Of a stretch of DNA of 64,000 bases, positions 1 to 64,000 are shown piece by piece. Origin of the DNA: a virus. How positions within the stretch are numbered: position 1 is the first letter of the stretch; each line of letters begins with the position of its first letter. Under the pieces are notes generated by a model that was not told the origin of the DNA, made no database searches, and saw only the letters and a program-made list of their open reading frames with translations. The stretch spans positions 1-64,000 of IMG/VR virus record IMGVR_UViG_3300035698_016083, one strand, 5' to 3'. Made by a program: the position numbers and the translations under genes.

Positions 1-983
1 TATGCATATTCTATCGCCCTGTCGGCCTCCACTTTTAATGGTCTGGTTTCGTACCAATTCCCATTTTCCATATCAAGTTCTCTACATAGATCAACAATCT
101 GATCTGTACTAATAGGATACTCCTTTTTAACTGCTTGAGACGCAATTGCAACCATAATTTGATATAGTTTAAGATACCAACCAGTTCCTGTAATTCCTGC
201 ATATTCATCCGCCATTTTATTTGGAAAGAATGGACAATCACGATAACCTGTCCAGGTATAATCGGTATTGTTCATATTTGATTTTTTATGTTTAATTATA
301 TTCTGTTGAATATCTCTTGGTAATCTATCCACAAATGAGCCACGAATAGCTTTATCTACAAAAGGATATTTTGCGATAATAATATCTGGGTCCATAACAC
401 TACCAGATTTGTTACTAAAAATGAAATTGTGGCTACCATCATAAAGAGCAGGGATGTAAAACATACGAGATAAATCTTTAGTTTGTTTATCCCCAATAGA
501 GCCAATTTCGGAGTTGAGAGCGTACCAGAAAGCTTTAATCGAAGTGTTTTTAAGTGATTTTGTAAGGGGAAATACCAACCTAAACTTAGGATGCCCAACG
601 CTACTACTAGCGGTGGAGTAACAAACATAATTATAATTTCCCAGTTTATTAAATAACTCATCTTCTAAATTTCCCTCAAATATATGATCGTCAACATCAA
701 CTGCTGCCCAACCGTCCCATGATACTACATTTACATTTTTTCTGTGATAGTATGGGGTTACAATTTTCTTACTAGGTTCTTTTAGTGCGTCAGGGTGATG
801 CATAGCAGAATTATCATCCACAAATAATGCGGGTGATAATAGCTGTGCATCTTTTTTATTCTTTAAGGGTCTTTTTGATAAATCATAAAGGAACTTTTCA
901 AATTTACTAAAATCTTCAAATGTCATTCTTTTATGAGTTGTATTATCGTAAATACTCTTAAAAAATGTTACTGAGACTTCCAT
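1..983 (-). CDS. AEP-type primase-like protein, partial (C-terminus beyond left edge)
   Basis: An open frame runs from an ATG at 983 to the window edge (327 codons, no stop), so the C-terminus is missing. Three motifs of the archaeo-eukaryotic primase (AEP/prim-pol) core are visible: acidic VDVDDH (residues 95-100), the strand GHPKFRLVFPL (130-140), and DLSR followed by FYIP (170-177), the order seen in VirE-N/BT4734-like primases. Such enzymes synthesise primers; T4's primase gp61 has a different fold (TOPRIM). The start lies inside the 3' end of the MazG-like gene (26-bp overlap), and the gene is in the same leftward operon as gp43, which fits a replication role. A later ATG at 926 is an alternative start. 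The function is inferred from motifs only. Confidence 0.6.
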   Translation of the reverse strand, partial: MEVSVTFFKSIYDNTTHKRMTFEDFSKFEKFLYDLSKRPLKNKKDAQLLSPALFVDDNSAMHHPDALKEPSKKIVTPYYHRKNVNVVSWDGWAAVDVDDHIFEGNLEDELFNKLGNYNYVCYSTASSSVGHPKFRLVFPLTKSLKNTSIKAFWYALNSEIGSIGDKQTKDLSRMFYIPALYDGSHNFIFSNKSGSVMDPDIIIAKYPFVDKAIRGSFVDRLPRDIQQNIIKHKKSNMNNTDYTWTGYRDCPFFPNKMADEYAGITGTGWYLKLYQIMVAIASQAVKKEYPISTDQIVDLCRELDMENGNWYETRPLKVEADRAIEYA

Positions 984-1371
984 GATTACCCTCGTGCGAT
1001 GGTCCAGTCCAACCTTCAGGTTTAATAAGATCTGGGAGACCCATTGGATTTGGTCGACCTTCTTTTACGCCTGGATTTTTTGCCATATTTGCAGCTAGAA
1101 CATTATCCCACGCTTTATTCGCATCGACGCCAAATACATCGAGGGTTCCAATTGCGAAGACACACAGATCAATAATTCCATCTACAATTTCTTCTGGATC
1201 CTGGTTAAATACAGCATCGTCAGTTTCTGTCATTTCCTCCGCGAGCATACTGACCCTGAAGTTTAAATATTGCATCATAAGTTTTTTATCATCGCTATTT
1301 TTAACAAACCATTCATGAACGCCAAACTTCGCGTGCATGTCGGCAATATCTTTTACCCAATTATTACTCAT
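958..1371 (-). CDS. MazG-like nucleotide pyrophosphohydrolase
   Basis: This 137-residue all-alpha protein has the metal-binding signature of the alpha-NTP-PPase/MazG superfamily: EEMTE (residues 45-49), then EIVDG with a further Asp (61-68). Members hydrolyse (d)NTPs or related nucleotides to monophosphates and pyrophosphate in the cytoplasm; in phages they are thought to tune nucleotide or alarmone pools. The single-domain size matches phage MazG or phosphoribosyl-ATP pyrophosphohydrolase-like proteins. The ATG overlaps the stop of the preceding gene as ATGA, suggesting translational coupling. The C-terminal 35 residues are rich in Pro and Gly and carry no motif I recognise. The family is fairly certain; the substrate is not known. 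Confidence 0.75.
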   Translation of the reverse strand: MSNNWVKDIADMHAKFGVHEWFVKNSDDKKLMMQYLNFRVSMLAEEMTETDDAVFNQDPEEIVDGIIDLCVFAIGTLDVFGVDANKAWDNVLAANMAKNPGVKEGRPNPMGLPDLIKPEGWTGPSHEGNHGSLSNIF

Positions 1372-1727
1372 TTAGTTGTCTCTCCATTTGGTGTTATTCG
1401 GTGGTATAATACTTTGTCAGGATTTACAATAACTAAATCACCACCTTGAAGGTGTAGACCCAATGTTGTATCATTTGCCGTATAACCAACAAGATTATAT
1501 AAGGTTAATGAATGACCTGATTCAAATTGAATTTTTCTTTTATATTCTTTTACTTCATTAATATTCAACGTTTTTTCCTTTGAAAATTTAGATCCACGTT
1601 TTGCGATGAAAGCGTCGGGAAATTTAGCTTTCACTTGTGAAAAATTACATTCGTTTGCTTCTGTTTGAGAGCGACATCGATTTTTATCGCCTATACCACA
1701 GAATGCGCACGTTGGTTCAATACTCAT
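1368..1727 (-). CDS. small protein with N-terminal Cys cluster
   Basis: I do not recognise this 119-residue protein. The first 27 residues hold four cysteines (CAFCGIGDKNRC, then NEC), which could bind zinc or another metal. A Lys-rich middle and a beta-rich C-terminal half follow. It is the first gene after gp43 on the minus strand, with a 29-bp gap, and is coupled by an ATGA overlap to the MazG-like gene. A promoter-like pair lies in the gap, but its -10 box overlaps this gene's ATG, so the gene is probably read mainly from gp43 transcripts. No function is assigned. Confidence 0.6.
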   Translation of the reverse strand: MSIEPTCAFCGIGDKNRCRSQTEANECNFSQVKAKFPDAFIAKRGSKFSKEKTLNINEVKEYKRKIQFESGHSLTLYNLVGYTANDTTLGLHLQGGDLVIVNPDKVLYHRITPNGETTK

Positions 1728-1754
1728 ACTATCACACTTTCTAATGTTTGTAAA
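1726..1754 (-). promoter_or_regulatory. possible sigma70-type promoter after gp43
   Basis: On the minus strand TTTACA (1754-1749), preceded by GGG, is followed after exactly 17 bp by TAGTAT (1731-1726). The -35 box and spacing match the better promoters in this window. The -10 box is weak and overlaps the ATG of the next gene, so transcription would start inside that gene. It may serve the MazG-like gene or be non-functional. Confidence 0.35.
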
Positions 1755-1756
1755 CC

Positions 1757-4261
1757 CTAGACAAAAAAGTCTTCAAGGGTATCTTTTTCTTCTACCGACC
1801 AACCAACAGCTTCTAATATCTGTGTGATAGGAACAATAAACGATTTTTCAAATTGCATATTATAATCAATATAATCATCCAGATTTAATTCTTTTGGTAA
1901 GAAGTCAGGAAATGCAACTACATTTGATTTAACTGGATTTGGTAACAAAAGATATGAGAATTTAATCTTATTACCGTTTCGAATTATTTCATACTGCTTA
2001 TCAAGTTTGGCCTTTTCAATTGCCTTATTAAAAGTCATACTCGCGCGTACCTGAATAGGTGTACCCTTTTTATGACCCCAGTTACCTTTTAACCATTTAG
2101 TGATGTTATTCACGCCGCGTGGGAATGCCACTTTATCTGCTGGTAGGCTTTTAAACTCTCTCTTGAAATCCTGAATGAATTTTCGTGTTTCTTCCTCAGA
2201 ACCATTAATAATGATTTTGAATACTTCTTTAAATTTATCACGAACCACTTCTGGTGTTGATGATTTAATGGCCTCAATTCCAACCATTTTAAGCTTAGGT
2301 TCAGCGTATCGAACACCTTCATTATCGAGTACATTAAGAATATATCTTTTCTTGGCGACCCAAATACCCTTATCGGCTATTGCCTCTCTGTCCATAACCA
2401 TTCTATTCTCATAAGAATTCATGGCTACGTGAAGTTCGGCAAATGCTTTTTCAAAAATAGGTTCAAAATGTTTTTCACATATTTTTGATAGTGCATCAAC
2501 CGGATTTTTTGGATTCAGTTTTTGAACTAGTGGATCAAAGTTAACATAAAGAGAGTCGGTGTCAATAGCAATTACATAATCAACATCTTTTGTTTTCATC
2601 ACTTTATTCATTTCAAGATTTAGTTCTTTCTCTGCCCATTGAATAGCTAACTGACCTGTTAATGTGATACCCTCGGCAATCGCAAGATCAAAATATCTGA
2701 AATACTTATTACCAATAGCACCATAAAAGCTGTTCATGAGAATTTTGATCGCCTGCTGTTCATTATATAGCTGACCTTCAAGATTAACAAGTTCTTTTGT
2801 TTTATTTTTTTGAATCTCTTTTTGGGTATCAAGCATTTTACCCTTAACGATTTTTCTTCGACCATAATAGTCTCGAATAACTTGTGGGAATACACCTTCA
2901 AAATCATTTGTAAATGTTGCACCATTACAAGCTACCGACATACCCTCCACTTTAGGTATATTACCGGCAAGATAATGTGCTACTCCACCATATATTGGGT
3001 TTGATGGATCATTTATAATTGACTCTGGTGACATGTTCCACTGTGCAATAATATTAGGATAAAGTGATGCAAGGTCAAATGAAACCACCCAACGGTATTG
3101 ACCCGGTTTGACTTCTTTTACATACCCGCCAGGATATTCTACTGACCCGTGAAACTCTGCTGGTGGGACAGCGATTTTTTCAAGACTTAGTTTTCGATGA
3201 ATAATAGAATCCCATATCCCGGTTGTACCAAAAATAACAGAATAATTAACACCACCCATATATGCGATTTGAAAAGCCAATTCTATAAATCGATCGACCT
3301 CTTCCATCTCTTCGATGATTTGAACATCTCGAATGTTATAGTCAATATATTTTTGTGGATTTTCGTGATATAATTTTTGGAGGGATCCATACTCTTCGTA
3401 TGACAGTTTTTTCTTGCCGAGAACCACGTGCGCGATGTAATCGAGTTTATTTGATTCTTGAGCACCATATTTGTAAACACCGAACTTGGTGAAGAGATCA
3501 TAATAATCTACCTGCTCCACACCATAAATTTCATACGTAGTCATATCTTTATTTTTAAACCCAATATTTTTGAGATTAATAATTGACCACGGTGAAAGTC
3601 TTTTAGCATTTGTTTCTGATGAAATGTTTATAATTCTATTAATAATATATGGTACATCAAATAGACGAATGTTCCACCCAGTTATTACATCGGGATGATC
3701 ATTTTCCCAGAATTGTAAAAAGCTTTCTAATAATTCAAATTCATTATCAAATTTACGGTAATGAATAATTTCGCCAGGCTTTATTTTTAATTCGGTTTTT
3801 TTGTAATCGTAATTTCTATCGCCCCAAACTTCCCAAATAGAGCTTTTGTTGCTCTTAATGGTTATAGCTGTGATTGGATATGCAGCATCTTCCGGAAACG
3901 GAAATCCTTCTTCAGAATGAACTTCGATATCAATGTCAGCAACATTAATAATATTCTTGTTATATTTTATTTCACCTGGGAAATATTCTGCAATAAACTG
4001 TTGAACATAATTTGTGTTACCATATACTTTAAAATTTTCAATACCTTTATATTTTTCAATAAATTCTTTTCCTGCCCACATATTATCTAGCTGAACAGGT
4101 TTCACATTCTCACCGTGTAGGGTTTTCCACCCAAAGTCGTCTTTGGATTTTAAAAATAATGTTGGTGCAAATGGTATTTTCTTTTGAACGCGTTTTCCGT
4201 CTTTGTAACCTCTATAAAGAATATGGTTACCTTTGCGTTGGACGTTAGTGTAAAATTCCAA
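1757..4261 (-). CDS. 43: DNA polymerase, family B (T4 gp43-like)
   Basis: This is the replicative polymerase with 3'-5' proofreading, 834 residues (T4 gp43 has 898). The exonuclease Exo I motif is ADIDIEV (109-114, with D111 and E113). Polymerase motifs follow in the usual order: DLASLYPNI, KILMNSFYGAIGN and AIDTDSLYV. The C-terminus DTLEDFFV is a clamp-binding tail like that of T4 gp43. The start is a TTG at 4261: an in-frame TAG lies six codons upstream, a Shine-Dalgarno-like AAGGA sits 6 bp before the TTG, and the N-terminus EFY..VQRKGN aligns with the start of T4 gp43. A TTTACA-17-TATAAT promoter lies about 30 bp upstream. It should act with the gp45 clamp and gp44/gp62 loader encoded to the right. 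Confidence 0.97.
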   Translation of the reverse strand: MEFYTNVQRKGNHILYRGYKDGKRVQKKIPFAPTLFLKSKDDFGWKTLHGENVKPVQLDNMWAGKEFIEKYKGIENFKVYGNTNYVQQFIAEYFPGEIKYNKNIINVADIDIEVHSEEGFPFPEDAAYPITAITIKSNKSSIWEVWGDRNYDYKKTELKIKPGEIIHYRKFDNEFELLESFLQFWENDHPDVITGWNIRLFDVPYIINRIINISSETNAKRLSPWSIINLKNIGFKNKDMTTYEIYGVEQVDYYDLFTKFGVYKYGAQESNKLDYIAHVVLGKKKLSYEEYGSLQKLYHENPQKYIDYNIRDVQIIEEMEEVDRFIELAFQIAYMGGVNYSVIFGTTGIWDSIIHRKLSLEKIAVPPAEFHGSVEYPGGYVKEVKPGQYRWVVSFDLASLYPNIIAQWNMSPESIINDPSNPIYGGVAHYLAGNIPKVEGMSVACNGATFTNDFEGVFPQVIRDYYGRRKIVKGKMLDTQKEIQKNKTKELVNLEGQLYNEQQAIKILMNSFYGAIGNKYFRYFDLAIAEGITLTGQLAIQWAEKELNLEMNKVMKTKDVDYVIAIDTDSLYVNFDPLVQKLNPKNPVDALSKICEKHFEPIFEKAFAELHVAMNSYENRMVMDREAIADKGIWVAKKRYILNVLDNEGVRYAEPKLKMVGIEAIKSSTPEVVRDKFKEVFKIIINGSEEETRKFIQDFKREFKSLPADKVAFPRGVNNITKWLKGNWGHKKGTPIQVRASMTFNKAIEKAKLDKQYEIIRNGNKIKFSYLLLPNPVKSNVVAFPDFLPKELNLDDYIDYNMQFEKSFIVPITQILEAVGWSVEEKDTLEDFFV

Positions 4262-4287
4262 ACGAATATCCTTTTTCTAATAGACTA

Positions 4288-4316
4288 ATTATACCGAATA
4301 AATGCGCGATTGTAAA
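4288..4316 (-). promoter_or_regulatory. early/middle promoter of gp43
   Basis: On the minus strand TTTACA (4316-4311), a 17-bp spacer and a perfect TATAAT (4293-4288). A start about seven bases on would leave a leader of roughly 20 nt before the TTG of gp43. This is one of four close matches to the same pattern in the window. Confidence 0.8.
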
Positions 4317-4318
4317 CA

Positions 4319-4326
4319 TATAAATA
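4319..4326 (+). promoter_or_regulatory. T4-type late promoter of the uvsY-uvsW operon
   Basis: TATAAATA is identical to the T4 late -10 element recognised by gp55. It lies 30 bp before the first ATG of the rightward operon. It is only 2 bp from the -35 box of the leftward gp43 promoter, so the two should compete for space. Confidence 0.8.
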
Positions 4327-4356
4327 GTATAAACAATAACTATTTTGGAGCCTGAA

Positions 4357-4854
4357 ATGACAGGAATCACAGGAAATGTGAATTATCTACAACCTACAGG
4401 GTTTAAGATAATCATAGAAAGAACAAGACTACCAAATTTCACGTTCTTTGCGCAGACGGTAAATCATCCAACAATGACTGTTGATGCAGCTGAAGTGCCA
4501 TTTAGAGGAATTAGATCTGTGCCGCAGCCAGGTGATACTCTCACTTTTGGTGAACTACAAATGCAAGCTATAATTGACGAAGACATGAACTCATATATAG
4601 AACTGTATAACTGGATAAAGTCTTCTGCATGTGAACCTATTATACCAGAAGCTGGAAGATCGGAAGGACTTATTCCAACTGTAGGTGACATTAAAGTATG
4701 TATTTTAAACAGTAAAAATAACGTATCAAATATTATCACATATCAAAACGCATTTCCAACCTCAGTAGGTCAAATAAGTTTAGAATCAACAATCGATATT
4801 GTTACTTACCCAACTTTTGACGTATCATTTAGATTTTCGGAATTTACTATTTAA
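4357..4854 (+). CDS. gp19-like virion structural protein
   Basis: A 165-residue protein related in size and pattern to the T4 gp19 tail-tube family: an N-terminal PTGFKIIIERTRLPNFTFF strand followed by QTVNHP, a central DEDMNSYIELYNWI helix and a beta-rich end. A separate gp19 lies at 28667-29200, so this is probably a paralogue in the tube, baseplate or tail end rather than the tube subunit itself. The ATG at 4357 has GGAG six bases upstream; an in-frame TTG at 4345 is less likely. It is the first gene after the late promoter and precedes uvsY. The structural role is inferred. Confidence 0.6.
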   Translation: MTGITGNVNYLQPTGFKIIIERTRLPNFTFFAQTVNHPTMTVDAAEVPFRGIRSVPQPGDTLTFGELQMQAIIDEDMNSYIELYNWIKSSACEPIIPEAGRSEGLIPTVGDIKVCILNSKNNVSNIITYQNAFPTSVGQISLESTIDIVTYPTFDVSFRFSEFTI

Positions 4855-4866
4855 TAAGGATATATT

Positions 4867-5310
4867 ATGGATCTTGAAAAAATTCTTTCTATGTGGGAAG
4901 AAGATTGCAAAATCGATCTTGAAGATTTAGCTGCTTCATCTAGAGCAGCTCCAATGCTCCACTCAAAATATTTAAACATTTTAGTTAAGGCTAAACTTAG
5001 TCTCAAACGTGCTGAGATGAATCAGAAGACGCTTTTAAAAGATAAGTGGTTATATTATAATGGTCAAATGCCTGATGATGTAATAGAATCTAAAGGATGG
5101 AATTTTGACCCACTTAATGGTCTTAAACACCTTAAGGGTGAAATGAATTATTATTATGATTCAGATCCAGAAATTCAAAGGTCTGAAGAACAAATCACCT
5201 ACAGAAAAACAGTTGTATCAGCTTTAACAGAAATCATCGATAATGTTAAATGGAGGCATCAAACTGTGGGTAATATTATTAAATGGAAGGTATTCGAAAG
5301 TGGCGGATAA
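4867..5310 (+). CDS. uvsY: UvsY recombination mediator
   Basis: A 147-residue, mostly helical protein with the UvsY pattern: an N-terminal W..D.KIDLEDLA segment, HSKYLNILVKAKLSLKRAE, a KDKWLYYNG stretch and a C-terminal W-H-Q helix ending in F-E-S-G-G. T4 UvsY (137 residues) loads the UvsX recombinase onto gp32-coated single-stranded DNA. Size, composition and position just before uvsW, as neighbours in T4, support the call. AAGGA stands seven bases before the ATG. Expression should be late, from the promoter at 4319. Neither uvsX nor gene 32 is in this window. Confidence 0.85.
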   Translation: MDLEKILSMWEEDCKIDLEDLAASSRAAPMLHSKYLNILVKAKLSLKRAEMNQKTLLKDKWLYYNGQMPDDVIESKGWNFDPLNGLKHLKGEMNYYYDSDPEIQRSEEQITYRKTVVSALTEIIDNVKWRHQTVGNIIKWKVFESGG

Positions 5311-5476
5311 TATAGAATGGGAAGATCTCGGAAATTACGAACAGGATAAATACATTCGACATGCTTCGTATTTGATCGAAAGAAATTATATCGAAGATGA
5401 AACCGACGAATCTTTAGCGAAAAAAATGTATATGAAAGAAAAATCTCTTGATACTAACAGCACGAAAAAAAAATAA
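5300..5476 (+). CDS. small conserved-looking protein between uvsY and uvsW
   Basis: A 58-residue acidic protein starting at a GTG that overlaps the end of uvsY, with GGAAGG nine bases upstream. It contains IEWEDL, then DKYIRHASYLIERNYI and ESLAKKMY, the pattern of a short helical protein. T4 also has small open frames beside uvsY, but I cannot match it to one. It ends in a run of nine A residues and overlaps the start of uvsW by 29 bp, so the two may be translationally coupled. Function unknown. Confidence 0.6.
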   Translation: MADNIEWEDLGNYEQDKYIRHASYLIERNYIEDETDESLAKKMYMKEKSLDTNSTKKK

Positions 5477-6941
5477 TAATGTAATGATCGTGGAATGTGA
5501 GAGAGGTCCGGCTATGGAGCTGACTGAATTCTTTTCATTTTTTGTTCCAAATTACAAATTCATGCCTGCGTTTAAGAATACGCCATGGGATGGTAAAATT
5601 AAATTATTCAATCCAATAAATCATGAATTACCAATAGGATTATATACTCATCTAAAATCCTTCTGTGATAAAAGAAACTACACTCTTGATGGGGATGAAA
5701 TTCTTTTAGTAAACAAAATTAATCCAAAAGAGATTATGAAGTTTGTTAAAGATCTTAACCCACACTCAAAAGGTGAACCAATTCAGATTAGGGAGAGTCA
5801 ATTCAATTCTGTATGTCATTCTCTAAAACATCAAAGAACAGTTTTAGTTGCACCTACTGCTGTTGGTAAATCGTTTATTATATATGTTCTAATGAGATGG
5901 TTTTTAGAGAATTTTGATGAGAAATTTTTGATTATTGTTCCGACCACTTCATTGGTTGATCAAATGTATACAGACTTTGCAGATTACTCAAGTCATGACG
6001 ATTCATTCGATGTTAACGAAACATGTCATCAAATTTATAGTGGTAAAGAGAAAAACATTATTGAAAAAAGGGTGGTCATTAGTACTTGGCAATCTATTTA
6101 CAAATTACCTAAAAAATGGTTCAACCCATATAAATTTATTATTGGTGATGAGTGCCATGGTTTCAAATCCGATTCATTAAAAGCAATTATGTCAAAATGT
6201 GATAATGCTGATTGGAGAATTGGAGCTACTGGAACTCTAGACGGCACATTAACTCATAAATTAGTTCTCGAAGGTATTTTTGGTAAGGTCTTAAAAGTGA
6301 CCACAACTAAAGAACTCCAAGATGCAGGTATTCTTTCAAATCTAGAAATAAAGATTTTAGCCCTAAAATATCCTGAAGCAGAATCTAAAGCTCTTGGTAA
6401 AATTACTTATCAGGAAGAAATCGACTATATTGTAAGACACAAAAAGAGAAACGAGTTCATCGCTAAACTCGCCGTTACACAAAAGGGTAATACCCTCGTA
6501 TTATTTAATTTTGTTACTAAACACGGTAAGCCATTATACGATTCTATTAAAGAAAGAGCTGGACCGGACAGAAAAGTATTTTTCGTTCATGGTGATACTG
6601 AAACTGCTGATCGCGAGGCAATACGCGCGATAGTAGAAAAACAAACTGATGCAATTATTGTTGCCTCATTTGGTACGTTCAGTACAGGTATAAATATTAA
6701 GAACCTGCATAATATTATTTTTTCATCCCCATCAAAATCACAAATAAGAGTTCTTCAATCAATAGGACGAGTTCTCCGAATGAGTGATAATGGATCTATT
6801 GCTAAGCTCTATGATATAGTTGATGACTTATCATACAAGGCAAAGAAGAATTATGCACTAATGCACGGCTATCAGCGTGTGAAAATTTATAAACAAGAGA
6901 AATTTAAATTTAAGGTTTACAAACTAAAGTTAGGGGTATAA
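5448..6941 (+). CDS. uvsW: UvsW RNA-DNA / recombination helicase
   Basis: A 497-residue superfamily 2 helicase very similar in layout to T4 UvsW. The N-terminal domain ends near residue 110. Walker A is APTAVGKS (135-142), the DECH box is at 234-237 (GDECH), a GATGTL motif follows, and the C-terminal RecA-like lobe has the VASFGTFSTGINIKNLH and QSIGRVLR motifs. T4 UvsW unwinds R-loops and branched DNA, shutting off origin initiation and favouring recombination-dependent replication. The TTG at 5448 gives an N-terminus that lines up with T4 UvsW; an internal ATG 36 bp further on is an alternative. The late promoter at 4319 fits the late timing of UvsW in T4. Confidence 0.95.
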   Translation: MILTARKKNNNVMIVECERGPAMELTEFFSFFVPNYKFMPAFKNTPWDGKIKLFNPINHELPIGLYTHLKSFCDKRNYTLDGDEILLVNKINPKEIMKFVKDLNPHSKGEPIQIRESQFNSVCHSLKHQRTVLVAPTAVGKSFIIYVLMRWFLENFDEKFLIIVPTTSLVDQMYTDFADYSSHDDSFDVNETCHQIYSGKEKNIIEKRVVISTWQSIYKLPKKWFNPYKFIIGDECHGFKSDSLKAIMSKCDNADWRIGATGTLDGTLTHKLVLEGIFGKVLKVTTTKELQDAGILSNLEIKILALKYPEAESKALGKITYQEEIDYIVRHKKRNEFIAKLAVTQKGNTLVLFNFVTKHGKPLYDSIKERAGPDRKVFFVHGDTETADREAIRAIVEKQTDAIIVASFGTFSTGINIKNLHNIIFSSPSKSQIRVLQSIGRVLRMSDNGSIAKLYDIVDDLSYKAKKNYALMHGYQRVKIYKQEKFKFKVYKLKLGV

Positions 6942-6942
6942 A

Positions 6943-7302
6943 ATGATAATTAAACAATATAAATTAGCAAATGGTGAAACTGTGATTTCTGAGATAGTAG
7001 GATTTGATGAAAAGTTAGCAGTTGTAGTGACAAGAAATCCAATGAAGATAAACGAGATGTTTGATCAAAATAATAATCTCTTTTATGGATTTAGAGAATT
7101 TATTTTATATCAAGGTCAACCCCCTGTAATAGTTGGTATTAATTATCACAATGTTATTTCTGAATCTTTCCCACATAAAAATCTAGTTAAACAATATAAT
7201 GAATCTCTTATTGGATTAAATAGATCTTATACAGAAGATATTGATATATCTTTTGACTCATCTTTTGAACCAACTCATATAGCTCCAACTCATATAAATT
7301 AG
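6943..7302 (+). CDS. hypothetical protein, possible Sm-like fold
   Basis: A 119-residue protein that starts one base after the stop of uvsW. The first 80 residues alternate short hydrophobic strands (KQYKLANGETVISEIVGFDE, then VVVTRNPMKI), which resembles small Sm/LSm-like beta-barrel proteins of phages, but no motif proves it. The acidic tail has a repeated PTHI. It is the last gene of the late operon. A leftward early-type promoter just downstream would transcribe it antisense. Function unknown. Confidence 0.55.
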   Translation: MIIKQYKLANGETVISEIVGFDEKLAVVVTRNPMKINEMFDQNNNLFYGFREFILYQGQPPVIVGINYHNVISESFPHKNLVKQYNESLIGLNRSYTEDIDISFDSSFEPTHIAPTHIN

Positions 7303-7333
7303 TATATAACCCTGCCTCTGAAAGACAAGCTTT

Positions 7334-7362
7334 ATTGTAACGTGGTCAGAGCGATTTGTAAA
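7334..7362 (-). promoter_or_regulatory. leftward early-type promoter, antisense to the uvsY-uvsW operon
   Basis: On the minus strand, five G residues precede TTTACA (7362-7357), followed after 17 bp by TACAAT (7339-7334). Boxes and spacing equal those of the rightward gp55 promoter 50 bp away. No gene begins close downstream on the minus strand; the transcript would run antisense through 7302-4357 towards gp43. Confidence 0.6.
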
Positions 7363-7403
7363 CCCCCTAAATGCAACTGAAACATTTCGTTATTTACTGA
7401 ATA

Positions 7404-7420
7404 AAGGGTTTACAACCCTT
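7404..7420. repeat. inverted repeat over the -35 box of the gp55 promoter
   Basis: AAGGGTT-TAC-AACCCTT is a perfect 7-bp inverted repeat with a 3-bp centre. The TTTACA box lies inside it. It could be an operator for a dimeric regulator; no binding protein is evident. Confidence 0.6.
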
Positions 7421-7437
7421 ATATAATTCGGTACAAT
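7409..7437 (+). promoter_or_regulatory. early/middle promoter of gp55
   Basis: TTTACA (7409-7414), preceded by AAAGGG, 17-bp spacer, TACAAT (7432-7437). The predicted leader before the gp55 ATG is about 24 nt. The same arrangement stands before gp43 and gp45. Confidence 0.75.
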
Positions 7438-7467
7438 GAATATATTAAAAAGGAATTTATAAAATAT

Positions 7468-8079
7468 ATGGCTAAAAAGAAAAGTATTCATTATGTCAAT
7501 AATGCTGAATTTTCAAATGCTGTAGTAGAATATGTTAAGACCGTTAAGAAAGCAAAGGAAGAGGATTTACCACTTCCACAAGTGACTGAATATATCGCTG
7601 TATGTTTTCTTAAAATCTGTGAAGGATTAAGTCACAGAGGTAATTTTATCGGATACACCTTTAGAGAAGAAATGGTAATGGATGCAGTTGAAAACTGTCT
7701 CAAAGCCATAGAAAATTATAACATTGAAGCTGCTACACGCACAGGAAAACCAAATGCATTTTCGTATTTCACGCAAATCAGTTGGTACGCATTTCTCAGA
7801 CGTATTGAGAAAGAAAAAAAACAAACAGATATCAAGCATAAATTTATTGCCGAATCGGGTATAGAATCCCTCACGGTGACAAATCCAGACGACGTAGCGC
7901 AAAATGCAGTCGTCTCTAATTTTGTAGATACATTAAAAAGTCGCATCGATAAAATTAAAGGTTTTGACGATGATTTGAAAAAATATAAGAAAGAAAAGAA
8001 ACCTAAGAAACCAAGGAAGAAGCGAGTTCGCAAACCTGTGGTTAAAAGGGATTCAGATCTAGAGGAATTTTTAGAATGA
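7468..8079 (+). CDS. 55: late-gene RNA polymerase sigma factor (T4 gp55-like)
   Basis: A 203-residue protein with the gp55 pattern: IHYVNNAEF at the N-terminus (T4: YNYVNNKEL), ICEGLSHRGNFIGYTFREEMVMDAVENCLKAI cut into helices matching sigma region 2, then NAFSYFTQISWYAFLRRIEKEKK. A Lys/Arg-rich linker (about 160-192) leads to a C-terminal DSDLEEFLE, equivalent to the SLDFLYE tail by which T4 gp55 binds the gp45 clamp. The protein directs host RNA polymerase to TATAAATA late promoters, several of which are in this window. AAGGAA precedes the ATG, and an early-type promoter lies about 30 bp upstream. It is coupled by ATGA to the next gene. Confidence 0.94.
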   Translation: MAKKKSIHYVNNAEFSNAVVEYVKTVKKAKEEDLPLPQVTEYIAVCFLKICEGLSHRGNFIGYTFREEMVMDAVENCLKAIENYNIEAATRTGKPNAFSYFTQISWYAFLRRIEKEKKQTDIKHKFIAESGIESLTVTNPDDVAQNAVVSNFVDTLKSRIDKIKGFDDDLKKYKKEKKPKKPRKKRVRKPVVKRDSDLEEFLE

Positions 8080-8309
8080 AAAAATTATCAGAATTACATG
8101 ACGAGTGGCGCCAATATTTATCTAATTCAGATATCAAAGTAATGATGGATAACGATGGTTGGTGGTTTACCTGGAAAGAAGGTAAAGAACCTGAAGGCTG
8201 GGACGAAGATAGTGACGAGGCTTGGTTCTCCGGCGGTGAAGGTCCATATGGATCCGATCTTCTAGAATTTATGCTAAATGAAGCAGGAATTCTGATGGAA
8301 GGCGTATAA
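8076..8309 (+). CDS. small acidic Trp-rich protein
   Basis: A 77-residue acidic protein with seven tryptophans, including WWFTWKEGKEPEGWDEDSDE, and a Gly-rich centre. It overlaps the gp55 stop as ATGA and is followed by gene 47 after 6 bp, so it belongs to the gp55-47-46 transcription unit. I see no family motif. Small proteins between these genes are common in T4 relatives. Function unknown. Confidence 0.6.
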   Translation: MKKLSELHDEWRQYLSNSDIKVMMDNDGWWFTWKEGKEPEGWDEDSDEAWFSGGEGPYGSDLLEFMLNEAGILMEGV

Positions 8310-8315
8310 AATAAT

Positions 8316-9380
8316 ATGAAGATTGCGATTATTAATGACACTCATTGTGGCATTCGAAACAGTGCTGGAATTTTCTTAGATAATGCAGATGAATTCTATG
8401 ATAAGGTGTTTTTCCCATATTTGATTAAACATAAGATCAAACAGATTATTCATCTGGGTGATTATTATGATCAGAGAAAATTCATAAATTTTAAAGCGCT
8501 CAATCAAAATCGTAAATCGTTTTTGAATAAACTCCGCGAGCATAATATAGACATGATTATCATACCAGGTAATCATGATGTGTTTTATAAGAATACAAAC
8601 GATCTTAATTCATTAAAAGAGCTTCTTGGTCATTTTATGAATGAGATTAAAATTGTGATGGAACCAACGGTTGTAACATTCGACGGTTTGGATATTGCAT
8701 TACTCCCGTGGATTAATTCTGAAAATTATGATAAATCTATGGAATTTGTTAAAAATTGTAAAGCAGATATACTAGGTGGACATTTAGAATTAAATGGATT
8801 TGAAGTTCTAAAGGGAATAACACATAAGCATGGTATGGATTCAAAACCGTTTTCTAGATTTGAAATGGTTTTGTCCGGCCATTTCCATACAAAATCCCAA
8901 AAAGATAATATTCATTATTTGGGATCGCAAATGGAGTTCACCTGGAGCGACGCGCACGACCCTAAGTATTTTCATGTATTGGACACCAAGACTAGAAAAT
9001 TAAAACCTATTCGTAATCCACACACTCTTCATGAAAAAATCTATTATGACGATAAAGAAGATGTTGATTATAGTAAATATCCAATAGGTAAATTAAAGAA
9101 TAAATTTGTAAAAGTTATTGTTGTCAATAAGACTGATATCTTTAAGTTTGATAAATTCATTGATAGAATTCAGAATCAAAAAATACACGAATTAAAAATA
9201 GCAGAAAACTTCAGTGAATTTATTGGTGAGAATGTGGATGATGAAAAAGTTTCTGTGGAGGATACATTCACATTATTGAATAGTTATATTGAAGCCACCG
9301 AAACGGTATTAGATAAAGATAAAATTAAATCTAAAATGAAAAATCTTCTTAGTGAAGCCCAAACGTTAGAAATTGCATGA
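8316..9380 (+). CDS. 47: recombination endonuclease subunit gp47 (SbcD/Mre11-like)
   Basis: A 354-residue metallophosphoesterase with all Mre11/SbcD motifs in order: NDTHCGIRN (residues 7-15), HLGDYYDQ, IPGNHDVF, GGHLELNG and SGHFHTKS. It is the nuclease half of the gp46/gp47 complex, which resects DNA ends for recombination-dependent replication and host DNA breakdown. T4 gp47 has 339 residues. The stop overlaps the ATG of gene 46 (ATGA), consistent with equimolar synthesis. A GGAAGG stands 14 bases before the ATG. Confidence 0.96.
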   Translation: MKIAIINDTHCGIRNSAGIFLDNADEFYDKVFFPYLIKHKIKQIIHLGDYYDQRKFINFKALNQNRKSFLNKLREHNIDMIIIPGNHDVFYKNTNDLNSLKELLGHFMNEIKIVMEPTVVTFDGLDIALLPWINSENYDKSMEFVKNCKADILGGHLELNGFEVLKGITHKHGMDSKPFSRFEMVLSGHFHTKSQKDNIHYLGSQMEFTWSDAHDPKYFHVLDTKTRKLKPIRNPHTLHEKIYYDDKEDVDYSKYPIGKLKNKFVKVIVVNKTDIFKFDKFIDRIQNQKIHELKIAENFSEFIGENVDDEKVSVEDTFTLLNSYIEATETVLDKDKIKSKMKNLLSEAQTLEIA

Positions 9381-11089
9381 TAGTATTTAAACAAATTCGT
9401 TGGAAGAATTTTCTTTCGACCGGTGATAATTGGACTACTATAGATCTAAATAAATCCCAATCAACCCTGATAGTTGGTAGTAATGGATCTGGTAAATCAA
9501 CACTGCTGGATGCATTATCATTTGCCCTTTTTGGTAAGCCACATAGAAATATCAATAAACCCCAACTGGTTAATACAGTTAACAAAAAAGGTTGTTTAGT
9601 TGAGGTTATCTTTCAAATAGGTCCTAACGGTTTTAAAGTTGTTCGCGGGATTAAGCCTGAAGTATTTGAAATATGGAAAAATAATGAGCTTATTGATCAG
9701 GCGGCCAACGCGCGAGACTACCAAAAAGTATTAGAACAAAATATCATTAAATTAAATCATAAATCGTTTCACCAAATTGTGGTGTTGGGTTCATCCTCCT
9801 TTGTACCGTTTATGCAATTACCTGCACAACATCGAAGAGAGGTTATTGAAGATCTACTTGATATCAATATATTCTCAAAAATGAATATGATATTGAAAGG
9901 TAGAAATTCAGTTCTAAAGGATTCGATTAAGACAAACACCTATTCTACAGATATTGTCAATACTAAAATCGTCTCACAGAAAAAATATATTTACAGCATA
10001 TCAGAATTAAATGATAATCATGTTAACGAGAAGAGTAAAGCGTTATCAGACGCGGAAGATCTCTATAATAAAGTTGATAACAAAAATAGTATTTTAGCAG
10101 TAGAGGTTGAAAAACTTGGAAAGGGCTTAACGTTAAATCTGAAAAAGGCCCACGATAAAAAACAAACATTATTACAGTATAAAGCTAGATTTAATCAAAA
10201 AATTAAAGATCTGGTTAAGCACGCGAAATTCTACGACGAAAATGAAAACTGCCCTACCTGTGAACAGGAGATTGGTGAAGACATTAGATTGGAGAAAAGA
10301 AAAGCTGCTAAAACTAAAGCCATTGAGCTTAAAAATGCAACGGGTATGATGGACTCCGATTATTCTGATAATGAAGGCGTCATAACGGATCTTAATAATA
10401 TTTTTGCTGAGGTAGCTAAAGTAAATAACAAAATATCTTCTAATTTTAATGAAATGAGAAATATAACGGATTCAATTAAAAAACTTACTGATGAGATTAA
10501 GGCTATTAATGAAAGAGACAATGTTGACGATGCTGAAAAAGAATTATCTGAATTAAATGGTGAATTAAAAGCACTCGAAAAAGGCCGCGATAAATTGAGT
10601 GAGGATTACAATTACAATGTTGTAATGGCAGAAATGCTAAAAGATACAGGTATTAAAACCAAAGTGATTAAGGAATATATCCCAGTTATTAATCAACTTG
10701 TTAATCAATATCTTCAGGTGTTAGACTTCTTTGTACATTTTAATTTGGATGAGGGATTTTCAGAAACCATAAAATCTAGATATAGAGATGCATTCTCATA
10801 TGACAGTTTTTCAGAGGGTGAAAAGCAACGAATAGATTTAGCCCTATTGTTCACGTGGAGAATGATTGCTAAGATGAAAAATTCTGTCGCGACCAATCTA
10901 TTGATACTTGACGAAACGTTCGATTCATCACTTGATCACGACGGCGTTGATAATCTTATGAAAATTCTTTATACATTAGATGATGATACCAACGTTTTTG
11001 TTATCTCTCATAAAGGAGAAATCCTGGATGGTAAATTTAAAGAAAAACTTGAATTTTATAGAGAAAAAAGTTTTAGTAAAGTCCGATAG
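9377..11089 (+). CDS. 46: recombination endonuclease subunit gp46 (SbcC/Rad50-like)
   Basis: A 570-residue SMC-like ATPase (T4 gp46: 560). Walker A is GSNGSGKST (34-42). Two coiled-coil arms flank a zinc-hook CPTC (C292 and C295). The ABC signature FSEGEKQRIDLALLF and Walker B ILDETFDSS stand near the C-terminus, and the VISHKGE switch follows. It dimerises with gp47 to form the end-resection machine. The start is fixed by the ATGA overlap with gene 47. Confidence 0.96.
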   Translation: MIVFKQIRWKNFLSTGDNWTTIDLNKSQSTLIVGSNGSGKSTLLDALSFALFGKPHRNINKPQLVNTVNKKGCLVEVIFQIGPNGFKVVRGIKPEVFEIWKNNELIDQAANARDYQKVLEQNIIKLNHKSFHQIVVLGSSSFVPFMQLPAQHRREVIEDLLDINIFSKMNMILKGRNSVLKDSIKTNTYSTDIVNTKIVSQKKYIYSISELNDNHVNEKSKALSDAEDLYNKVDNKNSILAVEVEKLGKGLTLNLKKAHDKKQTLLQYKARFNQKIKDLVKHAKFYDENENCPTCEQEIGEDIRLEKRKAAKTKAIELKNATGMMDSDYSDNEGVITDLNNIFAEVAKVNNKISSNFNEMRNITDSIKKLTDEIKAINERDNVDDAEKELSELNGELKALEKGRDKLSEDYNYNVVMAEMLKDTGIKTKVIKEYIPVINQLVNQYLQVLDFFVHFNLDEGFSETIKSRYRDAFSYDSFSEGEKQRIDLALLFTWRMIAKMKNSVATNLLILDETFDSSLDHDGVDNLMKILYTLDDDTNVFVISHKGEILDGKFKEKLEFYREKSFSKVR

Positions 11090-11093
11090 GGGA

Positions 11094-11122
11094 TTTACAT
11101 TTGATCGACAATATCTTATAAT
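11094..11122 (+). promoter_or_regulatory. early/middle promoter of gp45
   Basis: TTTACA (11094-11099), preceded by AGGGGA, 17-bp spacer, perfect TATAAT (11117-11122). The predicted leader before the gp45 ATG is about 21 nt, like the other promoters of this type. Confidence 0.8.
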
Positions 11123-11149
11123 AAGGCATTCAATAAGGAATATTATAGT

Positions 11150-11845
11150 ATGAAATTATCCGAAAGTACTTTACAAGTATTAAAGAACTTTGCTAACATT
11201 AACCCAAATATAGTTATTCATGGTGGTAATGAAATTAAAACGATTTCAGAAGCCAAGGATACTCTTGCATCGGCAGAACTCGAAGACACATTTGAAGCCC
11301 CATATGGTCCTTTTGGAATTTATGATTTACATAAGTTTCTAAGTATTGTGGGTCTTTCGTCTTCACCGGAATTGAAATTCTCTGAAAAATTTGTGACAAT
11401 AGCAGATGATTCTGGTAGATCAAGAATTAAATACCACTTTTCAGATCCTGAAATGCTTACGTCTTCAACAGCAAATGTGAAGATGGATTCTCCTGAAGTT
11501 AGTTTTTCATTAGATCAAAACACACTGAACAATCTTAAGAAGGCTGCTTCAGCTCTTGGTTATGAAGAATTGGTAATTACACCGGGTAAAAATGTTGTAA
11601 CTCTTTCAATACGAGATACAGAAAATCCTACATCAGACAGTTATTCAATCGATGTAGCAGGCGAATTTCCTGACGGGATTGATTTTACTCTCGTCTTAAA
11701 TATCGCAGATCTAAAACTATTACCAGCTGATTATGATGTTGGTATCAGTTCAAAACTTATAAGTTGTTTTAAATCAAAAACTTTAGAAAAGCCAATATCA
11801 TATTGGATTGCATTAAAAAGAAAATCATCTAGTTATGGAGAATAA
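11150..11845 (+). CDS. 45: sliding clamp (T4 gp45-like)
   Basis: A 231-residue protein, close to T4 gp45 (228), beginning KLSESTLQVLKNFANINPNI, the usual first helix and strand of phage clamps. The acidic, beta-rich sequence with internal two-fold character and its place between 46 and 44 support the call. The trimeric ring tethers gp43 and, with gp55, activates late transcription; both proteins here carry matching C-terminal tails. AAGGAA lies nine bases before the ATG. It has its own promoter. Confidence 0.92.
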   Translation: MKLSESTLQVLKNFANINPNIVIHGGNEIKTISEAKDTLASAELEDTFEAPYGPFGIYDLHKFLSIVGLSSSPELKFSEKFVTIADDSGRSRIKYHFSDPEMLTSSTANVKMDSPEVSFSLDQNTLNNLKKAASALGYEELVITPGKNVVTLSIRDTENPTSDSYSIDVAGEFPDGIDFTLVLNIADLKLLPADYDVGISSKLISCFKSKTLEKPISYWIALKRKSSSYGE

Positions 11846-11847
11846 TT

Positions 11848-12117
11848 ATGACTAAAAAAGCAGAATCACAAGCAGAAATTTCAAAAAGAGTAGCAGTACA
11901 GGCTGCGGATACCCCGCAAGATCCTATTCTTAATAATATTTCTGAGCTCTCTACGCGCGTTTCTCGTAGCACTATTGCCGTTATCGATACGATTACATCA
12001 CGAGGTGGATTCAGAGGCGAAGAACTTACTACTATTGGTCAACTACGTGATCAATGTGCTCAACTACAGCAAATGGGTGAAGCCTTAGCTGGACAGCTTG
12101 CTGGTCAAAACGGTTAA
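11848..12117 (+). CDS. hypothetical protein between gp45 and gp44
   Basis: An 89-residue, Ala/Gln-rich helical protein starting two bases after the gp45 stop, with GGAG upstream. The middle (ISELSTRVSRSTIAVIDTI) and the C-terminal GQLRDQCAQLQQMGEALAGQ segment suggest two amphipathic helices. T4 has RpbA near this place, but I see no similarity. It is co-transcribed with the clamp and clamp loader. Function unknown. Confidence 0.6.
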   Translation: MTKKAESQAEISKRVAVQAADTPQDPILNNISELSTRVSRSTIAVIDTITSRGGFRGEELTTIGQLRDQCAQLQQMGEALAGQLAGQNG

Positions 12118-12145
12118 TTAATACTTAAATTATGTTAGGGTGAAC

Positions 12146-13084
12146 ATGTCTGAAGAATTTCTATGGGTAGAAAAATATAGACCCCGTAAGGTGGAAGATA
12201 CCATTTTACCAAAGGGACTTAAGAAAACCTTTCTTGAATTGGTTGAAAATAAAGAATTACCAAATATGATCTTTTTTGGTGGTCCCGGTATTGGTAAAAC
12301 AACCGTAGCCAAAGCTCTTTGTGAACAATTAGAATTGGATTACATTGTTGTAAATGGATCTGAAGATGGGAATATTGATACGCTTAGGGGTAGAATCAGA
12401 CAGTTCGCTTCTACCGTTTCGCTTCAAGGTGGAATGAAAGTAGTTATTCTTGATGAAGCAGACTATTTGAATGCTCAATCAACACAACCCGCTCTTCGTG
12501 GTTTTATTGAAGAATTCAGTAAAAATTGTAGATTTATTCTTACTGCGAATGCCATAAATCGAATTATCCCAGCGCTTCATAGTCGATGCTCGGTGTATGA
12601 TTTTAATACTCCGAAGACTGAAGTACCTGCTCTTGCAGGAGAATTTATGACAAGGCTCAAAGGTATATTGGACAAAGAAAATGTCAAATATGATAATAGA
12701 GTTTTAGCAGAATTAATTAAAAAGTATCACCCCGATTTACGTAGGGTGATAGGTGAATGTCAAAGATATGGGATTTCGGGTGAAATTGATAAACATATTC
12801 TTGTTAATCTGAGTGATAGTCAATTTGAAGACCTCTTTAAATTTCTTAAGAAGAAAGATTTCACTGGGGTAAGAAAATGGGTGGTTAATAATATTGATAT
12901 TGACTCCTCAGCTATTTTTAGAGGCATTTATAATAACATCTCTAAGAAAATTACACCCGCGAGTATCCCAGCAATGGTTCTTATTATCGCGGATTATCAA
13001 TATAAAGCTGGGTTTGTAGCAGACCAGGAAATCAATACTGTTGCGTGTTTAATAGAAATAATGACAGACGTGGAGTTTAAATAA
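12146..13084 (+). CDS. 44: clamp loader ATPase subunit (T4 gp44-like)
   Basis: A 312-residue AAA+ protein (T4 gp44: 319). It has the N-terminal WVEKYRPRKVED clamp-loader signature, Walker A GGPGIGKTT (45-53), Walker B ILDEAD (101-106), sensor 1 LTANA and the arginine-finger SRC motif (146-148). With gp62 it opens and loads the gp45 ring using ATP. The ATG at 12146 has AGGG five bases upstream; a GTG six bases earlier is in frame but less well placed. Its stop abuts dexA. Confidence 0.97.
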   Translation: MSEEFLWVEKYRPRKVEDTILPKGLKKTFLELVENKELPNMIFFGGPGIGKTTVAKALCEQLELDYIVVNGSEDGNIDTLRGRIRQFASTVSLQGGMKVVILDEADYLNAQSTQPALRGFIEEFSKNCRFILTANAINRIIPALHSRCSVYDFNTPKTEVPALAGEFMTRLKGILDKENVKYDNRVLAELIKKYHPDLRRVIGECQRYGISGEIDKHILVNLSDSQFEDLFKFLKKKDFTGVRKWVVNNIDIDSSAIFRGIYNNISKKITPASIPAMVLIIADYQYKAGFVADQEINTVACLIEIMTDVEFK

Positions 13085-13740
13085 TGACAGTAAAAGCATA
13101 TGAAGCATCAGACAATGTTGTAGTATACGATTTTGAGACACTTTCACAGGAAGCAACAAAGGGTGTTGTAGTATCCCTTGCTCTTCTTAATTTCAACGAG
13201 GATAGATTTCTTGCAAATCCTTACACATATGAAGGACTTTTGGCTAAGACCAAAATGATCAAATTTGATGTGAAAGATCAGGTTGATAACTATGGTCGTA
13301 AGGTTAATCGAGACACTCTAAATTGGTGGAAGAAGCAGTCACCAGAAGCAAGAAAACAGCTTATCCCATCAAAAGAACGTGACGTTCCTATTACTAAACT
13401 TTATGATTGGTTTGTTGTAAATACAATGAAATCAAACATTAAGAAAGTTTATACACGCGGTAATACGTTCGATCCGATTTTCATGACTTATCTCATGATT
13501 GATATTAATAAGCCTGAACCATATCCGTGGTGGACAATCCGTGATACCCGCTCGATGATTGATGGTATGACTTATGGATCTGATATTAGTAACAAATTTA
13601 TCCCAGATGGATTAAAAGAAAAATTCATCGCGCACGACCCGCGACACGATATTGTTATGGACGTTATGAGACTCCAGGTATTGGCGCAGTCGATTGAAGG
13701 TTATGAACCATCAAATCTAGATGATGAAATCCCGTTCTAA
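13084..13740 (+). CDS. dexA: exonuclease A (DexA-like, DEDDh)
   Basis: A 218-residue 3'-5' exonuclease of the DEDDh family. The first acidic motif is YDFETLS (D16, E18). The middle has KFDVKDQ and LNWWKKQSPEARK, as in T4 DexA (227 residues). The last motif is AHDPRHDI-MDV. T4 DexA degrades single-stranded DNA ends. The protein ends in NLDDEIPF (211-218), which resembles the acidic C-terminal tip of bacterial SSB proteins and is not in T4 DexA. The ATG overlaps the end of gene 44 and the stop touches the next gene, so it is in the clamp-loader operon. Confidence 0.9.
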   Translation: MTVKAYEASDNVVVYDFETLSQEATKGVVVSLALLNFNEDRFLANPYTYEGLLAKTKMIKFDVKDQVDNYGRKVNRDTLNWWKKQSPEARKQLIPSKERDVPITKLYDWFVVNTMKSNIKKVYTRGNTFDPIFMTYLMIDINKPEPYPWWTIRDTRSMIDGMTYGSDISNKFIPDGLKEKFIAHDPRHDIVMDVMRLQVLAQSIEGYEPSNLDDEIPF

Positions 13741-14060
13741 TGGAAGATATTAAAAAACTAGAAGATAAATTAGATAAAGTCGAAACCACTCTTAAAGAAA
13801 CTAGCGCATCGCATTTAGCCCTTGTGAAAAGATTTCAGGAGGTGGTTGACGTAATAGAAACTCGTCTCGAGGAGTATAATTCTTATGCTCGGCCAAAAGA
13901 TGAAATTATTTCAGGAATGGCTAATGTAAGAAATCTTATATCAACAACATTTTTTATTAACGGTAAGAATCACGATATTCTAAAATCATTAAAAATAAAC
14001 GATAAACTCCAATTAGAGCCTCAAGGTAGATCTTTTAAAAAACGATCTAAAAGGTGGTAA
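13740..14060 (+). CDS. coiled-coil protein of unknown function
   Basis: A 106-residue protein. Residues 1-50 form a heptad-like coiled coil beginning EDIKKLEDKLDKVETTLKE; the C-terminus is very basic (SFKKRSKRW). It starts at the last base of the dexA stop and ends just before the glutaredoxin. I do not recognise it. Operon position suggests a replication or nucleotide-metabolism context but nothing more. Confidence 0.6.
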   Translation: MEDIKKLEDKLDKVETTLKETSASHLALVKRFQEVVDVIETRLEEYNSYARPKDEIISGMANVRNLISTTFFINGKNHDILKSLKINDKLQLEPQGRSFKKRSKRW

Positions 14061-14061
14061 T

Positions 14062-14316
14062 ATGGGCGATCTTCTATATCTTTATACCCAAGATAATTGT
14101 AAGCACTGTGATCTTCTAAAGTCTAAATTAGAAGAATATGGCATGATCTACATTTTATATAATATTTCCGAAGATGCTAATGCTAAAGAGTATCTTCGAA
14201 ATATGGGTCATAAGACGGTGCCACAATTATATTTTAGAAATTATCATCTTTCGGCTATCCCTACAGAGGATATCACAGAAGAATATTTGGAGATGAAAAT
14301 TGGTGAAGCCATTTGA
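14062..14316 (+). CDS. glutaredoxin
   Basis: An 84-residue thioredoxin-fold protein with the redox motif CKHC (C13, C16) and the cis-proline segment KTVPQLYF near residue 58. The size is that of T4 NrdC and phage glutaredoxins. Such proteins donate electrons to ribonucleotide reductase, supplying dNTPs; no reductase genes are in this window. It overlaps the gp62 start. An N-terminal LYLYTQDNC is typical of the family. Confidence 0.9.
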   Translation: MGDLLYLYTQDNCKHCDLLKSKLEEYGMIYILYNISEDANAKEYLRNMGHKTVPQLYFRNYHLSAIPTEDITEEYLEMKIGEAI

Positions 14317-14680
14317 TTACCTAAATTCGATTAATACTTCAAAGAAAGATATCATGATTGATGATCTTTCTGAAAAATCGTATAACGCATATCTCATTAA
14401 TCGAGGTCTTTCTTATTTCATAGACACAATTCTCATAGCAAATGAGATGAATGCGAACCCACATCTTGATAAAAAACTACAGTATCATTTTTTCATAAAT
14501 ACAATTAGAAAACGTAAAAGATTTTCTAAGTGGCATAAGGCTACTAAGCAGGTTGATTTAGAGATTGTTAAAGAATATTATGGCTATAGTAATGAAAAAG
14601 CTCGCCAAGCTTTAACTCTTTTGAGTAATGAACAGCTAATTGAATTGAGAAAAAAGGTAAATAAAGGTGGAAAACAATAA
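14303..14680 (+). CDS. 62: clamp loader small subunit (T4 gp62-like)
   Basis: A 125-residue helical protein with PFDYLNSI, NAYLINRGLSYFIDTILIANEMN, RKRKRFSKWHKA and YYGYSNEKA, the pattern of the short gp62 of marine T4-like phages; T4 gp62 has 187 residues. It forms the pentameric loader with four gp44 subunits. The GTG at 14303 has GGAG ten bases upstream; a TTG at 14300 is also in frame. Three genes separate it from gp44, but the 62-regA order of T4 is kept. Confidence 0.88.
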   Translation: MKPFDYLNSINTSKKDIMIDDLSEKSYNAYLINRGLSYFIDTILIANEMNANPHLDKKLQYHFFINTIRKRKRFSKWHKATKQVDLEIVKEYYGYSNEKARQALTLLSNEQLIELRKKVNKGGKQ

Positions 14681-14714
14681 TAATAATGACCCTTACGAAT
14701 GGGATCCAAGCAAA

Positions 14715-15086
14715 ATGCTTGAGATCACATTACTTACACCAGATGATTTTTTAAAGGTAAAAGAGACTCTTACGCGTATTGGGGTCGCGTCACGAAAAGA
14801 TAAAAAATTATTTCAATCGTGTCATATACTTCACAAACAGGGCAGATATTTTATAGTTCATTTTAAAGAGCTATTTTTACTTGATGGTAAAAAATCTAAT
14901 CTAGAAGTAAATGATATAGAACGAAGAAACACTATTGCTACTCTTATGTCAGATTGGGGATTACTTGAAATAGTAGATCCTTCAATGACGAAAGATCTAG
15001 CCCCGTTAAGACAGATCAAGATTCTGGCTCACCGTGAAAAGGGAGAGTGGGAATTGTGTCCCAAATATAACATAGGAAGAAAATAA
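14715..15086 (+). CDS. regA: RegA translational repressor
   Basis: A 123-residue protein closely matching T4 RegA (122): MLEITLLTPDDFLKVKETL at the start, then FQSCHILHKQGRYFIVHFKE, a DWGLLEIV segment and a C-terminal PKYNIG. T4 RegA binds the initiation regions of many early mRNAs, including those of the clamp and clamp loader, and represses itself. I chose the ATG at 14715 because it gives the T4 length; the same frame is open back to a GTG at 14667, whose Shine-Dalgarno touches the start codon. Confidence 0.94.
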   Translation: MLEITLLTPDDFLKVKETLTRIGVASRKDKKLFQSCHILHKQGRYFIVHFKELFLLDGKKSNLEVNDIERRNTIATLMSDWGLLEIVDPSMTKDLAPLRQIKILAHREKGEWELCPKYNIGRK

Positions 15087-15087
15087 A

Positions 15088-15507
15088 ATGGCAAAAGAAC
15101 CATTATCTATCCCTGCAGTAGAAGAAGACGGTAATATAAGTCACAGAAGTGTTGGAAAATGGATGAGTGATAATCTCATATCCATACTAATTGTTGCTAC
15201 AAGTATTATTGGCGGAGCTGGGGCATTCTGGTTAAACGTTCAGAATCAAGGTAGAGATATTGAAGCACAATCGGTTTTAATTGAAACTATTACAAGTGCA
15301 AATAAAGATGCTCTCGATGAAATGAGAGAAGAACTCGATGAATTCGAAGAAGAAAATGAAGATTTCCAGGATGCTTCTAAAGAAAATATATTTGTACTCG
15401 ACAGAGATCTTGCAATAGCTGAAACACAAATAGAAGTGCTTAAAGAGGGTTATACAGATCAAAAAGCGGTTAATACCCAAATTTTACAGATCTTGACTAA
15501 TCAATAA
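15088..15507 (+). CDS. single-pass membrane protein with coiled coil
   Basis: A 139-residue protein with one likely membrane helix at residues 29-49 (LISILIVATSIIGGAGAFWL). A short N-terminal tail precedes it, and a long, strongly acidic coiled-coil region follows (about 60-130). Topology cannot be fixed. It begins two bases after regA and ends the early operon. Candidates are a spanin-like or exclusion protein, but no lipobox, holin signature or other motif supports a choice. Confidence 0.65.
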   Translation: MAKEPLSIPAVEEDGNISHRSVGKWMSDNLISILIVATSIIGGAGAFWLNVQNQGRDIEAQSVLIETITSANKDALDEMREELDEFEEENEDFQDASKENIFVLDRDLAIAETQIEVLKEGYTDQKAVNTQILQILTNQ

Positions 15508-15555
15508 GTGATAGCGGGTATACCGTATTTGCATACCTTAAATTTGGTCTCGCGC

Positions 15556-15563
15556 GATAAATA
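15556..15563 (+). promoter_or_regulatory. late-type promoter of the DUF1127 gene
   Basis: GATAAATA differs from the T4 late consensus only at the first base. It lies 31 bp before the ATG at 15595, the spacing seen at other late promoters here. Confidence 0.5.
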
Positions 15564-15594
15564 ATTGCGTAATCAAATTAATAGGAATATTCCA

Positions 15595-15735
15595 ATGAAG
15601 TCTATCATTAACTTTTTCAAACACATGAACTATGCACACTCTGCAGAAATTCAACTTAACGCAATGTCCGACAGAGAACTCTGGGATATTGGAATTACTC
15701 GAGGCGATATTAAACGCGTTTCTCGAGGACAATAA
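15595..15735 (+). CDS. DUF1127 (YjiS-like) small protein
   Basis: A 46-residue protein. Its C-terminal half, LNAMSDRELWDIGITRGDIK, has the hallmark of DUF1127: L-x-x-(M/L)-S-D-R-E-L-x-D-I-G-(I/L)-T-R-G-D-I. DUF1127 proteins are common in proteobacteria, where some act in RNA and phosphate-related regulation. AGGA stands nine bases before the ATG, inside a GGAATATTCC palindrome. A late-type promoter is upstream and a strong terminator 10 bp downstream, so it is a one-gene unit between the early plus-strand and late minus-strand blocks. The family call is firm; the role in the phage is unknown. Confidence 0.85.
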   Translation: MKSIINFFKHMNYAHSAEIQLNAMSDRELWDIGITRGDIKRVSRGQ

Positions 15736-15745
15736 AAACTATTAA

Positions 15746-15769
15746 GGCGCTCTTTTGAGCGCCTTTTTT
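15746..15769 (+). terminator. rho-independent terminator
   Basis: GGCGCTC-TTTT-GAGCGCC forms a perfect 7-bp, GC-rich stem followed by six T residues. It ends the rightward unit and separates it from the convergent minus-strand genes. Confidence 0.92.
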
Positions 15770-15775
15770 GTATCC

Positions 15776-15973
15776 TTAATCTTGAAGTTTTGTTTCTTCA
15801 ACACCATCCCACAGATCACCGGGTTCTATATCCCACTTATCGCATATCTCGTAAAATCCATCGGATTCGTTTGCAGGTTTACCCGCAAAATTAAACCAAT
15901 CTTCCACCCCACGATTTAGACGCTCATCGTATTCCATTTCTTCTTGATCCATTATATAGTTACTCATTCCCAT
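15776..15973 (-). CDS. small acidic hypothetical protein
   Basis: A 65-residue acidic protein containing MEYDERLNRGVEDWF and EPGDLWDGVEETKL. It overlaps the end of its upstream neighbour. An ATG at 15973 has GGA seven bases upstream; the frame is open to a TTG at 15985. It is the last gene of the minus-strand block and ends just beyond the plus-strand terminator. I see no family motif. Confidence 0.55.
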   Translation of the reverse strand: MGMSNYIMDQEEMEYDERLNRGVEDWFNFAGKPANESDGFYEICDKWDIEPGDLWDGVEETKLQD

Positions 15974-15974
15974 T

Positions 15975-16334
15975 TTACATTCCAATCATTTCATTAAGTT
16001 GACGCTGAGCGGCTTTATAATGAAATTCAGCAGCTTTTGGTTCATGGCTTCTTTTACAAATATCACCTTTACAAAGAGATGTTAATGCTCGGCCTAAACC
16101 TTCCCAATGTTCTGTATCTGCTTTTAATTTAGCAGCATATTCTGGGGTTAATTTATATGCTTCTGCTTCAGCCTTCATTTTCTTTTCTTCGGCAAAAAAG
16201 GCATTAACGAAGAAGTCTCTTGGTTTTCCCTCTTTATGATCAAAACGACAGGATAAACCCTTACGAGGTGTGCGAGCGGCTTTAATACCAGCGGCGAAAG
16301 CATCTTCGAGGGATTTTGCATATTTAGGTGTCAT
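15975..16334 (-). CDS. hypothetical protein
   Basis: A 119-residue, Ala/Lys-rich helical protein with KGLSCRFDHKEGKPRDFFVNAFFAEEKK cut by helices, and a C-terminal EFHYKAAQRQLNEMIGM. AAAGGA precedes the ATG. A near-palindrome rich in A and T stands 40 bp upstream. It has two cysteines and no recognisable domain. It is separated from gp23 by a strong terminator, so it needs its own promoter. Function unknown. Confidence 0.6.
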   Translation of the reverse strand: MTPKYAKSLEDAFAAGIKAARTPRKGLSCRFDHKEGKPRDFFVNAFFAEEKKMKAEAEAYKLTPEYAAKLKADTEHWEGLGRALTSLCKGDICKRSHEPKAAEFHYKAAQRQLNEMIGM

Positions 16335-16375
16335 TTTGTAATCCTTTGTTTGTCTCTTTGATAGTATATAAGTAA

Positions 16376-16399
16376 GGGTTAAATCTAGATTTTAAACCC
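16376..16399. repeat. near-palindromic site upstream of 16334
   Basis: A 24-bp near-palindrome centred on TCTAGA: GGGTTAAA on the left, TTTAAACCC on the right, with one extra A/T. It contains the GGGTTTA core also found at the early promoters. A TATACT lies 22 bp from TTTAAA on the minus strand, too far for a standard promoter. It may be an operator. Confidence 0.4.
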
Positions 16400-16463
16400 C
16401 CTAATTCAAATTAAATCAAATTAATTCTAACCTACGTGCATTTAAGATGCACAAAGGTTAAGA

Positions 16464-16492
16464 CACAAAAAAAGGGCGCTCAAAGAGCGCCC
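16464..16492 (-). terminator. rho-independent terminator after gp23
   Basis: On the minus strand GGGCGCTC-TTT-GAGCGCCC forms an 8-bp stem followed by seven T residues. It ends the head operon. The stem core is the same as that of the plus-strand terminator at 15746-15769. Confidence 0.92.
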
Positions 16493-16503
16493 TGAGTTAT
16501 ATT

Positions 16504-16523
16504 GGAGGGGTTGGTTCCCCTCC
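16504..16523 (-). other. stable hairpin in the gp23 3' untranslated region
   Basis: GGAGGGG-6 nt-CCCCTCC, a perfect 7-bp GC-rich stem 15 bp after the gp23 stop. It is not followed by a T run on the minus strand, so it more likely protects the very abundant capsid mRNA from 3' decay than terminates it. Confidence 0.6.
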
Positions 16524-16537
16524 TCCTTTTTATTCTC

Positions 16538-17887
16538 TTATACGAGGATGTTATCAACGCGGAAGATACGGTAGTACTGGTTTGTCTTAGCAGCTGCAAG
16601 ACCGGATGCAGGAACGTTACCAACGAATGGGTTTGAAACCATACCGTAACGAGTTTTGAATCCGATTTTTGGCTGGAAGGTTTCTTCACCAACCGCACGA
16701 ACCATAGTAAGCGGTACGTATGGGCAGTAGAATACACCAGCATCGTAAGGGTTGTTACCACGGTAACCAACAGTGATATAATCAACAGTTGCATAAGGAT
16801 CGATGTAGACCTTAGTACGTCCGTTAATAACACCAGCGAATAGGTTGCCTGTGTCGTCGATATCTAGCTTAGTAGATAGTGCCGGAGCATAATCTAGCAT
16901 ACCAGATGCGTTCAGTGCTGTCGCTACGTGTGAGGAACAGATGATAAAGTTACCACGACCTCTACGAGTTTCTTTACCGATTGTTGCGGCTTCAAGATCA
17001 AGCTGAACGATTAGTCCCTTGAATTTTTCCACACTCCAACGACCGTCGGCATCAGTAGCTAGGTTAAAGATACCGTTGATAGCTGTGTTAGCTGTAAGAG
17101 CACCTGTTTTAGCCTGAGAGTTAATTGTACGAATCATTTCGCGGTTTTGCTCTGCTAGGATTTCAGTTGTAAGAATATTCGCAAGTTCTGTTTCAGCATC
17201 TAGACCGTGAATGGCTTTAAGATCCTGAGCAAGTTCCATTGAGTATTCTGCTTTTAGAGCACGTGACTTAGCAGTAACGCTTGCCTGCTCGATGGTGAAT
17301 CCCATCTCACGGTAAGCAGAACCACCTGTAGAACCAAGTGCTTCAGCATCTGCTGTTGGCATACCGCCACCGAAATCAGGACCAGTACGGTCATTATCGA
17401 TTGAGCTGTCGCCGTTTGAGTCAGTTACACCTGATAGACCTGAAGGATCCTGTACCTGTGTGGCACTGGAATCACCAGAGAATGGTGTAGTTGCTTCGTC
17501 GAAGAATGCTTCGTCGTTACCAGTTGCACCACCATCGTAGCGTGATTTCATCGCAAAGATAAGACCTGTAGGTCCAGTCATTGGCTGAAGTCCTGCAACG
17601 TCGTGCGCCAATAGATTTGGTGCGGAACGTCTTACGAGTGAGATTAGAACTGGGTCCCAGTTAGCAGCAGAAGTTGTGTTGTTTGCTGGTGCAGCTTCGT
17701 TTAGTGCCTGTGGAGCAAATCCCATTGCTTCGCGCTCTGAATTCATCGCGTTCTGCTGGTTCTCAAGAAGTACAGCTGTTACGGCTTTCTTCTGATAAGT
17801 TGGAATTACGCCGGCTGATTCTTCATTAAGAAGTGGTGTCCACTTTTTGATTAGATCATGGTAATTAGTAGTTGGTAGATTACTCAT
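16538..17887 (-). CDS. 23: major capsid protein (T4 gp23-like)
   Basis: A 449-residue HK97-fold capsid protein (T4 gp23: 521). The N-terminal 64 residues form a prohead delta region that should be removed by gp21 after ALNE (61-64), giving a mature chain starting AAPANN; in T4 the cut is at E65/A66. The middle has LVRRSAPNLLAHDVAGLQPMTGPTGLIFAM, split across the usual gp23 motifs, and RGRGNFIICS. It follows gp21 and gp22 as in T4. No gp24-like vertex gene is nearby. Two hairpins lie downstream, the second a terminator. It was named from its motifs and gene order. Confidence 0.96.
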   Translation of the reverse strand: MSNLPTTNYHDLIKKWTPLLNEESAGVIPTYQKKAVTAVLLENQQNAMNSEREAMGFAPQALNEAAPANNTTSAANWDPVLISLVRRSAPNLLAHDVAGLQPMTGPTGLIFAMKSRYDGGATGNDEAFFDEATTPFSGDSSATQVQDPSGLSGVTDSNGDSSIDNDRTGPDFGGGMPTADAEALGSTGGSAYREMGFTIEQASVTAKSRALKAEYSMELAQDLKAIHGLDAETELANILTTEILAEQNREMIRTINSQAKTGALTANTAINGIFNLATDADGRWSVEKFKGLIVQLDLEAATIGKETRRGRGNFIICSSHVATALNASGMLDYAPALSTKLDIDDTGNLFAGVINGRTKVYIDPYATVDYITVGYRGNNPYDAGVFYCPYVPLTMVRAVGEETFQPKIGFKTRYGMVSNPFVGNVPASGLAAAKTNQYYRIFRVDNILV

Positions 17888-17899
17888 GTTATTCTCCTA

Positions 17900-18847
17900 T
17901 TATACTCTTGCGCTATTCTTTGTAGCGTCAATGAATGATTGCATTTGAGGTGAAACTTCTTCCATGTCGTCGCCATTTGCGTCGTCGGATTCAGTCTGCT
18001 CGGTTAGGCTTTGGGTTTTAGTTTTTGGTTCAGCGAAGAATGATTCTTTTAGAGTTTCCACTTTAGAAGTGAATTTTTCTTCAGATTCAAAATCAACCTT
18101 TTCAGACATTTCGCGAAGCTTTTCTCTCTGAGTGTCGGCTAGGTCTGAAGTCTGTTCTAGAAGAACTGCCTCACGTTTTAGTTCAACATTTTCAGAAACG
18201 AGATCCATTTCTTTTTCTGTCTGAGCGTCTGCTTTTTCTTCGAGTTCCGCAATTTGATCAACGAGTTCGTCCACTAGATCAACTTTTGATTCTGGAACTT
18301 CTACGTATGATTCAGTGAATAGATCTTTGAGACCTTTAAGGAAGTCCTCAGAAATTTCGTTGCGAAGACCAGATTGGATTTCAATTTTATTATCTTCCAT
18401 CCACTGTTCTACAACAAAATTAAGATAGCTGTCAATTTTTTCAACCATCTCTTCTTTAGCTTCATCTAGCTCTTCAGTAAAGCGCTCTTCGTTTGACTCT
18501 TCAATTTCTTCAATTTTTTCAGAGACTGCTGAGTTAACAGCTGCTTCGAAGATAGTAGAACTAACCTCTTTAAACTCTTCTGAAAGTGTTGCTTCGTTGT
18601 CCATCAAAGTTTCAAGCTTTGCCTGATAGTCATATGATTCCTTAGCAGGCATTGTTTTGCCGTCTAATTTATCAGCTGTCTTTTGAGGATTGCGTTTGTC
18701 CGCGCGACGCTTAGGTGCCTGCTTTTTAACGCCTTTTTCAGCTTTTTTCACAGAACTGATAGATTCTTCTTCAGTTGTTGTGTGTCCAGCATCCTGTTCA
18801 GAGATTTCATTCTCGTTATCCACGTCAGTCTTTTTATTCGGATCCAT
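17900..18847 (-). CDS. 22: prohead scaffold (T4 gp22-like)
   Basis: A 315-residue, highly charged helical protein: a basic N-terminal patch (KKQAPKRRADKRNPQKT), long Glu-rich coiled coils and a conserved-looking end QSFIDATKNSARV. This composition and its position between gp21 and gp23 identify the scaffolding core, which gp21 degrades during head maturation. T4 gp22 has 269 residues. It is read from the same late transcript as gp67-gp68-gp21. Confidence 0.88.
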   Translation of the reverse strand: MDPNKKTDVDNENEISEQDAGHTTTEEESISSVKKAEKGVKKQAPKRRADKRNPQKTADKLDGKTMPAKESYDYQAKLETLMDNEATLSEEFKEVSSTIFEAAVNSAVSEKIEEIEESNEERFTEELDEAKEEMVEKIDSYLNFVVEQWMEDNKIEIQSGLRNEISEDFLKGLKDLFTESYVEVPESKVDLVDELVDQIAELEEKADAQTEKEMDLVSENVELKREAVLLEQTSDLADTQREKLREMSEKVDFESEEKFTSKVETLKESFFAEPKTKTQSLTEQTESDDANGDDMEEVSPQMQSFIDATKNSARV

Positions 18848-18858
18848 GTTAGATTCCT

Positions 18859-19530
18859 TTATTTTAATTTAAGTAACGAGAGGAAATTCTTAAATGCTCT
18901 GATTTGATTCTCAGCCAGGTCCATTCCTGACGCACTTTTAACTTCAGTCTCTATTTGATCAATCTCTTGAGACGAGAAAACACCACCGTCATAAATCCAC
19001 TCTCTGCCTTCATATATTCCATTAACGAATGCTGCAGCAGCAGATGGATCTTGTACGATGTCTACGGTGTTAAGCATGAAATCATTCTTAACGTACATAG
19101 TACCTTCTCTTTGTTCAAGACTACCCATACCACGAGTTGACACACCTAATTTAACACCATCTTCAAGGAGACCTTTTACAACGTCGCCCATAGGAGTACT
19201 AGTTATTCGTGCCTTACCCACCACATCATTACCTTCCCATACTAGGTCGGTGATGAGGTGAGAAACTTTTTCAAGGTTAATTGTAGGACCAGATGGGTGA
19301 TTAAGTTCACCTACTGCGCGTCCAGTTTTAACCTGTTCTGTAACGTATTTCTCCACTGCCGATTCCATCACTTGTTTTGGATAGATTCGACCGTTTCTAT
19401 TCTTTGTTTCCGCCTGAGCAAAAACACCTTCAATAGTAAATCTTTTTACAGGTTTGCCGGTTGCTTCGTTGATTGATTCTTCAACGCCAACTTCCAGTTT
19501 ATTATCCATATATTCGCTAATTAGCTTCAT
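18859..19530 (-). CDS. 21: prohead core protease (T4 gp21-like)
   Basis: A 223-residue serine protease of the gp21 type. RFTIEGVFAQAETKNRNGRIYP at the N-terminus is cut into two motifs typical of the family; the likely catalytic residues are H78 in GELNHPSG and S131 in GVSTRGMG, with DIVQDPSA (157-164) close by. It cleaves scaffold, capsid and internal proteins after L/I-x-E. T4 gp21 has 212 residues. The stop of the gp68-like gene overlaps its ATG. Confidence 0.95.
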   Translation of the reverse strand: MKLISEYMDNKLEVGVEESINEATGKPVKRFTIEGVFAQAETKNRNGRIYPKQVMESAVEKYVTEQVKTGRAVGELNHPSGPTINLEKVSHLITDLVWEGNDVVGKARITSTPMGDVVKGLLEDGVKLGVSTRGMGSLEQREGTMYVKNDFMLNTVDIVQDPSAAAAFVNGIYEGREWIYDGGVFSSQEIDQIETEVKSASGMDLAENQIRAFKNFLSLLKLK

Positions 19531-19733
19531 TTAGATTTTTCCATGAACTGTATAAATTCTATTGCATTTTTCTTTGCATCGACTTCGTTCTTAAACTTAC
19601 CGACGAAATCGGTCCCGACGAACATATTGACCGCGGAACCCTTATTTTGATAACGAACTTTATAGCCTTTTATTTTTTCAATCTTATCTTTTTTAGATTG
19701 AAAGGCCTCATTAAATTTCTTAAACGTCTTCAT
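19527..19733 (-). CDS. 68: prohead core protein, gp68-like by position
   Basis: A 68-residue, strongly basic protein, MKTFKKFNEAFQ then KGYKVRYQNKGS and a helical end. It lies between gp67 and gp21, the place of gene 68 in T4. I start it at the ATG at 19733 because that gives the MKTF N-terminus shared by other head-targeted proteins here; the frame is open to 19778 inside gp67. Identification is by position and size rather than clear similarity. Confidence 0.7.
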   Translation of the reverse strand: MKTFKKFNEAFQSKKDKIEKIKGYKVRYQNKGSAVNMFVGTDFVGKFKNEVDAKKNAIEFIQFMEKSK

Positions 19734-19917
19734 TGTCTGATTCGTCTGTATTATCATCAGACTCTTCAGTTGTATCAAAAATCGAAGAAGCTACATTTAT
19801 TTTTTCTTGATCTACTGACTCACCTGCGCGAGTACCTAAGATCTCACCTACAACAGCTTCTGCTGCCGTAAATTCTTTATTCAAGATGTTATCTATTAAA
19901 GAGTTTACATCATTCAT
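19720..19917 (-). CDS. 67: prohead core protein (T4 gp67-like)
   Basis: A 65-residue protein built like T4 gp67 (80 residues): an N-terminal helix (SLIDNILNKEFTAAEAVVGEI; T4 has LIEAIKSNDLVAARKLF), a middle EKINVASSIFD (T4 EEKIAIARNFL) and a run of Asp/Glu to the end. gp67 is an essential minor core component that helps shape the prohead. A late promoter of the CATAAATA type lies 24 bp upstream and should drive the whole 67-68-21-22-23 unit. Confidence 0.88.
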   Translation of the reverse strand: MNDVNSLIDNILNKEFTAAEAVVGEILGTRAGESVDQEKINVASSIFDTTEESDDNTDESDNEDV

Positions 19918-19940
19918 TTTGTTATTCTCCTATTTGGTAT

Positions 19941-19948
19941 TATTTATG
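19941..19948 (-). promoter_or_regulatory. late promoter of the gp67-gp23 operon
   Basis: CATAAATA on the minus strand, one base off the T4 late consensus, 24 bp before the gp67 ATG. Confidence 0.65.
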
Positions 19949-19973
19949 TGTTTTCAGTTTTTTAAAATTATTA

Positions 19974-21131
19974 TTATTTTAGTGCTAAGAAGTCAACTTT
20001 TGAGAAGTTTTCTGCTATTAGTAGATCTAGTTTGTCATTAATAACATGCGACGTCACGGTTTCATTCACAAGATTGAGAGAACCATATAGTCCGGTCAAC
20101 AGATCAGAATCTGTATCGGCATTAATTACCTTCCCGACTCCCCTTATGACTATCGTTCCGTTTGTCACGGTGTCCATATCAATTTTTACCTGACCAGCAT
20201 TCAGGTCGATGCTGATAGATTCTACGCCAGTTTTGTTTATTAGTTTTACCCCGCCGTCATAATTTCTCATGGCGAGGCTCTGGCCAGAACCACCACAATC
20301 AATTACCGGTGTACCAGTTCCGGGTACACCACTTTCACATTCTAAGAATTGTGCTAGTTCATTCCCACCTAGTGTGATGGTTCCGGGGTTCAGTATGCAA
20401 TCCTCGACGATACCTGAAACATACTGTAGTTCTTCAATTATACAATGTTTTAAGAAGCTTTCGCCATCCAAAATCCCGGTTATGCTCGCTGATATGAAGC
20501 TGGAGTTATAAACATTAGCGGCACTTAAAATATTAAAATTCGAAAGGGATTGACCCTGTCCCTCAAAAATAAGATCGTTCAGGGGTGTGGTTGTTTTAAA
20601 TACTATATCACCGTGAATATTAAATTTATTGAATCCTCTTACTTGAGCAATTGTAAGAGCGTCATCGAGATTATTCACTTTTTGTGTTTGGGTACCAATT
20701 GGATAAATTGCTCCACTATAAATGGAATCAGAATCTACGTGTACTCCCCCACCAAATGTTGAGAATTCTAAGAACGTGGGATTAATAAATCCTGTTGTGT
20801 TGTTGGTACCAACAGAGACCTGATTTTTCTTTTCAACAACCCTGAAATTAGTGTTACCACCTATGATATCAACTGCATACGCACCGTCTTCAAATTGAGC
20901 AGCATAATACAGTTCATTTACGTCAGTAATACTCGGGGTCGAAGATGTAGCAGGAATACGAGAATAAATGATAGGGAATGGCGCACTTTCGGCTCCGTCT
21001 GCATACTCGCGTAGTAACTCCCAGAATTTGTCTACAGCTATTGTGTATCTAACTCCGATGTCAAGGGTGAGATCGGATTTAGGTATTGTTATTAACCACG
21101 GGGTTTGAGAGTAATCAACGGTAATTGCCAT
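19974..21131 (-). CDS. virion/fibre protein with beta-helix-like repeats
   Basis: A 385-residue protein beginning MAITVDYSQTPWLITIPKSD. The first 150 residues look like a compact attachment domain (RYTIAVDKFWELLREYADG). From about 160 on, short repeats of strands with N/S/G turns (GDIVF, FEGQG, FLKHCIIEE, CILNPG) suggest a right-handed beta-helix. It is the last gene of a fibre cluster inserted between the portal and the prohead core genes. I think it is a fibre or head/tail decoration; no enzymatic motif is seen. Confidence 0.55.
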   Translation of the reverse strand: MAITVDYSQTPWLITIPKSDLTLDIGVRYTIAVDKFWELLREYADGAESAPFPIIYSRIPATSSTPSITDVNELYYAAQFEDGAYAVDIIGGNTNFRVVEKKNQVSVGTNNTTGFINPTFLEFSTFGGGVHVDSDSIYSGAIYPIGTQTQKVNNLDDALTIAQVRGFNKFNIHGDIVFKTTTPLNDLIFEGQGQSLSNFNILSAANVYNSSFISASITGILDGESFLKHCIIEELQYVSGIVEDCILNPGTITLGGNELAQFLECESGVPGTGTPVIDCGGSGQSLAMRNYDGGVKLINKTGVESISIDLNAGQVKIDMDTVTNGTIVIRGVGKVINADTDSDLLTGLYGSLNLVNETVTSHVINDKLDLLIAENFSKVDFLALK

Positions 21132-21132
21132 T

Positions 21133-21348
21133 TTAAGCGGTACTTCCTAACACCTGTCCATATTGTAATTGATTAATTCTTTTTGTTAAAGTCACTATAT
21201 CATTTGCTTGCATTGCAACGGTTCTTTGCAGAGCCTTAATATCATTTTGTCTGTCATCGTCGTCTTTTCTCTGACGTTCGAATCCTGCAATAATACCCTG
21301 CATGTTTCTGCGCATTAATTCAAATTCTTCTGGGGTTGGTTCGCTCAT
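21133..21348 (-). CDS. small coiled-coil protein in fibre cluster
   Basis: A 71-residue charged helical protein: MSEPTPEEFELMRRNM, a basic/acidic linker KDDDDRQND and a heptad helix to residue 62. It lies between two large virion proteins. It could be a chaperone or connector for them, but there is nothing to prove either. Function unknown. Confidence 0.5.
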   Translation of the reverse strand: MSEPTPEEFELMRRNMQGIIAGFERQRKDDDDRQNDIKALQRTVAMQANDIVTLTKRINQLQYGQVLGSTA

Positions 21349-21367
21349 TTATTTATCGCTTTCATAT

Positions 21368-23212
21368 TTATTCATCGGAAACCATCACTGCAGTACCGCT
21401 TAATCCCGTTGTTGTTGAAACGTCACCGTTAACTGTACCCTGTTTAAAATAAGGTGCCGACGTGCTTTTTCTACCATATCCGGTAAGAGGTTGTAGCGTT
21501 GTGTATACTCTAGATGTACTTATAATTCCATTTGCAGCGGTTAATCCATAGAGTGCAACAAATGTTGCTATTATAGTTCCCGTTGCAGATGCTGCCGCCC
21601 CGACGTCAATTACATATGAATAACTATTTGCATCAATAAACGTGATTTGAGCTACTAAATTATACTCAACCTCGTTCGCGCCGCGTATGAGAATATAGTC
21701 ATTTGTTGCCATTCCGTGCGCGTTGTGCACGACTGTAGCAGTTGTACCGGATTTTGAAATCGTTACAGAATCTGCAAAAGGGAACGCTCCTGTTCCGTCG
21801 GATGCTTTCAATAATACTCTGGCGTTTTCAATCGGATCACCATCCCCATCAACGGCTGTAACCTGAACTGTGACCGCCCCGGAGATGATGTTAACATCTG
21901 CGCCATCAGTCTTATAACTTACGGTTCCAGATCCACCGTCAATTGTTATGTTAACGGTTCCTGTAGTTCGTTTAATATGAAGAACACTCGAAGTCTCGCC
22001 GTTTCCTGCATGATAACCGCTGAAATCTATACCAGTGAGAGTCATTGTAAGGGGCGAAGTTAATCCGAACTCTATCGCATGAGTTAACGCAGAACCCATG
22101 GTGAATGACATATCATCCATTTCGCCATTTGGATCCGCGGCAACATCATAAACGAGAGCACTTGTATCCGCAGTACCTTCATAGCCAGAAACTGCTGTAC
22201 CGTTCATTATTCCCCCACCGTGTGCGATTTGTCCACAGCGAATAAATTGGCTGTCTGTGACGTCACTGTTGGCGAGATATGTATGAGTTCCCATATCGTT
22301 GAAGGTACAACCAATGAAATTTACATCAGCGTTGTCTATGACCTCAAGGGAACCAGCGCTTACGGTACCGAGAGATGAAATAGTCACACCCGTCCAGTCA
22401 ACACGTGACGACGCGTTATTTATTTCTATCGAATTAAATCCTGGTGTAACGTGTTTCGTGTTGTCGATACTTATCGAGGAGTTGGTATCTCGGAAATCGA
22501 CAGCAGTCGCATTCCCGAGGGACATAAGACCCTTCCACAAATAGTTACCTGCAGATTGTTCTTGAAATAGTCCCCAACGATTATATCCATTTGTACCATC
22601 GTTGTAATCATTTTCTTGTGCCATGTCGGCAAAGTTACCATACGCCGCGGCTTGTCCATCGATCGCTATTATTTCACAGCGACCATATCTTACAGCATCA
22701 ACTTTGAATGGTGCACCTTTTGATGGAACCGAGCCTGGAGCACCATAACCCCATCCGTGATATTGTTTAGTCGTGGAAGGTGAACCGACTGTATCGCTGG
22801 CAGTAATACTCGCGTCGGCTGGATCGCCTGTAGCGAGATTTCGCCAACCACCATAAACATACGAATCATTTCCGAGTTGGTAGAAAATGTCAAAGGCATT
22901 CGACGCGCTGCCCATGAATGTAACCATTCCGCCCGCGGCTTCAGTATCTAGCAATGGTGCAGCGTCCCATTTAGCCCAAATCAAAACGGCATCGTCTTGA
23001 CCTAGCGTAATTCCGGAACCGTTGTTATAAAGAAGACCACCAAGACCGGATTTTACAATACCTGAGTTACATGAGGAATTTTGAATGAAATCGTCAGTAT
23101 CATTACTTGGCGAGCGCAAAGCTGTCCACGTTGACGACGGTTCAGCCCAACCGGTGAAGCTGTCAGCCTCGTCCATCGTAGTTAAATCGGTGGAATATGT
23201 TGCGATTGCCAT
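21368..23212 (-). CDS. large virion protein, probable fibre/adhesin
   Basis: A 614-residue, Gly/Ser/Thr/Asp-rich protein. Residues 1-200 resemble a lectin-like beta-sandwich; 240-450 have strand-turn repeats (SLEVIDNADVNFIGCTF, HIKRTTGTVNITIDGGSG) suggesting a beta-helix; 450-530 contain an Ig/invasin-like VQVTAVDGDGDPIENARVLLK segment. Such modular make-up is usual for receptor-binding or decoration proteins. The ATG overlaps the stop of the YkgJ-like gene. Function inferred from composition and location. Confidence 0.6.
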   Translation of the reverse strand: MAIATYSTDLTTMDEADSFTGWAEPSSTWTALRSPSNDTDDFIQNSSCNSGIVKSGLGGLLYNNGSGITLGQDDAVLIWAKWDAAPLLDTEAAGGMVTFMGSASNAFDIFYQLGNDSYVYGGWRNLATGDPADASITASDTVGSPSTTKQYHGWGYGAPGSVPSKGAPFKVDAVRYGRCEIIAIDGQAAAYGNFADMAQENDYNDGTNGYNRWGLFQEQSAGNYLWKGLMSLGNATAVDFRDTNSSISIDNTKHVTPGFNSIEINNASSRVDWTGVTISSLGTVSAGSLEVIDNADVNFIGCTFNDMGTHTYLANSDVTDSQFIRCGQIAHGGGIMNGTAVSGYEGTADTSALVYDVAADPNGEMDDMSFTMGSALTHAIEFGLTSPLTMTLTGIDFSGYHAGNGETSSVLHIKRTTGTVNITIDGGSGTVSYKTDGADVNIISGAVTVQVTAVDGDGDPIENARVLLKASDGTGAFPFADSVTISKSGTTATVVHNAHGMATNDYILIRGANEVEYNLVAQITFIDANSYSYVIDVGAAASATGTIIATFVALYGLTAANGIISTSRVYTTLQPLTGYGRKSTSAPYFKQGTVNGDVSTTTGLSGTAVMVSDE

Positions 23213-23631
23213 TAGATATCAAATCCCATAGTTATTAGTGAGCTTTTCAAAGCTTTTCTGACATTAATAACCGATGCATCGGGTGCTAACAAAGCAAATC
23301 CCTTTTGTGAAATAACCGAGATACCATGATCTAAATATTCTTTGAATATTATTTCGGGTTTTTCAGTTATTAATGTGTCATCGATAATCGTTACAAATAC
23401 CACACTTTCGTCCGGTAATCTTTCGACCATGAAACCCACTTTGTCGGGTCTCATTTCTTCAGAGAAATCACCAAGTGACCATGCACACTGAAAATCTGCG
23501 CATACTTTCGGTCTTTTGTTGTAGATGCTGCACCCACCTTTACAGTGGATGCAGGTTTTCATTAATGGTTTATCCAATTCCGGAACTTCAGTAATAGTGC
23601 AACATAATGTACAAGTTCCGCATGGACGCAT
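23212..23631 (-). CDS. YkgJ-type cysteine-cluster protein
   Basis: A 139-residue protein with the metal-binding pattern of the YkgJ family (Zn/Fe-chelating CxxCxxCC): CGTCTLCC (C4, C7, C10, C11), CIHCKGGC (C27, C30, C34), YNKRPKVC (C44) and FQC (C49). I start it at the ATG at 23631, two bases after the upstream stop, since the metal domain begins there; the frame is open further back inside the neighbour. It probably binds an Fe-S cluster or zinc. Its presence between two fibre genes is unexpected; it may modify or load metal into a virion protein. Confidence 0.75.
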   Translation of the reverse strand: MRPCGTCTLCCTITEVPELDKPLMKTCIHCKGGCSIYNKRPKVCADFQCAWSLGDFSEEMRPDKVGFMVERLPDESVVFVTIIDDTLITEKPEIIFKEYLDHGISVISQKGFALLAPDASVINVRKALKSSLITMGFDI

Positions 23632-23632
23632 A

Positions 23633-25363
23633 TTAGGTATCGACGGTACGAATAACTGAAGTTGATCCGCCGTTTGTACCCATTGTACCGGTCGCGATGT
23701 ATTCCTTAATAGGAGAACCAGCGCCGTCACGAGCTTTGATAACGAACTTACGATCGGCATCATAAACGAATGTGAATTCTTCAGGATCAACTGTGGTTAA
23801 TTTATCCACGTAGGATACAAACGCTCTATTACCACCTGTAGCATTTACTGATGCAAAATCTTCTTGACCATCAGTTGTATCAACAGTAAAGATTGCGCCT
23901 GTGAAAGATGTATAGTGTAGCTTTCTCCAGAATCCATCGTTATCTTCTAGACGAATGAATCCAACTTCGGGAGTATCCGATGGGATAGAAGCAGACATTT
24001 CAAAGGCAGTTAAGTTATCAGCGTTGAGAAGAGCGTTTGTTGTCATCTGGTTGTAATCAATTTCAGGATTACCAGAAGCGTCTGTTGCTGCGCCATCCCA
24101 TGGGCCGATTAAGATATAATCTTCACCGACTTCAGGGTTGTTAACCGTAAACGTCACGTTGTTTGGAGGGGTAATACCAGTGTTGGTAAGATCGAATACA
24201 AGGTCTGTCGCTGCAAGATCTGCGGTTTCTAGGGATTGACCGTAAGAACCAATTAGAGCAGAACCGGTTGATGTACCAATAAACGGTGTGTTAAGAAGAG
24301 GCGAACGATCGGTAACTGTTACATTTACCGCAACTGTCGCTGCAGAAATACCGCCGGTAATTACACCGCCGTCACCTGGTAGACCACCTGTTAGAAGTTG
24401 TAGCCAAATAAGCGTACCTGCTGTAGGACTGTTAATCGCGAGCATTTGACCTGTACCAACCGCACCACCAGAACCAGCTGTCCAAGCAACATCTTCTGCA
24501 GGAGCAAATGTTCCTGTAGGTGAGTCGACAGTAATCTGTGTTGTGATACCTCTGAATAGTTCAGGATCGATTCCGTAGATGAAGTCTGTAGCACCCTCAC
24601 GCGTTAGATATTTTGTGAATTCGACAAACTGATTAATAGTCTTTGCACCGCGATCCCACTCGGAGTAATAATCCTCTACAGTTGTATCGTTGTTAACATC
24701 GATTTGTCTGAAACCATATGCAAGATCGTAAACTGTTTCACCACCAGCGGTAGCTACTATCAGATTTTGATTCAGTGTTAATGCGTTAGTTGAGATCGAG
24801 ATAATTTGATATTCAGCAACGTCTGTTGCAACACCTGTCTGAATGAAATCGCCTTCAGCAAACTGCGTACCATCGGCAACATTTAATACTGCCTGACCGG
24901 TTGAGTTAACACCGGATACTGTTGTTGTGGAATCGGTTCTTGCCATGTATACGTCAGCCCAACCAGCCACCGTAGCAGGTGCTGTTGTGTTGTTCAAGTC
25001 GTTAGCATCAGCCAAAGCGAGAACGTTGTTACCACGAGCTGTTGCGTTAATTGGGAATTCGCCATATGTTTTATTGAACGTACGATTTGTTCCAAGCAAC
25101 TTACGAGTATCAATATCTACACCACCAGTCTTAACTTTAAGTAAGAAACGGTGCGAGATACCCTGAACTGAGTCTGAGTTTAGACCCTGTGAGATAAGAT
25201 AATTATCGCCTGATGTCCACGTGTTTGCAGTACCACCAAACAATACACCGGTAATAACCGTGCCTGTATTTTCAGTAATAAGTGCTTGAGAACCATCAGT
25301 TGTGTTTTTAATTACATAACCAACCCATTCATCAGTTGTCCAAGCTTCGCCTGAATCTGTCAT
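23633..25363 (-). CDS. large virion protein, C-terminal part of a frameshifted gene
   Basis: A 576-residue fragment beginning MTDSGEAWTTDEWVG and ending TVDT, rich in Gly, Thr and Asp, with a core QFVEFTKYLTREGATDFIYG. The same frame is open upstream through 25600 and would join the 77-residue protein at 25588-25821 but for an 11-bp tandem duplication at 25618-25643. Without the duplication one gene of 25821-23633 would encode about 725 residues. The fragment may be translated from its own ATG, but no good Shine-Dalgarno is apparent. Probable virion/fibre protein. Confidence 0.65.
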   Translation of the reverse strand: MTDSGEAWTTDEWVGYVIKNTTDGSQALITENTGTVITGVLFGGTANTWTSGDNYLISQGLNSDSVQGISHRFLLKVKTGGVDIDTRKLLGTNRTFNKTYGEFPINATARGNNVLALADANDLNNTTAPATVAGWADVYMARTDSTTTVSGVNSTGQAVLNVADGTQFAEGDFIQTGVATDVAEYQIISISTNALTLNQNLIVATAGGETVYDLAYGFRQIDVNNDTTVEDYYSEWDRGAKTINQFVEFTKYLTREGATDFIYGIDPELFRGITTQITVDSPTGTFAPAEDVAWTAGSGGAVGTGQMLAINSPTAGTLIWLQLLTGGLPGDGGVITGGISAATVAVNVTVTDRSPLLNTPFIGTSTGSALIGSYGQSLETADLAATDLVFDLTNTGITPPNNVTFTVNNPEVGEDYILIGPWDGAATDASGNPEIDYNQMTTNALLNADNLTAFEMSASIPSDTPEVGFIRLEDNDGFWRKLHYTSFTGAIFTVDTTDGQEDFASVNATGGNRAFVSYVDKLTTVDPEEFTFVYDADRKFVIKARDGAGSPIKEYIATGTMGTNGGSTSVIRTVDT

Positions 25364-25587
25364 TGTTGCTGCACCAGATGATGTATCATCCGCGCCACCA
25401 ACACCAAAGTTCCAGAAGTCGTCTGCAAGTACACCACCGTTTTGGTGAATCTGAATAACAACGCCGATGTTACCAAAGTTTGTTAGTCCGTCAAAAATTA
25501 CTTCTGAACCACCTGTTCCCTGAACAATTGATCCATCATAAAGGTGTTCTGCTGCTGCATCTGTTATTGTGTAACCACCTAATAGGG

Positions 25588-25821
25588 TTACGAAGTTGTC
25601 GGTCGCACGAGATGATGGTAAGATGTCTGTAAGATGTCTGTAATATCTAGTTCATCATTATCCCCGGGAATAGCATTTGGATCATCTGCTAGACCTTGGA
25701 GCCATCTGTGAAATTGAATTACTGTTGCGTATGACGCTGCGGTCACACCATGATCTGCGCCGGTATAGTCAATCACTAATGTTCCGCGATCAATTGTCCA
25801 GTCTGTTGCTACTATTGCCAT
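25588..25821 (-). CDS. virion protein, N-terminal part of a frameshifted gene
   Basis: A 77-residue product with the start MAIVATDWTIDRGTLVIDYT and QFHRWLQGLADDPNAIPGDN, then shifted out of frame after ELDITDILQTS. The correct continuation (LPSSRATDNFVTLLGGYTI) lies in another frame. A tandem 11-bp duplication, seen at 25618-25643, explains the shift. A perfect late promoter stands 55 bp upstream, so the operon is expressed even if the full protein is not. Confidence 0.65.
   Translation of the reverse strand: MAIVATDWTIDRGTLVIDYTGADHGVTAASYATVIQFHRWLQGLADDPNAIPGDNDELDITDILQTSYHHLVRPTTS
25618..25643. repeat. 11-bp tandem duplication causing a frameshift
   Basis: GTAAGATGTCT at 25618-25628 is repeated exactly at 25629-25639 and followed by GTAA. 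Removing one copy fuses the two reading frames on the minus strand into one long virion gene. Confidence 0.9.
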
Positions 25822-25875
25822 TCTATTGATAGCTCCTTGTTTTTGTTTTTATTTTTATAACAATATTCTTATCAT

Positions 25876-25883
25876 TATTTATA
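25876..25883 (-). promoter_or_regulatory. late promoter of the fibre cluster
   Basis: A perfect TATAAATA on the minus strand, 55 bp before the ATG at 25821, between the collagen-like gene and the frameshifted virion gene. Confidence 0.8.
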
Positions 25884-25884
25884 C

Positions 25885-26952
25885 TTATGAGTACGTGAAA
25901 CTTAACCTATTATCCCATATTTTTATGAAATTATCAGTACCATCAGCCCATAATATAGTTAGATCTTTAGTTGTAGGATCCTCATATACTCTTTTTATTC
26001 TCCATAATGCAGACGATGTTGCAGTTCCTGGAACCGCCTCACCAATGTATGTGTTATCACCAGCGATATCAATTTGTTTAGAGTATTGCATTTCCATTTG
26101 TACCTGTAGTGATAATAAAACCTCAGTCAAATCTGTGACCACGAATTTTTTAGTTGTGCTGTTGAATATTAAAATGGAATCATGACCTACATCAGAAATC
26201 ATCTTCATTTCAACATCAGCATTATCTAATATTTTATATGAACCACCGCCACCTAATGATGCAAGTGATCTATTAACTGCCGCGCGAAAATCACTGTTTT
26301 GTTTTTCGACTGCTTCTATATGGGGAGCCATATCTGGCTCTTTAGCATCTTGTCCTGCTGGACCTATTTCACCTTTGGATCCGCGCTTCCCTTGGATTCC
26401 CACATCTCCTCTGAGACCTCTGGGACCGGATGGACCCATTCCACCTTGCTCACCTCGGACACCGGTTTTGCCAGACTTTCCATCTGCGCCATCACCGCCT
26501 TGACTTCCGGTAATACCCACCAATCCGCGTTCTCCGCGGGATCCGGTCTTACCATTTTCACCTTGCGAACCGTTGGGTCCAGTATCTCCGCTTTTTCCCC
26601 GAGATCCTGTTTTACCTGTGGCACCATTAGGGCCCATTGGTCCAACCAATCCTTGACTGCCTTTTGAACCATCTTTTCCATTGACTCCATCCAGTCCTGT
26701 TGGACCTTGAGAACCATCTTTTCCATCTGGTCCGGGAATTCCTGCATCGCCTTTTGGTCCATTCCGACCATTTTTTCCCACATCGCCACTATTGCCAATT
26801 TTTCCCTCAAGCCCGATAGGACCTCGTCGTCCGATTTCGCCTTTATCACCTTTATCACCCTTTTTTCCTCGTGGTCCTGGAATAGCTCTAATTGATTTTT
26901 TCGCTTTTTCCATAACCGCTAACATCAAAGCAATTTGTGTTTGCTGTTTCAT
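25885..26952 (-). CDS. collagen-like virion protein
   Basis: A 355-residue protein. A short helical N-terminus (MLAVMEKAKKS) leads into 59 uninterrupted Gly-X-Y triplets (residues 26-202), which should form a collagen triple helix. A coiled-coil-like spacer and a beta-rich C-terminal domain follow, containing SSALWRIKRVYED and IKIWDNRLSF, probably for trimerisation or receptor contact. Lysine is common in the repeats; six triplets have it in the Y position. It starts two bases after gp20. Phage collagen-like proteins usually form fibres or head whiskers. The helix is certain from the pattern; its location in the virion is inferred. Confidence 0.85.
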   Translation of the reverse strand: MKQQTQIALMLAVMEKAKKSIRAIPGPRGKKGDKGDKGEIGRRGPIGLEGKIGNSGDVGKNGRNGPKGDAGIPGPDGKDGSQGPTGLDGVNGKDGSKGSQGLVGPMGPNGATGKTGSRGKSGDTGPNGSQGENGKTGSRGERGLVGITGSQGGDGADGKSGKTGVRGEQGGMGPSGPRGLRGDVGIQGKRGSKGEIGPAGQDAKEPDMAPHIEAVEKQNSDFRAAVNRSLASLGGGGSYKILDNADVEMKMISDVGHDSILIFNSTTKKFVVTDLTEVLLSLQVQMEMQYSKQIDIAGDNTYIGEAVPGTATSSALWRIKRVYEDPTTKDLTILWADGTDNFIKIWDNRLSFTYS

Positions 26953-26954
26953 AA

Positions 26955-28607
26955 TTAATCCTTATCTAAGTATTCTATAACCTTTTCCACTAAAAGAGCT
27001 TCCTGATCTGGTGTAACTTCTACATCCTCATTTGGATCTTCTTTTGGTGCTTTTTTAACACTCAGATGGAATTTATCTTCATCCTCATCACCAATTGCAC
27101 CACCATTTGCTTCAGCGGCAGCAGCTTCTTTTTCAGCTTTTTCTTTAGCCTCTTTATCCATCTCTGCTCTCATGACTTTAATTTCTTCTTCATTAAGACG
27201 AAGAACATTTTTCATGATCCAATTTTCGGAAACAAATTGACCTGCATAATTTGCAGCGTTATCAAGAATAGCAAGACGCTCTTGAAGAAGCTGGTTCTCT
27301 TTTAATTCTGAGAAGTTGTTATCTTTAATATAATCAACTACTAGATTATTTTTCCAACCTTCCCAATCAGCCTCTGTAATAACATTCTTAAGCATAAGCT
27401 GCTTTTTAAGCAACTCTAAGAATAATTTCGAAAACTTCTTACGAATTCTGTCAATGAATTTTTGGAATTTTACTTCATCGCGATCGATTTCATTATCTCG
27501 ACCCATGGAGAATTTTTGCTCTTGCTCTAATCTTCCCATTGGAACATTAAGAGAACGATAAAGTCTTTTCTGAAAGTAAATTACGTCTTCAATATCACCA
27601 AGATTTTGTCCACCCGGTAGTGTCGAAATTTCAGTACCCTTACCACCTTCACGTCTCGGAAGCCAGAAATCCTCGAGCATAGTCATATGCTTGCGTTCAT
27701 CTTTAATAGCACCAGTTGAACTATCATAAACAAGTTTGTTACGATACTTTGACATGATACTCTTCATGTATTCGTCGGACTTACCTTTTGGAAGGTTACC
27801 GGTATCTACATAAAATATTCTTCTTTCGGGAGCGCGAGAGAGACGATAGATGACAAGTGAGTCTTCCATCATTCTTAACTGATTTACCGGTTTTAATGCT
27901 TTATGAAGATATGAAATTACTTTTTTTCTAGTGTCATCTAATAAACCGGAAGTAACATAACTGACTGAATCCTCAGTCATTTTTATACCACCAATAGTCA
28001 TACCAGGCTTTTCCTGATAGATGAAATATTCATTGGTACCTGTAACAATTTTTGCTTTTGTTACTTTATCTTCTTTATATTTAACCTCTTTGATTTTACG
28101 AATTTTCGCTCCATCAATAAATCTAATCTCTTTAATACCACCTTTTTTATTATTCTCATCAATCAAAATGTGGTGTGCCAGACGTCCGTCTACATACCAT
28201 CTACGGAACATATCTGGTCCATCATCATTGAAATCCAACATGGAAACAATGTTATCAAACTCTTCAGTCATTTTCTTCTTGATTGAATCGGGTATTTTTG
28301 TTGCTGCGTCCATGTTAAGACTCACAGAGGATTCAAGCTCTGATGTTGAAATTGCTTCATTAACAATTTCATCAATAGCTGTATCAACTTCTGGGAACAT
28401 GGAAATTCCGCGATATTTCATGATAAGAGCATAATTATCTTTAGCCTTATCACCATCAATATCTACATAATGACCAAGATGCCCAGCTGTGGTTTGCATA
28501 ACATAACCGGAACCGTCTTCGTCTTTTGGAGGCACTACAGATATTCTGGTTTTTTCACCAGGTCTCTTTAGCTCCCATCCTAATATCTTAAATGTTCTAT
28601 CTGCCAT
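26955..28607 (-). CDS. 20: portal protein (T4 gp20-like)
   Basis: A 550-residue protein (T4 gp20: 524) with the typical gp20 run: YRGISMFPEVDTAIDEIVNE, MFRRWYVDGRLAHH, KKVISYLHKALKPVNQLRMMEDSLVIYRLSRAPERR (in pieces), YVDTGNLPKGK and NLGDIEDVIYFQKRLYRSL. Twelve copies form the DNA entry channel and the terminase docking site. It ends next to the collagen-like gene rather than gp67, because a fibre cluster is inserted here. A late-type element lies 50 bp upstream. Confidence 0.97.
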   Translation of the reverse strand: MADRTFKILGWELKRPGEKTRISVVPPKDEDGSGYVMQTTAGHLGHYVDIDGDKAKDNYALIMKYRGISMFPEVDTAIDEIVNEAISTSELESSVSLNMDAATKIPDSIKKKMTEEFDNIVSMLDFNDDGPDMFRRWYVDGRLAHHILIDENNKKGGIKEIRFIDGAKIRKIKEVKYKEDKVTKAKIVTGTNEYFIYQEKPGMTIGGIKMTEDSVSYVTSGLLDDTRKKVISYLHKALKPVNQLRMMEDSLVIYRLSRAPERRIFYVDTGNLPKGKSDEYMKSIMSKYRNKLVYDSSTGAIKDERKHMTMLEDFWLPRREGGKGTEISTLPGGQNLGDIEDVIYFQKRLYRSLNVPMGRLEQEQKFSMGRDNEIDRDEVKFQKFIDRIRKKFSKLFLELLKKQLMLKNVITEADWEGWKNNLVVDYIKDNNFSELKENQLLQERLAILDNAANYAGQFVSENWIMKNVLRLNEEEIKVMRAEMDKEAKEKAEKEAAAAEANGGAIGDEDEDKFHLSVKKAPKEDPNEDVEVTPDQEALLVEKVIEYLDKD

Positions 28608-28629
28608 AACGATCCTTAATATTGATGAA

Positions 28630-28651
28630 AGGACGGGTGTTTTCCCGTCCT
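28630..28651 (-). other. hairpin between gp19 and gp20
   Basis: AGGACGGG-6 nt-CCCGTCCT, a perfect 8-bp stem just after the gp19 stop. On the minus strand only three T residues follow, so it may be a weak terminator or an RNA-processing/stability element. Confidence 0.5.
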
Positions 28652-28656
28652 CTCTT

Positions 28657-28664
28657 TACTTATA
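28657..28664 (-). promoter_or_regulatory. possible late promoter of gp20
   Basis: TATAAGTA on the minus strand, one base off the late consensus, 50 bp before the gp20 ATG. It lies directly upstream of the hairpin, which would be in the leader. Confidence 0.35.
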
Positions 28665-28666
28665 AC

Positions 28667-29200
28667 TTATGAAGTGGTGCTTGATTCCCAGTACTGGTAC
28701 TGGAATGTAACAGTATACTCTTCAATTGTGTCTGTGGCATCGAAACTTACTGCGATTTCTGATAGATCTGTTGGAAATGCGTCAGTCATTTGATATGACT
28801 TAAGTATTGTCCCATCGCGATCTAACTGATCAACAACTAGATTCGCCATATATGAAGACGGATCAGTTCTACCAACATTAAGTCTGTGATGGTTGATTTC
28901 GTTCATCCATCTTTCTAGACTATCACGAATAGTGAAACCTGTGTCGTTCATTATAGTAACTACCCAAGGATCGAAAACTCGATCCCCGGCAATTTTAAGC
29001 TGTCGTCCACGGAATGGGATTGGAATTATACCCATTGTTGATTGTGGGAGTGATGCAGTTTTAATAAGAAACTTTGAAGCTTCGTTTACCCCATCAGCAT
29101 CAATACCGTTTGGTATTGTTAGTCCAACGCTGAATAGATTGGGACGTGCGCCACCACCTTTTAGTTGACCTTTTAGATCGTCAATTCCTAAAATGCTCAT
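28667..29200 (-). CDS. 19: tail tube protein (T4 gp19-like)
   Basis: A 177-residue protein (T4 gp19: 163) directly after the sheath gene, as in T4. Family features include NLFSVGLTIPNG, a PQSTMGIIPIPFRGRQLKIAG-like strand pair and WVVTIMNDTGFTIRDSLERW. Hexameric rings of it form the inner tube of the contractile tail. AGGGA-like Shine-Dalgarno sequence stands before the ATG. A second family member is at 4357-4854. Confidence 0.93.
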   Translation of the reverse strand: MSILGIDDLKGQLKGGGARPNLFSVGLTIPNGIDADGVNEASKFLIKTASLPQSTMGIIPIPFRGRQLKIAGDRVFDPWVVTIMNDTGFTIRDSLERWMNEINHHRLNVGRTDPSSYMANLVVDQLDRDGTILKSYQMTDAFPTDLSEIAVSFDATDTIEEYTVTFQYQYWESSTTS

Positions 29201-29213
29201 CTTTTATTCTCCC

Positions 29214-30950
29214 TTATACCGCGCCAACAACTTCTTCGAAACTTACGCCTGTTCGCGTAGCGACAAAGTTCAATGTAACATTGTTAATTGACTGAGCCGG
29301 GTCTACGAAGATCGAAGCCACGAATTCGTTATTATCTATAACGGTTGGTGTGTTGTTAGTTGTATCACAAATTACTGAGTATTCTGTAACACCTCTACGT
29401 GATTTGATATCTCTTAGATATGGTTCTACCTTACCTAGGAAATCCGCTCTTGTAAATTCATCGTTGAATTCGAAGATTACATCGCGCGCTGCCTTTGCAA
29501 TAGCTCTTTCCATTGATAGGAATAGACGGCGTACGTTGATTCTATCGAACGCTGATGGACGTCCAAGTTTTGTTTTATCCCCATAAAGAATAATACCTTC
29601 TCCTGGGAAATTAGTGATTGCATTAATACTAGATCTGTAAAGTGAATCACGATCTGTTTTTAGAGGTGAATAGGCAACATCCTGAACACCCACATACTGA
29701 CCTCTACGAGAACCAGCTGGTGAATACCAAGGTGCGGACACCTTATCTGAAGCAGCCATAATTCCTGCAGTTGAGGAAGCAGCTGGGATCCAAATCATTT
29801 TATCGTTATATTTATCATACACTTTCAAGTAGTTATTATCTAAGAATACGTAAGATGATGCATTTAAACCATCCGCAAAAGTCTTAGAAGAAGCTACTCT
29901 TGTTGAACTACCTATAATTGCTTCGCGCGGTGGGGAAGCTATAACTATGCAATCTTTTCTCTGTGTTCCTGCAATTGCTGCTAGATCCGCTACCACTGTA
30001 ATCTGATCCGCATTTGAAGTCATACCCGGGGCGATTAGGAAATCAACGGTTGTTGTTTCTTTATCCTCAAAGTGATCAAAAGCAGCTGCAAGTTCTGAAG
30101 TTCCTAATGAACCAGAATTTACTCCACCGGAGAAGGTGAAAGATGTAGCTACTAGAGTTGAATCACCGTTGTAATTCTTAGGTGTTCCAGGGGTTAGTGC
30201 AGTACCAGCTGCGCCAGTATTTGTGAAATCAGAATCAAATCCTACCATTTTAACATATTCTGATTTATTATTTATTACATCAATCGCATAATTACTAGTT
30301 CCGTTACTATTTTTAGCATCGGTTGCAAGTGAGACAAAAGGATATTTTTCAAGAATAGTACCAACAGAACCTGTGATTTCTCCGGTTTTATCTATAACTA
30401 CAACATGGGCTTCATCGTAAGTACCATTTCTATCTTCTGCATAAACTGATGTATATGGTCCTTCGTTAAATTCATCCTTATATGTCCATCCGTTCCATGT
30501 TCCGTGATCTGAGTCTGCTGGACAGATTTGAACCTCAATGCTATTACCAAGTGACCCTGGGAATTTAGCAATGTATGTGTGATCGCTATCACCCAGAGCT
30601 GAAGTTTGATTATCAAAATCTTCTTCGTTTTTTACTATGGGTGCGTCAGCTGATGCATTTGCTCTAGAGTTTCTTGCAGCAGAGGTGACTTCTCTTACAA
30701 CCATAAGGTTGTCTGAGTATCTTAGAAAGTATACTGATTGGTGAAAATCTACTGAATTGTTGTTGTCTGGTGTTCCGAATGTAGAAACCAATCCTGCTTC
30801 ATTAGCAGTGAGAATTGGTTCATCGACCGGACCCCAATTAAAGTTGCCTGCAATTACGCCAGTAGAAGATGCTATGTTAGCAATGCGACCTGAAAGATCG
30901 ATTTCTCTGTAGTTTACGGCAGGAGACGCTGAGGGAATGCCTAGAGTCAT
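29214..30950 (-). CDS. 18: tail sheath protein (T4 gp18-like)
   Basis: A 578-residue contractile sheath subunit (T4 gp18: 659). It starts GIPSASPAVNYREIDLSGRI, typical of sheath proteins, has APWYSPAGSRRGQYVGV before the conserved C-terminal domain, and RRLFLSMERAIAKAARDVIFEFND in the sheath core. The C-terminal strand for inter-subunit wiring is present. A CATAAATA late promoter lies 58 bp upstream; gp19 follows 13 bp later. Confidence 0.96.
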   Translation of the reverse strand: MTLGIPSASPAVNYREIDLSGRIANIASSTGVIAGNFNWGPVDEPILTANEAGLVSTFGTPDNNNSVDFHQSVYFLRYSDNLMVVREVTSAARNSRANASADAPIVKNEEDFDNQTSALGDSDHTYIAKFPGSLGNSIEVQICPADSDHGTWNGWTYKDEFNEGPYTSVYAEDRNGTYDEAHVVVIDKTGEITGSVGTILEKYPFVSLATDAKNSNGTSNYAIDVINNKSEYVKMVGFDSDFTNTGAAGTALTPGTPKNYNGDSTLVATSFTFSGGVNSGSLGTSELAAAFDHFEDKETTTVDFLIAPGMTSNADQITVVADLAAIAGTQRKDCIVIASPPREAIIGSSTRVASSKTFADGLNASSYVFLDNNYLKVYDKYNDKMIWIPAASSTAGIMAASDKVSAPWYSPAGSRRGQYVGVQDVAYSPLKTDRDSLYRSSINAITNFPGEGIILYGDKTKLGRPSAFDRINVRRLFLSMERAIAKAARDVIFEFNDEFTRADFLGKVEPYLRDIKSRRGVTEYSVICDTTNNTPTVIDNNEFVASIFVDPAQSINNVTLNFVATRTGVSFEEVVGAV

Positions 30951-31007
30951 TTTATTCTCCTTGTGAAATTATACGGCTTATCATAATACGTTTATATCAA
31001 TCACATC

Positions 31008-31015
31008 TATTTATG
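31008..31015 (-). promoter_or_regulatory. late promoter of gp18-gp19
   Basis: CATAAATA on the minus strand, 58 bp before the gp18 ATG, in the 77-bp gap after the terminase gene. Confidence 0.65.
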
Positions 31016-31027
31016 AATATTTTCGAT

Positions 31028-32650
31028 TTAAAAATCTGGTCCTAATGGTACTTCTGCGATTGCCCACGGATCATCAAACACATCAGGAACTTCTTTTCTC
31101 TCAAGTTCTTTGATGTAATCCTCACCATTATCAATATATCCAAACGCGGGCATTTCATTTTCTATTTCTAACATTCTATCCTCAAATAGCATTTTACTGA
31201 GATCAATATCAGTAAGATCATTAAAGAAATTTGTACCGGCAAAATACCCAAGAAGAACAAAATTCATAACTAAATCGTCATGATTACCCTCTGATGCTTC
31301 GTATGATGAACCTTTTGCTACAAAGGTTGAAACTTCTAATATAGTATTCTCGTCGACAATATTTAGTTTATTTTCTTCAAGTAAATCCTTGAATGACGAA
31401 CATCCAATTCTCTTAACTTTTTTGCTCATGTTGAGACCTAGAGCAGATGCTTTAATTGCGGATTCGACGAACATATTTTCATATTCAAGATCGTAATATA
31501 AACCGTTACACACAACTTGCCCAGCGTCATTTGCCTCAATTACAACTAGACACTCGTTATACATATTCGCATATTTGTATATTAGATTTGGGAACAATAG
31601 TGGTGAGATCATATTAGATCTGTATGTGAACACCTGTTGCCACGGTGAGACGGTGAGATCAATAATGTTGAATGTTGAATAATCGAGACCCCTACCCTTC
31701 GCTACGTCAACCATCATTACATAATTATGTTTCTTATCGGGTTCTGCGTAAACCCTCATTATGTCATCTATAGTATGTAAGGGATCTTGTGCTCTTAATC
31801 CCATCAGGGTCATAGCATTAATTAATGTATCACCAGTACCAAAGAACGTATTACCAAATTCCTGCTCAAACTGTCTAACGGAGGTGTTAGCAATAGTCTC
31901 CTGTTTCCATTCTTCGTCGCGGCCGGGAACGTCCCACCAGTCAACACGGAAAGGTACATATGAGCTCGTACCCTGAATAGCCGATTCCCACAATTTCTGA
32001 AAGATGTTACCAATACCATTTGCTGTAGATGTAATGATAACCTTAGTAGATTTACCGGCAGAAATAACAGGATATGTTGATGTGTAGAATGTTGTTGCAT
32101 CCTCAACGAATGCAAACTCATCTAAGTAAATTAAGTTAGCGGCGAAACCACGAACGGAAGATGATGAAGTACCTGCTGATAAAATACGAGAGTTGTTTGA
32201 AAATTCTATTGAACCTTTATTAAGAGATTTACACCCGGGTTGTAAGAAGAATGGGAGATTTTCTAACATCAGTGTAATTCTTGAAATCATCTCCCGCGCG
32301 ATCAAACCTTTGTTGGCTAGAACCGCAACAGTCTTACTCTCATTAAAAATAGCATACCATAAAAGATATGCAACAGATGAGATAGATTTTCCACTCTGTC
32401 TACATGCAAGAACGATGTTAAATCGATTCTCATTAAAGTTTTTAAACATCTTTTCTTGGTAGGGATATAACTCAAATGGTACCAATCCCTCGTCAAGATT
32501 GATAATCATACAATATGTTTTTGCAAAGTACGCAGGATCAGCCATACATTTACCGTATTCTGTAACCTGTTCCATCGTCCATTTTTGTTCAACACCATCG
32601 CGCTTTACTTTTATGTTACCGTTATATGAATCCTGATAATTATAATCCAT
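31028..32650 (-). CDS. 17: terminase large subunit (T4 gp17-like)
   Basis: A 540-residue packaging motor. Walker A is CRQSGKS (83-89), Walker B is IYLDE (174-178), and motif III STANG follows near 208. The nuclease domain has D315 (MMVDVAKG), E372 (VIEAND) and D459 (NHDDLV), matching the T4 gp17 acidic triad. T4 gp17 has 610 residues; the N-terminus is shorter here. The ATG touches the stop of gp16. It cuts concatemers and pumps DNA through gp20. Confidence 0.97.
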   Translation of the reverse strand: MDYNYQDSYNGNIKVKRDGVEQKWTMEQVTEYGKCMADPAYFAKTYCMIINLDEGLVPFELYPYQEKMFKNFNENRFNIVLACRQSGKSISSVAYLLWYAIFNESKTVAVLANKGLIAREMISRITLMLENLPFFLQPGCKSLNKGSIEFSNNSRILSAGTSSSSVRGFAANLIYLDEFAFVEDATTFYTSTYPVISAGKSTKVIITSTANGIGNIFQKLWESAIQGTSSYVPFRVDWWDVPGRDEEWKQETIANTSVRQFEQEFGNTFFGTGDTLINAMTLMGLRAQDPLHTIDDIMRVYAEPDKKHNYVMMVDVAKGRGLDYSTFNIIDLTVSPWQQVFTYRSNMISPLLFPNLIYKYANMYNECLVVIEANDAGQVVCNGLYYDLEYENMFVESAIKASALGLNMSKKVKRIGCSSFKDLLEENKLNIVDENTILEVSTFVAKGSSYEASEGNHDDLVMNFVLLGYFAGTNFFNDLTDIDLSKMLFEDRMLEIENEMPAFGYIDNGEDYIKELERKEVPDVFDDPWAIAEVPLGPDF

Positions 32651-33024
32651 TATGATTCTTCTGGGGTAACATCTATTACTTCCCCTTCTCGTTCAAGCTT
32701 GATTTTATTTGCTAAAACGGCTAATAGTTCAGAACTACTCCCGAGAAAAACTGTATCGTTTTTGGTGTCTTCTATGCCCGGGCGTGATTCGTTTTTAGTC
32801 GGGGCGGTAATTTCTTTATATTTTCTGTGCAATTCCATTGATTTATCATTGGTATTTGCAAGTGTAGTAAGGAGAGTAGCTAGTGCTTCAATCGATCTGG
32901 GGTGTTCTGTAGACACAGCTATTCGCATAGTCAGCTCTAAAGCCTCTTGTCCCTTTTCTAATAGATCTTGGTATACCTTTCGGGCTTCTTCATAATCTTC
33001 TTCTAAATCTTGTTCTTTTTTCAT
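32650..33024 (-). CDS. 16: terminase small subunit (T4 gp16-like)
   Basis: A 124-residue, helical, acidic protein. The middle segment (ALELTMRIAVSTEHPRSIEALATLLTTLA) is the coiled-coil oligomerisation pattern of gp16 proteins, and the C-terminal SELLAVLANKIKLE helix follows. T4 gp16 has 164 residues. It forms rings that recognise DNA and stimulate gp17. Position immediately before gp17 with a 1-bp overlap is the main support. Confidence 0.85.
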   Translation of the reverse strand: MKKEQDLEEDYEEARKVYQDLLEKGQEALELTMRIAVSTEHPRSIEALATLLTTLANTNDKSMELHRKYKEITAPTKNESRPGIEDTKNDTVFLGSSSELLAVLANKIKLEREGEVIDVTPEES

Positions 33025-33031
33025 ATCATTT

Positions 33032-33799
33032 CTATTCTATAAAATGTGTCCAAGTATCATTAAAGCCATAATCTGAATCTGGTCCTACACCTGGTGGTGT
33101 GGGTTCAACTTCTAGTCTACTGACATGACCATCAGAATCGGCGTTCTGTAAGTAAAAATCAACGATTGCTTTATTAATAATTGCTGTTTCTAATATCGGT
33201 CCGTAAAAGCCTACTTTCATTTCAAATTCCATTGTATATACAATTGTTCTTCTATTCTCCATATCACCTTCAAAATCGTCATTAAACGTTACGGATTGTA
33301 ACGTTAACGGTACATCTTCAGAGAGATTAGGATATTCAGGAATTGGGATAATACTAACACTATACGCGGGTGGGAAATACGGAATGATTTGCTCTACTAC
33401 CTGTAATGCATCGTCCTGTGTTTTTGTATAAATGTTTAATGCAAAGTTTACAATATACGGAACACCAGGATAAACCCTATTACTTGATGTAGGAACATCA
33501 GTAGGTTGTTTAAATGTATTTTGATTTTGTAGCTGTCTAACTGAATCGTATGCTATATTTGTGATTTCAAATGACATTCTTGGAAGCTTAATAGCTACCT
33601 GTGTATCTTCTTCAAGATCTGGATGTTCTCTGATTCTTTCAAGAAATTTTCTTTTAGCGCCATATGATAAAGGCACCTTTACTTGACTGATTACTTCACC
33701 AGCTGCATTTTTTCTTATGATGTGAATGTTATTGAATAATGCGCCAAAGGTTGACACAGATTTCATTATTCTACCGTGATAAAAGTGACCACTAAACAT
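33032..33799 (-). CDS. 15: tail terminator / sheath stabiliser (T4 gp15-like)
   Basis: A 255-residue protein (T4 gp15: 272) starting MFSGHFYHGRI, with FGALFNNIHI, VPLSYGAKRKFLERI, IKLPRMSFEI and VVEQIIPYFPPAYSVSI, each with a clear T4 gp15 counterpart. It caps the tube and sheath and joins the tail to the neck. It overlaps gp14 by one base. Confidence 0.93.
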   Translation of the reverse strand: MFSGHFYHGRIMKSVSTFGALFNNIHIIRKNAAGEVISQVKVPLSYGAKRKFLERIREHPDLEEDTQVAIKLPRMSFEITNIAYDSVRQLQNQNTFKQPTDVPTSSNRVYPGVPYIVNFALNIYTKTQDDALQVVEQIIPYFPPAYSVSIIPIPEYPNLSEDVPLTLQSVTFNDDFEGDMENRRTIVYTMEFEMKVGFYGPILETAIINKAIVDFYLQNADSDGHVSRLEVEPTPPGVGPDSDYGFNDTWTHFIE

Positions 33800-34674
33800 T
33801 AGTTATTCTCCGGTTCACCAAATGGATTTGACTCAGACCAATCTAACAATGTAGATGCTTGATCTTTAAAGTCTTCATTTTGGGAGTTTACTTGTGCAAG
33901 TTCATCGTCAACCGAAATTATGGTTCTTGTAATTAATGATTCGGATGCTGTGATACTACCTGCTATAAATTTATGATAAAGTCCATCGTCAGCGCCAATG
34001 TGTGCTAATTTAAGAATATTATCTGAATCGTTGTAATACGTAATCTTACCAGTAATAATAACACCGCCAGCTAATGATTGTGATACATTTTCACCAATGA
34101 TAAAGTCTGCTCCGTCTGAATCTGCAAGATTAAGTACTAACTCATATCCGCCCCGTTCAATGCTATCGATTTCAACAATACCTGTATCAAGATTCTCGTC
34201 GTTATATTCGAACAATTCACATTTAAGTTTATATGTCGGTAGATCAGATATTTTGAAGAACGGTTGCTCGTGTTCTACGTGCATAATCTCAAACATAGAA
34301 CCTGATAATGGGAGATATAAAAGATCACCCTCGTACGGTCGCGTGCCCGTGATTTCATTATCATTACTTCTAACTGTCTGTAGCCATCTTTTTCTAGAAA
34401 CAATCATCGTTACTTGGTCGCGGATTTCCACTCCCCATTTAGCATAGACGTCTCCACCCTCGAATCCCTGTGGATTCTCAATATACATTTCTATTTTATG
34501 AGAGGAATTAAATGAGGAAGGTACGTCATCTCCAAATACTCGATTTTCGTTCACTATATCTCTCGGAAGATAATAAACATCTTGTCCATACAATTTTAGA
34601 GACTCTATGATAAGATCTTCATATAGATTCTGTTCGGATTTAACATTATCCGAGAAATAAAGGTTTCTAGCCAT
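33799..34674 (-). CDS. 14: neck protein (T4 gp14-like)
   Basis: A 291-residue protein (T4 gp14: 256) between gp13 and gp15, as in T4. It has LIIESLKLYGQDVYYLPRDIVNE and FGDDVPSSF at the N-terminus, EMYIENPQGFEGG-like strands and a YEGDLLYLPLSGSMFEI motif. It is part of the head-completion neck. The extra length is in the middle beta-rich region (NLADSDGADFIIGENVSQ), which may be an inserted domain. Confidence 0.9.
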   Translation of the reverse strand: MARNLYFSDNVKSEQNLYEDLIIESLKLYGQDVYYLPRDIVNENRVFGDDVPSSFNSSHKIEMYIENPQGFEGGDVYAKWGVEIRDQVTMIVSRKRWLQTVRSNDNEITGTRPYEGDLLYLPLSGSMFEIMHVEHEQPFFKISDLPTYKLKCELFEYNDENLDTGIVEIDSIERGGYELVLNLADSDGADFIIGENVSQSLAGGVIITGKITYYNDSDNILKLAHIGADDGLYHKFIAGSITASESLITRTIISVDDELAQVNSQNEDFKDQASTLLDWSESNPFGEPENN

Positions 34675-34677
34675 AAT

Positions 34678-35433
34678 TTATCCTACGTAAAATTCAGCAG
34701 GCATTTCGTGTTCATCCCTAAGATCTTGTTTAAGTTCTTTGAGTTTAACATCAGCCTCATCATATATAAATTGCCCGTTAATAACCACACCACCAGGAAG
34801 TTCCATATTACCAAACTTTTTCATATTTTGTCCCCATTGTCTTTTTATCAATTGTGTAGTGTATTCTTTTAACCATCTATCGTTATAAATTTTGGTGTAA
34901 GTTTCAGGATCTACAATTTGATACGTTTCAGCAACTAACCAATCACCTTCCTTAACATTTTGATCTGCGAAATCACCATGTAAATAAAGTCTATTTTGAG
35001 AATTCGAGAATGTTATTTGTGGCGTACCGTTTAATTTCATATCAAGAAGTGACATGTATTGTTGCATCTGCTCATAATAAGCAAAATCGCCCATGAAAGT
35101 GTTCATGTGGGCAAAATCCTGAAGTCTCATTTGATATTGAATGCTAAACATACCAGTTCCTGAAGATCCGCCGTCAGTTAATGGGAACAATTTTGTCACA
35201 TATAGAACTGAATCGTTGAGAGGAATCCATTCATTTGTTACATCATCAGCAGTTACTAAATGCTTAAGGTATGTTCGCGCTGTGCCGTCATAATGGAATT
35301 CTTGAAATAATTCTAAAGCTTCGTCAACTCTATCGTCTACCTGGTCTTGGTCGACGTTAATCTCCATAACGGGTGCGCCTAATTCTCTTAAGCAATATTC
35401 TATTAGTGTTTCTCTTGAATTTGGATGTGCCAT
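34678..35433 (-). CDS. 13: neck protein (T4 gp13-like)
   Basis: A 251-residue protein (T4 gp13: 309). It starts with RETLIEYCLRELGAPVMEIN and DDRVDEALELFQEFHYDGT, the usual start of gp13, and has LYNDRWLKEYTTQLIKRQWG-like and LPGGVVINGQ motifs near the end. It binds the portal side of the neck. A perfect late promoter is 19 bp upstream, so 13-14-15-16-17 form a late operon. Confidence 0.93.
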   Translation of the reverse strand: MAHPNSRETLIEYCLRELGAPVMEINVDQDQVDDRVDEALELFQEFHYDGTARTYLKHLVTADDVTNEWIPLNDSVLYVTKLFPLTDGGSSGTGMFSIQYQMRLQDFAHMNTFMGDFAYYEQMQQYMSLLDMKLNGTPQITFSNSQNRLYLHGDFADQNVKEGDWLVAETYQIVDPETYTKIYNDRWLKEYTTQLIKRQWGQNMKKFGNMELPGGVVINGQFIYDEADVKLKELKQDLRDEHEMPAEFYVG

Positions 35434-35451
35434 GTTAATCCTTGTTTATTC

Positions 35452-35459
35452 TATTTATA
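35452..35459 (-). promoter_or_regulatory. late promoter of the gp13-gp17 operon
   Basis: A perfect TATAAATA on the minus strand, 19 bp before the gp13 ATG. Confidence 0.8.
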
Positions 35460-35471
35460 CCAAATCACATC

Positions 35472-36209
35472 TTATGTTAGGTATATATCATCAAGATCAA
35501 AAATACCGTCTCTTCGTCCACCGGAATCTCTGCTTAGTGTGTATACACTAAAAAGTCCACCCACCGTTGCATCTGGAGAGCTTAAGTCAAGGCTTGACTT
35601 GGGGATATCCCCAGCTTTTCTAAAATTGGCTTGTCCGCCTCTACCCGCTATGCTAGCGGTTAAAATGAAATTGTCACTGGAATCCCAGAATAAGGCATCG
35701 CTGTTCCAGTTTCCTGGATTTTGCGTACTCCCGTCGAACTGAGCGGCGGCATAATACCCCTCATTAGAATCTAATGTTATTAGGGTTAACGTAGAAACGG
35801 CATTAGCTGAGTTGGTGACGTCCTGAAAGGAACCAAACGTGGCAGTTGCATTTCTGAATGTAGATAACACGAAGGCAGCACCGCCACCAAATCCTGTAAT
35901 ATCTACATCGACCGTTCCGGTATCTTGACCTGTCCCCGTCCACGTCACGTGTGTACATGACGAGTTAACGAACGATCCATTTCTTCGGGAAGCGAGCGTA
36001 AAACCTGTTGGAGCTGTCGGTTGACCGGCAGCACTGTTTTCTAGCACAGTGCTGAGGATCATGAGGTCTTCCTTACGAGTTCCAGCCGGTAAAGATACAT
36101 TTACCGTAGCGCTGGCCGTGTTTGTATCGGCATAGGTACTTCCGATGTACTCAATCTGTGGAAGATCCTTCACATTGTTGATCTTACCTATGAAATTCCC
36201 CTGTAACAT
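35472..36209 (-). CDS. virion protein, beta-sandwich-like
   Basis: A 245-residue protein beginning MLQGNFIGKINNVKDLP. The rest reads as a jelly-roll/lectin-like domain with regular strands and polar turns (FVLSTFRNATATFGSF, YYAAAQFDGSTQNPGNW). It is the last gene of the fibre operon and touches the next virion gene (1-bp overlap). Probable fibre or decoration protein; no precise family recognised. Confidence 0.55.
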   Translation of the reverse strand: MLQGNFIGKINNVKDLPQIEYIGSTYADTNTASATVNVSLPAGTRKEDLMILSTVLENSAAGQPTAPTGFTLASRRNGSFVNSSCTHVTWTGTGQDTGTVDVDITGFGGGAAFVLSTFRNATATFGSFQDVTNSANAVSTLTLITLDSNEGYYAAAQFDGSTQNPGNWNSDALFWDSSDNFILTASIAGRGGQANFRKAGDIPKSSLDLSSPDATVGGLFSVYTLSRDSGGRRDGIFDLDDIYLT

Positions 36210-36565
36210 TAAGAGATTTCCTCATATGAGCAAATACCCTCTAGAGAAGAAGCAACTGAAGCTGTAAGCCTAAGAGTGTCGCTCTCTTCTAAGTATATTG
36301 GATTATTTTTGGTGATAACGTTCAACGTCGATCCCGGTGAGACGCTTACACTTTTGACCACCCTATAAGCGGTCGCAGATCTATAAATATCCACCGTGAC
36401 ATCGGCAGAACTGGTGGTAATGTTTGAAATTAACAGTGTTCCTACTTTAAGTACCTTTCCTGATGCCGCGCTGTTTGTTGTAATTGCCGTAGCAGTTACA
36501 CCTATCGCCTGAACATCGGTTTTACCTAAAATAGTGGTTACGTTTACAATATTTGGTGCTGCCAT
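36209..36565 (-). CDS. small conserved virion protein of marine T4-like phages
   Basis: A 118-residue beta-rich protein: MAAPNIVNVTTILGKT, then SAASGKVLKVGTLLISNI, a TVDIYRS strand and the end GICSYEEIS. This start, the ASSxKVLKV segment and the SYEEIS end are, from memory, shared by a small structural protein of many T4-like cyanophages. It probably decorates the virion or a fibre. No catalytic residues. Confidence 0.7.
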   Translation of the reverse strand: MAAPNIVNVTTILGKTDVQAIGVTATAITTNSAASGKVLKVGTLLISNITTSSADVTVDIYRSATAYRVVKSVSVSPGSTLNVITKNNPIYLEESDTLRLTASVASSLEGICSYEEIS

Positions 36566-36577
36566 TTTATTTTCCTA

Positions 36578-37144
36578 TTATCCGAATACAATGGCCATTG
36601 CAATGGCCTTTCCTGTTGTGACTCCACCACCTTGAAGTCCTTGAATTCCTTGAGGAATTCCGAAGTTAAAAATTGCAGACTCGGTGGTGCCTACATTAAC
36701 GACAGTTGCGGTGGCGTCAGAGTCGAGACTTGTTACTGTTCCGACCGCTATTTCTCCACCATCACCTTTAAGTCCCCTAATTCCTTGTGCAAGACCAAAG
36801 TCGAATGTGGCTGAATCGGTTGTTCCGGTGTTATTGACGGTTGGTGTTGAACTAGAATCGAGGCCGGTGACTATTCCTACTTGAATAGTTGCAGCAAGAC
36901 CCTTAGGAATCCCGAAGTCGAAAATCGCCGCAGCGGCCGTGCCTATATTGGTGACGCTGGCATCCGAATCCGGCGCAAGCGTGGTTACAGTTCCTACAGC
37001 GATCGTCGCGGCATCACCCTTTGGCGCGGCAGTGAAACCCGTAATATTCCAGACCTGCTTTGCAGCTGAATATGTATATGTTAGATCCCCAAAGGTATAT
37101 TCTTGGGCGTCTGAAGGTGAACCTGGAAAATTTAGTACTGCCAT
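36578..37144 (-). CDS. tail fibre protein with three repeats
   Basis: A 188-residue protein. The N-terminal 45 residues (FPGSPSDAQEYTFGDLTYTY) form a head domain. Three repeats follow, each containing (I/V)xVGxVTxL and (A/S)xFxFG(I/L)xxG (residues about 46-165). It ends in GGGVTTGKAIAMAIVFG, a C-terminus typical of marine T4-like fibre proteins. The repeats suggest a triple-beta or collagen-adjacent shaft. It is followed and preceded by other fibre genes. Confidence 0.75.
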   Translation of the reverse strand: MAVLNFPGSPSDAQEYTFGDLTYTYSAAKQVWNITGFTAAPKGDAATIAVGTVTTLAPDSDASVTNIGTAAAAIFDFGIPKGLAATIQVGIVTGLDSSSTPTVNNTGTTDSATFDFGLAQGIRGLKGDGGEIAVGTVTSLDSDATATVVNVGTTESAIFNFGIPQGIQGLQGGGVTTGKAIAMAIVFG

Positions 37145-37146
37145 TT

Positions 37147-37845
37147 TTAGACTCCTGCGCCATGGATCGTTTTAAGAGTGGATCCCGCCGAATTTTTTAT
37201 AAGAAGGGTTGAGAGGGTTTTTAATTGGACGGAAGATACGGCGTCGTTTCCGATCTTTCCTTCCGTCACGGATAAATCTATTAATTGTATGGTTCCTACC
37301 GAGGCATTCGCCATGTGAACTTCTTCCACCGAGGAATCCGCGAGTCCTCCACCGCCTGGTACTGCCCCTACCCACTGAGATGTATCAGAGTCAGTGTAAT
37401 AAATATATAAGAAACCGTCAGCTTTACTCCACCACTGGTCTGCGTGTGTTGGGGAAGCTGGAGGACCCTCCGAAATAGTAACGCCACCACTGCTCCCGGT
37501 AGATGATATGACACCAGTTCCAGAGTCATATGCAATACCCGTTCCGGCTGAAAGGTGAGTTCTTACCTCCGCTGGGGATGGTCCTGTATAAGATATTACA
37601 CCAGTAGAAGCGCTATACGTTAGAGAACCGTCACCACCAGTATTGGTCACGGATACGCTAGACCTAGCGGCGGATACGGTACCGCCTGAATCTAAAAACT
37701 TGACTATAGCATTCGAGGAATTCTTATAATGAATAACACCGTCTTCGTAATTGAGTGCTAATTCGCCATACTCAAGGTCACCAACTAAAGGGACTTTCGC
37801 CGCTACAGAGGATTTCTTAAGTATAATTTTTGCGTTAGTGACCAT
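37147..37845 (-). CDS. tail fibre protein
   Basis: A 232-residue protein. The N-terminus AKIILKKSSVAAKVP then GDLEYGELALNYEDGVIHYKN is a virion-attachment motif common in T4-like fibres. Ser/Gly/Thr-rich strands follow, with a QWWSKADGFLYIYY segment. The C-terminus LLIKNSAGSTLKTIHGAGV is nearly the same as that of the fibre protein at 45487-46449, though the rest differs. An AU-rich structured leader lies upstream. Confidence 0.75.
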   Translation of the reverse strand: MVTNAKIILKKSSVAAKVPLVGDLEYGELALNYEDGVIHYKNSSNAIVKFLDSGGTVSAARSSVSVTNTGGDGSLTYSASTGVISYTGPSPAEVRTHLSAGTGIAYDSGTGVISSTGSSGGVTISEGPPASPTHADQWWSKADGFLYIYYTDSDTSQWVGAVPGGGGLADSSVEEVHMANASVGTIQLIDLSVTEGKIGNDAVSSVQLKTLSTLLIKNSAGSTLKTIHGAGV

Positions 37846-37869
37846 TATAGATTCCTTAGAAAAGGTAGT

Positions 37870-37939
37870 TTTTTACCCTATAAGATAAAAATCTTAGTTT
37901 TAGGGGGTAAAAATGGTTGTTTTTATCTTAAAAGATAAA
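37870..37939 (-). other. structured AU-rich leader between two fibre genes
   Basis: Two inverted repeats: TTTATCTT/AAGATAAA (37922-37929 with 37932-37939), which begins right after the upstream stop, and TTTTTACCC/GGGTAAAAA (37870-37878 with 37905-37913) enclosing AAGAT-AAAA-ATCTT (37882-37895). Neither has a usable T tract on the minus strand. They may pause, process or regulate the downstream fibre mRNA. Confidence 0.5.
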
Positions 37940-39937
37940 TTAGTATGTTCCGCCGTCGATGTTATATATGGTAGCTAGACCCGCGGTAAGTGTGAACTGA
38001 TCAGAGTCAAAGTTTGCTACACCCGGATTAGCAGTGGTTGCAAGTTCAGCAGATACAGTGAATGTATTTGAACCGTCATCGTAAACTAGATCGATAGCTT
38101 CGCCCGCTAGGAACAGTGAATTGATTCTATCATCTACACGTTCGTCTGTGAAGAATAGATTTGTAACTTCTGAAAAGTCTGAAGTGTCTAGAGTAACTGA
38201 TCCACCAAGTGCTGTAGCATTACCGTTTATTGTAATTGAATCATTGGCAAGTTTTGCGTTTGCAATAGAACCTGCAAGCATAGCGTTGGTAATACCAACC
38301 GCTTTTACTCGAAGTATATCACCTGAGATCTCAATAGATGAATCATCAACTCTTACTGAGAGTGTATTACCTGTTTTTAGAAGTCCGTCACCATCAGTGA
38401 ATGATCCAGCACCAGAGAACTGAGCAACCGGAAGAGGTGTTGTTTCTAGTGTAGGTATACCATCGTGCGTGAAGACAAATCCTTGATCAGCGTTTTCTGT
38501 ACCTTCTTCGACGAATACAAATGTACCACCGGTTAATTCTTCGGCTGTATCTGCATCGGTTGAACGTGATGCTGCGCCTGAAGCAACAACAATATATATA
38601 CCATTTTCTTCTGCAGCAGACTGATCTTTAAGTAGAACCCTATCACCAGTAACAAGTGTTACACTGTCAAGTGAATCGCCATTCTCTAATCCGTTAGCTA
38701 GAGAAACGTTAGAACCTGTAGAGGCTAATCTTACTGATCCTTTAACATCAAGTCCAGAGGTTGTAGCATCAACATATTCTTTTGTAACAAGTGAGTTGGC
38801 TGTAAATCCTGCTCTGTCTTTATATGACGCAGGAACTGTAACCGTACCTGTACCGTTAGGTGAGAGTGATAAATCACCATTACCATTGGTTGTTGAAATA
38901 TCATTTCCGTCGATAGTAATATTATCAACGTCTACTGATGTTAGACCGTTAAGATCTGTTATTGTAGCGCCAAGAGCAACTGCATCTGTACCAATTGTGA
39001 TATCATCATTAACAAGTTGTGCGTTGGATACACCAAGCGCTTTAATTGTAACTGCACCCGAGGCTACAGCAAAGTCGGCAGTTGCAAAGGATGCAATACC
39101 CTTAGCTGAAATCGTTGCATCATCAACAGATATAGCAAGTTGATTATTTGTAATTGCTGTTTGAACAGGATCTGTACCAACGAAGGTAAGAGTATCTGTT
39201 CCAACTATAACATCATCTGTACCCGTATCACCAGCTAATGAAAGAGTGGATGAAATTGAGGCTGTTGTAGCATTGGTAATTCTACCTTGCTGATCAATTG
39301 TAATAACTGGAATCGCAGTAGATGAACCATACGCTGCAGGTGTTACTCCGGTGTCGTCAAGATCAATAGTAATACCTACGCCCGAGGCGACAGTGCTAAT
39401 ACCAGTTAGACCCGTAATAGTAAGATCTGAGTTAGCTAAATCAACAGAACCTGAACCTGTATCACCAGCTGTATTTAGTACTGGCGAGGAACCTGTTGCA
39501 GTATCAACATACTGTTTTGTAGCTGCATCTTGTGGGTCTGAAGGATCTACAACATTTGTAATGACCGAGGTCGAAGCATTAATAACACCAGAACCATCTG
39601 GTGATAGAATTAAATCCCCATCAGTGTCGGTCGTTGAAATTGTATTACCATTAATGTCGATATTATCAACAATTAAATGATCAATTTTAGAAGATGCATC
39701 GACTATAATTGCAGACGATGCAGTTAATACACCAGCTGTATGATCCAGCATATTTGTAAAAATCTCACCGCCTATGACTACGTGATTCGCTGCGTCTTCA
39801 GCGGTTTCCGTACCCATACCAACGTATAGTCTTTGTCCCCCAGCGCCAACTAGAGAGGAATAAGCCATCTCTCCCTGACGTAAAGTGGCTGGGTTACCTG
39901 TAACCGCCGACCTCTTTATTCTAATTATTGCTGCCAT
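37940..39937 (-). CDS. long tail fibre protein
   Basis: A 665-residue protein. It begins AAIIRIKRSAVTGNPATLRQGEMAYS, the attachment motif of T4-like fibres. Repeated modules follow: DGDLILSPDGSG and NGDLSLSPNGTG, ATKQYVDTA and VTKEYVDAT, and TPAAYGSSTAIPVITIDQQGRI. The C-terminus is YNIDGGTY. One module is close in sequence to the fibre gene at 45487-46449. Repetitive beta-structure of this kind makes a trimeric shaft. It overlaps the next upstream gene by one base. Confidence 0.8.
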   Translation of the reverse strand: MAAIIRIKRSAVTGNPATLRQGEMAYSSLVGAGGQRLYVGMGTETAEDAANHVVIGGEIFTNMLDHTAGVLTASSAIIVDASSKIDHLIVDNIDINGNTISTTDTDGDLILSPDGSGVINASTSVITNVVDPSDPQDAATKQYVDTATGSSPVLNTAGDTGSGSVDLANSDLTITGLTGISTVASGVGITIDLDDTGVTPAAYGSSTAIPVITIDQQGRITNATTASISSTLSLAGDTGTDDVIVGTDTLTFVGTDPVQTAITNNQLAISVDDATISAKGIASFATADFAVASGAVTIKALGVSNAQLVNDDITIGTDAVALGATITDLNGLTSVDVDNITIDGNDISTTNGNGDLSLSPNGTGTVTVPASYKDRAGFTANSLVTKEYVDATTSGLDVKGSVRLASTGSNVSLANGLENGDSLDSVTLVTGDRVLLKDQSAAEENGIYIVVASGAASRSTDADTAEELTGGTFVFVEEGTENADQGFVFTHDGIPTLETTPLPVAQFSGAGSFTDGDGLLKTGNTLSVRVDDSSIEISGDILRVKAVGITNAMLAGSIANAKLANDSITINGNATALGGSVTLDTSDFSEVTNLFFTDERVDDRINSLFLAGEAIDLVYDDGSNTFTVSAELATTANPGVANFDSDQFTLTAGLATIYNIDGGTY

Positions 39938-40194
39938 TAGTATTGGCCTCCGGTTATATTTTGTTTATCAAGTGTCAATTGAGACACCCATTTTTTGGTA
40001 GAATCATTGAAGACCAACACGCTCCCATCAATTAGGGATTGGGAATTTACATCTGTCAAATTGTTTAATTCGCCTGAGCTCCCATCAATAATTCTGACTG
40101 GTGACCCAACTCTGATCTCTTTTACTTGGGTTGTATTACCAACCTTAATTACTGTTTTCGACTGTCGCGAGCCGTTATCGATTCTAATGGCCAT
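39937..40194 (-). CDS. small fibre-associated protein
   Basis: An 85-residue protein: AIRIDNGSRQSKTVIKVGNT, a middle LNNLTDVNSQSLIDGSVLVF and the C-terminus DKQNITGGQY. The last residues mirror the NIDGGTY end of the neighbouring fibre, and the LTDV..GSVLVFN..TKKWV segment is a fibre repeat. Two ATGs stand side by side; the second (40194) has the better spacing from AAGGA. Confidence 0.6.
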   Translation of the reverse strand: MAIRIDNGSRQSKTVIKVGNTTQVKEIRVGSPVRIIDGSSGELNNLTDVNSQSLIDGSVLVFNDSTKKWVSQLTLDKQNITGGQY

Positions 40195-40312
40195 CATAAA
40201 TCCTTATTCTAAAGATTTCGATATAACCTGTTATGATTCTCTTTATGATAGTTACTTTTCCAGTTCTTATTAGAATCCTACTTTTGGAACTGGCGTTAAA
40301 ATCTATCATAGT

Positions 40313-40666
40313 CTATCTTGTTATTTGTGGAGTAACTTCTAGTTTCCCCTCTAGAATTCTCTCAATTATTGTATTCGCATCACTGTCAACATAAGACAAT
40401 TCAATGTCATAAAGATATCTACCGGCTTTCATTCCTCCAGTGGTAAGGTTGTCTAGCGATATAATCACTTTACCGTCTATAGTTGGGGTATCAATAACAG
40501 TGACAAATGATGTAGCATCGGAATCTACCGTTGTATAATTCTTTCTAATCATCCCAGTAATAGTATGTCCCGCAAGTTCTTTTTTTGAACCGTTCTTATC
40601 CGTAAGATAGAGCTCTAGAGATGCATCTGACCCCTGGTCGACTATAAGATCTTCATATTGTGCCAT
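40313..40666 (-). CDS. small virion protein
   Basis: A 117-residue beta-rich protein: YEDLIVDQGSDASLELYLTD, AGHTITGMIRKNY, a GRYLYDIELSYVDSD strand pair and GKLEVTPQITR. This looks like the small barrel proteins attached to fibres or baseplates (BppU-like N-termini have a similar LYLTDKNG pattern). A perfect late promoter lies 24 bp upstream, followed on the other side by the sugar-transferase island. Function inferred. Confidence 0.6.
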   Translation of the reverse strand: MAQYEDLIVDQGSDASLELYLTDKNGSKKELAGHTITGMIRKNYTTVDSDATSFVTVIDTPTIDGKVIISLDNLTTGGMKAGRYLYDIELSYVDSDANTIIERILEGKLEVTPQITR

Positions 40667-40689
40667 TTTTTGTCCTTAAAGCTTTTTAT

Positions 40690-40697
40690 TATTTATA
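40690..40697 (-). promoter_or_regulatory. late promoter of a fibre operon
   Basis: A perfect TATAAATA on the minus strand, 24 bp before the ATG at 40666, in the gap after the first glycosyltransferase gene. Confidence 0.8.
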
Positions 40698-40700
40698 TGA

Positions 40701-41426
40701 TTATTCGTCTACAAAATACTTATAATCTTCCCAATTATGAGGTTTATTTAAAGAATTTGTAAAATGAATGAACTTAATATCGGGATGGAATTCCCCATCC
40801 ATATAAAGATAGTCATTCCCTGTTTTTTCTTTATATAATTTGGTTATTTCATATTGCCAATCCTCATATGAGCCGCCCTCATATCTCAAAGGTCTTTCTA
40901 CAACATCTGGTGTTGCCCATCTCGTGAACCAAGAATTAGGTAGAATTATCAATTCCATATTAGCATCTTTAACACCCATTTCTACAAAATGCTGTTCGCC
41001 GTTAACGGGTCCAGCTGTGGTGCCATCTTTTATAAATTTTTGCTGCCACATTTTTGGATTAGATACAAAAATGTTATAGAGATAATTCATATCACTTGGA
41101 TAATATTTAAAAAATCCGCCATTAATTTTCCATTGATCGGCACCTAATCTACGCCACCAACCTGGCATTGCTAAAAATTGACCCCGGTTTATAGGATAAT
41201 CAAAAATCTCTTTATAGTTACCGGTTAGAATAATATCAATATCCATTACAACAACAGGTTCATCTATGTCCATTCCCATGACCTGCATTTTATTCCATTG
41301 AAGAGCAACCCCTTTCATGAATGGTTTTCTTATCCAAACAAAATCATATTCAGGTAACTTTCGTTCAAGATACTCCTCATATTCTGGACCGTATTTTTCA
41401 CCTATTCTTACACAAAATATTTTCAA
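40701..41426 (-). CDS. glycosyltransferase-like protein (GT-A, DxD)
   Basis: A 241-residue protein. The first half has the GT-A layout, with VVVMDIDIIL (D62 and D64) as the nucleotide-sugar and metal-binding DxD motif. The second half (GGFFKYYPSD, GEQHF, HFTNSLNKPHNW) resembles acceptor-side loops of family 8-type enzymes. It would transfer a sugar to an unknown acceptor in the cytoplasm. Its start overlaps the end of the next glycosyltransferase gene by 4 bp. Sugar and target unknown. Confidence 0.75.
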   Translation of the reverse strand: MKIFCVRIGEKYGPEYEEYLERKLPEYDFVWIRKPFMKGVALQWNKMQVMGMDIDEPVVVMDIDIILTGNYKEIFDYPINRGQFLAMPGWWRRLGADQWKINGGFFKYYPSDMNYLYNIFVSNPKMWQQKFIKDGTTAGPVNGEQHFVEMGVKDANMELIILPNSWFTRWATPDVVERPLRYEGGSYEDWQYEITKLYKEKTGNDYLYMDGEFHPDIKFIHFTNSLNKPHNWEDYKYFVDE

Positions 41427-42280
41427 AAGAAATCCCCAAATCTTTTATTAATTACATGATACATCTTAGCATATTTATCATAATTTTTACCAACGACAAC
41501 ACAATGCCAATCCCTTCCAATATAGTCTATTGGAACCCCCTTTGTCACAATGTTGTATGCGAAGATTGTTTCGTTGTCATAATTAAACACCCTTTGAATA
41601 TTTTTAGGGTACATTGAATCGGGATCTTCTTTAAGATTTGTCATTAATTTTATAACATCGTCGAAGTTTTCGAAGTAATCTAACTGTTTAATAACGGCAG
41701 ACGAGGCTACCATAATCCCAGTATTAAATACATCAGTATCAGGATCATACCCCTCTTCTAATAACATAGCATGGGCATTCCAATATTTGGTTGCTGGATT
41801 TCTTATACATGTATTATACCATTTATGTTCAATGGTTTTACCCCAAATAGCCTCAGAATTATTTTCAGCTATAGCAAATTTATCCTTATCAAATGCATCG
41901 AATATATTTTCGTCGGTGTGTGGGATTACATCGAAGTCTAAATAACAAACGTTGTCATATAATGATGAAAGGGAATACATTAAATAATGCTTGTAAAAAT
42001 TAACAATGTCATACACAGAGATCTGTGGATACATATTCTGGAATTTGAGTTTATATACCTGGAATTCTCGATCACCAAATAATCTATAATCAGCTCCTAT
42101 ACCGGTCGCGTAAAAGGATTGTTCAGCCGCAAGACTAGTGAAATATTTTTTAAATGATTCTTTTGCAATCGTGCTTTTTTTGCTTTTTTTCTGTAGCCCG
42201 GTTTTATTACTGAACCCTCCCGGGTTATCTAATTCCTCTTCTGGGATTTCAACATATACACTAAAAATTATATTTTTCAT
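41423..42280 (-). CDS. glycosyltransferase-like protein (GT-A, DxD)
   Basis: A 285-residue protein. A Lys/Ser-rich stretch (about 25-45) precedes HYLMYSLSSLYDNVCYLDFDV, where D115-F-D117 is the DxD motif. VFNTGIMVASS near 185 and NYDNETIFAYNI are further GT-A-like segments. It is larger than its two neighbours of the same fold. It overlaps the genes on both sides, so the whole island is one transcription and translation unit. Confidence 0.72.
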   Translation of the reverse strand: MKNIIFSVYVEIPEEELDNPGGFSNKTGLQKKSKKSTIAKESFKKYFTSLAAEQSFYATGIGADYRLFGDREFQVYKLKFQNMYPQISVYDIVNFYKHYLMYSLSSLYDNVCYLDFDVIPHTDENIFDAFDKDKFAIAENNSEAIWGKTIEHKWYNTCIRNPATKYWNAHAMLLEEGYDPDTDVFNTGIMVASSAVIKQLDYFENFDDVIKLMTNLKEDPDSMYPKNIQRVFNYDNETIFAYNIVTKGVPIDYIGRDWHCVVVGKNYDKYAKMYHVINKRFGDFF

Positions 42281-42945
42281 TATTGACCTATTATCATGAA
42301 TCGTTTAAAATCACCAAGATCTAGTTCACCCTTATACGCGATCCAATTCTTAGGTAAACACGGTTTAATATATTCTACAAATTCATCTAATGATTCCGAG
42401 CAATTTATATGAGAAGGGAGATCAAAAAAATTATTTGATTGTAATGCTATGAGAGCATCCGGATCTTTAGAAGCAACCCATGTGCAAAGATCCTCTCTGT
42501 CTATGTGTTCACAACTTGTAGAAATTACCAATCTGCTATCAAGAACATCATCATTTTTTAATGAGTCCTCAGTCTTAAATTGTAAATCTTCATTGGGAAA
42601 TAATTTCTCGCCAAAATATTCTGCCATTGGGTCTATGTCAGAAGTAATAATATGAATTTCATTTGAAGGGTATTTTTCTCTAAATAAATGTGCGAGTAAT
42701 CCATACCATCCGCCTGCGATAAATATTTTTCTATATTCGTCTGTGTCAGGATATAATTTAGTGTAGATTTTATGAAGCTCGTCTACAAGCCATTGTTTAC
42801 TTTCCCAATGATTTTTATCGAGGGAATGTATAATATCTTTTATTCTGTAAAGATCATTTTGACCGTACATTGACTCATCATAAATTTCTTCGATAATTTT
42901 AAGACTTCTATAATATATTTGCTCTTTCAAAATCACATTCCTCAT
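42280..42945 (-). CDS. SAM-dependent methyltransferase-like protein
   Basis: A 221-residue protein. A helical N-terminus (1-70) leads to a Rossmann core: FIAGGWYGLLAHLF (motif I, 75-88), IITSDIDP (motif II, D103 and D105) and VISTSCEHI where motif IV is expected. These fit a class I methyltransferase, although motif I is not the classic GxGxG. It lies between glycosyltransferase genes, so the substrate may be a sugar or a virion protein. Moderate confidence. Confidence 0.6.
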   Translation of the reverse strand: MRNVILKEQIYYRSLKIIEEIYDESMYGQNDLYRIKDIIHSLDKNHWESKQWLVDELHKIYTKLYPDTDEYRKIFIAGGWYGLLAHLFREKYPSNEIHIITSDIDPMAEYFGEKLFPNEDLQFKTEDSLKNDDVLDSRLVISTSCEHIDREDLCTWVASKDPDALIALQSNNFFDLPSHINCSESLDEFVEYIKPCLPKNWIAYKGELDLGDFKRFMIIGQ

Positions 42946-43543
42946 AAGTTATTACAATTGCTTCTTTACTGTTATCCTCGAACATATACGAGAGTATATA
43001 ATCAGTATTAAAAGTGTCGTATTCAAAATTCTCGTGTACTAAATATCTATCTATCCCAACATATTTTCGAAGAAAATAATCCCGCTGCCCCGAATTTATA
43101 AACCAATCCCATATTTCATGTATGTCTGGGTTATCAGCATCCCACGCCATGACTGAAGAATTAATTCTTACATCATAATTTGTGGGTCTGTCGTAAATTT
43201 TAGAATCTTTCCAATGACAATCTATTAGTGTTAATTTACTGAAATCATATTCCATCGTGAATGGATCACCAATTATCTTTGTATCAATATCAAAATAAAG
43301 TGTATCACCTTCAAGAGGAAAATTCTTATCAAACATCGCAAGCTTATTCCACCAAACTTTAAGAGCAGGTTTAGTTGGAATAGGGATTACGGTTATATCT
43401 GGGTCGAGTCCGATAGGATCGTCGGTGTAGCAAAAATAATCTGCCTGATCAATAATCTCCTCATGCGCGCGTATGTCGCGATATAGATTATTAACCTGTT
43501 TACTGGAATACTTTGTACCCCATTTTACAAAAATTATATTCAT
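42908..43543 (-). CDS. glycosyltransferase-like protein (GT-A, DxD)
   Basis: A 211-residue protein starting NIIFVKWGTKYSSKQVNNLY. It has DYFCYTDDP, WWNKLAMF and TLYFDIDTKI, where D85-I-D87 is the DxD motif, and a SSVMAWDAD segment. This short GT-A pattern occurs in several T4-like marine phages. It overlaps the methyltransferase-like gene by 38 bp and the 2OG-oxygenase gene by 4 bp. Target unknown. Confidence 0.75.
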   Translation of the reverse strand: MNIIFVKWGTKYSSKQVNNLYRDIRAHEEIIDQADYFCYTDDPIGLDPDITVIPIPTKPALKVWWNKLAMFDKNFPLEGDTLYFDIDTKIIGDPFTMEYDFSKLTLIDCHWKDSKIYDRPTNYDVRINSSVMAWDADNPDIHEIWDWFINSGQRDYFLRKYVGIDRYLVHENFEYDTFNTDYILSYMFEDNSKEAIVITYEECDFERANIL

Positions 43544-44055
43544 TTTTTATATACTATCATCATTAAAGTTAATCGTGGTTCAATACTATCTATAGAGGAA
43601 CCAAAATCGTGCCAAGTTTCATCTGTTCTTTTAAATACAAATGCGCGATTTGTTTTCCACTCTGATGACTTTACTAACGAATTTTTATTTTTACTTTTAT
43701 ACATTCTAGTACCGTCTCCTGTTTCAGAAACATATAAAATGCAGGTTAAAAGTTTTCGTCCATCATCACAATGAATTTTATTATGTTCATATCCGGGCTG
43801 AGCGCCAGCAAATTCTAAATCACAAGTGTGTATTTTTTCATCGTATTCTATATCAAATAATTTTAATATCTCTAAATGTTTAGAGATACATTTTTTATAA
43901 AGTTTTGATTGTGGATCAAAATGTATTGAGGTCCGGTTTCTATGATTCAATTCAATTTTTTTTAAATGATATTGGATGTACGTAAAATCTTCTTCAGAAA
44001 AAGTATCATCTATTATCCAATAATCCCAAGGATCTGAATAGTGTGTAATATCCAT
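43540..44055 (-). CDS. 2-oxoglutarate/Fe(II)-dependent oxygenase
   Basis: A 171-residue double-stranded beta-helix enzyme. The iron triad is H95 and D97 (KIHCDDG) with H149 (TWHDFGS); R161 (PRLTL) should bind 2-oxoglutarate. This is the layout of prolyl/lysyl hydroxylase-type (PKHD) oxygenases common in marine T4-like phages. The reaction is hydroxylation of a protein or small molecule. It is the first gene of the glycosyltransferase island after 44056-44562, which makes a virion protein a possible substrate. Fold certain, substrate unknown. Confidence 0.88.
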   Translation of the reverse strand: MDITHYSDPWDYWIIDDTFSEEDFTYIQYHLKKIELNHRNRTSIHFDPQSKLYKKCISKHLEILKLFDIEYDEKIHTCDLEFAGAQPGYEHNKIHCDDGRKLLTCILYVSETGDGTRMYKSKNKNSLVKSSEWKTNRAFVFKRTDETWHDFGSSIDSIEPRLTLMMIVYKK

Positions 44056-44562
44056 TTAATCTTTCGATTTATAAATCCCATTTAATTGTGAAATTAATTC
44101 TAACATACTCTTACATTTACGTATTGACATTTTTAAGTTTCTGTCTTTAGAATTTTTTATTTCATCAATTTCAAATATAGCCAATTTTGTTTTAAATATT
44201 ACTTCTTCATTGTCGTTTGATTCAAGTATTACTTTCAAAAGTTCACTTGTTGGGATTTCTGCCTCAATCATGTCTTTTTGACGAGCTGCAAATTTATCTT
44301 TAACTTTTGCGACTTCGTCAGCAGCATGCCATTTTATAATATTTTTGTATGCTTGACTTTGCTCTTTATTATAACTTTTGGTAAATTCTTGGATTCGTTC
44401 AAGATCCCATCCAGCCTTTTCAAGATCTATAAAATCGGGGTGTTCAAAATCCACCTCTATATACATTGGGACTAATATTCCGTCTTCGTCGTATACAATC
44501 TCAATTGTATCATAAGTTTCATTAGTAAAACGAGCTGAATGTATTTTATCAGTAAATTTCAT
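44056..44562 (-). CDS. hypothetical protein near fibre genes
   Basis: A 168-residue charged protein: an N-terminal beta half (DTIEIVYDEDGILVPMYIEV, then DFEHPDFIDLEKAGWDLERI) and a C-terminal helical half rich in Lys, Glu and Ile. Shape and position next to a fibre gene recall tail-fibre chaperones, but I see no diagnostic motif. It starts one base before the end of the neighbouring virion gene. Confidence 0.5.
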   Translation of the reverse strand: MKFTDKIHSARFTNETYDTIEIVYDEDGILVPMYIEVDFEHPDFIDLEKAGWDLERIQEFTKSYNKEQSQAYKNIIKWHAADEVAKVKDKFAARQKDMIEAEIPTSELLKVILESNDNEEVIFKTKLAIFEIDEIKNSKDRNLKMSIRKCKSMLELISQLNGIYKSKD

Positions 44563-44563
44563 A

Positions 44564-45484
44564 TTATGTTTGTCCTATTTTTAGATAAGTTGTTGATACT
44601 GTCGGCGCAGTACCGTTTGGGAATTCTTGCGCGCGATAATCGTCTGTACCAACATATCGGGTTGTATAATTACCTGAACCGTTTAATTTGGTGTTAGCCA
44701 TACCGGAACCCCTATTTGTACCGGTAGATTGAGAATATGTTATTTTAGAACCAGAAGTATTTTTAGCAGTATCTCTTATTGAATCAGCTAATGCTGTTCC
44801 TATTTCAGCACTACTATATTGACGAAGATCATTTGATCCATCTATATATAATGGAATAGGAATTGTTCCCGCTGCGGCGGGGTCAACGACATGTAAATAA
44901 TAAGATGTGTTAGTAAGGGGTTGGTCTAGTGTTTCTGGTATACCCCCTGATGTATATAAAGCGGTATTAGCTTGCGTATCAATAAAAACCGGTGTACCGG
45001 ATACTAGAGTTGCGCCACCTACTGAACTTGAAGTACTAATAAAATAAGTTCCGGCTTGTTGGTCTGTAGTAGAACCTGAACATAATGTATCAATTGCATC
45101 TAATGCAAATGTATCTCTCATGTCAGCAGCACTCATAGCCTGAATATCATTAGAACCGTCAAAATATACCGGGTTTACTTTATTACCAACATCCGGAGAA
45201 GTGGTTGCCTCGTATGCAGGAAGAATTTTATTATAATTAACAGTAACCGTTGACGGTTCAGCGGTAGTTGCCTCTGATGGATAAGTTGTCGTCCCGCTAG
45301 AATATGCTCCAGCTTGAAGTCTGGTATCTGCAATGATACCTAGAGATCCACTACCAACAGAGAGTAGTGATGATGGATTCAATCCATATTGTCTAATCAT
45401 TTCAATTTTAAGATTAGCAATGTCTGTTGAAGACATTTCTTTTAGATCAGTTCCGTCTAATTTTAGAGGAGTTCTTACGGCCAT
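44564..45484 (-). CDS. virion protein with three DGSND repeats
   Basis: A 306-residue protein with three copies of a repeat: PLKLDGTDLKEMSSTDI (residues 5-21), PVYFDGSNDIQAMSAADM (about 104-121) and PLYIDGSNDLRQYSSAEI (about 211-228). Each is followed by about 90 beta-rich residues. The final TTYLKIGQT ends a strand. Such proteins are part of fibres or baseplates in marine T4-like phages. It lies three bases after the fibre gene upstream. Confidence 0.65.
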   Translation of the reverse strand: MAVRTPLKLDGTDLKEMSSTDIANLKIEMIRQYGLNPSSLLSVGSGSLGIIADTRLQAGAYSSGTTTYPSEATTAEPSTVTVNYNKILPAYEATTSPDVGNKVNPVYFDGSNDIQAMSAADMRDTFALDAIDTLCSGSTTDQQAGTYFISTSSSVGGATLVSGTPVFIDTQANTALYTSGGIPETLDQPLTNTSYYLHVVDPAAAGTIPIPLYIDGSNDLRQYSSAEIGTALADSIRDTAKNTSGSKITYSQSTGTNRGSGMANTKLNGSGNYTTRYVGTDDYRAQEFPNGTAPTVSTTYLKIGQT

Positions 45485-45486
45485 TA

Positions 45487-46449
45487 TTAAGCACCTGCAG
45501 TATACATGGTTTTCAGCGTAGATCCAGCTGAATTTTTTATGAGAAGTGTTTGAACAGTATCAAGTTCTGCGGAACCTACTGCATCATCAGCGATTTTAAT
45601 CTGAGAGACAGCGTTTGTCCCTATTTTATCGATAGTGACAGAACCATCATTAATTTTATTCTCTGTCACCGCATTCGTATTTATCTGTCCTTCGGAGACG
45701 CCAAGAGCTTTAATTGTGACCGCTCCCGAAGATACCGAGAAGTCGGCAGTCGCAAATGATGCGATACCTTTATTCGATGTGGTTGCATTTTCACCTGCAA
45801 TCGTAACGGTATTGTTTGTTATAGTCGTATCAACACCTTCACCACCGGTGAACGCTAATGTGTCAGTTCCTACTATAACATCATCCGTACCTGTATCACC
45901 AGAAAGAGAAAGCGTTGAGGAAGTTGCGGCGGTAGTGACCAAGGTAATACGACCTTGTTGGTCGACGGTGATAACTGGGATTGAGCTTGCTGAACCATAT
46001 ACTGCAGGGGTTACTGCAGTATCTTGTAATTTAGCAGGAGATATGGAATTAGCGAGAATGTTATCACTATCAACAGCATTTGCAGAGAGAGTCGTTGATA
46101 GAATAACATTACCTGTTCCATCAAACCCTACTATCGACGCGGTGACATCGCCCGTTATACTAAAATCTCTAGACGTTGCTAAGGCTGTTGCTGTATCCGC
46201 ATTACCCGTTACGTCACCCGTTACATTTCCGATTAAAGATCCAGTTAGAATCCCAAAAAATCCACTATCTGCTGTAACAGAATTAACGAGAAGATCTACT
46301 TCAGAACCTAAAGTGGAGTTGAAGGCGTCAACAAGATTTGAATCCCCTCCGATAAGAAGACTGATGTCACCAAAATCGTCTGATAGTTCATTAAATTTAC
46401 CTATCAGACCTTCGATTGAGGTGTTTACGCTTGTTTTAACTTTTGCCAT
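45487..46449 (-). CDS. tail fibre protein
   Basis: A 320-residue protein. The N-terminus (KTSVNTSIEGLIGKFNEL) is helical. The middle (about 140-260) is close to a module of the long fibre at 37940-39937, for example VITVDQQGRIT, LSGDTGTDDVIVGTDTL and KGIASFATADF. The C-terminus LLIKNSAGSTLKTMYTAGA matches the fibre at 37147-37845. It is a mosaic of the other two fibre genes, which suggests recombination between them. The ATG overlaps the preceding gene by 14 bp. Confidence 0.78.
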   Translation of the reverse strand: MAKVKTSVNTSIEGLIGKFNELSDDFGDISLLIGGDSNLVDAFNSTLGSEVDLLVNSVTADSGFFGILTGSLIGNVTGDVTGNADTATALATSRDFSITGDVTASIVGFDGTGNVILSTTLSANAVDSDNILANSISPAKLQDTAVTPAVYGSASSIPVITVDQQGRITLVTTAATSSTLSLSGDTGTDDVIVGTDTLAFTGGEGVDTTITNNTVTIAGENATTSNKGIASFATADFSVSSGAVTIKALGVSEGQINTNAVTENKINDGSVTIDKIGTNAVSQIKIADDAVGSAELDTVQTLLIKNSAGSTLKTMYTAGA

Positions 46450-46669
46450 TATTGTTCTCGACTATTTTGAGTAAGAGTGATTTAATTTCTACCATATCTT
46501 TTGACAGATTTTCAACCTTGTCTTTAAGATTCCGGTCTTCTTCAAATTTCTTTTTTCTTCTTACCTTAGCTTCTTTTGCAGCTCTAATTTCACTTGTATT
46601 TATATTGATTATCGCGCCCGATTTAGCTCTCGCTAAATTCGGGCTAGATTTTACTTTTACTAATTCCAT
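46436..46669 (-). CDS. small basic coiled-coil protein
   Basis: A 77-residue protein: VKVKSSPNLARAKSGAIININ, then a basic helix (EIRAAKEAKVRRKKKFEE) and a leucine heptad to the end. Its length and place after the giant tail protein are usual for T4-like marine phages. It may be a linker or chaperone for fibre assembly. A TATAAATA occurs within it on the minus strand. Function unknown. Confidence 0.55.
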   Translation of the reverse strand: MELVKVKSSPNLARAKSGAIININTSEIRAAKEAKVRRKKKFEEDRNLKDKVENLSKDMVEIKSLLLKIVENNNGKS

Positions 46670-49600
46670 TAAACGCTCAGTGCGATAACTCTAAGATCTC
46701 TGAACATTGGTACTTTAGATGAATTAGAAGATTTCATAACAATCTTAATTTGGAACGTTGTGAATGGGGATAGATAACCTCCAGGTCCACCTATTGTATA
46801 TCTATATTCTCTAAAGACATTATTCTCGTCACTCTGAACAATATTGTCTAATACTGCAAGTACCCAATCTGTTGTTGAAAGCTCACCTTCATCAATAGCT
46901 TTATAATATACGTCGAAGTTAGCCGCGTTCGGTCTTGTTGCCGCTAATATTACTTTAAGACCAACAGCATCTTCAGATAATGAGACGGGGACTGTAACAT
47001 ATTTAGAAGCGGCCGCACCCGAGCTGTGATGTGTTTCATCTACATAAGTTAATGGAACATTATATCCAGTAGTTGGTGACCCGATAGGGTTATCAATCAT
47101 ATTTGATATTGTTGTTAATGAAGCTCTGTTCATATGTATCATTGGTGACACTGCTGAGTTACCAGTAACCATATCAATTTTAACTGATGCAGATCTCACA
47201 CCCCCACCTAATTCTGAAGTTTCAATTGATGGTGAAGCAATAACTCTAGGTGCATCAAAATGGTAATCTGATAATTTATTCAGATACGTATCATATGAAG
47301 TATCCTTTGAATAAGGTGTTTCAGATCCAGCATAGCTTTTACCCGTTAGGAATTTAGCTGATAATGATGTATTAGTTGAGTTAGGAATAAACGTTTCAAT
47401 TGAAGGTATTACAACGTCCATTAACATATTTTCAGATGCTATAGCTGTATCACCCCCGCCGCGCGCGTCAGATATAGCCGAGGAATCCCCAGCAAATCTA
47501 TAACCAGTAACGTCCTGAGAGGTAATCGTTCTAGCACCCATAATACTTGTTCCTAGAATACCACCAATAGTTCCTGAACTATCTAGTCCAGCAATATTAA
47601 CAATATCGTTTACGAACATACCGTGATTAGGATGAATTATTCTTACACTTGAACTACCACTATCTAGTAGAACTGGATCTGCAGGTAGAAGTCTTATAGG
47701 AACATCTGCATTTTCAAGTACAGCAAAGCCGCCAGCAGTATCAAAATCTGCAGAATAAACCTGATATTTTAAATCCTGTAGCTGTGAAGGTTCCCATACT
47801 GATCCATTCTGAGATTTATAGAATGACCCCATAGAAGGTTGTTTAGTAATTTTAACCTCTGTTGAGCCTAATACGAAATCACCAAGCGTAGCAATAAATA
47901 CATTATAGCTATTACACTGTGATAAAAATACCACAGCATATTCTGTTTGTGGATCTAGATATATTGGGGAGTCTAATTCAAAGTCTGTAACCGCAGTACC
48001 ATCAGAAGATATATTAACGTCTCCTGGGTACAAGAATTTAATACCGTTTCTAACAGCTTCTGTTGCAGAAGGATATCCATTTACCATAGGACGTATCTGA
48101 CATTGTACAGGTATTGAAGCATCTTTACTAGAGAAGTAAGCTCTAATTTTTGTGATGTAAGCACCTGATATTGTGTCAACGTAAAATGATTGTGCAATAG
48201 GTTCATAACGTCTTAGTGCAACAGTACGTGATACGGTTATTGTTGTTCTTTCTTCAACACCGATCGCTGTATATTCTGCCGCTGCTTGAGATGAAGCCTC
48301 TGCTGTATTTGGAATACTAATATCGAAGAGAGCAAATTCTCTTATTCCTGTTGCAAATCTGTTGTTTGCATTATTTGGAATAAAGAATGAACCTTCTATT
48401 TTACCGTTCGCGTCACTCGTAAGAGTAGTTGAACCACCTGGATGGGAGGTTAATACTCTAGAAACATTTTCTGTAGGTAGAGTAGAGAATCTCTGGAAAG
48501 TTTCTGAAGGGGCAGATATACCACCGCGTACCCAATCACTTACATCTTTACCGTCAAAGAACGGGAAGTGACGTGAATTAGGTAGTAGACCTTCTGCTTT
48601 AAATCTAACTCTACGTGATCTAATGAATGGAATGGTTACGGTTGAGGTGGTTCTACTTGTCTCACTCGATCTTAAATCAACAGCAATACGCTTAAGAGCA
48701 TATTGGAAATCGTTTTTAAGACTACCTGAAATAGAATTTATTCCCATTGAATTCAAGAATGTGTTACTTTGATAAGAGGAGGTTCTACCGATACGACCAG
48801 CGTTATCTATTAGTCCCTGAGAACCCCACCATCCCCAATCCCACTGTCTCCAGTTAGGATCAACGCGCTCGAATGTTGTGATGAATCTAGAAGGATCTAG
48901 TACATTCAAGCTGTCGAATGCAGGATTAGTGGAACCGGTAATTAAACCAGTGTTACCACGTTGTTCGCTGTTAACGAATTCTGCTGCACCGCCGTTGATT
49001 ACGACAGGATTTGTTACAACGTCTTTCCATTCATCTGTTGATGGGGAAAGTACCATAGTACCAATAAAGTTTACTAGATTGAATGGGTTAACATTCTCTG
49101 TACCAGAAGCCTGTGGTTGATTAAGGAATAATATTTCGTCATATTTGACATAAACGTTATCACCTTTTACAATGGTGTTAGAAGAAAGATCTGAATCATA
49201 AATTAATTTAATATTCTTTTCTCTAAATGATGGGCGAAGAACACCTTCAGTTATATCCATAGACGCTTTATATTCACCTGAGCTCATGTCTGAGGTTAAG
49301 TGATTAGTAAAGTTGTCTGTTAGGAATCCTGATTTGGTTCTATTAAGTCCTGATGAATCCAACACGTCTATTGTAGACGCTTCAAGATCCAGCATGCTCA
49401 ATACAGCATATTCTTCTACCTTGTCGACTCTCTTTTCTAGTCGACCTATATCTCTCATTGTATATCTTTTGTTTTCAATATAATTAATACTTGCTTCTGT
49501 TGCATCTAGAGTATAAGCATTAATGGATACTGAATATAGACCCATTGCATCCTTTGGGATGTCAGGGAATATAGGGTTCGTTGACGAAACACCTTCTAGA

Positions 49601-51828
49601 TATTCAAGTTCATTATTATCTTTTAGAATTAAATAGTCTCTGCGAGGCATGTAATAAGATGCATCAGCTGTAATAAGATCTGTATTCTGAGGTAATTCAT
49701 TAACTCGAGCAGTCGCAGCAGAGTATCCTGCGCCGGTATCGTCCTGGCGAGGTCTGAAGTCGAATACATTTCTGAGTGCTGTTACCGATCCATCCGCAAG
49801 TTTGTGATTTGGTATGTCTGAATAATCAATCTGACCGTCATAAGAAGTCTTATTAAAGAAATCCCCGACGGAGCTGTGTGCGAAATATTCAAATCTAGTG
49901 AACACGTTTCCTACTGGTGCTGTCTGTGATGCACCAAGAACCATACGACCAATGCCGTAATAGTTATCTCTTTGTCCATTGTCAAGATAGAATTTAGAAG
50001 ATACGTCTGTACCATCACTATCAACAAGGGTTGTTCTTAAAACGGAGTAGATATCTGCTTTACCAAGATCTAAAAATTCAAGTCCATTACCATCAGAGTC
50101 TATAGTTGTTGTAATTGTATCTTCAGTTAGAGTTTTAACTCTAGGTGTAGGGGAGGCTTTGTTTACATAATGAGCAATACTAATATTACCACTAGTTAGA
50201 CCCGTGCCTGAAATGGTTGATGATGTTGTACCAGAACCATTAATTGATGGGGATAGAACATCACCGTCGACGTCAGATGTTACTATCCAATCTGTAGTAT
50301 TGGCAAAGGTTTCTCCACCAGCAGAAAGTGTAATAGTAGCCTCGCCGGAACCATTAACCGCAGCAGTTGTTTTTCTCTGAACTGTTAATGAGATGTCTGA
50401 AATCGTCGCCGGGCGAATCTCTGGAAAATCAAATAACGTATTGTTGTTACTTGTTTCTATTAGTGCAGCCTGACTTGCAACTAGAATGAGATCTCCATAA
50501 TCTATTGTTGATAGTCCTATAGATCTAGTGGATCTGAAACTAGATCCACTATTCATATTAATATCAAATAGATACATTCTGTAACCAGCGCCGTCTTCTT
50601 CTATTGCTCGCACGCGTGCGGTACCAATAGTAGATCCACCGTGTGTTACTGCAGATCTAAGGTTTACTAATCCAAAATCTATAAGATCTGGAAGACCAAG
50701 GAGTGTGGAAATCTCAACATAGTTACCGTAATTGGCAGGAACTACTTCATTATTTTTTATGTATGTGCTTCTTGGTTTATTAACTGTAATTCTCTGAGCT
50801 GGAAGGTCTGCACGATATCCATTAACGTAGCCTATTCCTGCTGAAACATTAAGCTCCAGAATACTATCGTCGCTATCGTGATCTTCAAATTTAGCAATAA
50901 ATGAATTTACTGTATAGTTACCAGATTCTTCTTTTGTGCGCTCTGCAAGAATATCTAGAATTTTATTATATTCTGTTGATCCGTCATTTGTTCTAAGAAC
51001 TTCACCATCAACGATACGCGCGACGTATATAAAGATCTGATCAGAATCAACTAGATCTTCTCTTGTAAGAATTAATTGAATTCTATATCTATCCGCACCG
51101 GGTGCAGAAAGGTTAGGAACATCGCCCTGATTATCATAAAGGGATACGTCATCTGAAGCAGTAACAATATCTTCTTGTACTCTAAATCCTACATTGATTG
51201 TAGGGTTGACTGAATACTTTTCAATAATAGTTGATTGTTCATCTGCTCGTATAAAGTGACCGTGGATAAAGAAATCACCTTCAGCAACGTGGGCTTTTGA
51301 AGCCAGACCGAAAGTAGGATTTTCTACGGTATCCGTAGTCTGAATTTCCAGTGTACCTAAACCACCACTGATAGTGATTGTCTCACCTGGTGTAAACGTG
51401 ATAGACTCTTCGCCAGATACCCCGGATGAAGTGTCGCTATATCTAACATATAGTGTACCCGGATCGGAACCATCTACATCTAATGCTTCAAGTATAACAC
51501 CTACCACTGAAGATGTATCACCTGTAGCGGTTTCACCAACTAATGTTGTGAGGTCTAGGGGTAAAGCATACGTTGTTGTGTTTAATTTCACAAATCTGTA
51601 TTTGTTATCGATGTAAACGTTTGATACAGGGTTAACTGCTGCGCCATCTTTAAATATATTTCTTCCGAATTTTTCAATTTCAGCAGAAAGTATACTCTGT
51701 ATTTGATTTAATTCTCTCCCTTGAAGAGCACGTCCTGCATTAAACAAGATCTTGCTGAAGTGTTTATCGTCGGCAAAGTCGTCTTTATAGACAGTATTAA
51801 AAATGGATTTACTAAATTGAGTAGTCAT
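46669..51828 (-). CDS. giant tail/baseplate protein with DUF4815-like N-terminus
   Basis: A 1719-residue virion protein, the largest in the window. The N-terminus FSKSIFNTVYKDDFADD, then SKILFNAGRALQGRELNQIQ and FGRNIFKDGAAVNP, matches DUF4815 structural proteins of myoviruses. The long middle is beta-rich with Ig-like and fibre-like domains; residues near 1200-1300 (RRYEPIAQSFYVD, IRAYFSSKD) form a further conserved block. It lies beside gp8 and is probably a baseplate arm or fibre-attachment scaffold, doing work spread over gp7 and gp10 in T4. That parallel is only inferred. The start is one base before the stop of gp8's neighbour gap. Confidence 0.75.
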   Translation of the reverse strand: MTTQFSKSIFNTVYKDDFADDKHFSKILFNAGRALQGRELNQIQSILSAEIEKFGRNIFKDGAAVNPVSNVYIDNKYRFVKLNTTTYALPLDLTTLVGETATGDTSSVVGVILEALDVDGSDPGTLYVRYSDTSSGVSGEESITFTPGETITISGGLGTLEIQTTDTVENPTFGLASKAHVAEGDFFIHGHFIRADEQSTIIEKYSVNPTINVGFRVQEDIVTASDDVSLYDNQGDVPNLSAPGADRYRIQLILTREDLVDSDQIFIYVARIVDGEVLRTNDGSTEYNKILDILAERTKEESGNYTVNSFIAKFEDHDSDDSILELNVSAGIGYVNGYRADLPAQRITVNKPRSTYIKNNEVVPANYGNYVEISTLLGLPDLIDFGLVNLRSAVTHGGSTIGTARVRAIEEDGAGYRMYLFDINMNSGSSFRSTRSIGLSTIDYGDLILVASQAALIETSNNNTLFDFPEIRPATISDISLTVQRKTTAAVNGSGEATITLSAGGETFANTTDWIVTSDVDGDVLSPSINGSGTTSSTISGTGLTSGNISIAHYVNKASPTPRVKTLTEDTITTTIDSDGNGLEFLDLGKADIYSVLRTTLVDSDGTDVSSKFYLDNGQRDNYYGIGRMVLGASQTAPVGNVFTRFEYFAHSSVGDFFNKTSYDGQIDYSDIPNHKLADGSVTALRNVFDFRPRQDDTGAGYSAATARVNELPQNTDLITADASYYMPRRDYLILKDNNELEYLEGVSSTNPIFPDIPKDAMGLYSVSINAYTLDATEASINYIENKRYTMRDIGRLEKRVDKVEEYAVLSMLDLEASTIDVLDSSGLNRTKSGFLTDNFTNHLTSDMSSGEYKASMDITEGVLRPSFREKNIKLIYDSDLSSNTIVKGDNVYVKYDEILFLNQPQASGTENVNPFNLVNFIGTMVLSPSTDEWKDVVTNPVVINGGAAEFVNSEQRGNTGLITGSTNPAFDSLNVLDPSRFITTFERVDPNWRQWDWGWWGSQGLIDNAGRIGRTSSYQSNTFLNSMGINSISGSLKNDFQYALKRIAVDLRSSETSRTTSTVTIPFIRSRRVRFKAEGLLPNSRHFPFFDGKDVSDWVRGGISAPSETFQRFSTLPTENVSRVLTSHPGGSTTLTSDANGKIEGSFFIPNNANNRFATGIREFALFDISIPNTAEASSQAAAEYTAIGVEERTTITVSRTVALRRYEPIAQSFYVDTISGAYITKIRAYFSSKDASIPVQCQIRPMVNGYPSATEAVRNGIKFLYPGDVNISSDGTAVTDFELDSPIYLDPQTEYAVVFLSQCNSYNVFIATLGDFVLGSTEVKITKQPSMGSFYKSQNGSVWEPSQLQDLKYQVYSADFDTAGGFAVLENADVPIRLLPADPVLLDSGSSSVRIIHPNHGMFVNDIVNIAGLDSSGTIGGILGTSIMGARTITSQDVTGYRFAGDSSAISDARGGGDTAIASENMLMDVVIPSIETFIPNSTNTSLSAKFLTGKSYAGSETPYSKDTSYDTYLNKLSDYHFDAPRVIASPSIETSELGGGVRSASVKIDMVTGNSAVSPMIHMNRASLTTISNMIDNPIGSPTTGYNVPLTYVDETHHSSGAAASKYVTVPVSLSEDAVGLKVILAATRPNAANFDVYYKAIDEGELSTTDWVLAVLDNIVQSDENNVFREYRYTIGGPGGYLSPFTTFQIKIVMKSSNSSKVPMFRDLRVIALSV

Positions 51829-51836
51829 GTTTATCC

Positions 51837-53180
51837 TTAAAGTTTAATCAAAACTTTTATATCTTCGGTTTGTGACACTGATCTCTCGATAGCAGCTTTA
51901 TTTTGTATGTATAATAGATCGCCAGAGAATATATTATTACCTGAGGAGTCTAAAGTCGAAATGGTACCTGAAGCACCTATAGCTGTTATTGTAGATCCGA
52001 TGTCAGAATCGAATTCACCAAATCCGGTGTCTTCATTCTGATGATAAAAAATTGTATCCGAATCAATGTAATCAATCATACCCTGAGAACCTGAAATAGA
52101 TCCTGTGAATACCTGATCAGCACTAAATGTTGTGGCGTCACCTACTAGAGTAAGCTGAATGTGATCTAAGAAATTTGCCGTAAGTGAATTAATTCTTGAA
52201 CCACCAACCGTTTCAGGATTTCTAAGAAGAAGAACCTGTCTGAAATCATTACCAATAACGAAGTCACCATTCTCATCACCCGATGGTTTTGAATTGAACA
52301 TGACTATAGAGGATCTTAGATCTACTCTTGGATCTTTTCCAACACCTCGATCATCACCCAGAACCGCTCTAGCTTCTGCACCAGAACCACCACCGCCTGT
52401 TAGATTAATCTTAGCATACTGATACCCAGTACCAAAGAATAATGATCCACCTGAATCATCCATTTCAATCTTTGTAACTGCGCCGGATGCTACCGTTGCA
52501 ACTGCTCTAGCCCCAGAACCATTACCTTCAATCTCAACTGTTGGTGAACTTGTATAACCAGTACCAGAAGTTGTGACTACGATATTTAGTATCTCTGAAC
52601 TATCAGCAGCATTTTGGATATCATACTGATCTCTGTCTGTAGCCGGATCGCCAACGCCAGCGGAATCAACAAACTTAACAGGCATATAGTTAGCGCTTAG
52701 ATATTTTGTTGAATCGATCGCGCCAATTGTGTAAAGATATTTCCAAACATATCCGTCTGCCGTAATAAACGCTTCGGTGCTTGTACCGGAAGGTTTAGTA
52801 GTTGACGTAACACTTATGCCTGCGGTTGTTTTACCTTGACGTAAACAGATGTAAACGTTGTTTTCATCAGTCATAATATAATAAGAATTGGATGGGTAAT
52901 CTGAAGAAGCATCATCAAACGATGTATATGTCGTACCAGAAGACCATTTATGTCTAGGAATTACATAAGAAACATCTGCTGCTGTCTTCATTGACTGCAT
53001 TGATAGTCTAGCATTTCTTTGGTCACGCGTACTGTTGACCGGATTTACGAGAGTATCGGTCTCATCCCACTGTTCAGATTTACCAATAGCAATATAGTAA
53101 TAGTCTGAATCGACAGTTACATTATTGATCAGATTATCAAATATCTGTTTCTTAATGTCGTTTGTAATTATAGCAGTCAT
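51837..53180 (-). CDS. 8: baseplate wedge protein (T4 gp8-like)
   Basis: A 447-residue protein. T4 gp8 (334) motifs are easy to follow: YYIAIGKSEQWDETD (T4: FITFGRSEPWSS), VIPRHKWSSGTTY (T4: VIPRRDWGDTRY), TADGYVWKYLYTI (T4: GDGYVWEYLFEI) and the C-terminus IQNKAAIERSVSQTEDIKVL. An insert of some 110 residues with STG-rich strands (SGTGYTSSPTVEIEGNGSGA) lies in the middle. gp8 dimers sit in each wedge of the baseplate. Confidence 0.88.
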   Translation of the reverse strand: MTAIITNDIKKQIFDNLINNVTVDSDYYYIAIGKSEQWDETDTLVNPVNSTRDQRNARLSMQSMKTAADVSYVIPRHKWSSGTTYTSFDDASSDYPSNSYYIMTDENNVYICLRQGKTTAGISVTSTTKPSGTSTEAFITADGYVWKYLYTIGAIDSTKYLSANYMPVKFVDSAGVGDPATDRDQYDIQNAADSSEILNIVVTTSGTGYTSSPTVEIEGNGSGARAVATVASGAVTKIEMDDSGGSLFFGTGYQYAKINLTGGGGSGAEARAVLGDDRGVGKDPRVDLRSSIVMFNSKPSGDENGDFVIGNDFRQVLLLRNPETVGGSRINSLTANFLDHIQLTLVGDATTFSADQVFTGSISGSQGMIDYIDSDTIFYHQNEDTGFGEFDSDIGSTITAIGASGTISTLDSSGNNIFSGDLLYIQNKAAIERSVSQTEDIKVLIKL

Positions 53181-53192
53181 CTTTGTTTCCTA

Positions 53193-54182
53193 TTAAGCTA
53201 CTGTTACTTCGCCTTGGTTACCAATAAGGTACCAATTTGTTCCATCCCAGATGACACTACATCCGTCGAATTGCGCAAGGGCAAATGTTGTTCCCTGTGC
53301 GAAGTTAGTTGGTGTGACAGTTGCAACACCAACACCTTTATTAGTGAATATTTTTTCTTCTCCATCTTCGGTGCCGTCTGCAAGGGATATAGCCAAGGCA
53401 GTTGCCTTATTACAAATGATGTATGATGCACTATTAGATGCTGCTCCGTTTGCCGTAATCGTAGATGGTGTGTTTGCTACCTTTGAAAGTTTTATAGATC
53501 CATTACCTTTGGCAACTAGATCTAAGCTTATATTTGTGTCGTCACCTGATGCAGTGATCGATGGATCATTTCCAATAGCGGCATTTGAAATATCGATTTC
53601 ATTTATCGCCGAACCAATTGCCGTAAGTTTAATAATCTCATTACCTGAGGCACCATTAATGGAACCTGTAATGCGTGGAGTAGTCAGTGTCTTGTTTGTT
53701 AGGGTAACACTGTGTGCGGCGAAAACGAATTCATCAGATGCACCTAATAGAGGTAGACTGATCGTTCTGTCTGCAGCTAACTCTGCCACGCCTATAGTAT
53801 ATCTATGGTCAGAACTCGTGTCAAATATATCTACATCGAACATGGTTGGTCGTGTGAGAACTGCGTCTATTAACGTTTTGTCCCAGAGACTTTGTGAGCT
53901 ACTGTCTAGAATAACATCACCACTTGCATCAGGTAGAACGACTGTACGGTCTGCAGTAGGATTTACTACACCGAATATTGTTTCAAAGTCATCCGCAACT
54001 GAGCCTTCGAAGATCACATTGTCGTTTGTGAGAGTGACTCCAGTACTTAATATGTCTGAATCGCCACCGAGCGCGCGCCAAATTTCCACGAAATTATCGT
54101 TGATCTTCGTACTAATCTGACGTAGAGAATCTCCAGTACCGTCGTTGGCACTTGCTCCGATGTATATATTTTGTCTAGTCAT
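53193..54182 (-). CDS. fibre-like virion protein
   Basis: A 329-residue protein starting TRQNIYIGASANDGTGDSLR and STKINDNFVEIWRALGGDS, an N-terminal motif seen in marine T4-like virion proteins. Regular repeats of the type TLTNKTL, RTVVLPDASGDVIL and RTISLPLLGASDE follow. The C-terminus FDGCSVIWDGTNWYLIGNQG is a common end of phage fibre proteins. It lies between gp8 and the internal-protein candidates. It is probably a baseplate-attached fibre. Confidence 0.7.
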   Translation of the reverse strand: MTRQNIYIGASANDGTGDSLRQISTKINDNFVEIWRALGGDSDILSTGVTLTNDNVIFEGSVADDFETIFGVVNPTADRTVVLPDASGDVILDSSSQSLWDKTLIDAVLTRPTMFDVDIFDTSSDHRYTIGVAELAADRTISLPLLGASDEFVFAAHSVTLTNKTLTTPRITGSINGASGNEIIKLTAIGSAINEIDISNAAIGNDPSITASGDDTNISLDLVAKGNGSIKLSKVANTPSTITANGAASNSASYIICNKATALAISLADGTEDGEEKIFTNKGVGVATVTPTNFAQGTTFALAQFDGCSVIWDGTNWYLIGNQGEVTVA

Positions 54183-54460
54183 TATTTCTTATATCCTGCT
54201 TTCAGTCTTTTCTGAATACCGGCTTCGATTTCCTTAGCCTTACCGACCTTTGAAGGATAGACTTTTGCGTTCCGATTATATCCTACGCTCTCAGGAGGAT
54301 TCAGTTTAGCACGTCCTGTAGATTTAGCATGCGCTAGAGATCTACCTTTCTCCCGACTCTTTGAAAATGTTTTTGGTCCACGCTCACGATGTTGCTTAGA
54401 CGTATATGAGTCTATGGTCTTCTGAGAAATTTCTGTAAGGTGTTGTTTAAAGGTCTTCAT
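54182..54460 (-). CDS. basic protein with capsid-targeting-like N-terminus
   Basis: A 92-residue, very basic protein. The first ten residues, MKTFKQHLTE, match the capsid targeting sequence of T4 internal proteins (IPIII begins MKTYQEFIAE), including the L-x-E cut site for gp21. The next stretch ISQKTIDSYTSK is a variant of the LSKKTLKSYVK motif of the 54770-55246 product. The rest is Arg/Lys-rich (RERGPKTFSKSREKGR). It is likely packed in the head and injected with the DNA. That is inference from the tag. Confidence 0.65.
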   Translation of the reverse strand: MKTFKQHLTEISQKTIDSYTSKQHRERGPKTFSKSREKGRSLAHAKSTGRAKLNPPESVGYNRNAKVYPSKVGKAKEIEAGIQKRLKAGYKK

Positions 54461-54768
54461 GAACCTCTCCCGTTTACTCTTTGGCGTTGTGTTCCAACAC
54501 GTCTGCTATAATCACCGCGCCCGAGCTTATCCTTGTGGTTCTGTGAGTGTGCATTATACGTTACAGGTTTGTTACTTGACGTTGCCTGTTTCTTTGCACC
54601 GGCTAAAGTTTTATGTGAACTGTTAATATAAGCGTGACCGGGTTTATATACGAGGAAACGTCTGTCGCCCTTATCTTTACCGTCGTCATGAATCGGGTGG
54701 TCGTTATGCGTCGCAACCTGTTTACCGAACTTCTGGGCTTCTGATAGGTGTTCTCTAAAGGTTTTCAT
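54457..54768 (-). CDS. basic protein with capsid-targeting-like N-terminus
   Basis: A 103-residue basic protein with MKTFREHLSE at the start, again like the ten-residue T4 capsid targeting sequence with an L-x-E cleavage site. The body is rich in His, Lys and Asn (ATHNDHPIHDDGKDKGD) and has a GAKKQATSSNKPVTYNAHSQ stretch. No catalytic motif. Overlap of 4 bp with the gene after it. A candidate internal head protein delivered into the cell. Confidence 0.65.
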   Translation of the reverse strand: MKTFREHLSEAQKFGKQVATHNDHPIHDDGKDKGDRRFLVYKPGHAYINSSHKTLAGAKKQATSSNKPVTYNAHSQNHKDKLGRGDYSRRVGTQRQRVNGRGS

Positions 54769-54769
54769 A

Positions 54770-55246
54770 TTATCCTCGTGCCTTAGTACCAGTAAGCTTA
54801 TCCACCGCTGTGTCGATACCCTTCAGACGTTTATTTGCTTTCTTATCTGTAGCAGATCGCCCCTTACTATCGCCTCGGTGATCTTGACGGACACTATCTT
54901 TACCTAGAAATTTCACGTCGCGTGAAGCATCCTTCACATAAGACTTAAGAGTCTTCTTACTAAGTTCTAGTAGAGTGTCTGATATTTCTAGAGAAGGTGC
55001 TAGATCTTCTTTATACTGTGACTTAAGTCTCTTCTTCGCAATAGTAATTCCAGCATCTCTTTTATTTGAACGTTTGACCTGATTATTTATATCGCGGCGA
55101 GGCGCGCCGCGGTCATAGAGGGTGTCACCATATTTATCAGCCATGTCCCTATCAGGTTTTGCTGCTTTCACGTAGGACTTGAGAGTCTTCTTCGAGAGCT
55201 CCACGAGTTCTGTTGATATTCCCAGGGAGGTACTTAGTTCTGACAT
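54770..55246 (-). CDS. basic protein with internally duplicated LSKKTLKSYVK motif
   Basis: A 158-residue basic protein made of two related halves: residues 3-34 and 81-112 share SLGIS/SLEIS and an identical LSKKTLKSYVK (17-27 and 95-105). Basic linkers (GAPRRDINNQVKRSNKRD, GDSKGRSATDKKANKRLKG) separate and follow them. A shorter variant of the motif is in 54182-54460. Its place, charge and company suggest a head-internal or injected protein, but it lacks the MKTF tag. A CATAAATA late promoter is 26 bp upstream. Confidence 0.55.
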   Translation of the reverse strand: MSELSTSLGISTELVELSKKTLKSYVKAAKPDRDMADKYGDTLYDRGAPRRDINNQVKRSNKRDAGITIAKKRLKSQYKEDLAPSLEISDTLLELSKKTLKSYVKDASRDVKFLGKDSVRQDHRGDSKGRSATDKKANKRLKGIDTAVDKLTGTKARG

Positions 55247-55271
55247 GTTTGTTTCCTATTGTTCTTTGTCT

Positions 55272-55279
55272 TATTTATG
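55272..55279 (-). promoter_or_regulatory. late promoter of the internal-protein candidates
   Basis: CATAAATA on the minus strand, 26 bp before the ATG at 55246, just after the stop of the next baseplate gene. Confidence 0.65.
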
Positions 55280-55285
55280 ATGTTT

Positions 55286-56875
55286 TTACGGGAGATATGA
55301 AGAAACGTAGTTAATAGCATCACCCATTTCATTAGAGTCTGTGAAGAAGACTAGAGCGTACGCTCCGAATTCCCATGCATCAGAGTCATATGCGAATCCT
55401 AGGGATGGTCCGTTTGAACCGGTAAGATTTACATTTCTGAAAGTCATGACGTTGTTAGCATGAACAGCATCATATAGTTGGTCTCTCGTCTTAGTATTGT
55501 CGTAAGTTGTACCGGCGATTTCTACGGAAGATCCACCGTATGTTCCTATATCGATTTGTCCAGCACTATCATTCTGTTCCATAACACCTGCCTGATCGGA
55601 TAGACCATCATATAGTATATTCGAAATATCAGTATCTTTTGCATATGAACGATAAGCCAGAGCGATGTTCATTCCGCTATCTAACCAACCAGAGTAACCT
55701 CTAATTGTCATACCACCATTGTAGCCGAACATGTGAATCGCGCCGTCAGAATCTACATGGTTACCCTGTGAGGCATCGAACGCCACGGATTCCAGAGCTA
55801 TGTAGTTTCCGTTCGCACGATTATCATCCCACCACTGAACGCCGTAGGCATCGATATTATTTATTACTCCACTGTCGTATGAGTATACTCCGGTAGCTGA
55901 TAGAGGTACGATTGCAGGCGCTACCACATCTGCAATCATATCACTGTCTATATAATCTTCGAATATACCTTGGTCACCTGTTTCGATAACGTTAGAAGCA
56001 TCGATAGGTATAATAATTCCATCGCTGTCCATATCCATAGTAGGTGAAGTAGCTTTTTCTAAGTCTCTTACAGATCCATATAGATTTGCAAGTTCACCAA
56101 GAGTAGTACCACTATCGTAATTACCCATAACTTTGTAAGATGCCATACGGAATTGAATATCTCCAGAATCGTATAGTACAGTCATTGGATCATCTGGTGC
56201 ACTCATAATAGAAGAAACATCAAGAATAGTTTCCAGAATAATGTCATCTGCCAGACCAATAGAGAGAGGAGCACTATCCTCAAAACATGCAATACCTTCT
56301 GTGAGTACATCTCCCGCCAAGTGGAATCCTGCAGGATGTGCGAAAGCTTTATAGAGAGTTTGCCATTGCGCGATAGGTATTCCAGACTGTATGAGTATAG
56401 AATAGATTTGGTATCTCTCATCATCAATAATAAAGCGTAAAGACTCATACCCTATTTGACTTTCTGAAACTATAAAAATATTTTCTTTGGGATATACTAT
56501 AGTAGGTGTCTCTCCAAAGAACATTCTGAAGAACCCCATTACAGAATATTCGGTCCCTTTTTTCCGTAAGAAAAAATTTATGACTTTTCCTACGAGTCGA
56601 GGGTCTTCAAAGAAACGGGAATTTGACCCATTTCCTATTTCGAAAAAAATTTTATCGAGGAGGGAAAGCGAAGTAGCATCGAGATCTCTTATGAGTAGGA
56701 GGTCGGTCCCGAGGATCTCTGTCCAGGAGCCCTTCTGGGCCATGTAGTCGTAGTACACATTCAGAAATTCGATAAAGGATGGATACTCCTCTATAAAATA
56801 ACTAGGTAGCACATTCTCTATTGAAGGTCTACGAAGGCTCTCTGGTCTTCTATATTCTGAATGTATAATATTCAT
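55286..56875 (-). CDS. baseplate-associated virion protein
   Basis: A 529-residue protein. The N-terminal 200 residues hold a conserved-looking block: LPSYFIEEYPSFIEFLNVYYDYM, IRDLDATSLSLLDKIFFEIG, KKGTEYSVMGFFRMFFGE and LYKAFAHPAGFHLAGDV. I recall this pattern from a virion protein next to gp6 in marine T4-like phages. The C-terminal half is a variable beta domain with AspSer-rich turns. Its place beside gp6 and gp25 makes it a baseplate wedge candidate. I cannot give a T4 equivalent with certainty. Confidence 0.65.
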   Translation of the reverse strand: MNIIHSEYRRPESLRRPSIENVLPSYFIEEYPSFIEFLNVYYDYMAQKGSWTEILGTDLLLIRDLDATSLSLLDKIFFEIGNGSNSRFFEDPRLVGKVINFFLRKKGTEYSVMGFFRMFFGETPTIVYPKENIFIVSESQIGYESLRFIIDDERYQIYSILIQSGIPIAQWQTLYKAFAHPAGFHLAGDVLTEGIACFEDSAPLSIGLADDIILETILDVSSIMSAPDDPMTVLYDSGDIQFRMASYKVMGNYDSGTTLGELANLYGSVRDLEKATSPTMDMDSDGIIIPIDASNVIETGDQGIFEDYIDSDMIADVVAPAIVPLSATGVYSYDSGVINNIDAYGVQWWDDNRANGNYIALESVAFDASQGNHVDSDGAIHMFGYNGGMTIRGYSGWLDSGMNIALAYRSYAKDTDISNILYDGLSDQAGVMEQNDSAGQIDIGTYGGSSVEIAGTTYDNTKTRDQLYDAVHANNVMTFRNVNLTGSNGPSLGFAYDSDAWEFGAYALVFFTDSNEMGDAINYVSSYLP

Positions 56876-56944
56876 TTTTATCTCTTATACTGAGTTTAGG
56901 GATGTATGTGGGGATGTCTCTATACTAGGCTAAACTGTCTAAAC

Positions 56945-58780
56945 TTATAATGTTGTTCTGATTGTTTGGTAATCTATTATACTATCTGCATAAGATAGTT
57001 CATCTTCGTAGTTGAGTATGTATTTTCTCAACGGTTTGACTACAGATTGATCATGAGGTATTGCATTGATTTTGATATAAGATTTCCCTTCTAGTATAGA
57101 AGTTGGTTCGAATCCTACTAAGGTAACTAGGCCCAGTCCTGCATCGTAAGAACCTACGTTGTCTACTATAACATCCCCAGCCTCATTAACAACCTCTAAT
57201 TTGTTATGAGAAAGTTTATTGGATATAAGAGCTATCTGACCATTATGAACAAACTTAGAAGAACTAATAATATAATTCTTATCATCAGTTGGACTGAGTG
57301 TCACTGGGAAGGAAAGGGAATAAGCATTAGACTGACCGAGAGTTGGTGTGAATCTTTGTTGGACCTTAACAGTCATTCTACTAGAGAGAATTGCATCGTC
57401 AAATTCATCTATTTCAGCAAGTAGTTTGGATCTTCTAAAGGATTTCCCAAACTTCTCTAAGTTGGTACTAACATGAGTTGAGATCAGATTAAGAACGTTT
57501 GACTCCATAGTCTGAGCTGTAATAGATGTTAGATTTGGATTGAAATCGAAATTGGTTTCAAACACTATGTAAGTATCTTCTGGGTCAACGAACTCTGGGG
57601 TAATACTCATTATGCTAAGAACGTCTAGCAATTCAATTTTAATCTTAGACTTAAGAGCGGTTTGACTTGCATCGTCAGTACCATCTGGGAACTTAAGGCT
57701 GACGAATGCCTTACCGAATTCTCTTGGTACGTTCTCTTCACCTCCCCATGCTATAGCATCCTCTAATGATGCATAGTTGGAAAGTATTAAAGTTTTATAA
57801 TCTTGTGATGTTACTAATCTCTGTTGTGCTGCGTGGTTGAGTGGTGCTAACTGTCTAATAGATTCTATTGATTGTTTCTCACTGCCACCTACGCTCTTAT
57901 TGATTGTTGTGACGCCATATTGGTACGTGTTGCTATTGATAGTATATGAAGACGTTGTAGCAAATACCGATGCTCCATTACCTTCTTCTCCATTCGATGC
58001 TATGTACTCTACTACTATCTTGTTGCCTGCGATAGGTGCTACGCCGAGGATTGTGCCATCAGAGAATGATAGTTCGTAATTACCGTTTGGTGATTCTTTT
58101 AGAACGAAGTAAGTGCTTGTTGCGTCTACTGTAATGGAGTCAGCGATGTCTGTGTACGTTGCATAGTTTTGTGAGTTTGCTGTATCATAGACCTTTACAG
58201 ATAGTGTGTTCGAATCTAAATTACTGTCAGGAATAACGTACGTTGCTCTTTCGCTTGTCTCTCCCACATAGAACGTTTTGGTACGTAGAGCTCCTTCATA
58301 CACTTGTATGTACTCATTACCGTTTGCGTCAAGATATGTGTACGAGCCGAAGCCGTCATCATATGCTGTAAAGGATTCTAATGTTCTATAAACGAAATTG
58401 CTACCTTCAATAGATGATGTGAAGATTGTGCCTTTCGGTAATGTTAATAGTGCGGAGCGATCAGCCGGATCTGTTATGGAGATAGTTAATTTTATGTTAG
58501 CGAATGCCGATGTCTTAGAGTACGGTGTGTATCCTAATGACTGTGCGTGCGTTACTATTGATGATCGCAGTTGTGCTGTTTGCAGGAACGATTCGTTCAA
58601 AGACATATTTGCGAATAGGCCGTTGAAGTGTGTGTTGTGAGCTAATACGTCTAGGAGATTTGATAGGCCGGAACCCTCGAAGTCGTAGTCTGCGAACTCA
58701 TTGCTCTGAAGGAAATAAGTCTTTAGGTTCTCTTTTATGGCGTTGAAGTCTAAATCTGTGGACTGTATGTTCGTGGTCAT
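56945..58780 (-). CDS. 6: baseplate wedge protein (T4 gp6-like)
   Basis: A 611-residue protein (T4 gp6: 660) of the baseplate J/gp6 family. Matching segments are FADYDFEGSGLSNLLDVLAHN (T4: FLDYDFEGSRLNVLCDLLAYN), AQLRSSIVTHAQSLGYTP, IVVEYIASNGEEGNGA and LAPLNHAAQQRLVTSQDY. Dimers of gp6 form the continuous inner ring of the baseplate. It follows gp25 with no gap, as these proteins assemble together. Confidence 0.95.
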   Translation of the reverse strand: MTTNIQSTDLDFNAIKENLKTYFLQSNEFADYDFEGSGLSNLLDVLAHNTHFNGLFANMSLNESFLQTAQLRSSIVTHAQSLGYTPYSKTSAFANIKLTISITDPADRSALLTLPKGTIFTSSIEGSNFVYRTLESFTAYDDGFGSYTYLDANGNEYIQVYEGALRTKTFYVGETSERATYVIPDSNLDSNTLSVKVYDTANSQNYATYTDIADSITVDATSTYFVLKESPNGNYELSFSDGTILGVAPIAGNKIVVEYIASNGEEGNGASVFATTSSYTINSNTYQYGVTTINKSVGGSEKQSIESIRQLAPLNHAAQQRLVTSQDYKTLILSNYASLEDAIAWGGEENVPREFGKAFVSLKFPDGTDDASQTALKSKIKIELLDVLSIMSITPEFVDPEDTYIVFETNFDFNPNLTSITAQTMESNVLNLISTHVSTNLEKFGKSFRRSKLLAEIDEFDDAILSSRMTVKVQQRFTPTLGQSNAYSLSFPVTLSPTDDKNYIISSSKFVHNGQIALISNKLSHNKLEVVNEAGDVIVDNVGSYDAGLGLVTLVGFEPTSILEGKSYIKINAIPHDQSVVKPLRKYILNYEDELSYADSIIDYQTIRTTL

Positions 58781-59227
58781 TTATCTTAACCTTTGTAGGA
58801 ATACGGAGAGCTCTACCGGCTCATTGCTGTTTATAACTTTAAATATAATTGTTGCGGAGACGGCGTTACTGTCTGGTACATGTTGTGCTTCAATTCTTAT
58901 GATTTGTGCACGTGGCTCGTTGTTCTCTATAGCCGTGAGGATACGTTGCTCTATAAGGAATGCTGTGTTGTCGTCTGCGAGTTCGAATAGCAGATCACGT
59001 ATAGAAGAGCCGAATGATGGAAGGAATGGCTTCTCGTTATAATTCGTGAGGATTATGTTCTTCACGGATTGCTTTACGGAAGCGGCGTCATACTTCTTGT
59101 AAACGTCTCCTGTCGTCTTCTTTGCGAATGACAGATCTATGTCTATGAACTGTCGTTGGCGACTGCCTACTATTATAGACGATGATAGATTTCTGTCTTC
59201 GTACGATAGAACTTTAGTAATAGCCAT
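58781..59227 (-). CDS. 25: baseplate wedge protein (T4 gp25-like)
   Basis: A 148-residue protein (T4 gp25: 132). It has the gp25/GPW family core: NIILTNYNEKPFLPSFGSSIRDLLFE and the EPR motif (NNEPRAQI) near residue 105. It joins gp6 dimers to the tail sheath and tube. A perfect late promoter is 23 bp upstream, making 25-6 and the genes after it a late unit. Confidence 0.95.
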   Translation of the reverse strand: MAITKVLSYEDRNLSSSIIVGSRQRQFIDIDLSFAKKTTGDVYKKYDAASVKQSVKNIILTNYNEKPFLPSFGSSIRDLLFELADDNTAFLIEQRILTAIENNEPRAQIIRIEAQHVPDSNAVSATIIFKVINSNEPVELSVFLQRLR

Positions 59228-59249
59228 TATATTCTTTTCTTTTTCCTTT

Positions 59250-59257
59250 TATTTATA
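59250..59257 (-). promoter_or_regulatory. late promoter of gp25-gp6
   Basis: A perfect TATAAATA on the minus strand, 23 bp before the gp25 ATG. Confidence 0.8.
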
Positions 59258-59325
59258 GACGAAACGGGTGGCTTAATGATCACTGAAATGTGTTATTTTT
59301 AGTGTGACTCGAAGAAAAGGTGATT

Positions 59326-59404
59326 CGAGATTTCATTAGATATTATTGTGAAGTTGTGAAGTTCTATATAGTGTGAATTGTGAAGTTGTGAACATGAAAT
59401 CTCG
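59326..59404. repeat. long inverted repeat enclosing direct repeats
   Basis: CGAGATTTCAT (59326-59336) and its exact complement ATGAAATCTCG (59394-59404) enclose two identical 16-bp copies of ATTGTGAAGTTGTGAA (59345-59360 and 59377-59392), 32 bp apart. It lies in a 352-bp stretch (59228-59579) with no gene that I can support. Confidence 0.85.
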
Positions 59405-59405
59405 G

Positions 59406-59566
59406 TGATCATTTATGATCAATTATGAGGTGTTATGTGTGTTTGTATATCATAAATGATCGATTGTAATAGGCCGAACGTTGCCTCTTATAAGCCGTTT
59501 GGATGTATAATGGGTCATATGTGACCTGTTACGTGAGAACTGATTATTTCTTATGAGAACCGATTA
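59406..59566. repeat. cluster of small palindromes and direct repeats
   Basis: TGATCAT-TT-ATGATCA (59406-59421), ATCAT-AA-ATGAT (59449-59460), GGTCA-4 bp-TGACC (59513-59526) and a direct repeat TGAGAAC(T/C)GATTA at 59534-59546 and 59554-59566 (20-bp period). With the adjacent inverted repeat this fills the only large non-coding gap of the window. Confidence 0.75.
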
Positions 59567-59579
59567 CTATGTGCAAGTA

Positions 59580-62078
59580 TTATGCTACTGAGAAACCTTT
59601 ATTCCAAGTGTGTACTATTTGTATATCAGGACGTCTCCATTCGCTTTCATCATAGTGTATGAAGGTTGGATAGCCACCGATTCCTACTACTACATTCCGT
59701 TCGATTGCATTTGCTTTTAGAATAGACACATACTGATTATATAATGATGGATGTGTGTTCGGGAATAGACGCTCACCGCCAAGAACTAAATAGTGATCTG
59801 CTGCGTGACCTGGTGGATGGTTTTGTGTTCCACTCGATCTTGGTGCACGTCCACCGTTTGGTGTTATTTGTACTGAATAGCCAGAACCTAATTGTGCTGC
59901 CGCAATTGATATCGCATCAATTATATTTTGATCAGGCATACCACTCGTTTCACCTTTTATAACTGGTGCTCCTGTTCCTTGTCCTGGTTCGGCAAGTAGA
60001 TCTATTAGATCATTCGCCGTGGTTTGACCATTGAATTGTGTGGTTGCATTTCTAGAGAAACTACCAGTAAATTCTTCGCTCAACGTTGGCATTGTTAATA
60101 TGATTCTCGCCACCATATTACCTGTTGGATCGTATGTATTATAATCTAGAATGATTGACTCATAATGATTGAACGATCTCCAGTATTGTGCAAGTTTAAA
60201 TGTTTTGTATGGATCTATTGAGCCTGTTCGGTCTCTTAGAGAATAAACAATTGTTCTTCCTTCAAGTGATGATTCGGCAAGTGAGCCAGAACCGATAGTC
60301 TCATTTGGATCTTTGCGATAGACACCTTCTTCAACTGTTAGTCTCCAACCCTCAAATCTCTCACCAAGATTATGGAATTGTGCTTGCAGATATAGATGAC
60401 GAGCAATATTATTCTTTTCTTCACGTGTGAATGTGTCGAGTGAAGCCGGATCATTACCTGCAAAGAATTGGCCGACTGTTACGCCAGGTCCGAGTGGTAA
60501 TGATAATGTAATATTATTACCGGTTGGATCGTACTGATCAGGTATGAATTCTTTTCTAGTTGCTGGTTCACTATCATATAATGCTGCAACGCTGGAACCA
60601 CCGATTGGTGTGATACCTCTTACTCCTGCCGGTGCGCCAACATTAGATACTGATGTTGGGTTAACATTTACATATCCTGGATTCAATTTGCCTTCAGTGA
60701 TTTGTGTATTGATAAACTCAGAAGAACCGGTTGCGTCTGTGTTCTTCATCTTCGAAGCAACTTGTTTTGGTGTTAGTGTTCTGTCTGTTATATCACCGTT
60801 GTCAAAACCACGATCGATCATATTCTTAAGATTATCACCAACATCTACTTTAACTTTCTTGGTACCTTTACTACTCTTATTGAGATATGATTCCATATTA
60901 GCTGCAGTAGGTTTTGCAGATTCTGTTGTATCCACTGGTTCTACAGCTAAACCACCTGTATCATTATTAACAATAGACCAACCAGGATCGCTACCAAGTC
61001 CTGCTGTATAAGAACCAGGTGAAACACCTACACCAGATGACGTGACATACACACCATCATTATATGATTGGTGCAGTGATGTACCAGCAGTAATCGCCTC
61101 CTTCGCCAATCCATCAAGATCACCATTGAATGTTGGTGCATCAATATTATCTGTTGCAAGTACAACTTTAGCTCTGACTGCATCGGATGCCGTGATTGTT
61201 TCTGAATATACTGTCTTGGATGCTTCCATTGTCTCAGCATATAATGTCTTTTCGAATCGTCCGTTGAAACCATAGAACTGAACGTTCTGTCCACCGATCG
61301 TACCTTCATCACCAGCGAGAGTCATGTTAGCTGCTGCTATATTCATATTGGGTGATGTGATTACCATCTCACCTTCAGAAGTTGTTGATAGTATTCCTGA
61401 ACTCGCAATGATCATATCACCTTCAGATACCATTCTTGATTTACCTTTAGTAATCAACGAATGTCCAGCAAGATTAGTACTTACATTAGCACCAACTGTT
61501 GTTGAGTTGCGTGAGCCCTTTATGATTGATGTTAAAGAACCATCAACGAATTCTCTCGATGCCATTCCAACCTTTTCAAGTTTAGAACCTTTTACATTAA
61601 GACTATAATTACCATCAACTGATACGTTGTGATCGCCCGTCACTTTGAGATCTAGATTACCCTTGTATATCATTGTGCCGTTGCCTTCAACGACTAGATT
61701 CTGATCACCCTTTGTGATTTCAATCTTATGATTTTTTGATACTAATACTATCGATCCATCAGGCTTAAATTCTATTCCTGCTCCAGAGGAATGCATAATC
61801 AAATAACGTTCAGCACCTGGTGTATCGTCAGTTAGAACTACGTGTCCACCTGCTGTTTCTCTGACCTGTACTCGTGGATAATGAGAACCCATCACTTCAG
61901 GTATTTCAACTTGAACACCATCAGGTGCACCACCAGTATCTAAATAATAATTATTGACACCACGTGCAGCTCGATTGATAGATGATTTGTTTTCGTATTC
62001 TTTTCTCGGGAACTCACCGGATGTACCTGCAAATCCGTCTGGATGAATACCTGTTGTTTCAATTTCTTCGGGTAACAT
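59580..62078 (-). CDS. 5: baseplate spike (T4 gp5-like) with C-terminal M15-type peptidase
   Basis: An 832-residue spike protein. An OB-fold-like start (MGSHYPRVQVRETAGGHVVLTDDTPGAERYL) leads into beta-helix repeats of the gp5/VgrG type (about 115-300: GNLDLKVTGDHNVSVDG and onward). A low-complexity linker and a domain at 500-690 follow. The last 120 residues carry HPPGHAAD (H754, D761) and FIHYDE (H808), the zinc-ligand pattern of M15 D,D-/L,D-carboxypeptidases. T4 gp5 has a lysozyme domain instead. It should puncture the outer membrane and cut the cell wall. Hub position is supported by the lysozyme-like genes after it. Confidence 0.8.
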   Translation of the reverse strand: MLPEEIETTGIHPDGFAGTSGEFPRKEYENKSSINRAARGVNNYYLDTGGAPDGVQVEIPEVMGSHYPRVQVRETAGGHVVLTDDTPGAERYLIMHSSGAGIEFKPDGSIVLVSKNHKIEITKGDQNLVVEGNGTMIYKGNLDLKVTGDHNVSVDGNYSLNVKGSKLEKVGMASREFVDGSLTSIIKGSRNSTTVGANVSTNLAGHSLITKGKSRMVSEGDMIIASSGILSTTSEGEMVITSPNMNIAAANMTLAGDEGTIGGQNVQFYGFNGRFEKTLYAETMEASKTVYSETITASDAVRAKVVLATDNIDAPTFNGDLDGLAKEAITAGTSLHQSYNDGVYVTSSGVGVSPGSYTAGLGSDPGWSIVNNDTGGLAVEPVDTTESAKPTAANMESYLNKSSKGTKKVKVDVGDNLKNMIDRGFDNGDITDRTLTPKQVASKMKNTDATGSSEFINTQITEGKLNPGYVNVNPTSVSNVGAPAGVRGITPIGGSSVAALYDSEPATRKEFIPDQYDPTGNNITLSLPLGPGVTVGQFFAGNDPASLDTFTREEKNNIARHLYLQAQFHNLGERFEGWRLTVEEGVYRKDPNETIGSGSLAESSLEGRTIVYSLRDRTGSIDPYKTFKLAQYWRSFNHYESIILDYNTYDPTGNMVARIILTMPTLSEEFTGSFSRNATTQFNGQTTANDLIDLLAEPGQGTGAPVIKGETSGMPDQNIIDAISIAAAQLGSGYSVQITPNGGRAPRSSGTQNHPPGHAADHYLVLGGERLFPNTHPSLYNQYVSILKANAIERNVVVGIGGYPTFIHYDESEWRRPDIQIVHTWNKGFSVA

Positions 62079-62079
62079 A

Positions 62080-63282
62080 TTAACCTCTTGACTGTATTAA
62101 TTCTGTAGGAGACAAAGATGCTAAATCAAATCCTATTTGAATATTATCTTTATTGAATTTTGTTTTGACATATCTTGATACTGAAAATCCCGGCTCAATT
62201 TGATCTGCTTCGACCTCATTCAAACCAAATGCTTGACCACCAGGCCAAACTGTAAAGTATGCTGACATCAGCAGTTGAAATGATTTCAATTGTGCATTTG
62301 TTAATGACTCAGAAGCTAGATAGAAATCTGAATTAGATGTACCGGTTGGACAATTATATCCACCAACAAATGCAACCGATATAGAATATTGATCTCTGTT
62401 CTGTGTGTGATCGGCCACCTTATACATTTCTAAGCCACGTTGTATCGTACCATCTTTGCGAATAACTAAATGATATTTTAATCTATTATCTTGGGCTTCA
62501 ATATCTTCGACACCGATCAGTCCTTGATCGCTATAATGTCTTGTCCAATGAAACATTACCTCTGTTATATCTCGAGATGTTGCTCTGAACTCAGCTTCCA
62601 ATTCTTGTTTAGATCCTATAATCGTATAGTTATTTGACACACCCAATTTAAGTATATTAGATCTAGTGATAGGATTGCTGTCAATGAAATCATCCAATAG
62701 ACTAGACAATGAGGCAAAGTTGGATAATGTACTAGACAATGATGATATGAACCCACCGAGTTCTGAATTGAATAGGGTTGATGTTATTCCTGGCACTATG
62801 TTAGATATAGCCGACGAAACATATTGTGTTACTTGATCAGGTGATACCGCTTCTAAAGCATTTTGTATTTCTTCCTGACCTTTACCTGTTACCTCAGTTA
62901 AAGCATCATTAATAGCTGAAGGTGTAACAGCACCAAATACTTCATTCAATGCACCATCAACAATACCACCACCTGTTATCGCATTAAGATCTGTTTCATC
63001 ACCACCAATAACTGTGGTTAGAATATCTTGTACATCGGGAACGTTTGGTGTTATTGCACCAACTACAATATTTCTAAATTCTTCTGGAAGATTGATTGCG
63101 TCATTGCCGTCTGTTAATGCTTCGAAGCCACCAATTATCTCACCAATCTCAGAACCCAATTGAGTACCATAGAATGCGAGTCTCTCGTTTATAGCTTCAG
63201 TTGCTGTGCTTCTGATCTTAGATATATCATCAAGCGATGATGCTTGTTTTAAGAATGAGTTGATATCGTTTAAGTCTGCCAT
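62080..63282 (-). CDS. baseplate/hub protein with degenerate amidase-2 domain
   Basis: A 400-residue protein. Residues 1-215 are helical and Ser/Ile-rich. Residues 240-375 have the T7-lysozyme/amidase-2 (PGRP) layout: VMFHWTRH (first zinc His, H245), YHLVIRKDGTIQRG (Y270), ADHTQNRDQYSISVAFVGG and EPGFSVSRYV. The two further zinc ligands of the family, a His before EV and a Cys before P, are not there (LNEVEADQIEP). The fold would bind peptidoglycan; amidase activity is doubtful. It lies between the gp5-like spike and a lysozyme-domain protein. Confidence 0.7.
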   Translation of the reverse strand: MADLNDINSFLKQASSLDDISKIRSTATEAINERLAFYGTQLGSEIGEIIGGFEALTDGNDAINLPEEFRNIVVGAITPNVPDVQDILTTVIGGDETDLNAITGGGIVDGALNEVFGAVTPSAINDALTEVTGKGQEEIQNALEAVSPDQVTQYVSSAISNIVPGITSTLFNSELGGFISSLSSTLSNFASLSSLLDDFIDSNPITRSNILKLGVSNNYTIIGSKQELEAEFRATSRDITEVMFHWTRHYSDQGLIGVEDIEAQDNRLKYHLVIRKDGTIQRGLEMYKVADHTQNRDQYSISVAFVGGYNCPTGTSNSDFYLASESLTNAQLKSFQLLMSAYFTVWPGGQAFGLNEVEADQIEPGFSVSRYVKTKFNKDNIQIGFDLASLSPTELIQSRG

Positions 63283-63285
63283 GAT

Positions 63286-64000
63286 TTATCCATATTGTGT
63301 TAAGATCTGTTTAGCGCGATCAATTCTTTCTGTGATGTTACCCGTACCGGCTGGACGTTCAAATTGATCTTTGAATACTGTAGTTGCTGTCTCGACATTC
63401 ATTGATCGTGTGAGTGGACCGAGACCGAGAAACTCTTGTGTTGTTAGTTCATACATTAAATATAATAATTGTGCTTTCATTTCATCCCATGGTAAACTAT
63501 GATTTGAAGCAAACTTTTGTAGCTTCTGTAATCTACCAATTGATGGATTCCATTGAGCAATACCTCGTGATCGTTCTGATCCTCCTGCTTCAGCTTTAGG
63601 ATTCATAAATGGTGGCGTGCCACCTAACGATACTCCCGACTCAACCGAGAGATTACCTACGATTCCTGCCGCTTGCCAATCAGTAAATCCAGCCTCAATA
63701 AAGAAATTGAAAGCAATCTCATTATTGTTGTTACCGGTGAGTCCGATCGACGATAGTTCATTGTAGTTTTCAAGTTCTGCTAACGTGATATCCGACAAAT
63801 CGTATTCAATTATACCATCAGGACCAACCTCACCGTATCCAGTTGTTCCTTGATTTATTGAGTTGGTTGAGAATACGTTTGGTCCTTCATATCTAGGTAT
63901 CGTACCTAATACAATAGGAATCTGTGAACTCTTACCATCAGCAAATATACCTATTACTGTAGCGGTCTCTTCAATTTGTGAATTAGCACCAATACCGGAT
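63286..64000 (-). CDS. hub protein with OB-like region and tail lysozyme domain, partial (5' end beyond right edge)
   Basis: The frame is open to the right edge; 237 codons are visible. Upstream of a TTG at 63798, which could be mistaken for a start, it continues as ETATVIGIFADGKSSQIPIV and LGTIPRYEGPNVF, an OB-fold-like hub segment. The C-terminal 150 residues are a phage tail lysozyme domain: FTDWQAAGIVGNLSVESG (with the likely catalytic Glu) and SRGIAQWNPSIGRLQKL. It probably digests the peptidoglycan under the baseplate. The N-terminus lies outside the window. Confidence 0.78.
   Translation of the reverse strand, partial: SGIGANSQIEETATVIGIFADGKSSQIPIVLGTIPRYEGPNVFSTNSINQGTTGYGEVGPDGIIEYDLSDITLAELENYNELSSIGLTGNNNNEIAFNFFIEAGFTDWQAAGIVGNLSVESGVSLGGTPPFMNPKAEAGGSERSRGIAQWNPSIGRLQKLQKFASNHSLPWDEMKAQLLYLMYELTTQEFLGLGPLTRSMNVETATTVFKDQFERPAGTGNITERIDRAKQILTQYG

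Follow-up and report, generated by a model that had tools for sequence, protein, structure and literature searches.

The window analyzed here is a 64 kb stretch out of a viral record of 67,247 bases. Profile searches recognized a series of T4-like phage genes in it, namely gp43, UvsY, UvsW, gp55, gp44, gp62, and RegA. Three further genes, taken from their order to be gp45, gp46, and gp47, have homologues with a matching arrangement in two related records. Judged by gp43, the closest named phage is C48C1 of the Kyanoviridae (48.5%). The gene in focus lies between gp44 and gp62, whereas dexA of T4-type phages is found near dda. All features discussed below are collected in Table 1.

Table 1. Positions of the features discussed in the text. 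Plain numbers refer to the window; numbers preceded by an L handle refer to the respective locus.
Feature	Position	Strand	Evidence or remark
dexA-like gene, DEDD-type 3'-5' exonuclease, 218 aa	13084..13740	+	profile, tblastn, model, fold match
Codons of probably flexible C-terminal tail, residues 206-218, after last long helix (186-205)	13699..13737	+	AlphaFold2 model
SSB-Ct-like tip codons, DDEIPF	13720..13737	+	translation; DxIPF conserved in lineage
gp44 clamp-loader gene, directly upstream of dexA	12140..13084	+	phrog_168, E 2e-116; used in lineage tree
gp62 clamp-loader subunit	14300..14680	+	PF16790, phrog_225; used in lineage tree
RegA translational repressor	14667..15086	+	PF01818, E 4e-43; used in lineage tree
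gp43 DNA polymerase	1757..4261	-	phrog_262; tail TLEDFFV, clamp-type, contrasts with dexA
gp55 late sigma factor	7468..8079	+	phrog_234; tail SDLEEFLE, clamp-type, contrasts with dexA
CobS-like AAA_5 ATPases of related phages	L060:171-1310, L017:238-1395	+	ends DDTDEPVPF and EDDVQVPF
gp32 with acidic DxLSYF segment	L174:1366-2304, L175:1369-2289	+	
RadD-like helicase loci	L246:4836-6524 (-), L422-L501; L534:301-1941, L535:298-2076, L536:301-2052		
ERF annealase loci	L222:12671-13483 (-), L502-L533		
Pam3 gp34-like protein	L206:6801-7598	-	PF23977; DD[DE]IPF end
Small proteins of 73-75 aa	L205:2619-2846, L230:1276-1497, L243:2980-3207	-	DDDIPF end

The first-pass annotation had named this gene a DexA exonuclease, and this identity is borne out by profile searches (phrog_255 exonuclease, E 3.4e-37; PF16473, E 4.4e-15), by tblastn to T4 DexA (29.5% identity), and by structure: with the AlphaFold2 model (mean pLDDT 91.6) as query, Foldseek ranks T4 DexA 8kel first (E 1e-15, TM 0.74). 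The only convincing solved-structure matches of the DexA family profile are likewise T4 DexA, entries 8kel and 8ken. Residues D16, E18, D130, H184, and D189, which we take to be the acidic and histidine residues of a DEDDh active site, are invariant in 21 DexA rows including T4 and also in 45 aligned DexA rows. Because of this invariance in 45 homologues, activity is expected, and the window protein has probably kept its exonuclease function. The dexA reading frame is interrupted in one contig (L073, L410); other contigs carry intact copies.

The window protein terminates in ...EGYEPSNLDDEIPF*, with SNLDDEIPF as its last residues, so that the NLDDEIPF ending reported earlier can be read directly from the translation. 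The accompanying statement that T4 DexA lacks such an SSB-like end is also correct, its C-terminus being DPLSLPTKR. A DNA pattern for DDEIPF followed by a stop codon occurs once in the window compared to 0.00 expected occurrences (100 shuffles); the tip is not a chance ending. In the model, confidence drops along the tail, with a mean pLDDT of 78 and 50 for the final two blocks and values below 50 for residues 215-218, and the tail is probably disordered.

DexA relatives were gathered by homology in four sets, of which 80/92, 80/446, 37/37, and 80/81 were kept; a further 12 stretches were retrieved with a single pattern that combined a DexA end with a subsequent [DE]xIPF. The 277 dexA loci yielded 103 unique C-termini, window included, with six short or cut loci excluded. 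A [DE]xIPF ending is present in seven of the 103 and absent from the other 96 sampled relatives, most of which end at or near the last helix. Conservation of the tip in DexA of related phages, proposed earlier as a check, was thus found within one lineage and fails outside it. Apart from the window, the tip-bearing ends read FGDEIPF (L008), LVDEIPF (L018 and L022), LIDSIPF (L074), and LIDEIPF (L091 and L096). The contigs of the last two were first retrieved via the tip pattern and found again via peptide patterns outside the tail. None of the 16 DexA proteins read from named phages (T4, RB69, KVP40, and 13 others) ends in PF, a small sample next to the 1,739 phage records with a DexA relative identified by tblastn. 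Two candidates for a wider distribution were discarded: the single chromosomal relative found in bacteria ends in LQYFIQE, and DexA of phage X1, for which the alignment reaches the last query residue, ends in PPWKE. Plasmids contributed 43 records of DexA relatives, with at most 28.4% identity in the best 10 of 43.

Among 4,638 ORFs of at least 60 aa from 194 records, a redundant set collected around dexA and partly fetched on account of the tip, an [ILVM]PF end is present in 26, comprising 24 dexA copies and two CobS-like AAA ORFs. D.[ILV]PF endings in two lineage members (147 and 157 kb) amount to two of 1,155 ORFs (at least 50 aa, from overlapping pieces), both of them dexA. The CobS-like AAA_5 ATPases L060 and L017 (Table 1) possibly carry the same kind of tip.

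How the tip is distributed over the phages was followed in several trees. With the tails removed, a DexA tree of 98 rows groups seven tip rows, all but the window, in one clade (SH-aLRT 98), and the window stands at a fork without resolution beside it; among single relatives, the one it resembles most, L002 (62-64% identity), lacks the tip. In the gp44 tree, a hardly supported branch (12) has all seven tip rows, including the window, on the same side. A concatenated tree was based on gp44, gp62, RegA, and, where present, gp45 from 79 phages, reduced to 59 rows by dropping near-copies. Here, the window, in basal position, and five tip phages form one clade (SH-aLRT 91), which contains no tipless member and outside of which no tip occurs in the 59 rows. 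The DexA data do not reject a single tip clade (p-AU 0.559 for 61 DexA rows, with far phages and near-copies dropped). A separate gain in the window, as hinted by the fork in the DexA tree, is unneeded given the gp44 and concatenated trees and the p-AU value. Taken together, the concatenated clade and the p-AU result indicate that the tip marks one phage lineage and most simply has a single origin. Read from these trees, it would most simply have been acquired once in a marine T4-like phage lineage and then kept by selection.

Six DexA proteins of this lineage show pairwise identities of 49-73%, with 71 of 195 ungapped columns invariant. On the tree, the codons for the tip residues D, I, P, and F have undergone at least nine nucleotide changes and no amino-acid change, a count from only six proteins that are related by descent and were chosen for carrying the tip; if these codons changed freely, about a quarter or less of the changes (0.19-0.26) would be silent. 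Because third codon positions vary and the dexA stop codons include TAA, TAG, and TGA, overlap with the following gene does not account for the tip. Linker length varies as well, the window protein having 7-8 extra residues ahead of the tip compared to the other members. The simple reading of these alignments is that the tip is under purifying selection at the protein level within the lineage.

The conserved residues are those by which bacterial SSB C-termini (SSB-Ct) are recognized. The SSB-Ct of E. coli is MDFDDDIPF (PMC10238739). Its pockets are described as taking up the terminal Phe side chain, holding the carboxylate by basic residues, and contacting an upstream Asp, and deletion of the Phe or a change of the Pro (to Ser) is reported to abolish or greatly weaken binding (PMC10164576). 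The lineage-invariant residues of the DexA tip match this list: the terminal Phe with its free carboxylate, the Pro, and the Asp. In the window protein, the C-terminal Phe with its free carboxylate is preceded by Pro and Ile. Further upstream, the window has the acids DDE, four other members have DE, and L074 has a sole D (DSIPF). All six lineage proteins carry L or F at position -7, comparable to Phe in E. coli SSB; in tips that lie flush with the helix, this residue may belong to the helix. Even the tetrapeptide DIPF is reported to bind ExoI and RecO, albeit weakly, ∼10- to 20-fold below the octapeptide (IC50 ∼102 and ∼45 micromolar, respectively, vs. 4.5-4.7; PMC10143822).

The 13-residue low-confidence tail modeled for the window protein would suit docking at a distance. 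In the other members, the tip is almost flush with the last helix: in the L096 model it lies only five residues past it, at a pLDDT of about 50-70, and such short spacing may hinder docking, full SSB function being reported to need a linker of 11-20 residues (PMC10164576). The first-pass suggestion of an SSB-like tip stands in part, backed by the pocket-read residues, the low-confidence tail, and purifying selection within the lineage, and restricted by the tipless relatives outside it. The window protein itself is no SSB, its Pfam domain being the exonuclease and not the PF00436 OB-fold. We regard the description of its end as an SSB-Ct-like docking tag as well supported by the sequence, with binding itself a prediction.

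The tag was also compared with proteins of the phage. Clamp-binding tails of T4 are described as short, with acidic and hydrophobic character (PMC2988020). The corresponding tails of the window and two relatives read TLEDFFV, TLEDFFG, and TLEAFF for gp43 and SDLEEFLE, SDLSEFFI, and SDLSGFLE for gp55, all of an LxxF[FL] type, which the DEIPF tail of the window DexA with its invariant Pro does not match. The gp32 of two lineage members ends in TLSYFAKLAAG, and that of G001, G002, C48C1, and S-SSM7 has a DxLSYF-type tail, which disfavors mimicry of the phage's own SSB; a window gp32 was not found within the 67 kb record. Phage-encoded SSB or chi as partner of the tip was dismissed, since bacterial-type SSB (PF00436) and chi (PF04364) are matched in none of three phage records. 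Because the tag is unlike the clamp and gp32 tails and no bacterial-type SSB was found in these three records, it appears to imitate the SSB of the host and not that of the phage, a resemblance judged on the SSB tail of E. coli. The acidic DxLSYF segment of gp32 (two loci in Table 1 and two named Kyanoviridae) resembles the LxxF[FL] clamp-type tails. An internal LDDDIPY is present in G001 gp32 and absent in G002. G001 also gave a UDG match, which falls short of the family cut-off.

Similar tips occur on other phage proteins. A scan of viral contigs for DD[DE]IPF* returned at least 120 stretches, 48 of which fall into one similarity cluster that contains numerous SSB-like proteins; the remainder is spread over many small groups. 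Two known enzyme families, as assigned by Pfam, bear the tip: a helicase with ResIII, Helicase_C, and zinc-ribbon domains, which in our view resembles RadD, and an ERF annealase ending in DDDIPF or similar. Relatives of both were fetched by core sequence and their unique complete C-termini read. All 74 RadD-like SF2 helicases end in P[FWY] and have two or more acids among their final seven residues, and 71 of them end in [IV]P[FWY]. Of the 26 ERF annealases, 25 end in P[FWY] and 18 in [IV]P[FWY]; as the queries were picked for having the tip, these numbers reflect conservation, not frequency. The helicase of Pseudomonas phage JG054 ends in DFDDDIPF, which are also the last eight residues of E. 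coli SSB, and the ends in Roseobacter phage CRP-902 and Rhizobium phage RHph_TM3_3_14B read FSFEDIPF and EWDDEVPF. Because E. coli RadD is reported to own an SSB-Ct pocket (PMC10238739), self-docking is possible for the RadD-like phage helicases. A Pam3 gp34-like protein and four relatives also have the DD[DE]IPF end, and three phage proteins of 73-75 aa, one of which (L205) was scanned and has no Pfam match, are candidates for free-standing SSB-Ct mimics. We tentatively propose, at somewhat less than even odds, that phages have repeatedly copied the host SSB tip onto diverse DNA enzymes, with DxIPF as a portable entry ticket to the host SSB network for enzymes that are no SSBs themselves.

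For the window protein, we propose with a probability of about 0.58 that the DexA end is a genuine SSB-Ct-type docking motif, gained once, that recruits DexA to host SSB partners. The terminal Phe and carboxylate would insert into the SSB-Ct pockets of SSB partners in the host, candidates being ExoI, RecQ, RecG, RecO, RadD, PriA, or chi type. The T4 enzyme is described as a dimer or tetramer switching between both forms (PMC12153337). If the window DexA is oligomeric like it, each particle would present two to four tips, which would add avidity where single tips may be weak. Most likely, the tip would bring the exonuclease to ssDNA sites and helicases of the host that normally operate with SSB, where it could help in host-DNA breakdown or 3'-end processing; targeting of this kind would fit a role in scavenging. 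Motif, conservation, and distribution are observations, whereas binding, partner, multivalency of the window DexA, and benefit are predictions.

The tip could instead serve mainly as a decoy that fills the SSB-Ct pockets of ExoI, RecQ, and PriA, with the nuclease activity incidental; blockade of repair proteins is the version closest to the first-pass suggestion. The motif count, the clade, and the codon changes apply equally to this idea, and an oligomeric decoy displaying two to four tips would profit from avidity too. An active nuclease is unnecessary for a decoy, though, and the five active-site residues are invariant in all 45 DexA rows; moreover, host SSB is abundant and multivalent and thus hard to outcompete. 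We consider a pure blockade unlikely and favor recruitment, which is at least as likely on the sequence evidence, with pocket occupation against host SSB as a by-product or second use. Only slightly less probable is that the IPF tail packs on the DexA surface or a dimer partner and tunes oligomerization or activity, as the dimer/tetramer switch of T4 DexA (PMC12153337) and the flush tips of most lineage members would allow. The low confidence of the tail in the monomer models, as judged on pLDDT, argues against such packing, and an IPF fixed despite varying linker length is a better fit to a detached pocket.

It seems improbable that the DexA tail is a variant of the gp43, gp55, and gp33 C-termini that bind gp45 and tethers DexA to the sliding clamp. 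The genes gp45, gp44, and gp62 neighbor dexA, and the T4 clamp-binding tails are similar in length and in their acidic and hydrophobic character (PMC2988020), but the gp43 and gp55 tails in the window and its two relatives follow LxxF[FL] instead of DEIPF with its invariant Pro. Least credible of all is an ending without function, inherited by common descent. The few distinct members and the 96 of 103 unique relatives without a tip would agree with it; the at least nine silent against zero amino-acid changes in four codons, a tip fixed at 49-73% pairwise identity, and the variable third positions and stops, by which overlap with the next gene does not dictate the ending, would not. Recruitment via an SSB-Ct-type motif hence remains our preferred explanation. 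In bacterial genome maintenance, SSB-Ct serves as the hub motif, and drug development is directed at the pockets that receive it. If the proposal is true, a selected nuclease tip that the phage's own SSB does not use would represent natural molecular mimicry of the SSB hub. The recurrence of the tip on helicases and annealases offers a rule by which phage proteins that tie into host repair can be searched for.

In the open-licence PMC literature, we found no paper on DexA or another phage nuclease with an SSB-type tip, and the terms C-terminal, C-terminus, and SSB do not occur in the main text of the 2025 T4 DexA paper (PMC12153337). The window protein resembles T4 DexA (PDB 8KEL, 8KEN; phrog_255) in fold, catalytic residues, and a length of ∼220 aa. 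With the bacterial SSB-Ct it shares the terminal D-[DE]-I-P-F, the free carboxylate, a hydrophobic residue at -7, and a probably flexible tail; it differs by carrying the tip on an exonuclease and not on an OB-fold SSB, by a tail of at most 13 residues instead of a long disordered linker, and by fewer acids. The SSB of phage HK620, with the tail NDYPPF, is reported to recruit Sak4 through its SSB-Ct-like last six residues, but this is a true SSB with a phage protein as partner (PMC5928155). The chimeric PriB-SSBc likewise places an SSB tail on another protein and is reported to stimulate the PriA ATPase 22-fold, compared to 15-fold by PriB alone, but it is engineered and not natural (PMC8509808). 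E. coli ExoI (3C94, the ExoI/SSB-Ct complex), at rank 42 in the Foldseek list of the window DexA, is also a DnaQ-type 3'-5' exonuclease tied to the SSB tail; ExoI, however, receives the tip, whereas the window DexA presents it.

Follow-up and report, generated by a model that had tools for sequence, protein, structure and literature searches.

The window, by which we mean the whole 64-kb stretch of viral DNA that was analysed, comes from an uncultivated phage, a T4-like myovirus as indicated by PHROG profile matches, several of them near whole-length, to the major head protein, scaffold, protease, portal, tube, sheath, terminase, baseplate wedge proteins, DNA polymerase and clamp loader. A cassette is located between the portal gene (gp20) and the prohead core and protease genes (Table 1), which codes for a collagen-like fibre protein, the broken gene described here, a Cys-rich protein and proteins of 614, 71 and 385 amino acids. 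In 40 T4-like loci in which both markers are present, the distance between portal and protease ranges from 150 to 6252 bp, compared with 7.4 kb in the window, and in 21 of them it is only 150-600 bp. As the spacing is short in these 21 loci, we regard the cassette as accessory. Other T4-like relatives carry different inserts between portal and protease, and the order of the cassette recurs in part in phages whose packaging genes are quite different. The Cys-rich protein (CGTCTLCC...CIHCKGGC), which is encoded at 23212-23634 on the minus strand, is weakly similar to phrog_9155, a group of unknown function, and its homologues are found at the same place in loci L014, L028, L030, L037 and L123. 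An N-terminal domain common to the product of the broken gene and the 385-aa cassette protein had been suspected by eye; hhalign returned a probability of 15.5%, and such a domain is not claimed here.

The broken gene spans 2189 bases on the minus strand, from 25821 to 23633, and is read in two frames. The first of these is a 77-codon ORF that begins with the ATG at 25821 (MAIVATDWTIDR...) and ends with a stop at 25588. The second frame, read from 25642, comprises 669 codons with no stop, and its first in-frame ATG, GTG or TTG is found only at 25363. As the lesion hits the conserved N-terminal region at residue 62, the truncated product retains less than one tenth of the protein. The remainder of the gene showed no further stop, shift or other lesion, and the window's other structural genes also appear intact. 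The length of about 725 codons that the preliminary description gave for the gene after deletion of one repeat copy is correct, since 2189 minus 11 bases correspond to 726 codons including the stop. The late promoter mentioned there is likewise present as an exact match to TATAAATA, to which we assign a promoter function by analogy with T4.

Table 1. Features of the broken gene and its surroundings in the window
Feature	Position	Strand	Description
Accessory cassette, portal (gp20) to prohead core/protease genes	19974..26952	-	7.4-kb portal-protease stretch
T4-type late promoter TATAAATA	25876..25883	-	exact match to the motif, ~55 nt ahead of the start codon; role assigned by analogy with T4
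Ribosome-binding site AAGGAG	25833..25838	-	11 nt upstream of ATG 25821
Upstream ORF, 77 codons	25588..25821	-	~62 N-terminal codons homologous to the family, then ~15 out-of-frame codons
Frame-breaking 11-bp tandem duplication	25618..25643	.	GTAAGATGTCT x2 plus 4 bp (GTAA) of a third unit
Second frame, C-terminal part of the gene (~665 codons)	23633..25651	-	open throughout

The tandem pair of GTAAGATGTCT that had been reported at 25618-25639 is indeed present, and such a pair occurs at no other position of the window. The exact array is four bases longer than described and extends to 25643; Tandem Repeats Finder reports it with a period of 11, 2.4 copies and a match of 100%. No exact tandem duplication with a period of at least 7 in the 64-kb window is longer. 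None of 120 simulated 64-kb sequences of the same composition, 60 generated with a Markov model of order 1 and 60 with one of order 3, contained a tandem with a period of 9 to 30 and at least 15 matched positions. On the coding strand, the ends of the array carry a 4-bp direct repeat (TTAC...TTAC) with copies 11 bp apart. The array thus combines an exact tandem copy (2 x 11 bp + 4 bp, 100% identical) with microhomology at its ends and, as the 4-bp partial third unit is the microhomology expected of slippage, it fits replication slippage. Small repeats are also seen elsewhere in the window. Two adjacent tandem duplications of 8 and 7 bp, together 15 bp, are located at 31642-31680 within the terminase gene, the frame of which is intact. 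A 350-bp non-coding stretch between two baseplate genes (59228-59580) contains many short repeats (TTGTGAAG, TGATCAATTA), with TATAAATA at its edge.

A search of IMG/VR with an N-terminal alignment yielded 214 relatives, of which the best 80, all loci with the N-terminal part, were kept. In 80 of these best 80 loci the gene continues in one frame beyond the duplication point, and nearly all of their tblastn matches stop at residues 60-71 of the 77-aa ORF, mostly at 61-64, which is the site of the duplication. L002 and L003, which are relatives of the second frame in IMG/VR, each have a single ORF, the start of which matches the 77-aa ORF. We also built a family HMM from 61 full members and ran it over all frames of all loci. 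The only split members are the window, L034 and L045. In L034 (64-1721), the frame breaks about 35 codons past the site of the window and sequence is missing, and L045 is interrupted by a rearranged tail near the contig end. On the window, the HMM matches the N-terminal part with an E-value of 2.1e-25 (model positions 1-61) and the C-terminal part with one of 6.5e-202 (58-566). The window gene has the N-terminal region with the conserved HR.LQ and ADD motifs and the conserved remainder that characterise the family, but not its single uninterrupted ORF, as the duplication splits it into two frames. Being homologous in both halves, the window gene is best regarded as a broken copy and not as an intact member.

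The nearest relative, L033, is about 67% identical and has one ORF of 721 amino acids, in which the joint falls at residues 59-60 without a gap. Identity between the two is 64.5% over residues 1-62 and 67.5% over the next 664 residues. In the T4-like locus L070, the genes for the tube, the portal and the collagen-like protein are followed, in the corresponding position, by one homologue of 562 aa. When L033, L039, L042, L070 and other family members are compared with the window, both halves of the gene are homologous over their full length and the cassette order is the same; a split at this point is seen in the window copy alone. From the duplication to the first internal ATG there are 89 codons, which have a pN of 0.18 and a pS of 0.66; the corresponding values are 0.23 and 0.67 for the N-terminal part and 0.22 and 0.70 for the rest, with synonymous sites near saturation. 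As the pattern of purifying selection in these 89 codons equals that of the remainder, they were translated as part of one gene. The view that a single gene is broken by the duplication is thus borne out, and the gene was a single one until recently. A related phage with two separate, conserved genes here, which the preliminary description had named as an argument against it, was sought; the search showed the reverse, with about a hundred relatives carrying one unbroken gene. The window and L033 proteins also contain two additional stretches of about 65-75 residues without a counterpart in L002 and L003, which resemble inserted domains.

The family is made up of phage proteins of 550-740 amino acids with more than 200 matches in IMG/VR. 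Searches of PHROGs, Pfam and NCBIfam gave no entry of known function and the PDB no sequence match, and among annotated phages (50,697 records), tblastn with three queries found no relative, nor was a near or distant one found there by DNA or by protein. A structure model of L033 (mean pLDDT 83.6) is beta-rich, and Foldseek gave weak or partial matches only. With VIA-align, the C-terminal region of the model (residues ~562-663) is similar to small domains found in the baseplate, tail-tube and tailspike proteins of phages, with Z scores of 7.5-8.4 (for the best, 77 residues and rmsd 2.4) that are within the range of common arrangements, and this resemblance between a predicted domain and known ones is too weak to call the protein a fibre. 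The product is probably a large, beta-rich virion-surface protein of about 725 residues that is expressed late. Of the earlier designation as a large virion fibre gene, the inferred assignment to the virion is well supported by the context, whereas the term fibre is a conjecture. One family member, L027, is found on a 33.6-kb contig binned to a Candidatus Zambryskibacteria genome; the contig perhaps stems from a phage of an ultra-small bacterium or was binned wrongly.

Taking these observations together, we think it probable that the gene was broken by a real slippage mutation of recent date, in a cassette that is plausibly dispensable. A replicating strand would have slipped between the two 4-bp TTAC repeats that lie 11 bp apart on the coding strand. 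The stretch between them would have been copied twice, giving rise to the 11-bp tandem duplication. The resulting frame shift is predicted to yield a truncated product of 62 family residues followed by about 15 foreign ones, which is presumably non-functional. As with any short tandem duplication, slippage in the reverse direction over the duplicated stretch could undo the lesion, but there is no sign that the repeat is maintained as a switch. Because the cassette is absent from many relatives, the knock-out of this gene is plausibly tolerated, and its loss need not be lethal.

A possible but doubtful alternative is an error of assembly or contig joining, in which case the phage would possess one copy and an intact gene and the duplicate would stem from a join over too short an overlap. 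In its favour, the two-copy state is present in this record alone among more than 100 family loci, and both the remainder of the gene and the structural genes around it look intact. The interruptions in L034 and, at a contig end, in L045 show that damaged records do occur. Moreover, portal matches are at most 66% identical, and a 22-mer from the flank of the array has no second match among the IMG/VR records searched, which may lack near-identical ones. However, an exact 11-bp duplication with a 4-bp repeat at its flanks is the signature of biological slippage and is atypical of sequencing error, and no homopolymer of at least 5 nucleotides was found near the duplication. An array of 26 bp is also far below ordinary read length, and assembly k-mers longer than 26 resolve such arrays, which counts against an artefact. 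We favour the lesion being real DNA.

It had also been suggested that the duplication constitutes a phase-variable fibre switch, in which the surface protein is switched off and on as a single 11-bp unit is gained and lost, as in the slipped-strand phase variation of bacterial surface genes. A unit length that is not a multiple of 3, a product that is probably surface-exposed and the chance of back-slippage over the duplicated stretch would all suit such a switch. We nevertheless consider it quite improbable for several reasons. There are two copies only, and the junction DNA of 15 relatives contains no repeat tract at this position. Among 80 family genes totalling 143 kb, none carries a tandem duplication of at least 9 bp that breaks the frame, and within this genome we saw no further ORF that a tandem repeat interrupts. 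A search of the literature found no tail-fibre gene of a phage that is switched by a tandem repeat. One could further speculate that the 11-bp unit serves as a low-copy contingency switch, with a population that keeps both one-copy (on) and two-copy (off) genomes and thereby alternates a surface protein of the accessory cassette; this we judge to be very improbable, although a switch, if true, would matter more than a simple knock-out. It is extremely improbable that the ribosome shifts by -1 within the 60-nt overlap to produce the full protein, or that the two halves are separate genes. The overlap of the frames (25651-25591) would permit a -1 shift, which adds four residues, but the 77-codon ORF contains neither a slippery heptamer (X XXY YYZ) nor a homopolymer of at least 5 nucleotides. 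The first start of the second frame, at 25363, has no Shine-Dalgarno sequence and lies inside the homology to L033, no internal start with a ribosome-binding site before the middle of a domain was found, and the relatives have neither a frameshift nor a two-gene arrangement.

The slippage mutation that we propose would represent a clean, recent-looking natural knock-out of one phage gene. For annotation, it calls for caution, as two genes should not be annotated at 25821-23633. Beyond this, the locus draws attention to a family of large phage virion proteins that is widespread and unnamed, and to an accessory cassette between the portal and the head protease in T4-like phages. If it is real DNA, the lesion itself is of an ordinary mutational kind; an on/off switch is not demonstrated. 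A review (PMC11868660) covers slipped-strand phase variation by simple sequence repeats, and the window is similar to such systems in that the frame would hinge on the tandem copy number and that the gene codes for a probable surface protein. It differs from them in having two copies only, an 11-bp unit and no tract in relatives. Another parallel is provided by the short tandem duplications that are made by slippage, as small insertions have been found to be mostly tandem duplications in the animals studied (PMC2374710). The case of the window, in which nothing is distinctive when set beside these, shares with them the exact copy, the 4-bp microhomology at the ends, the out-of-frame length and the single event in an otherwise intact gene.
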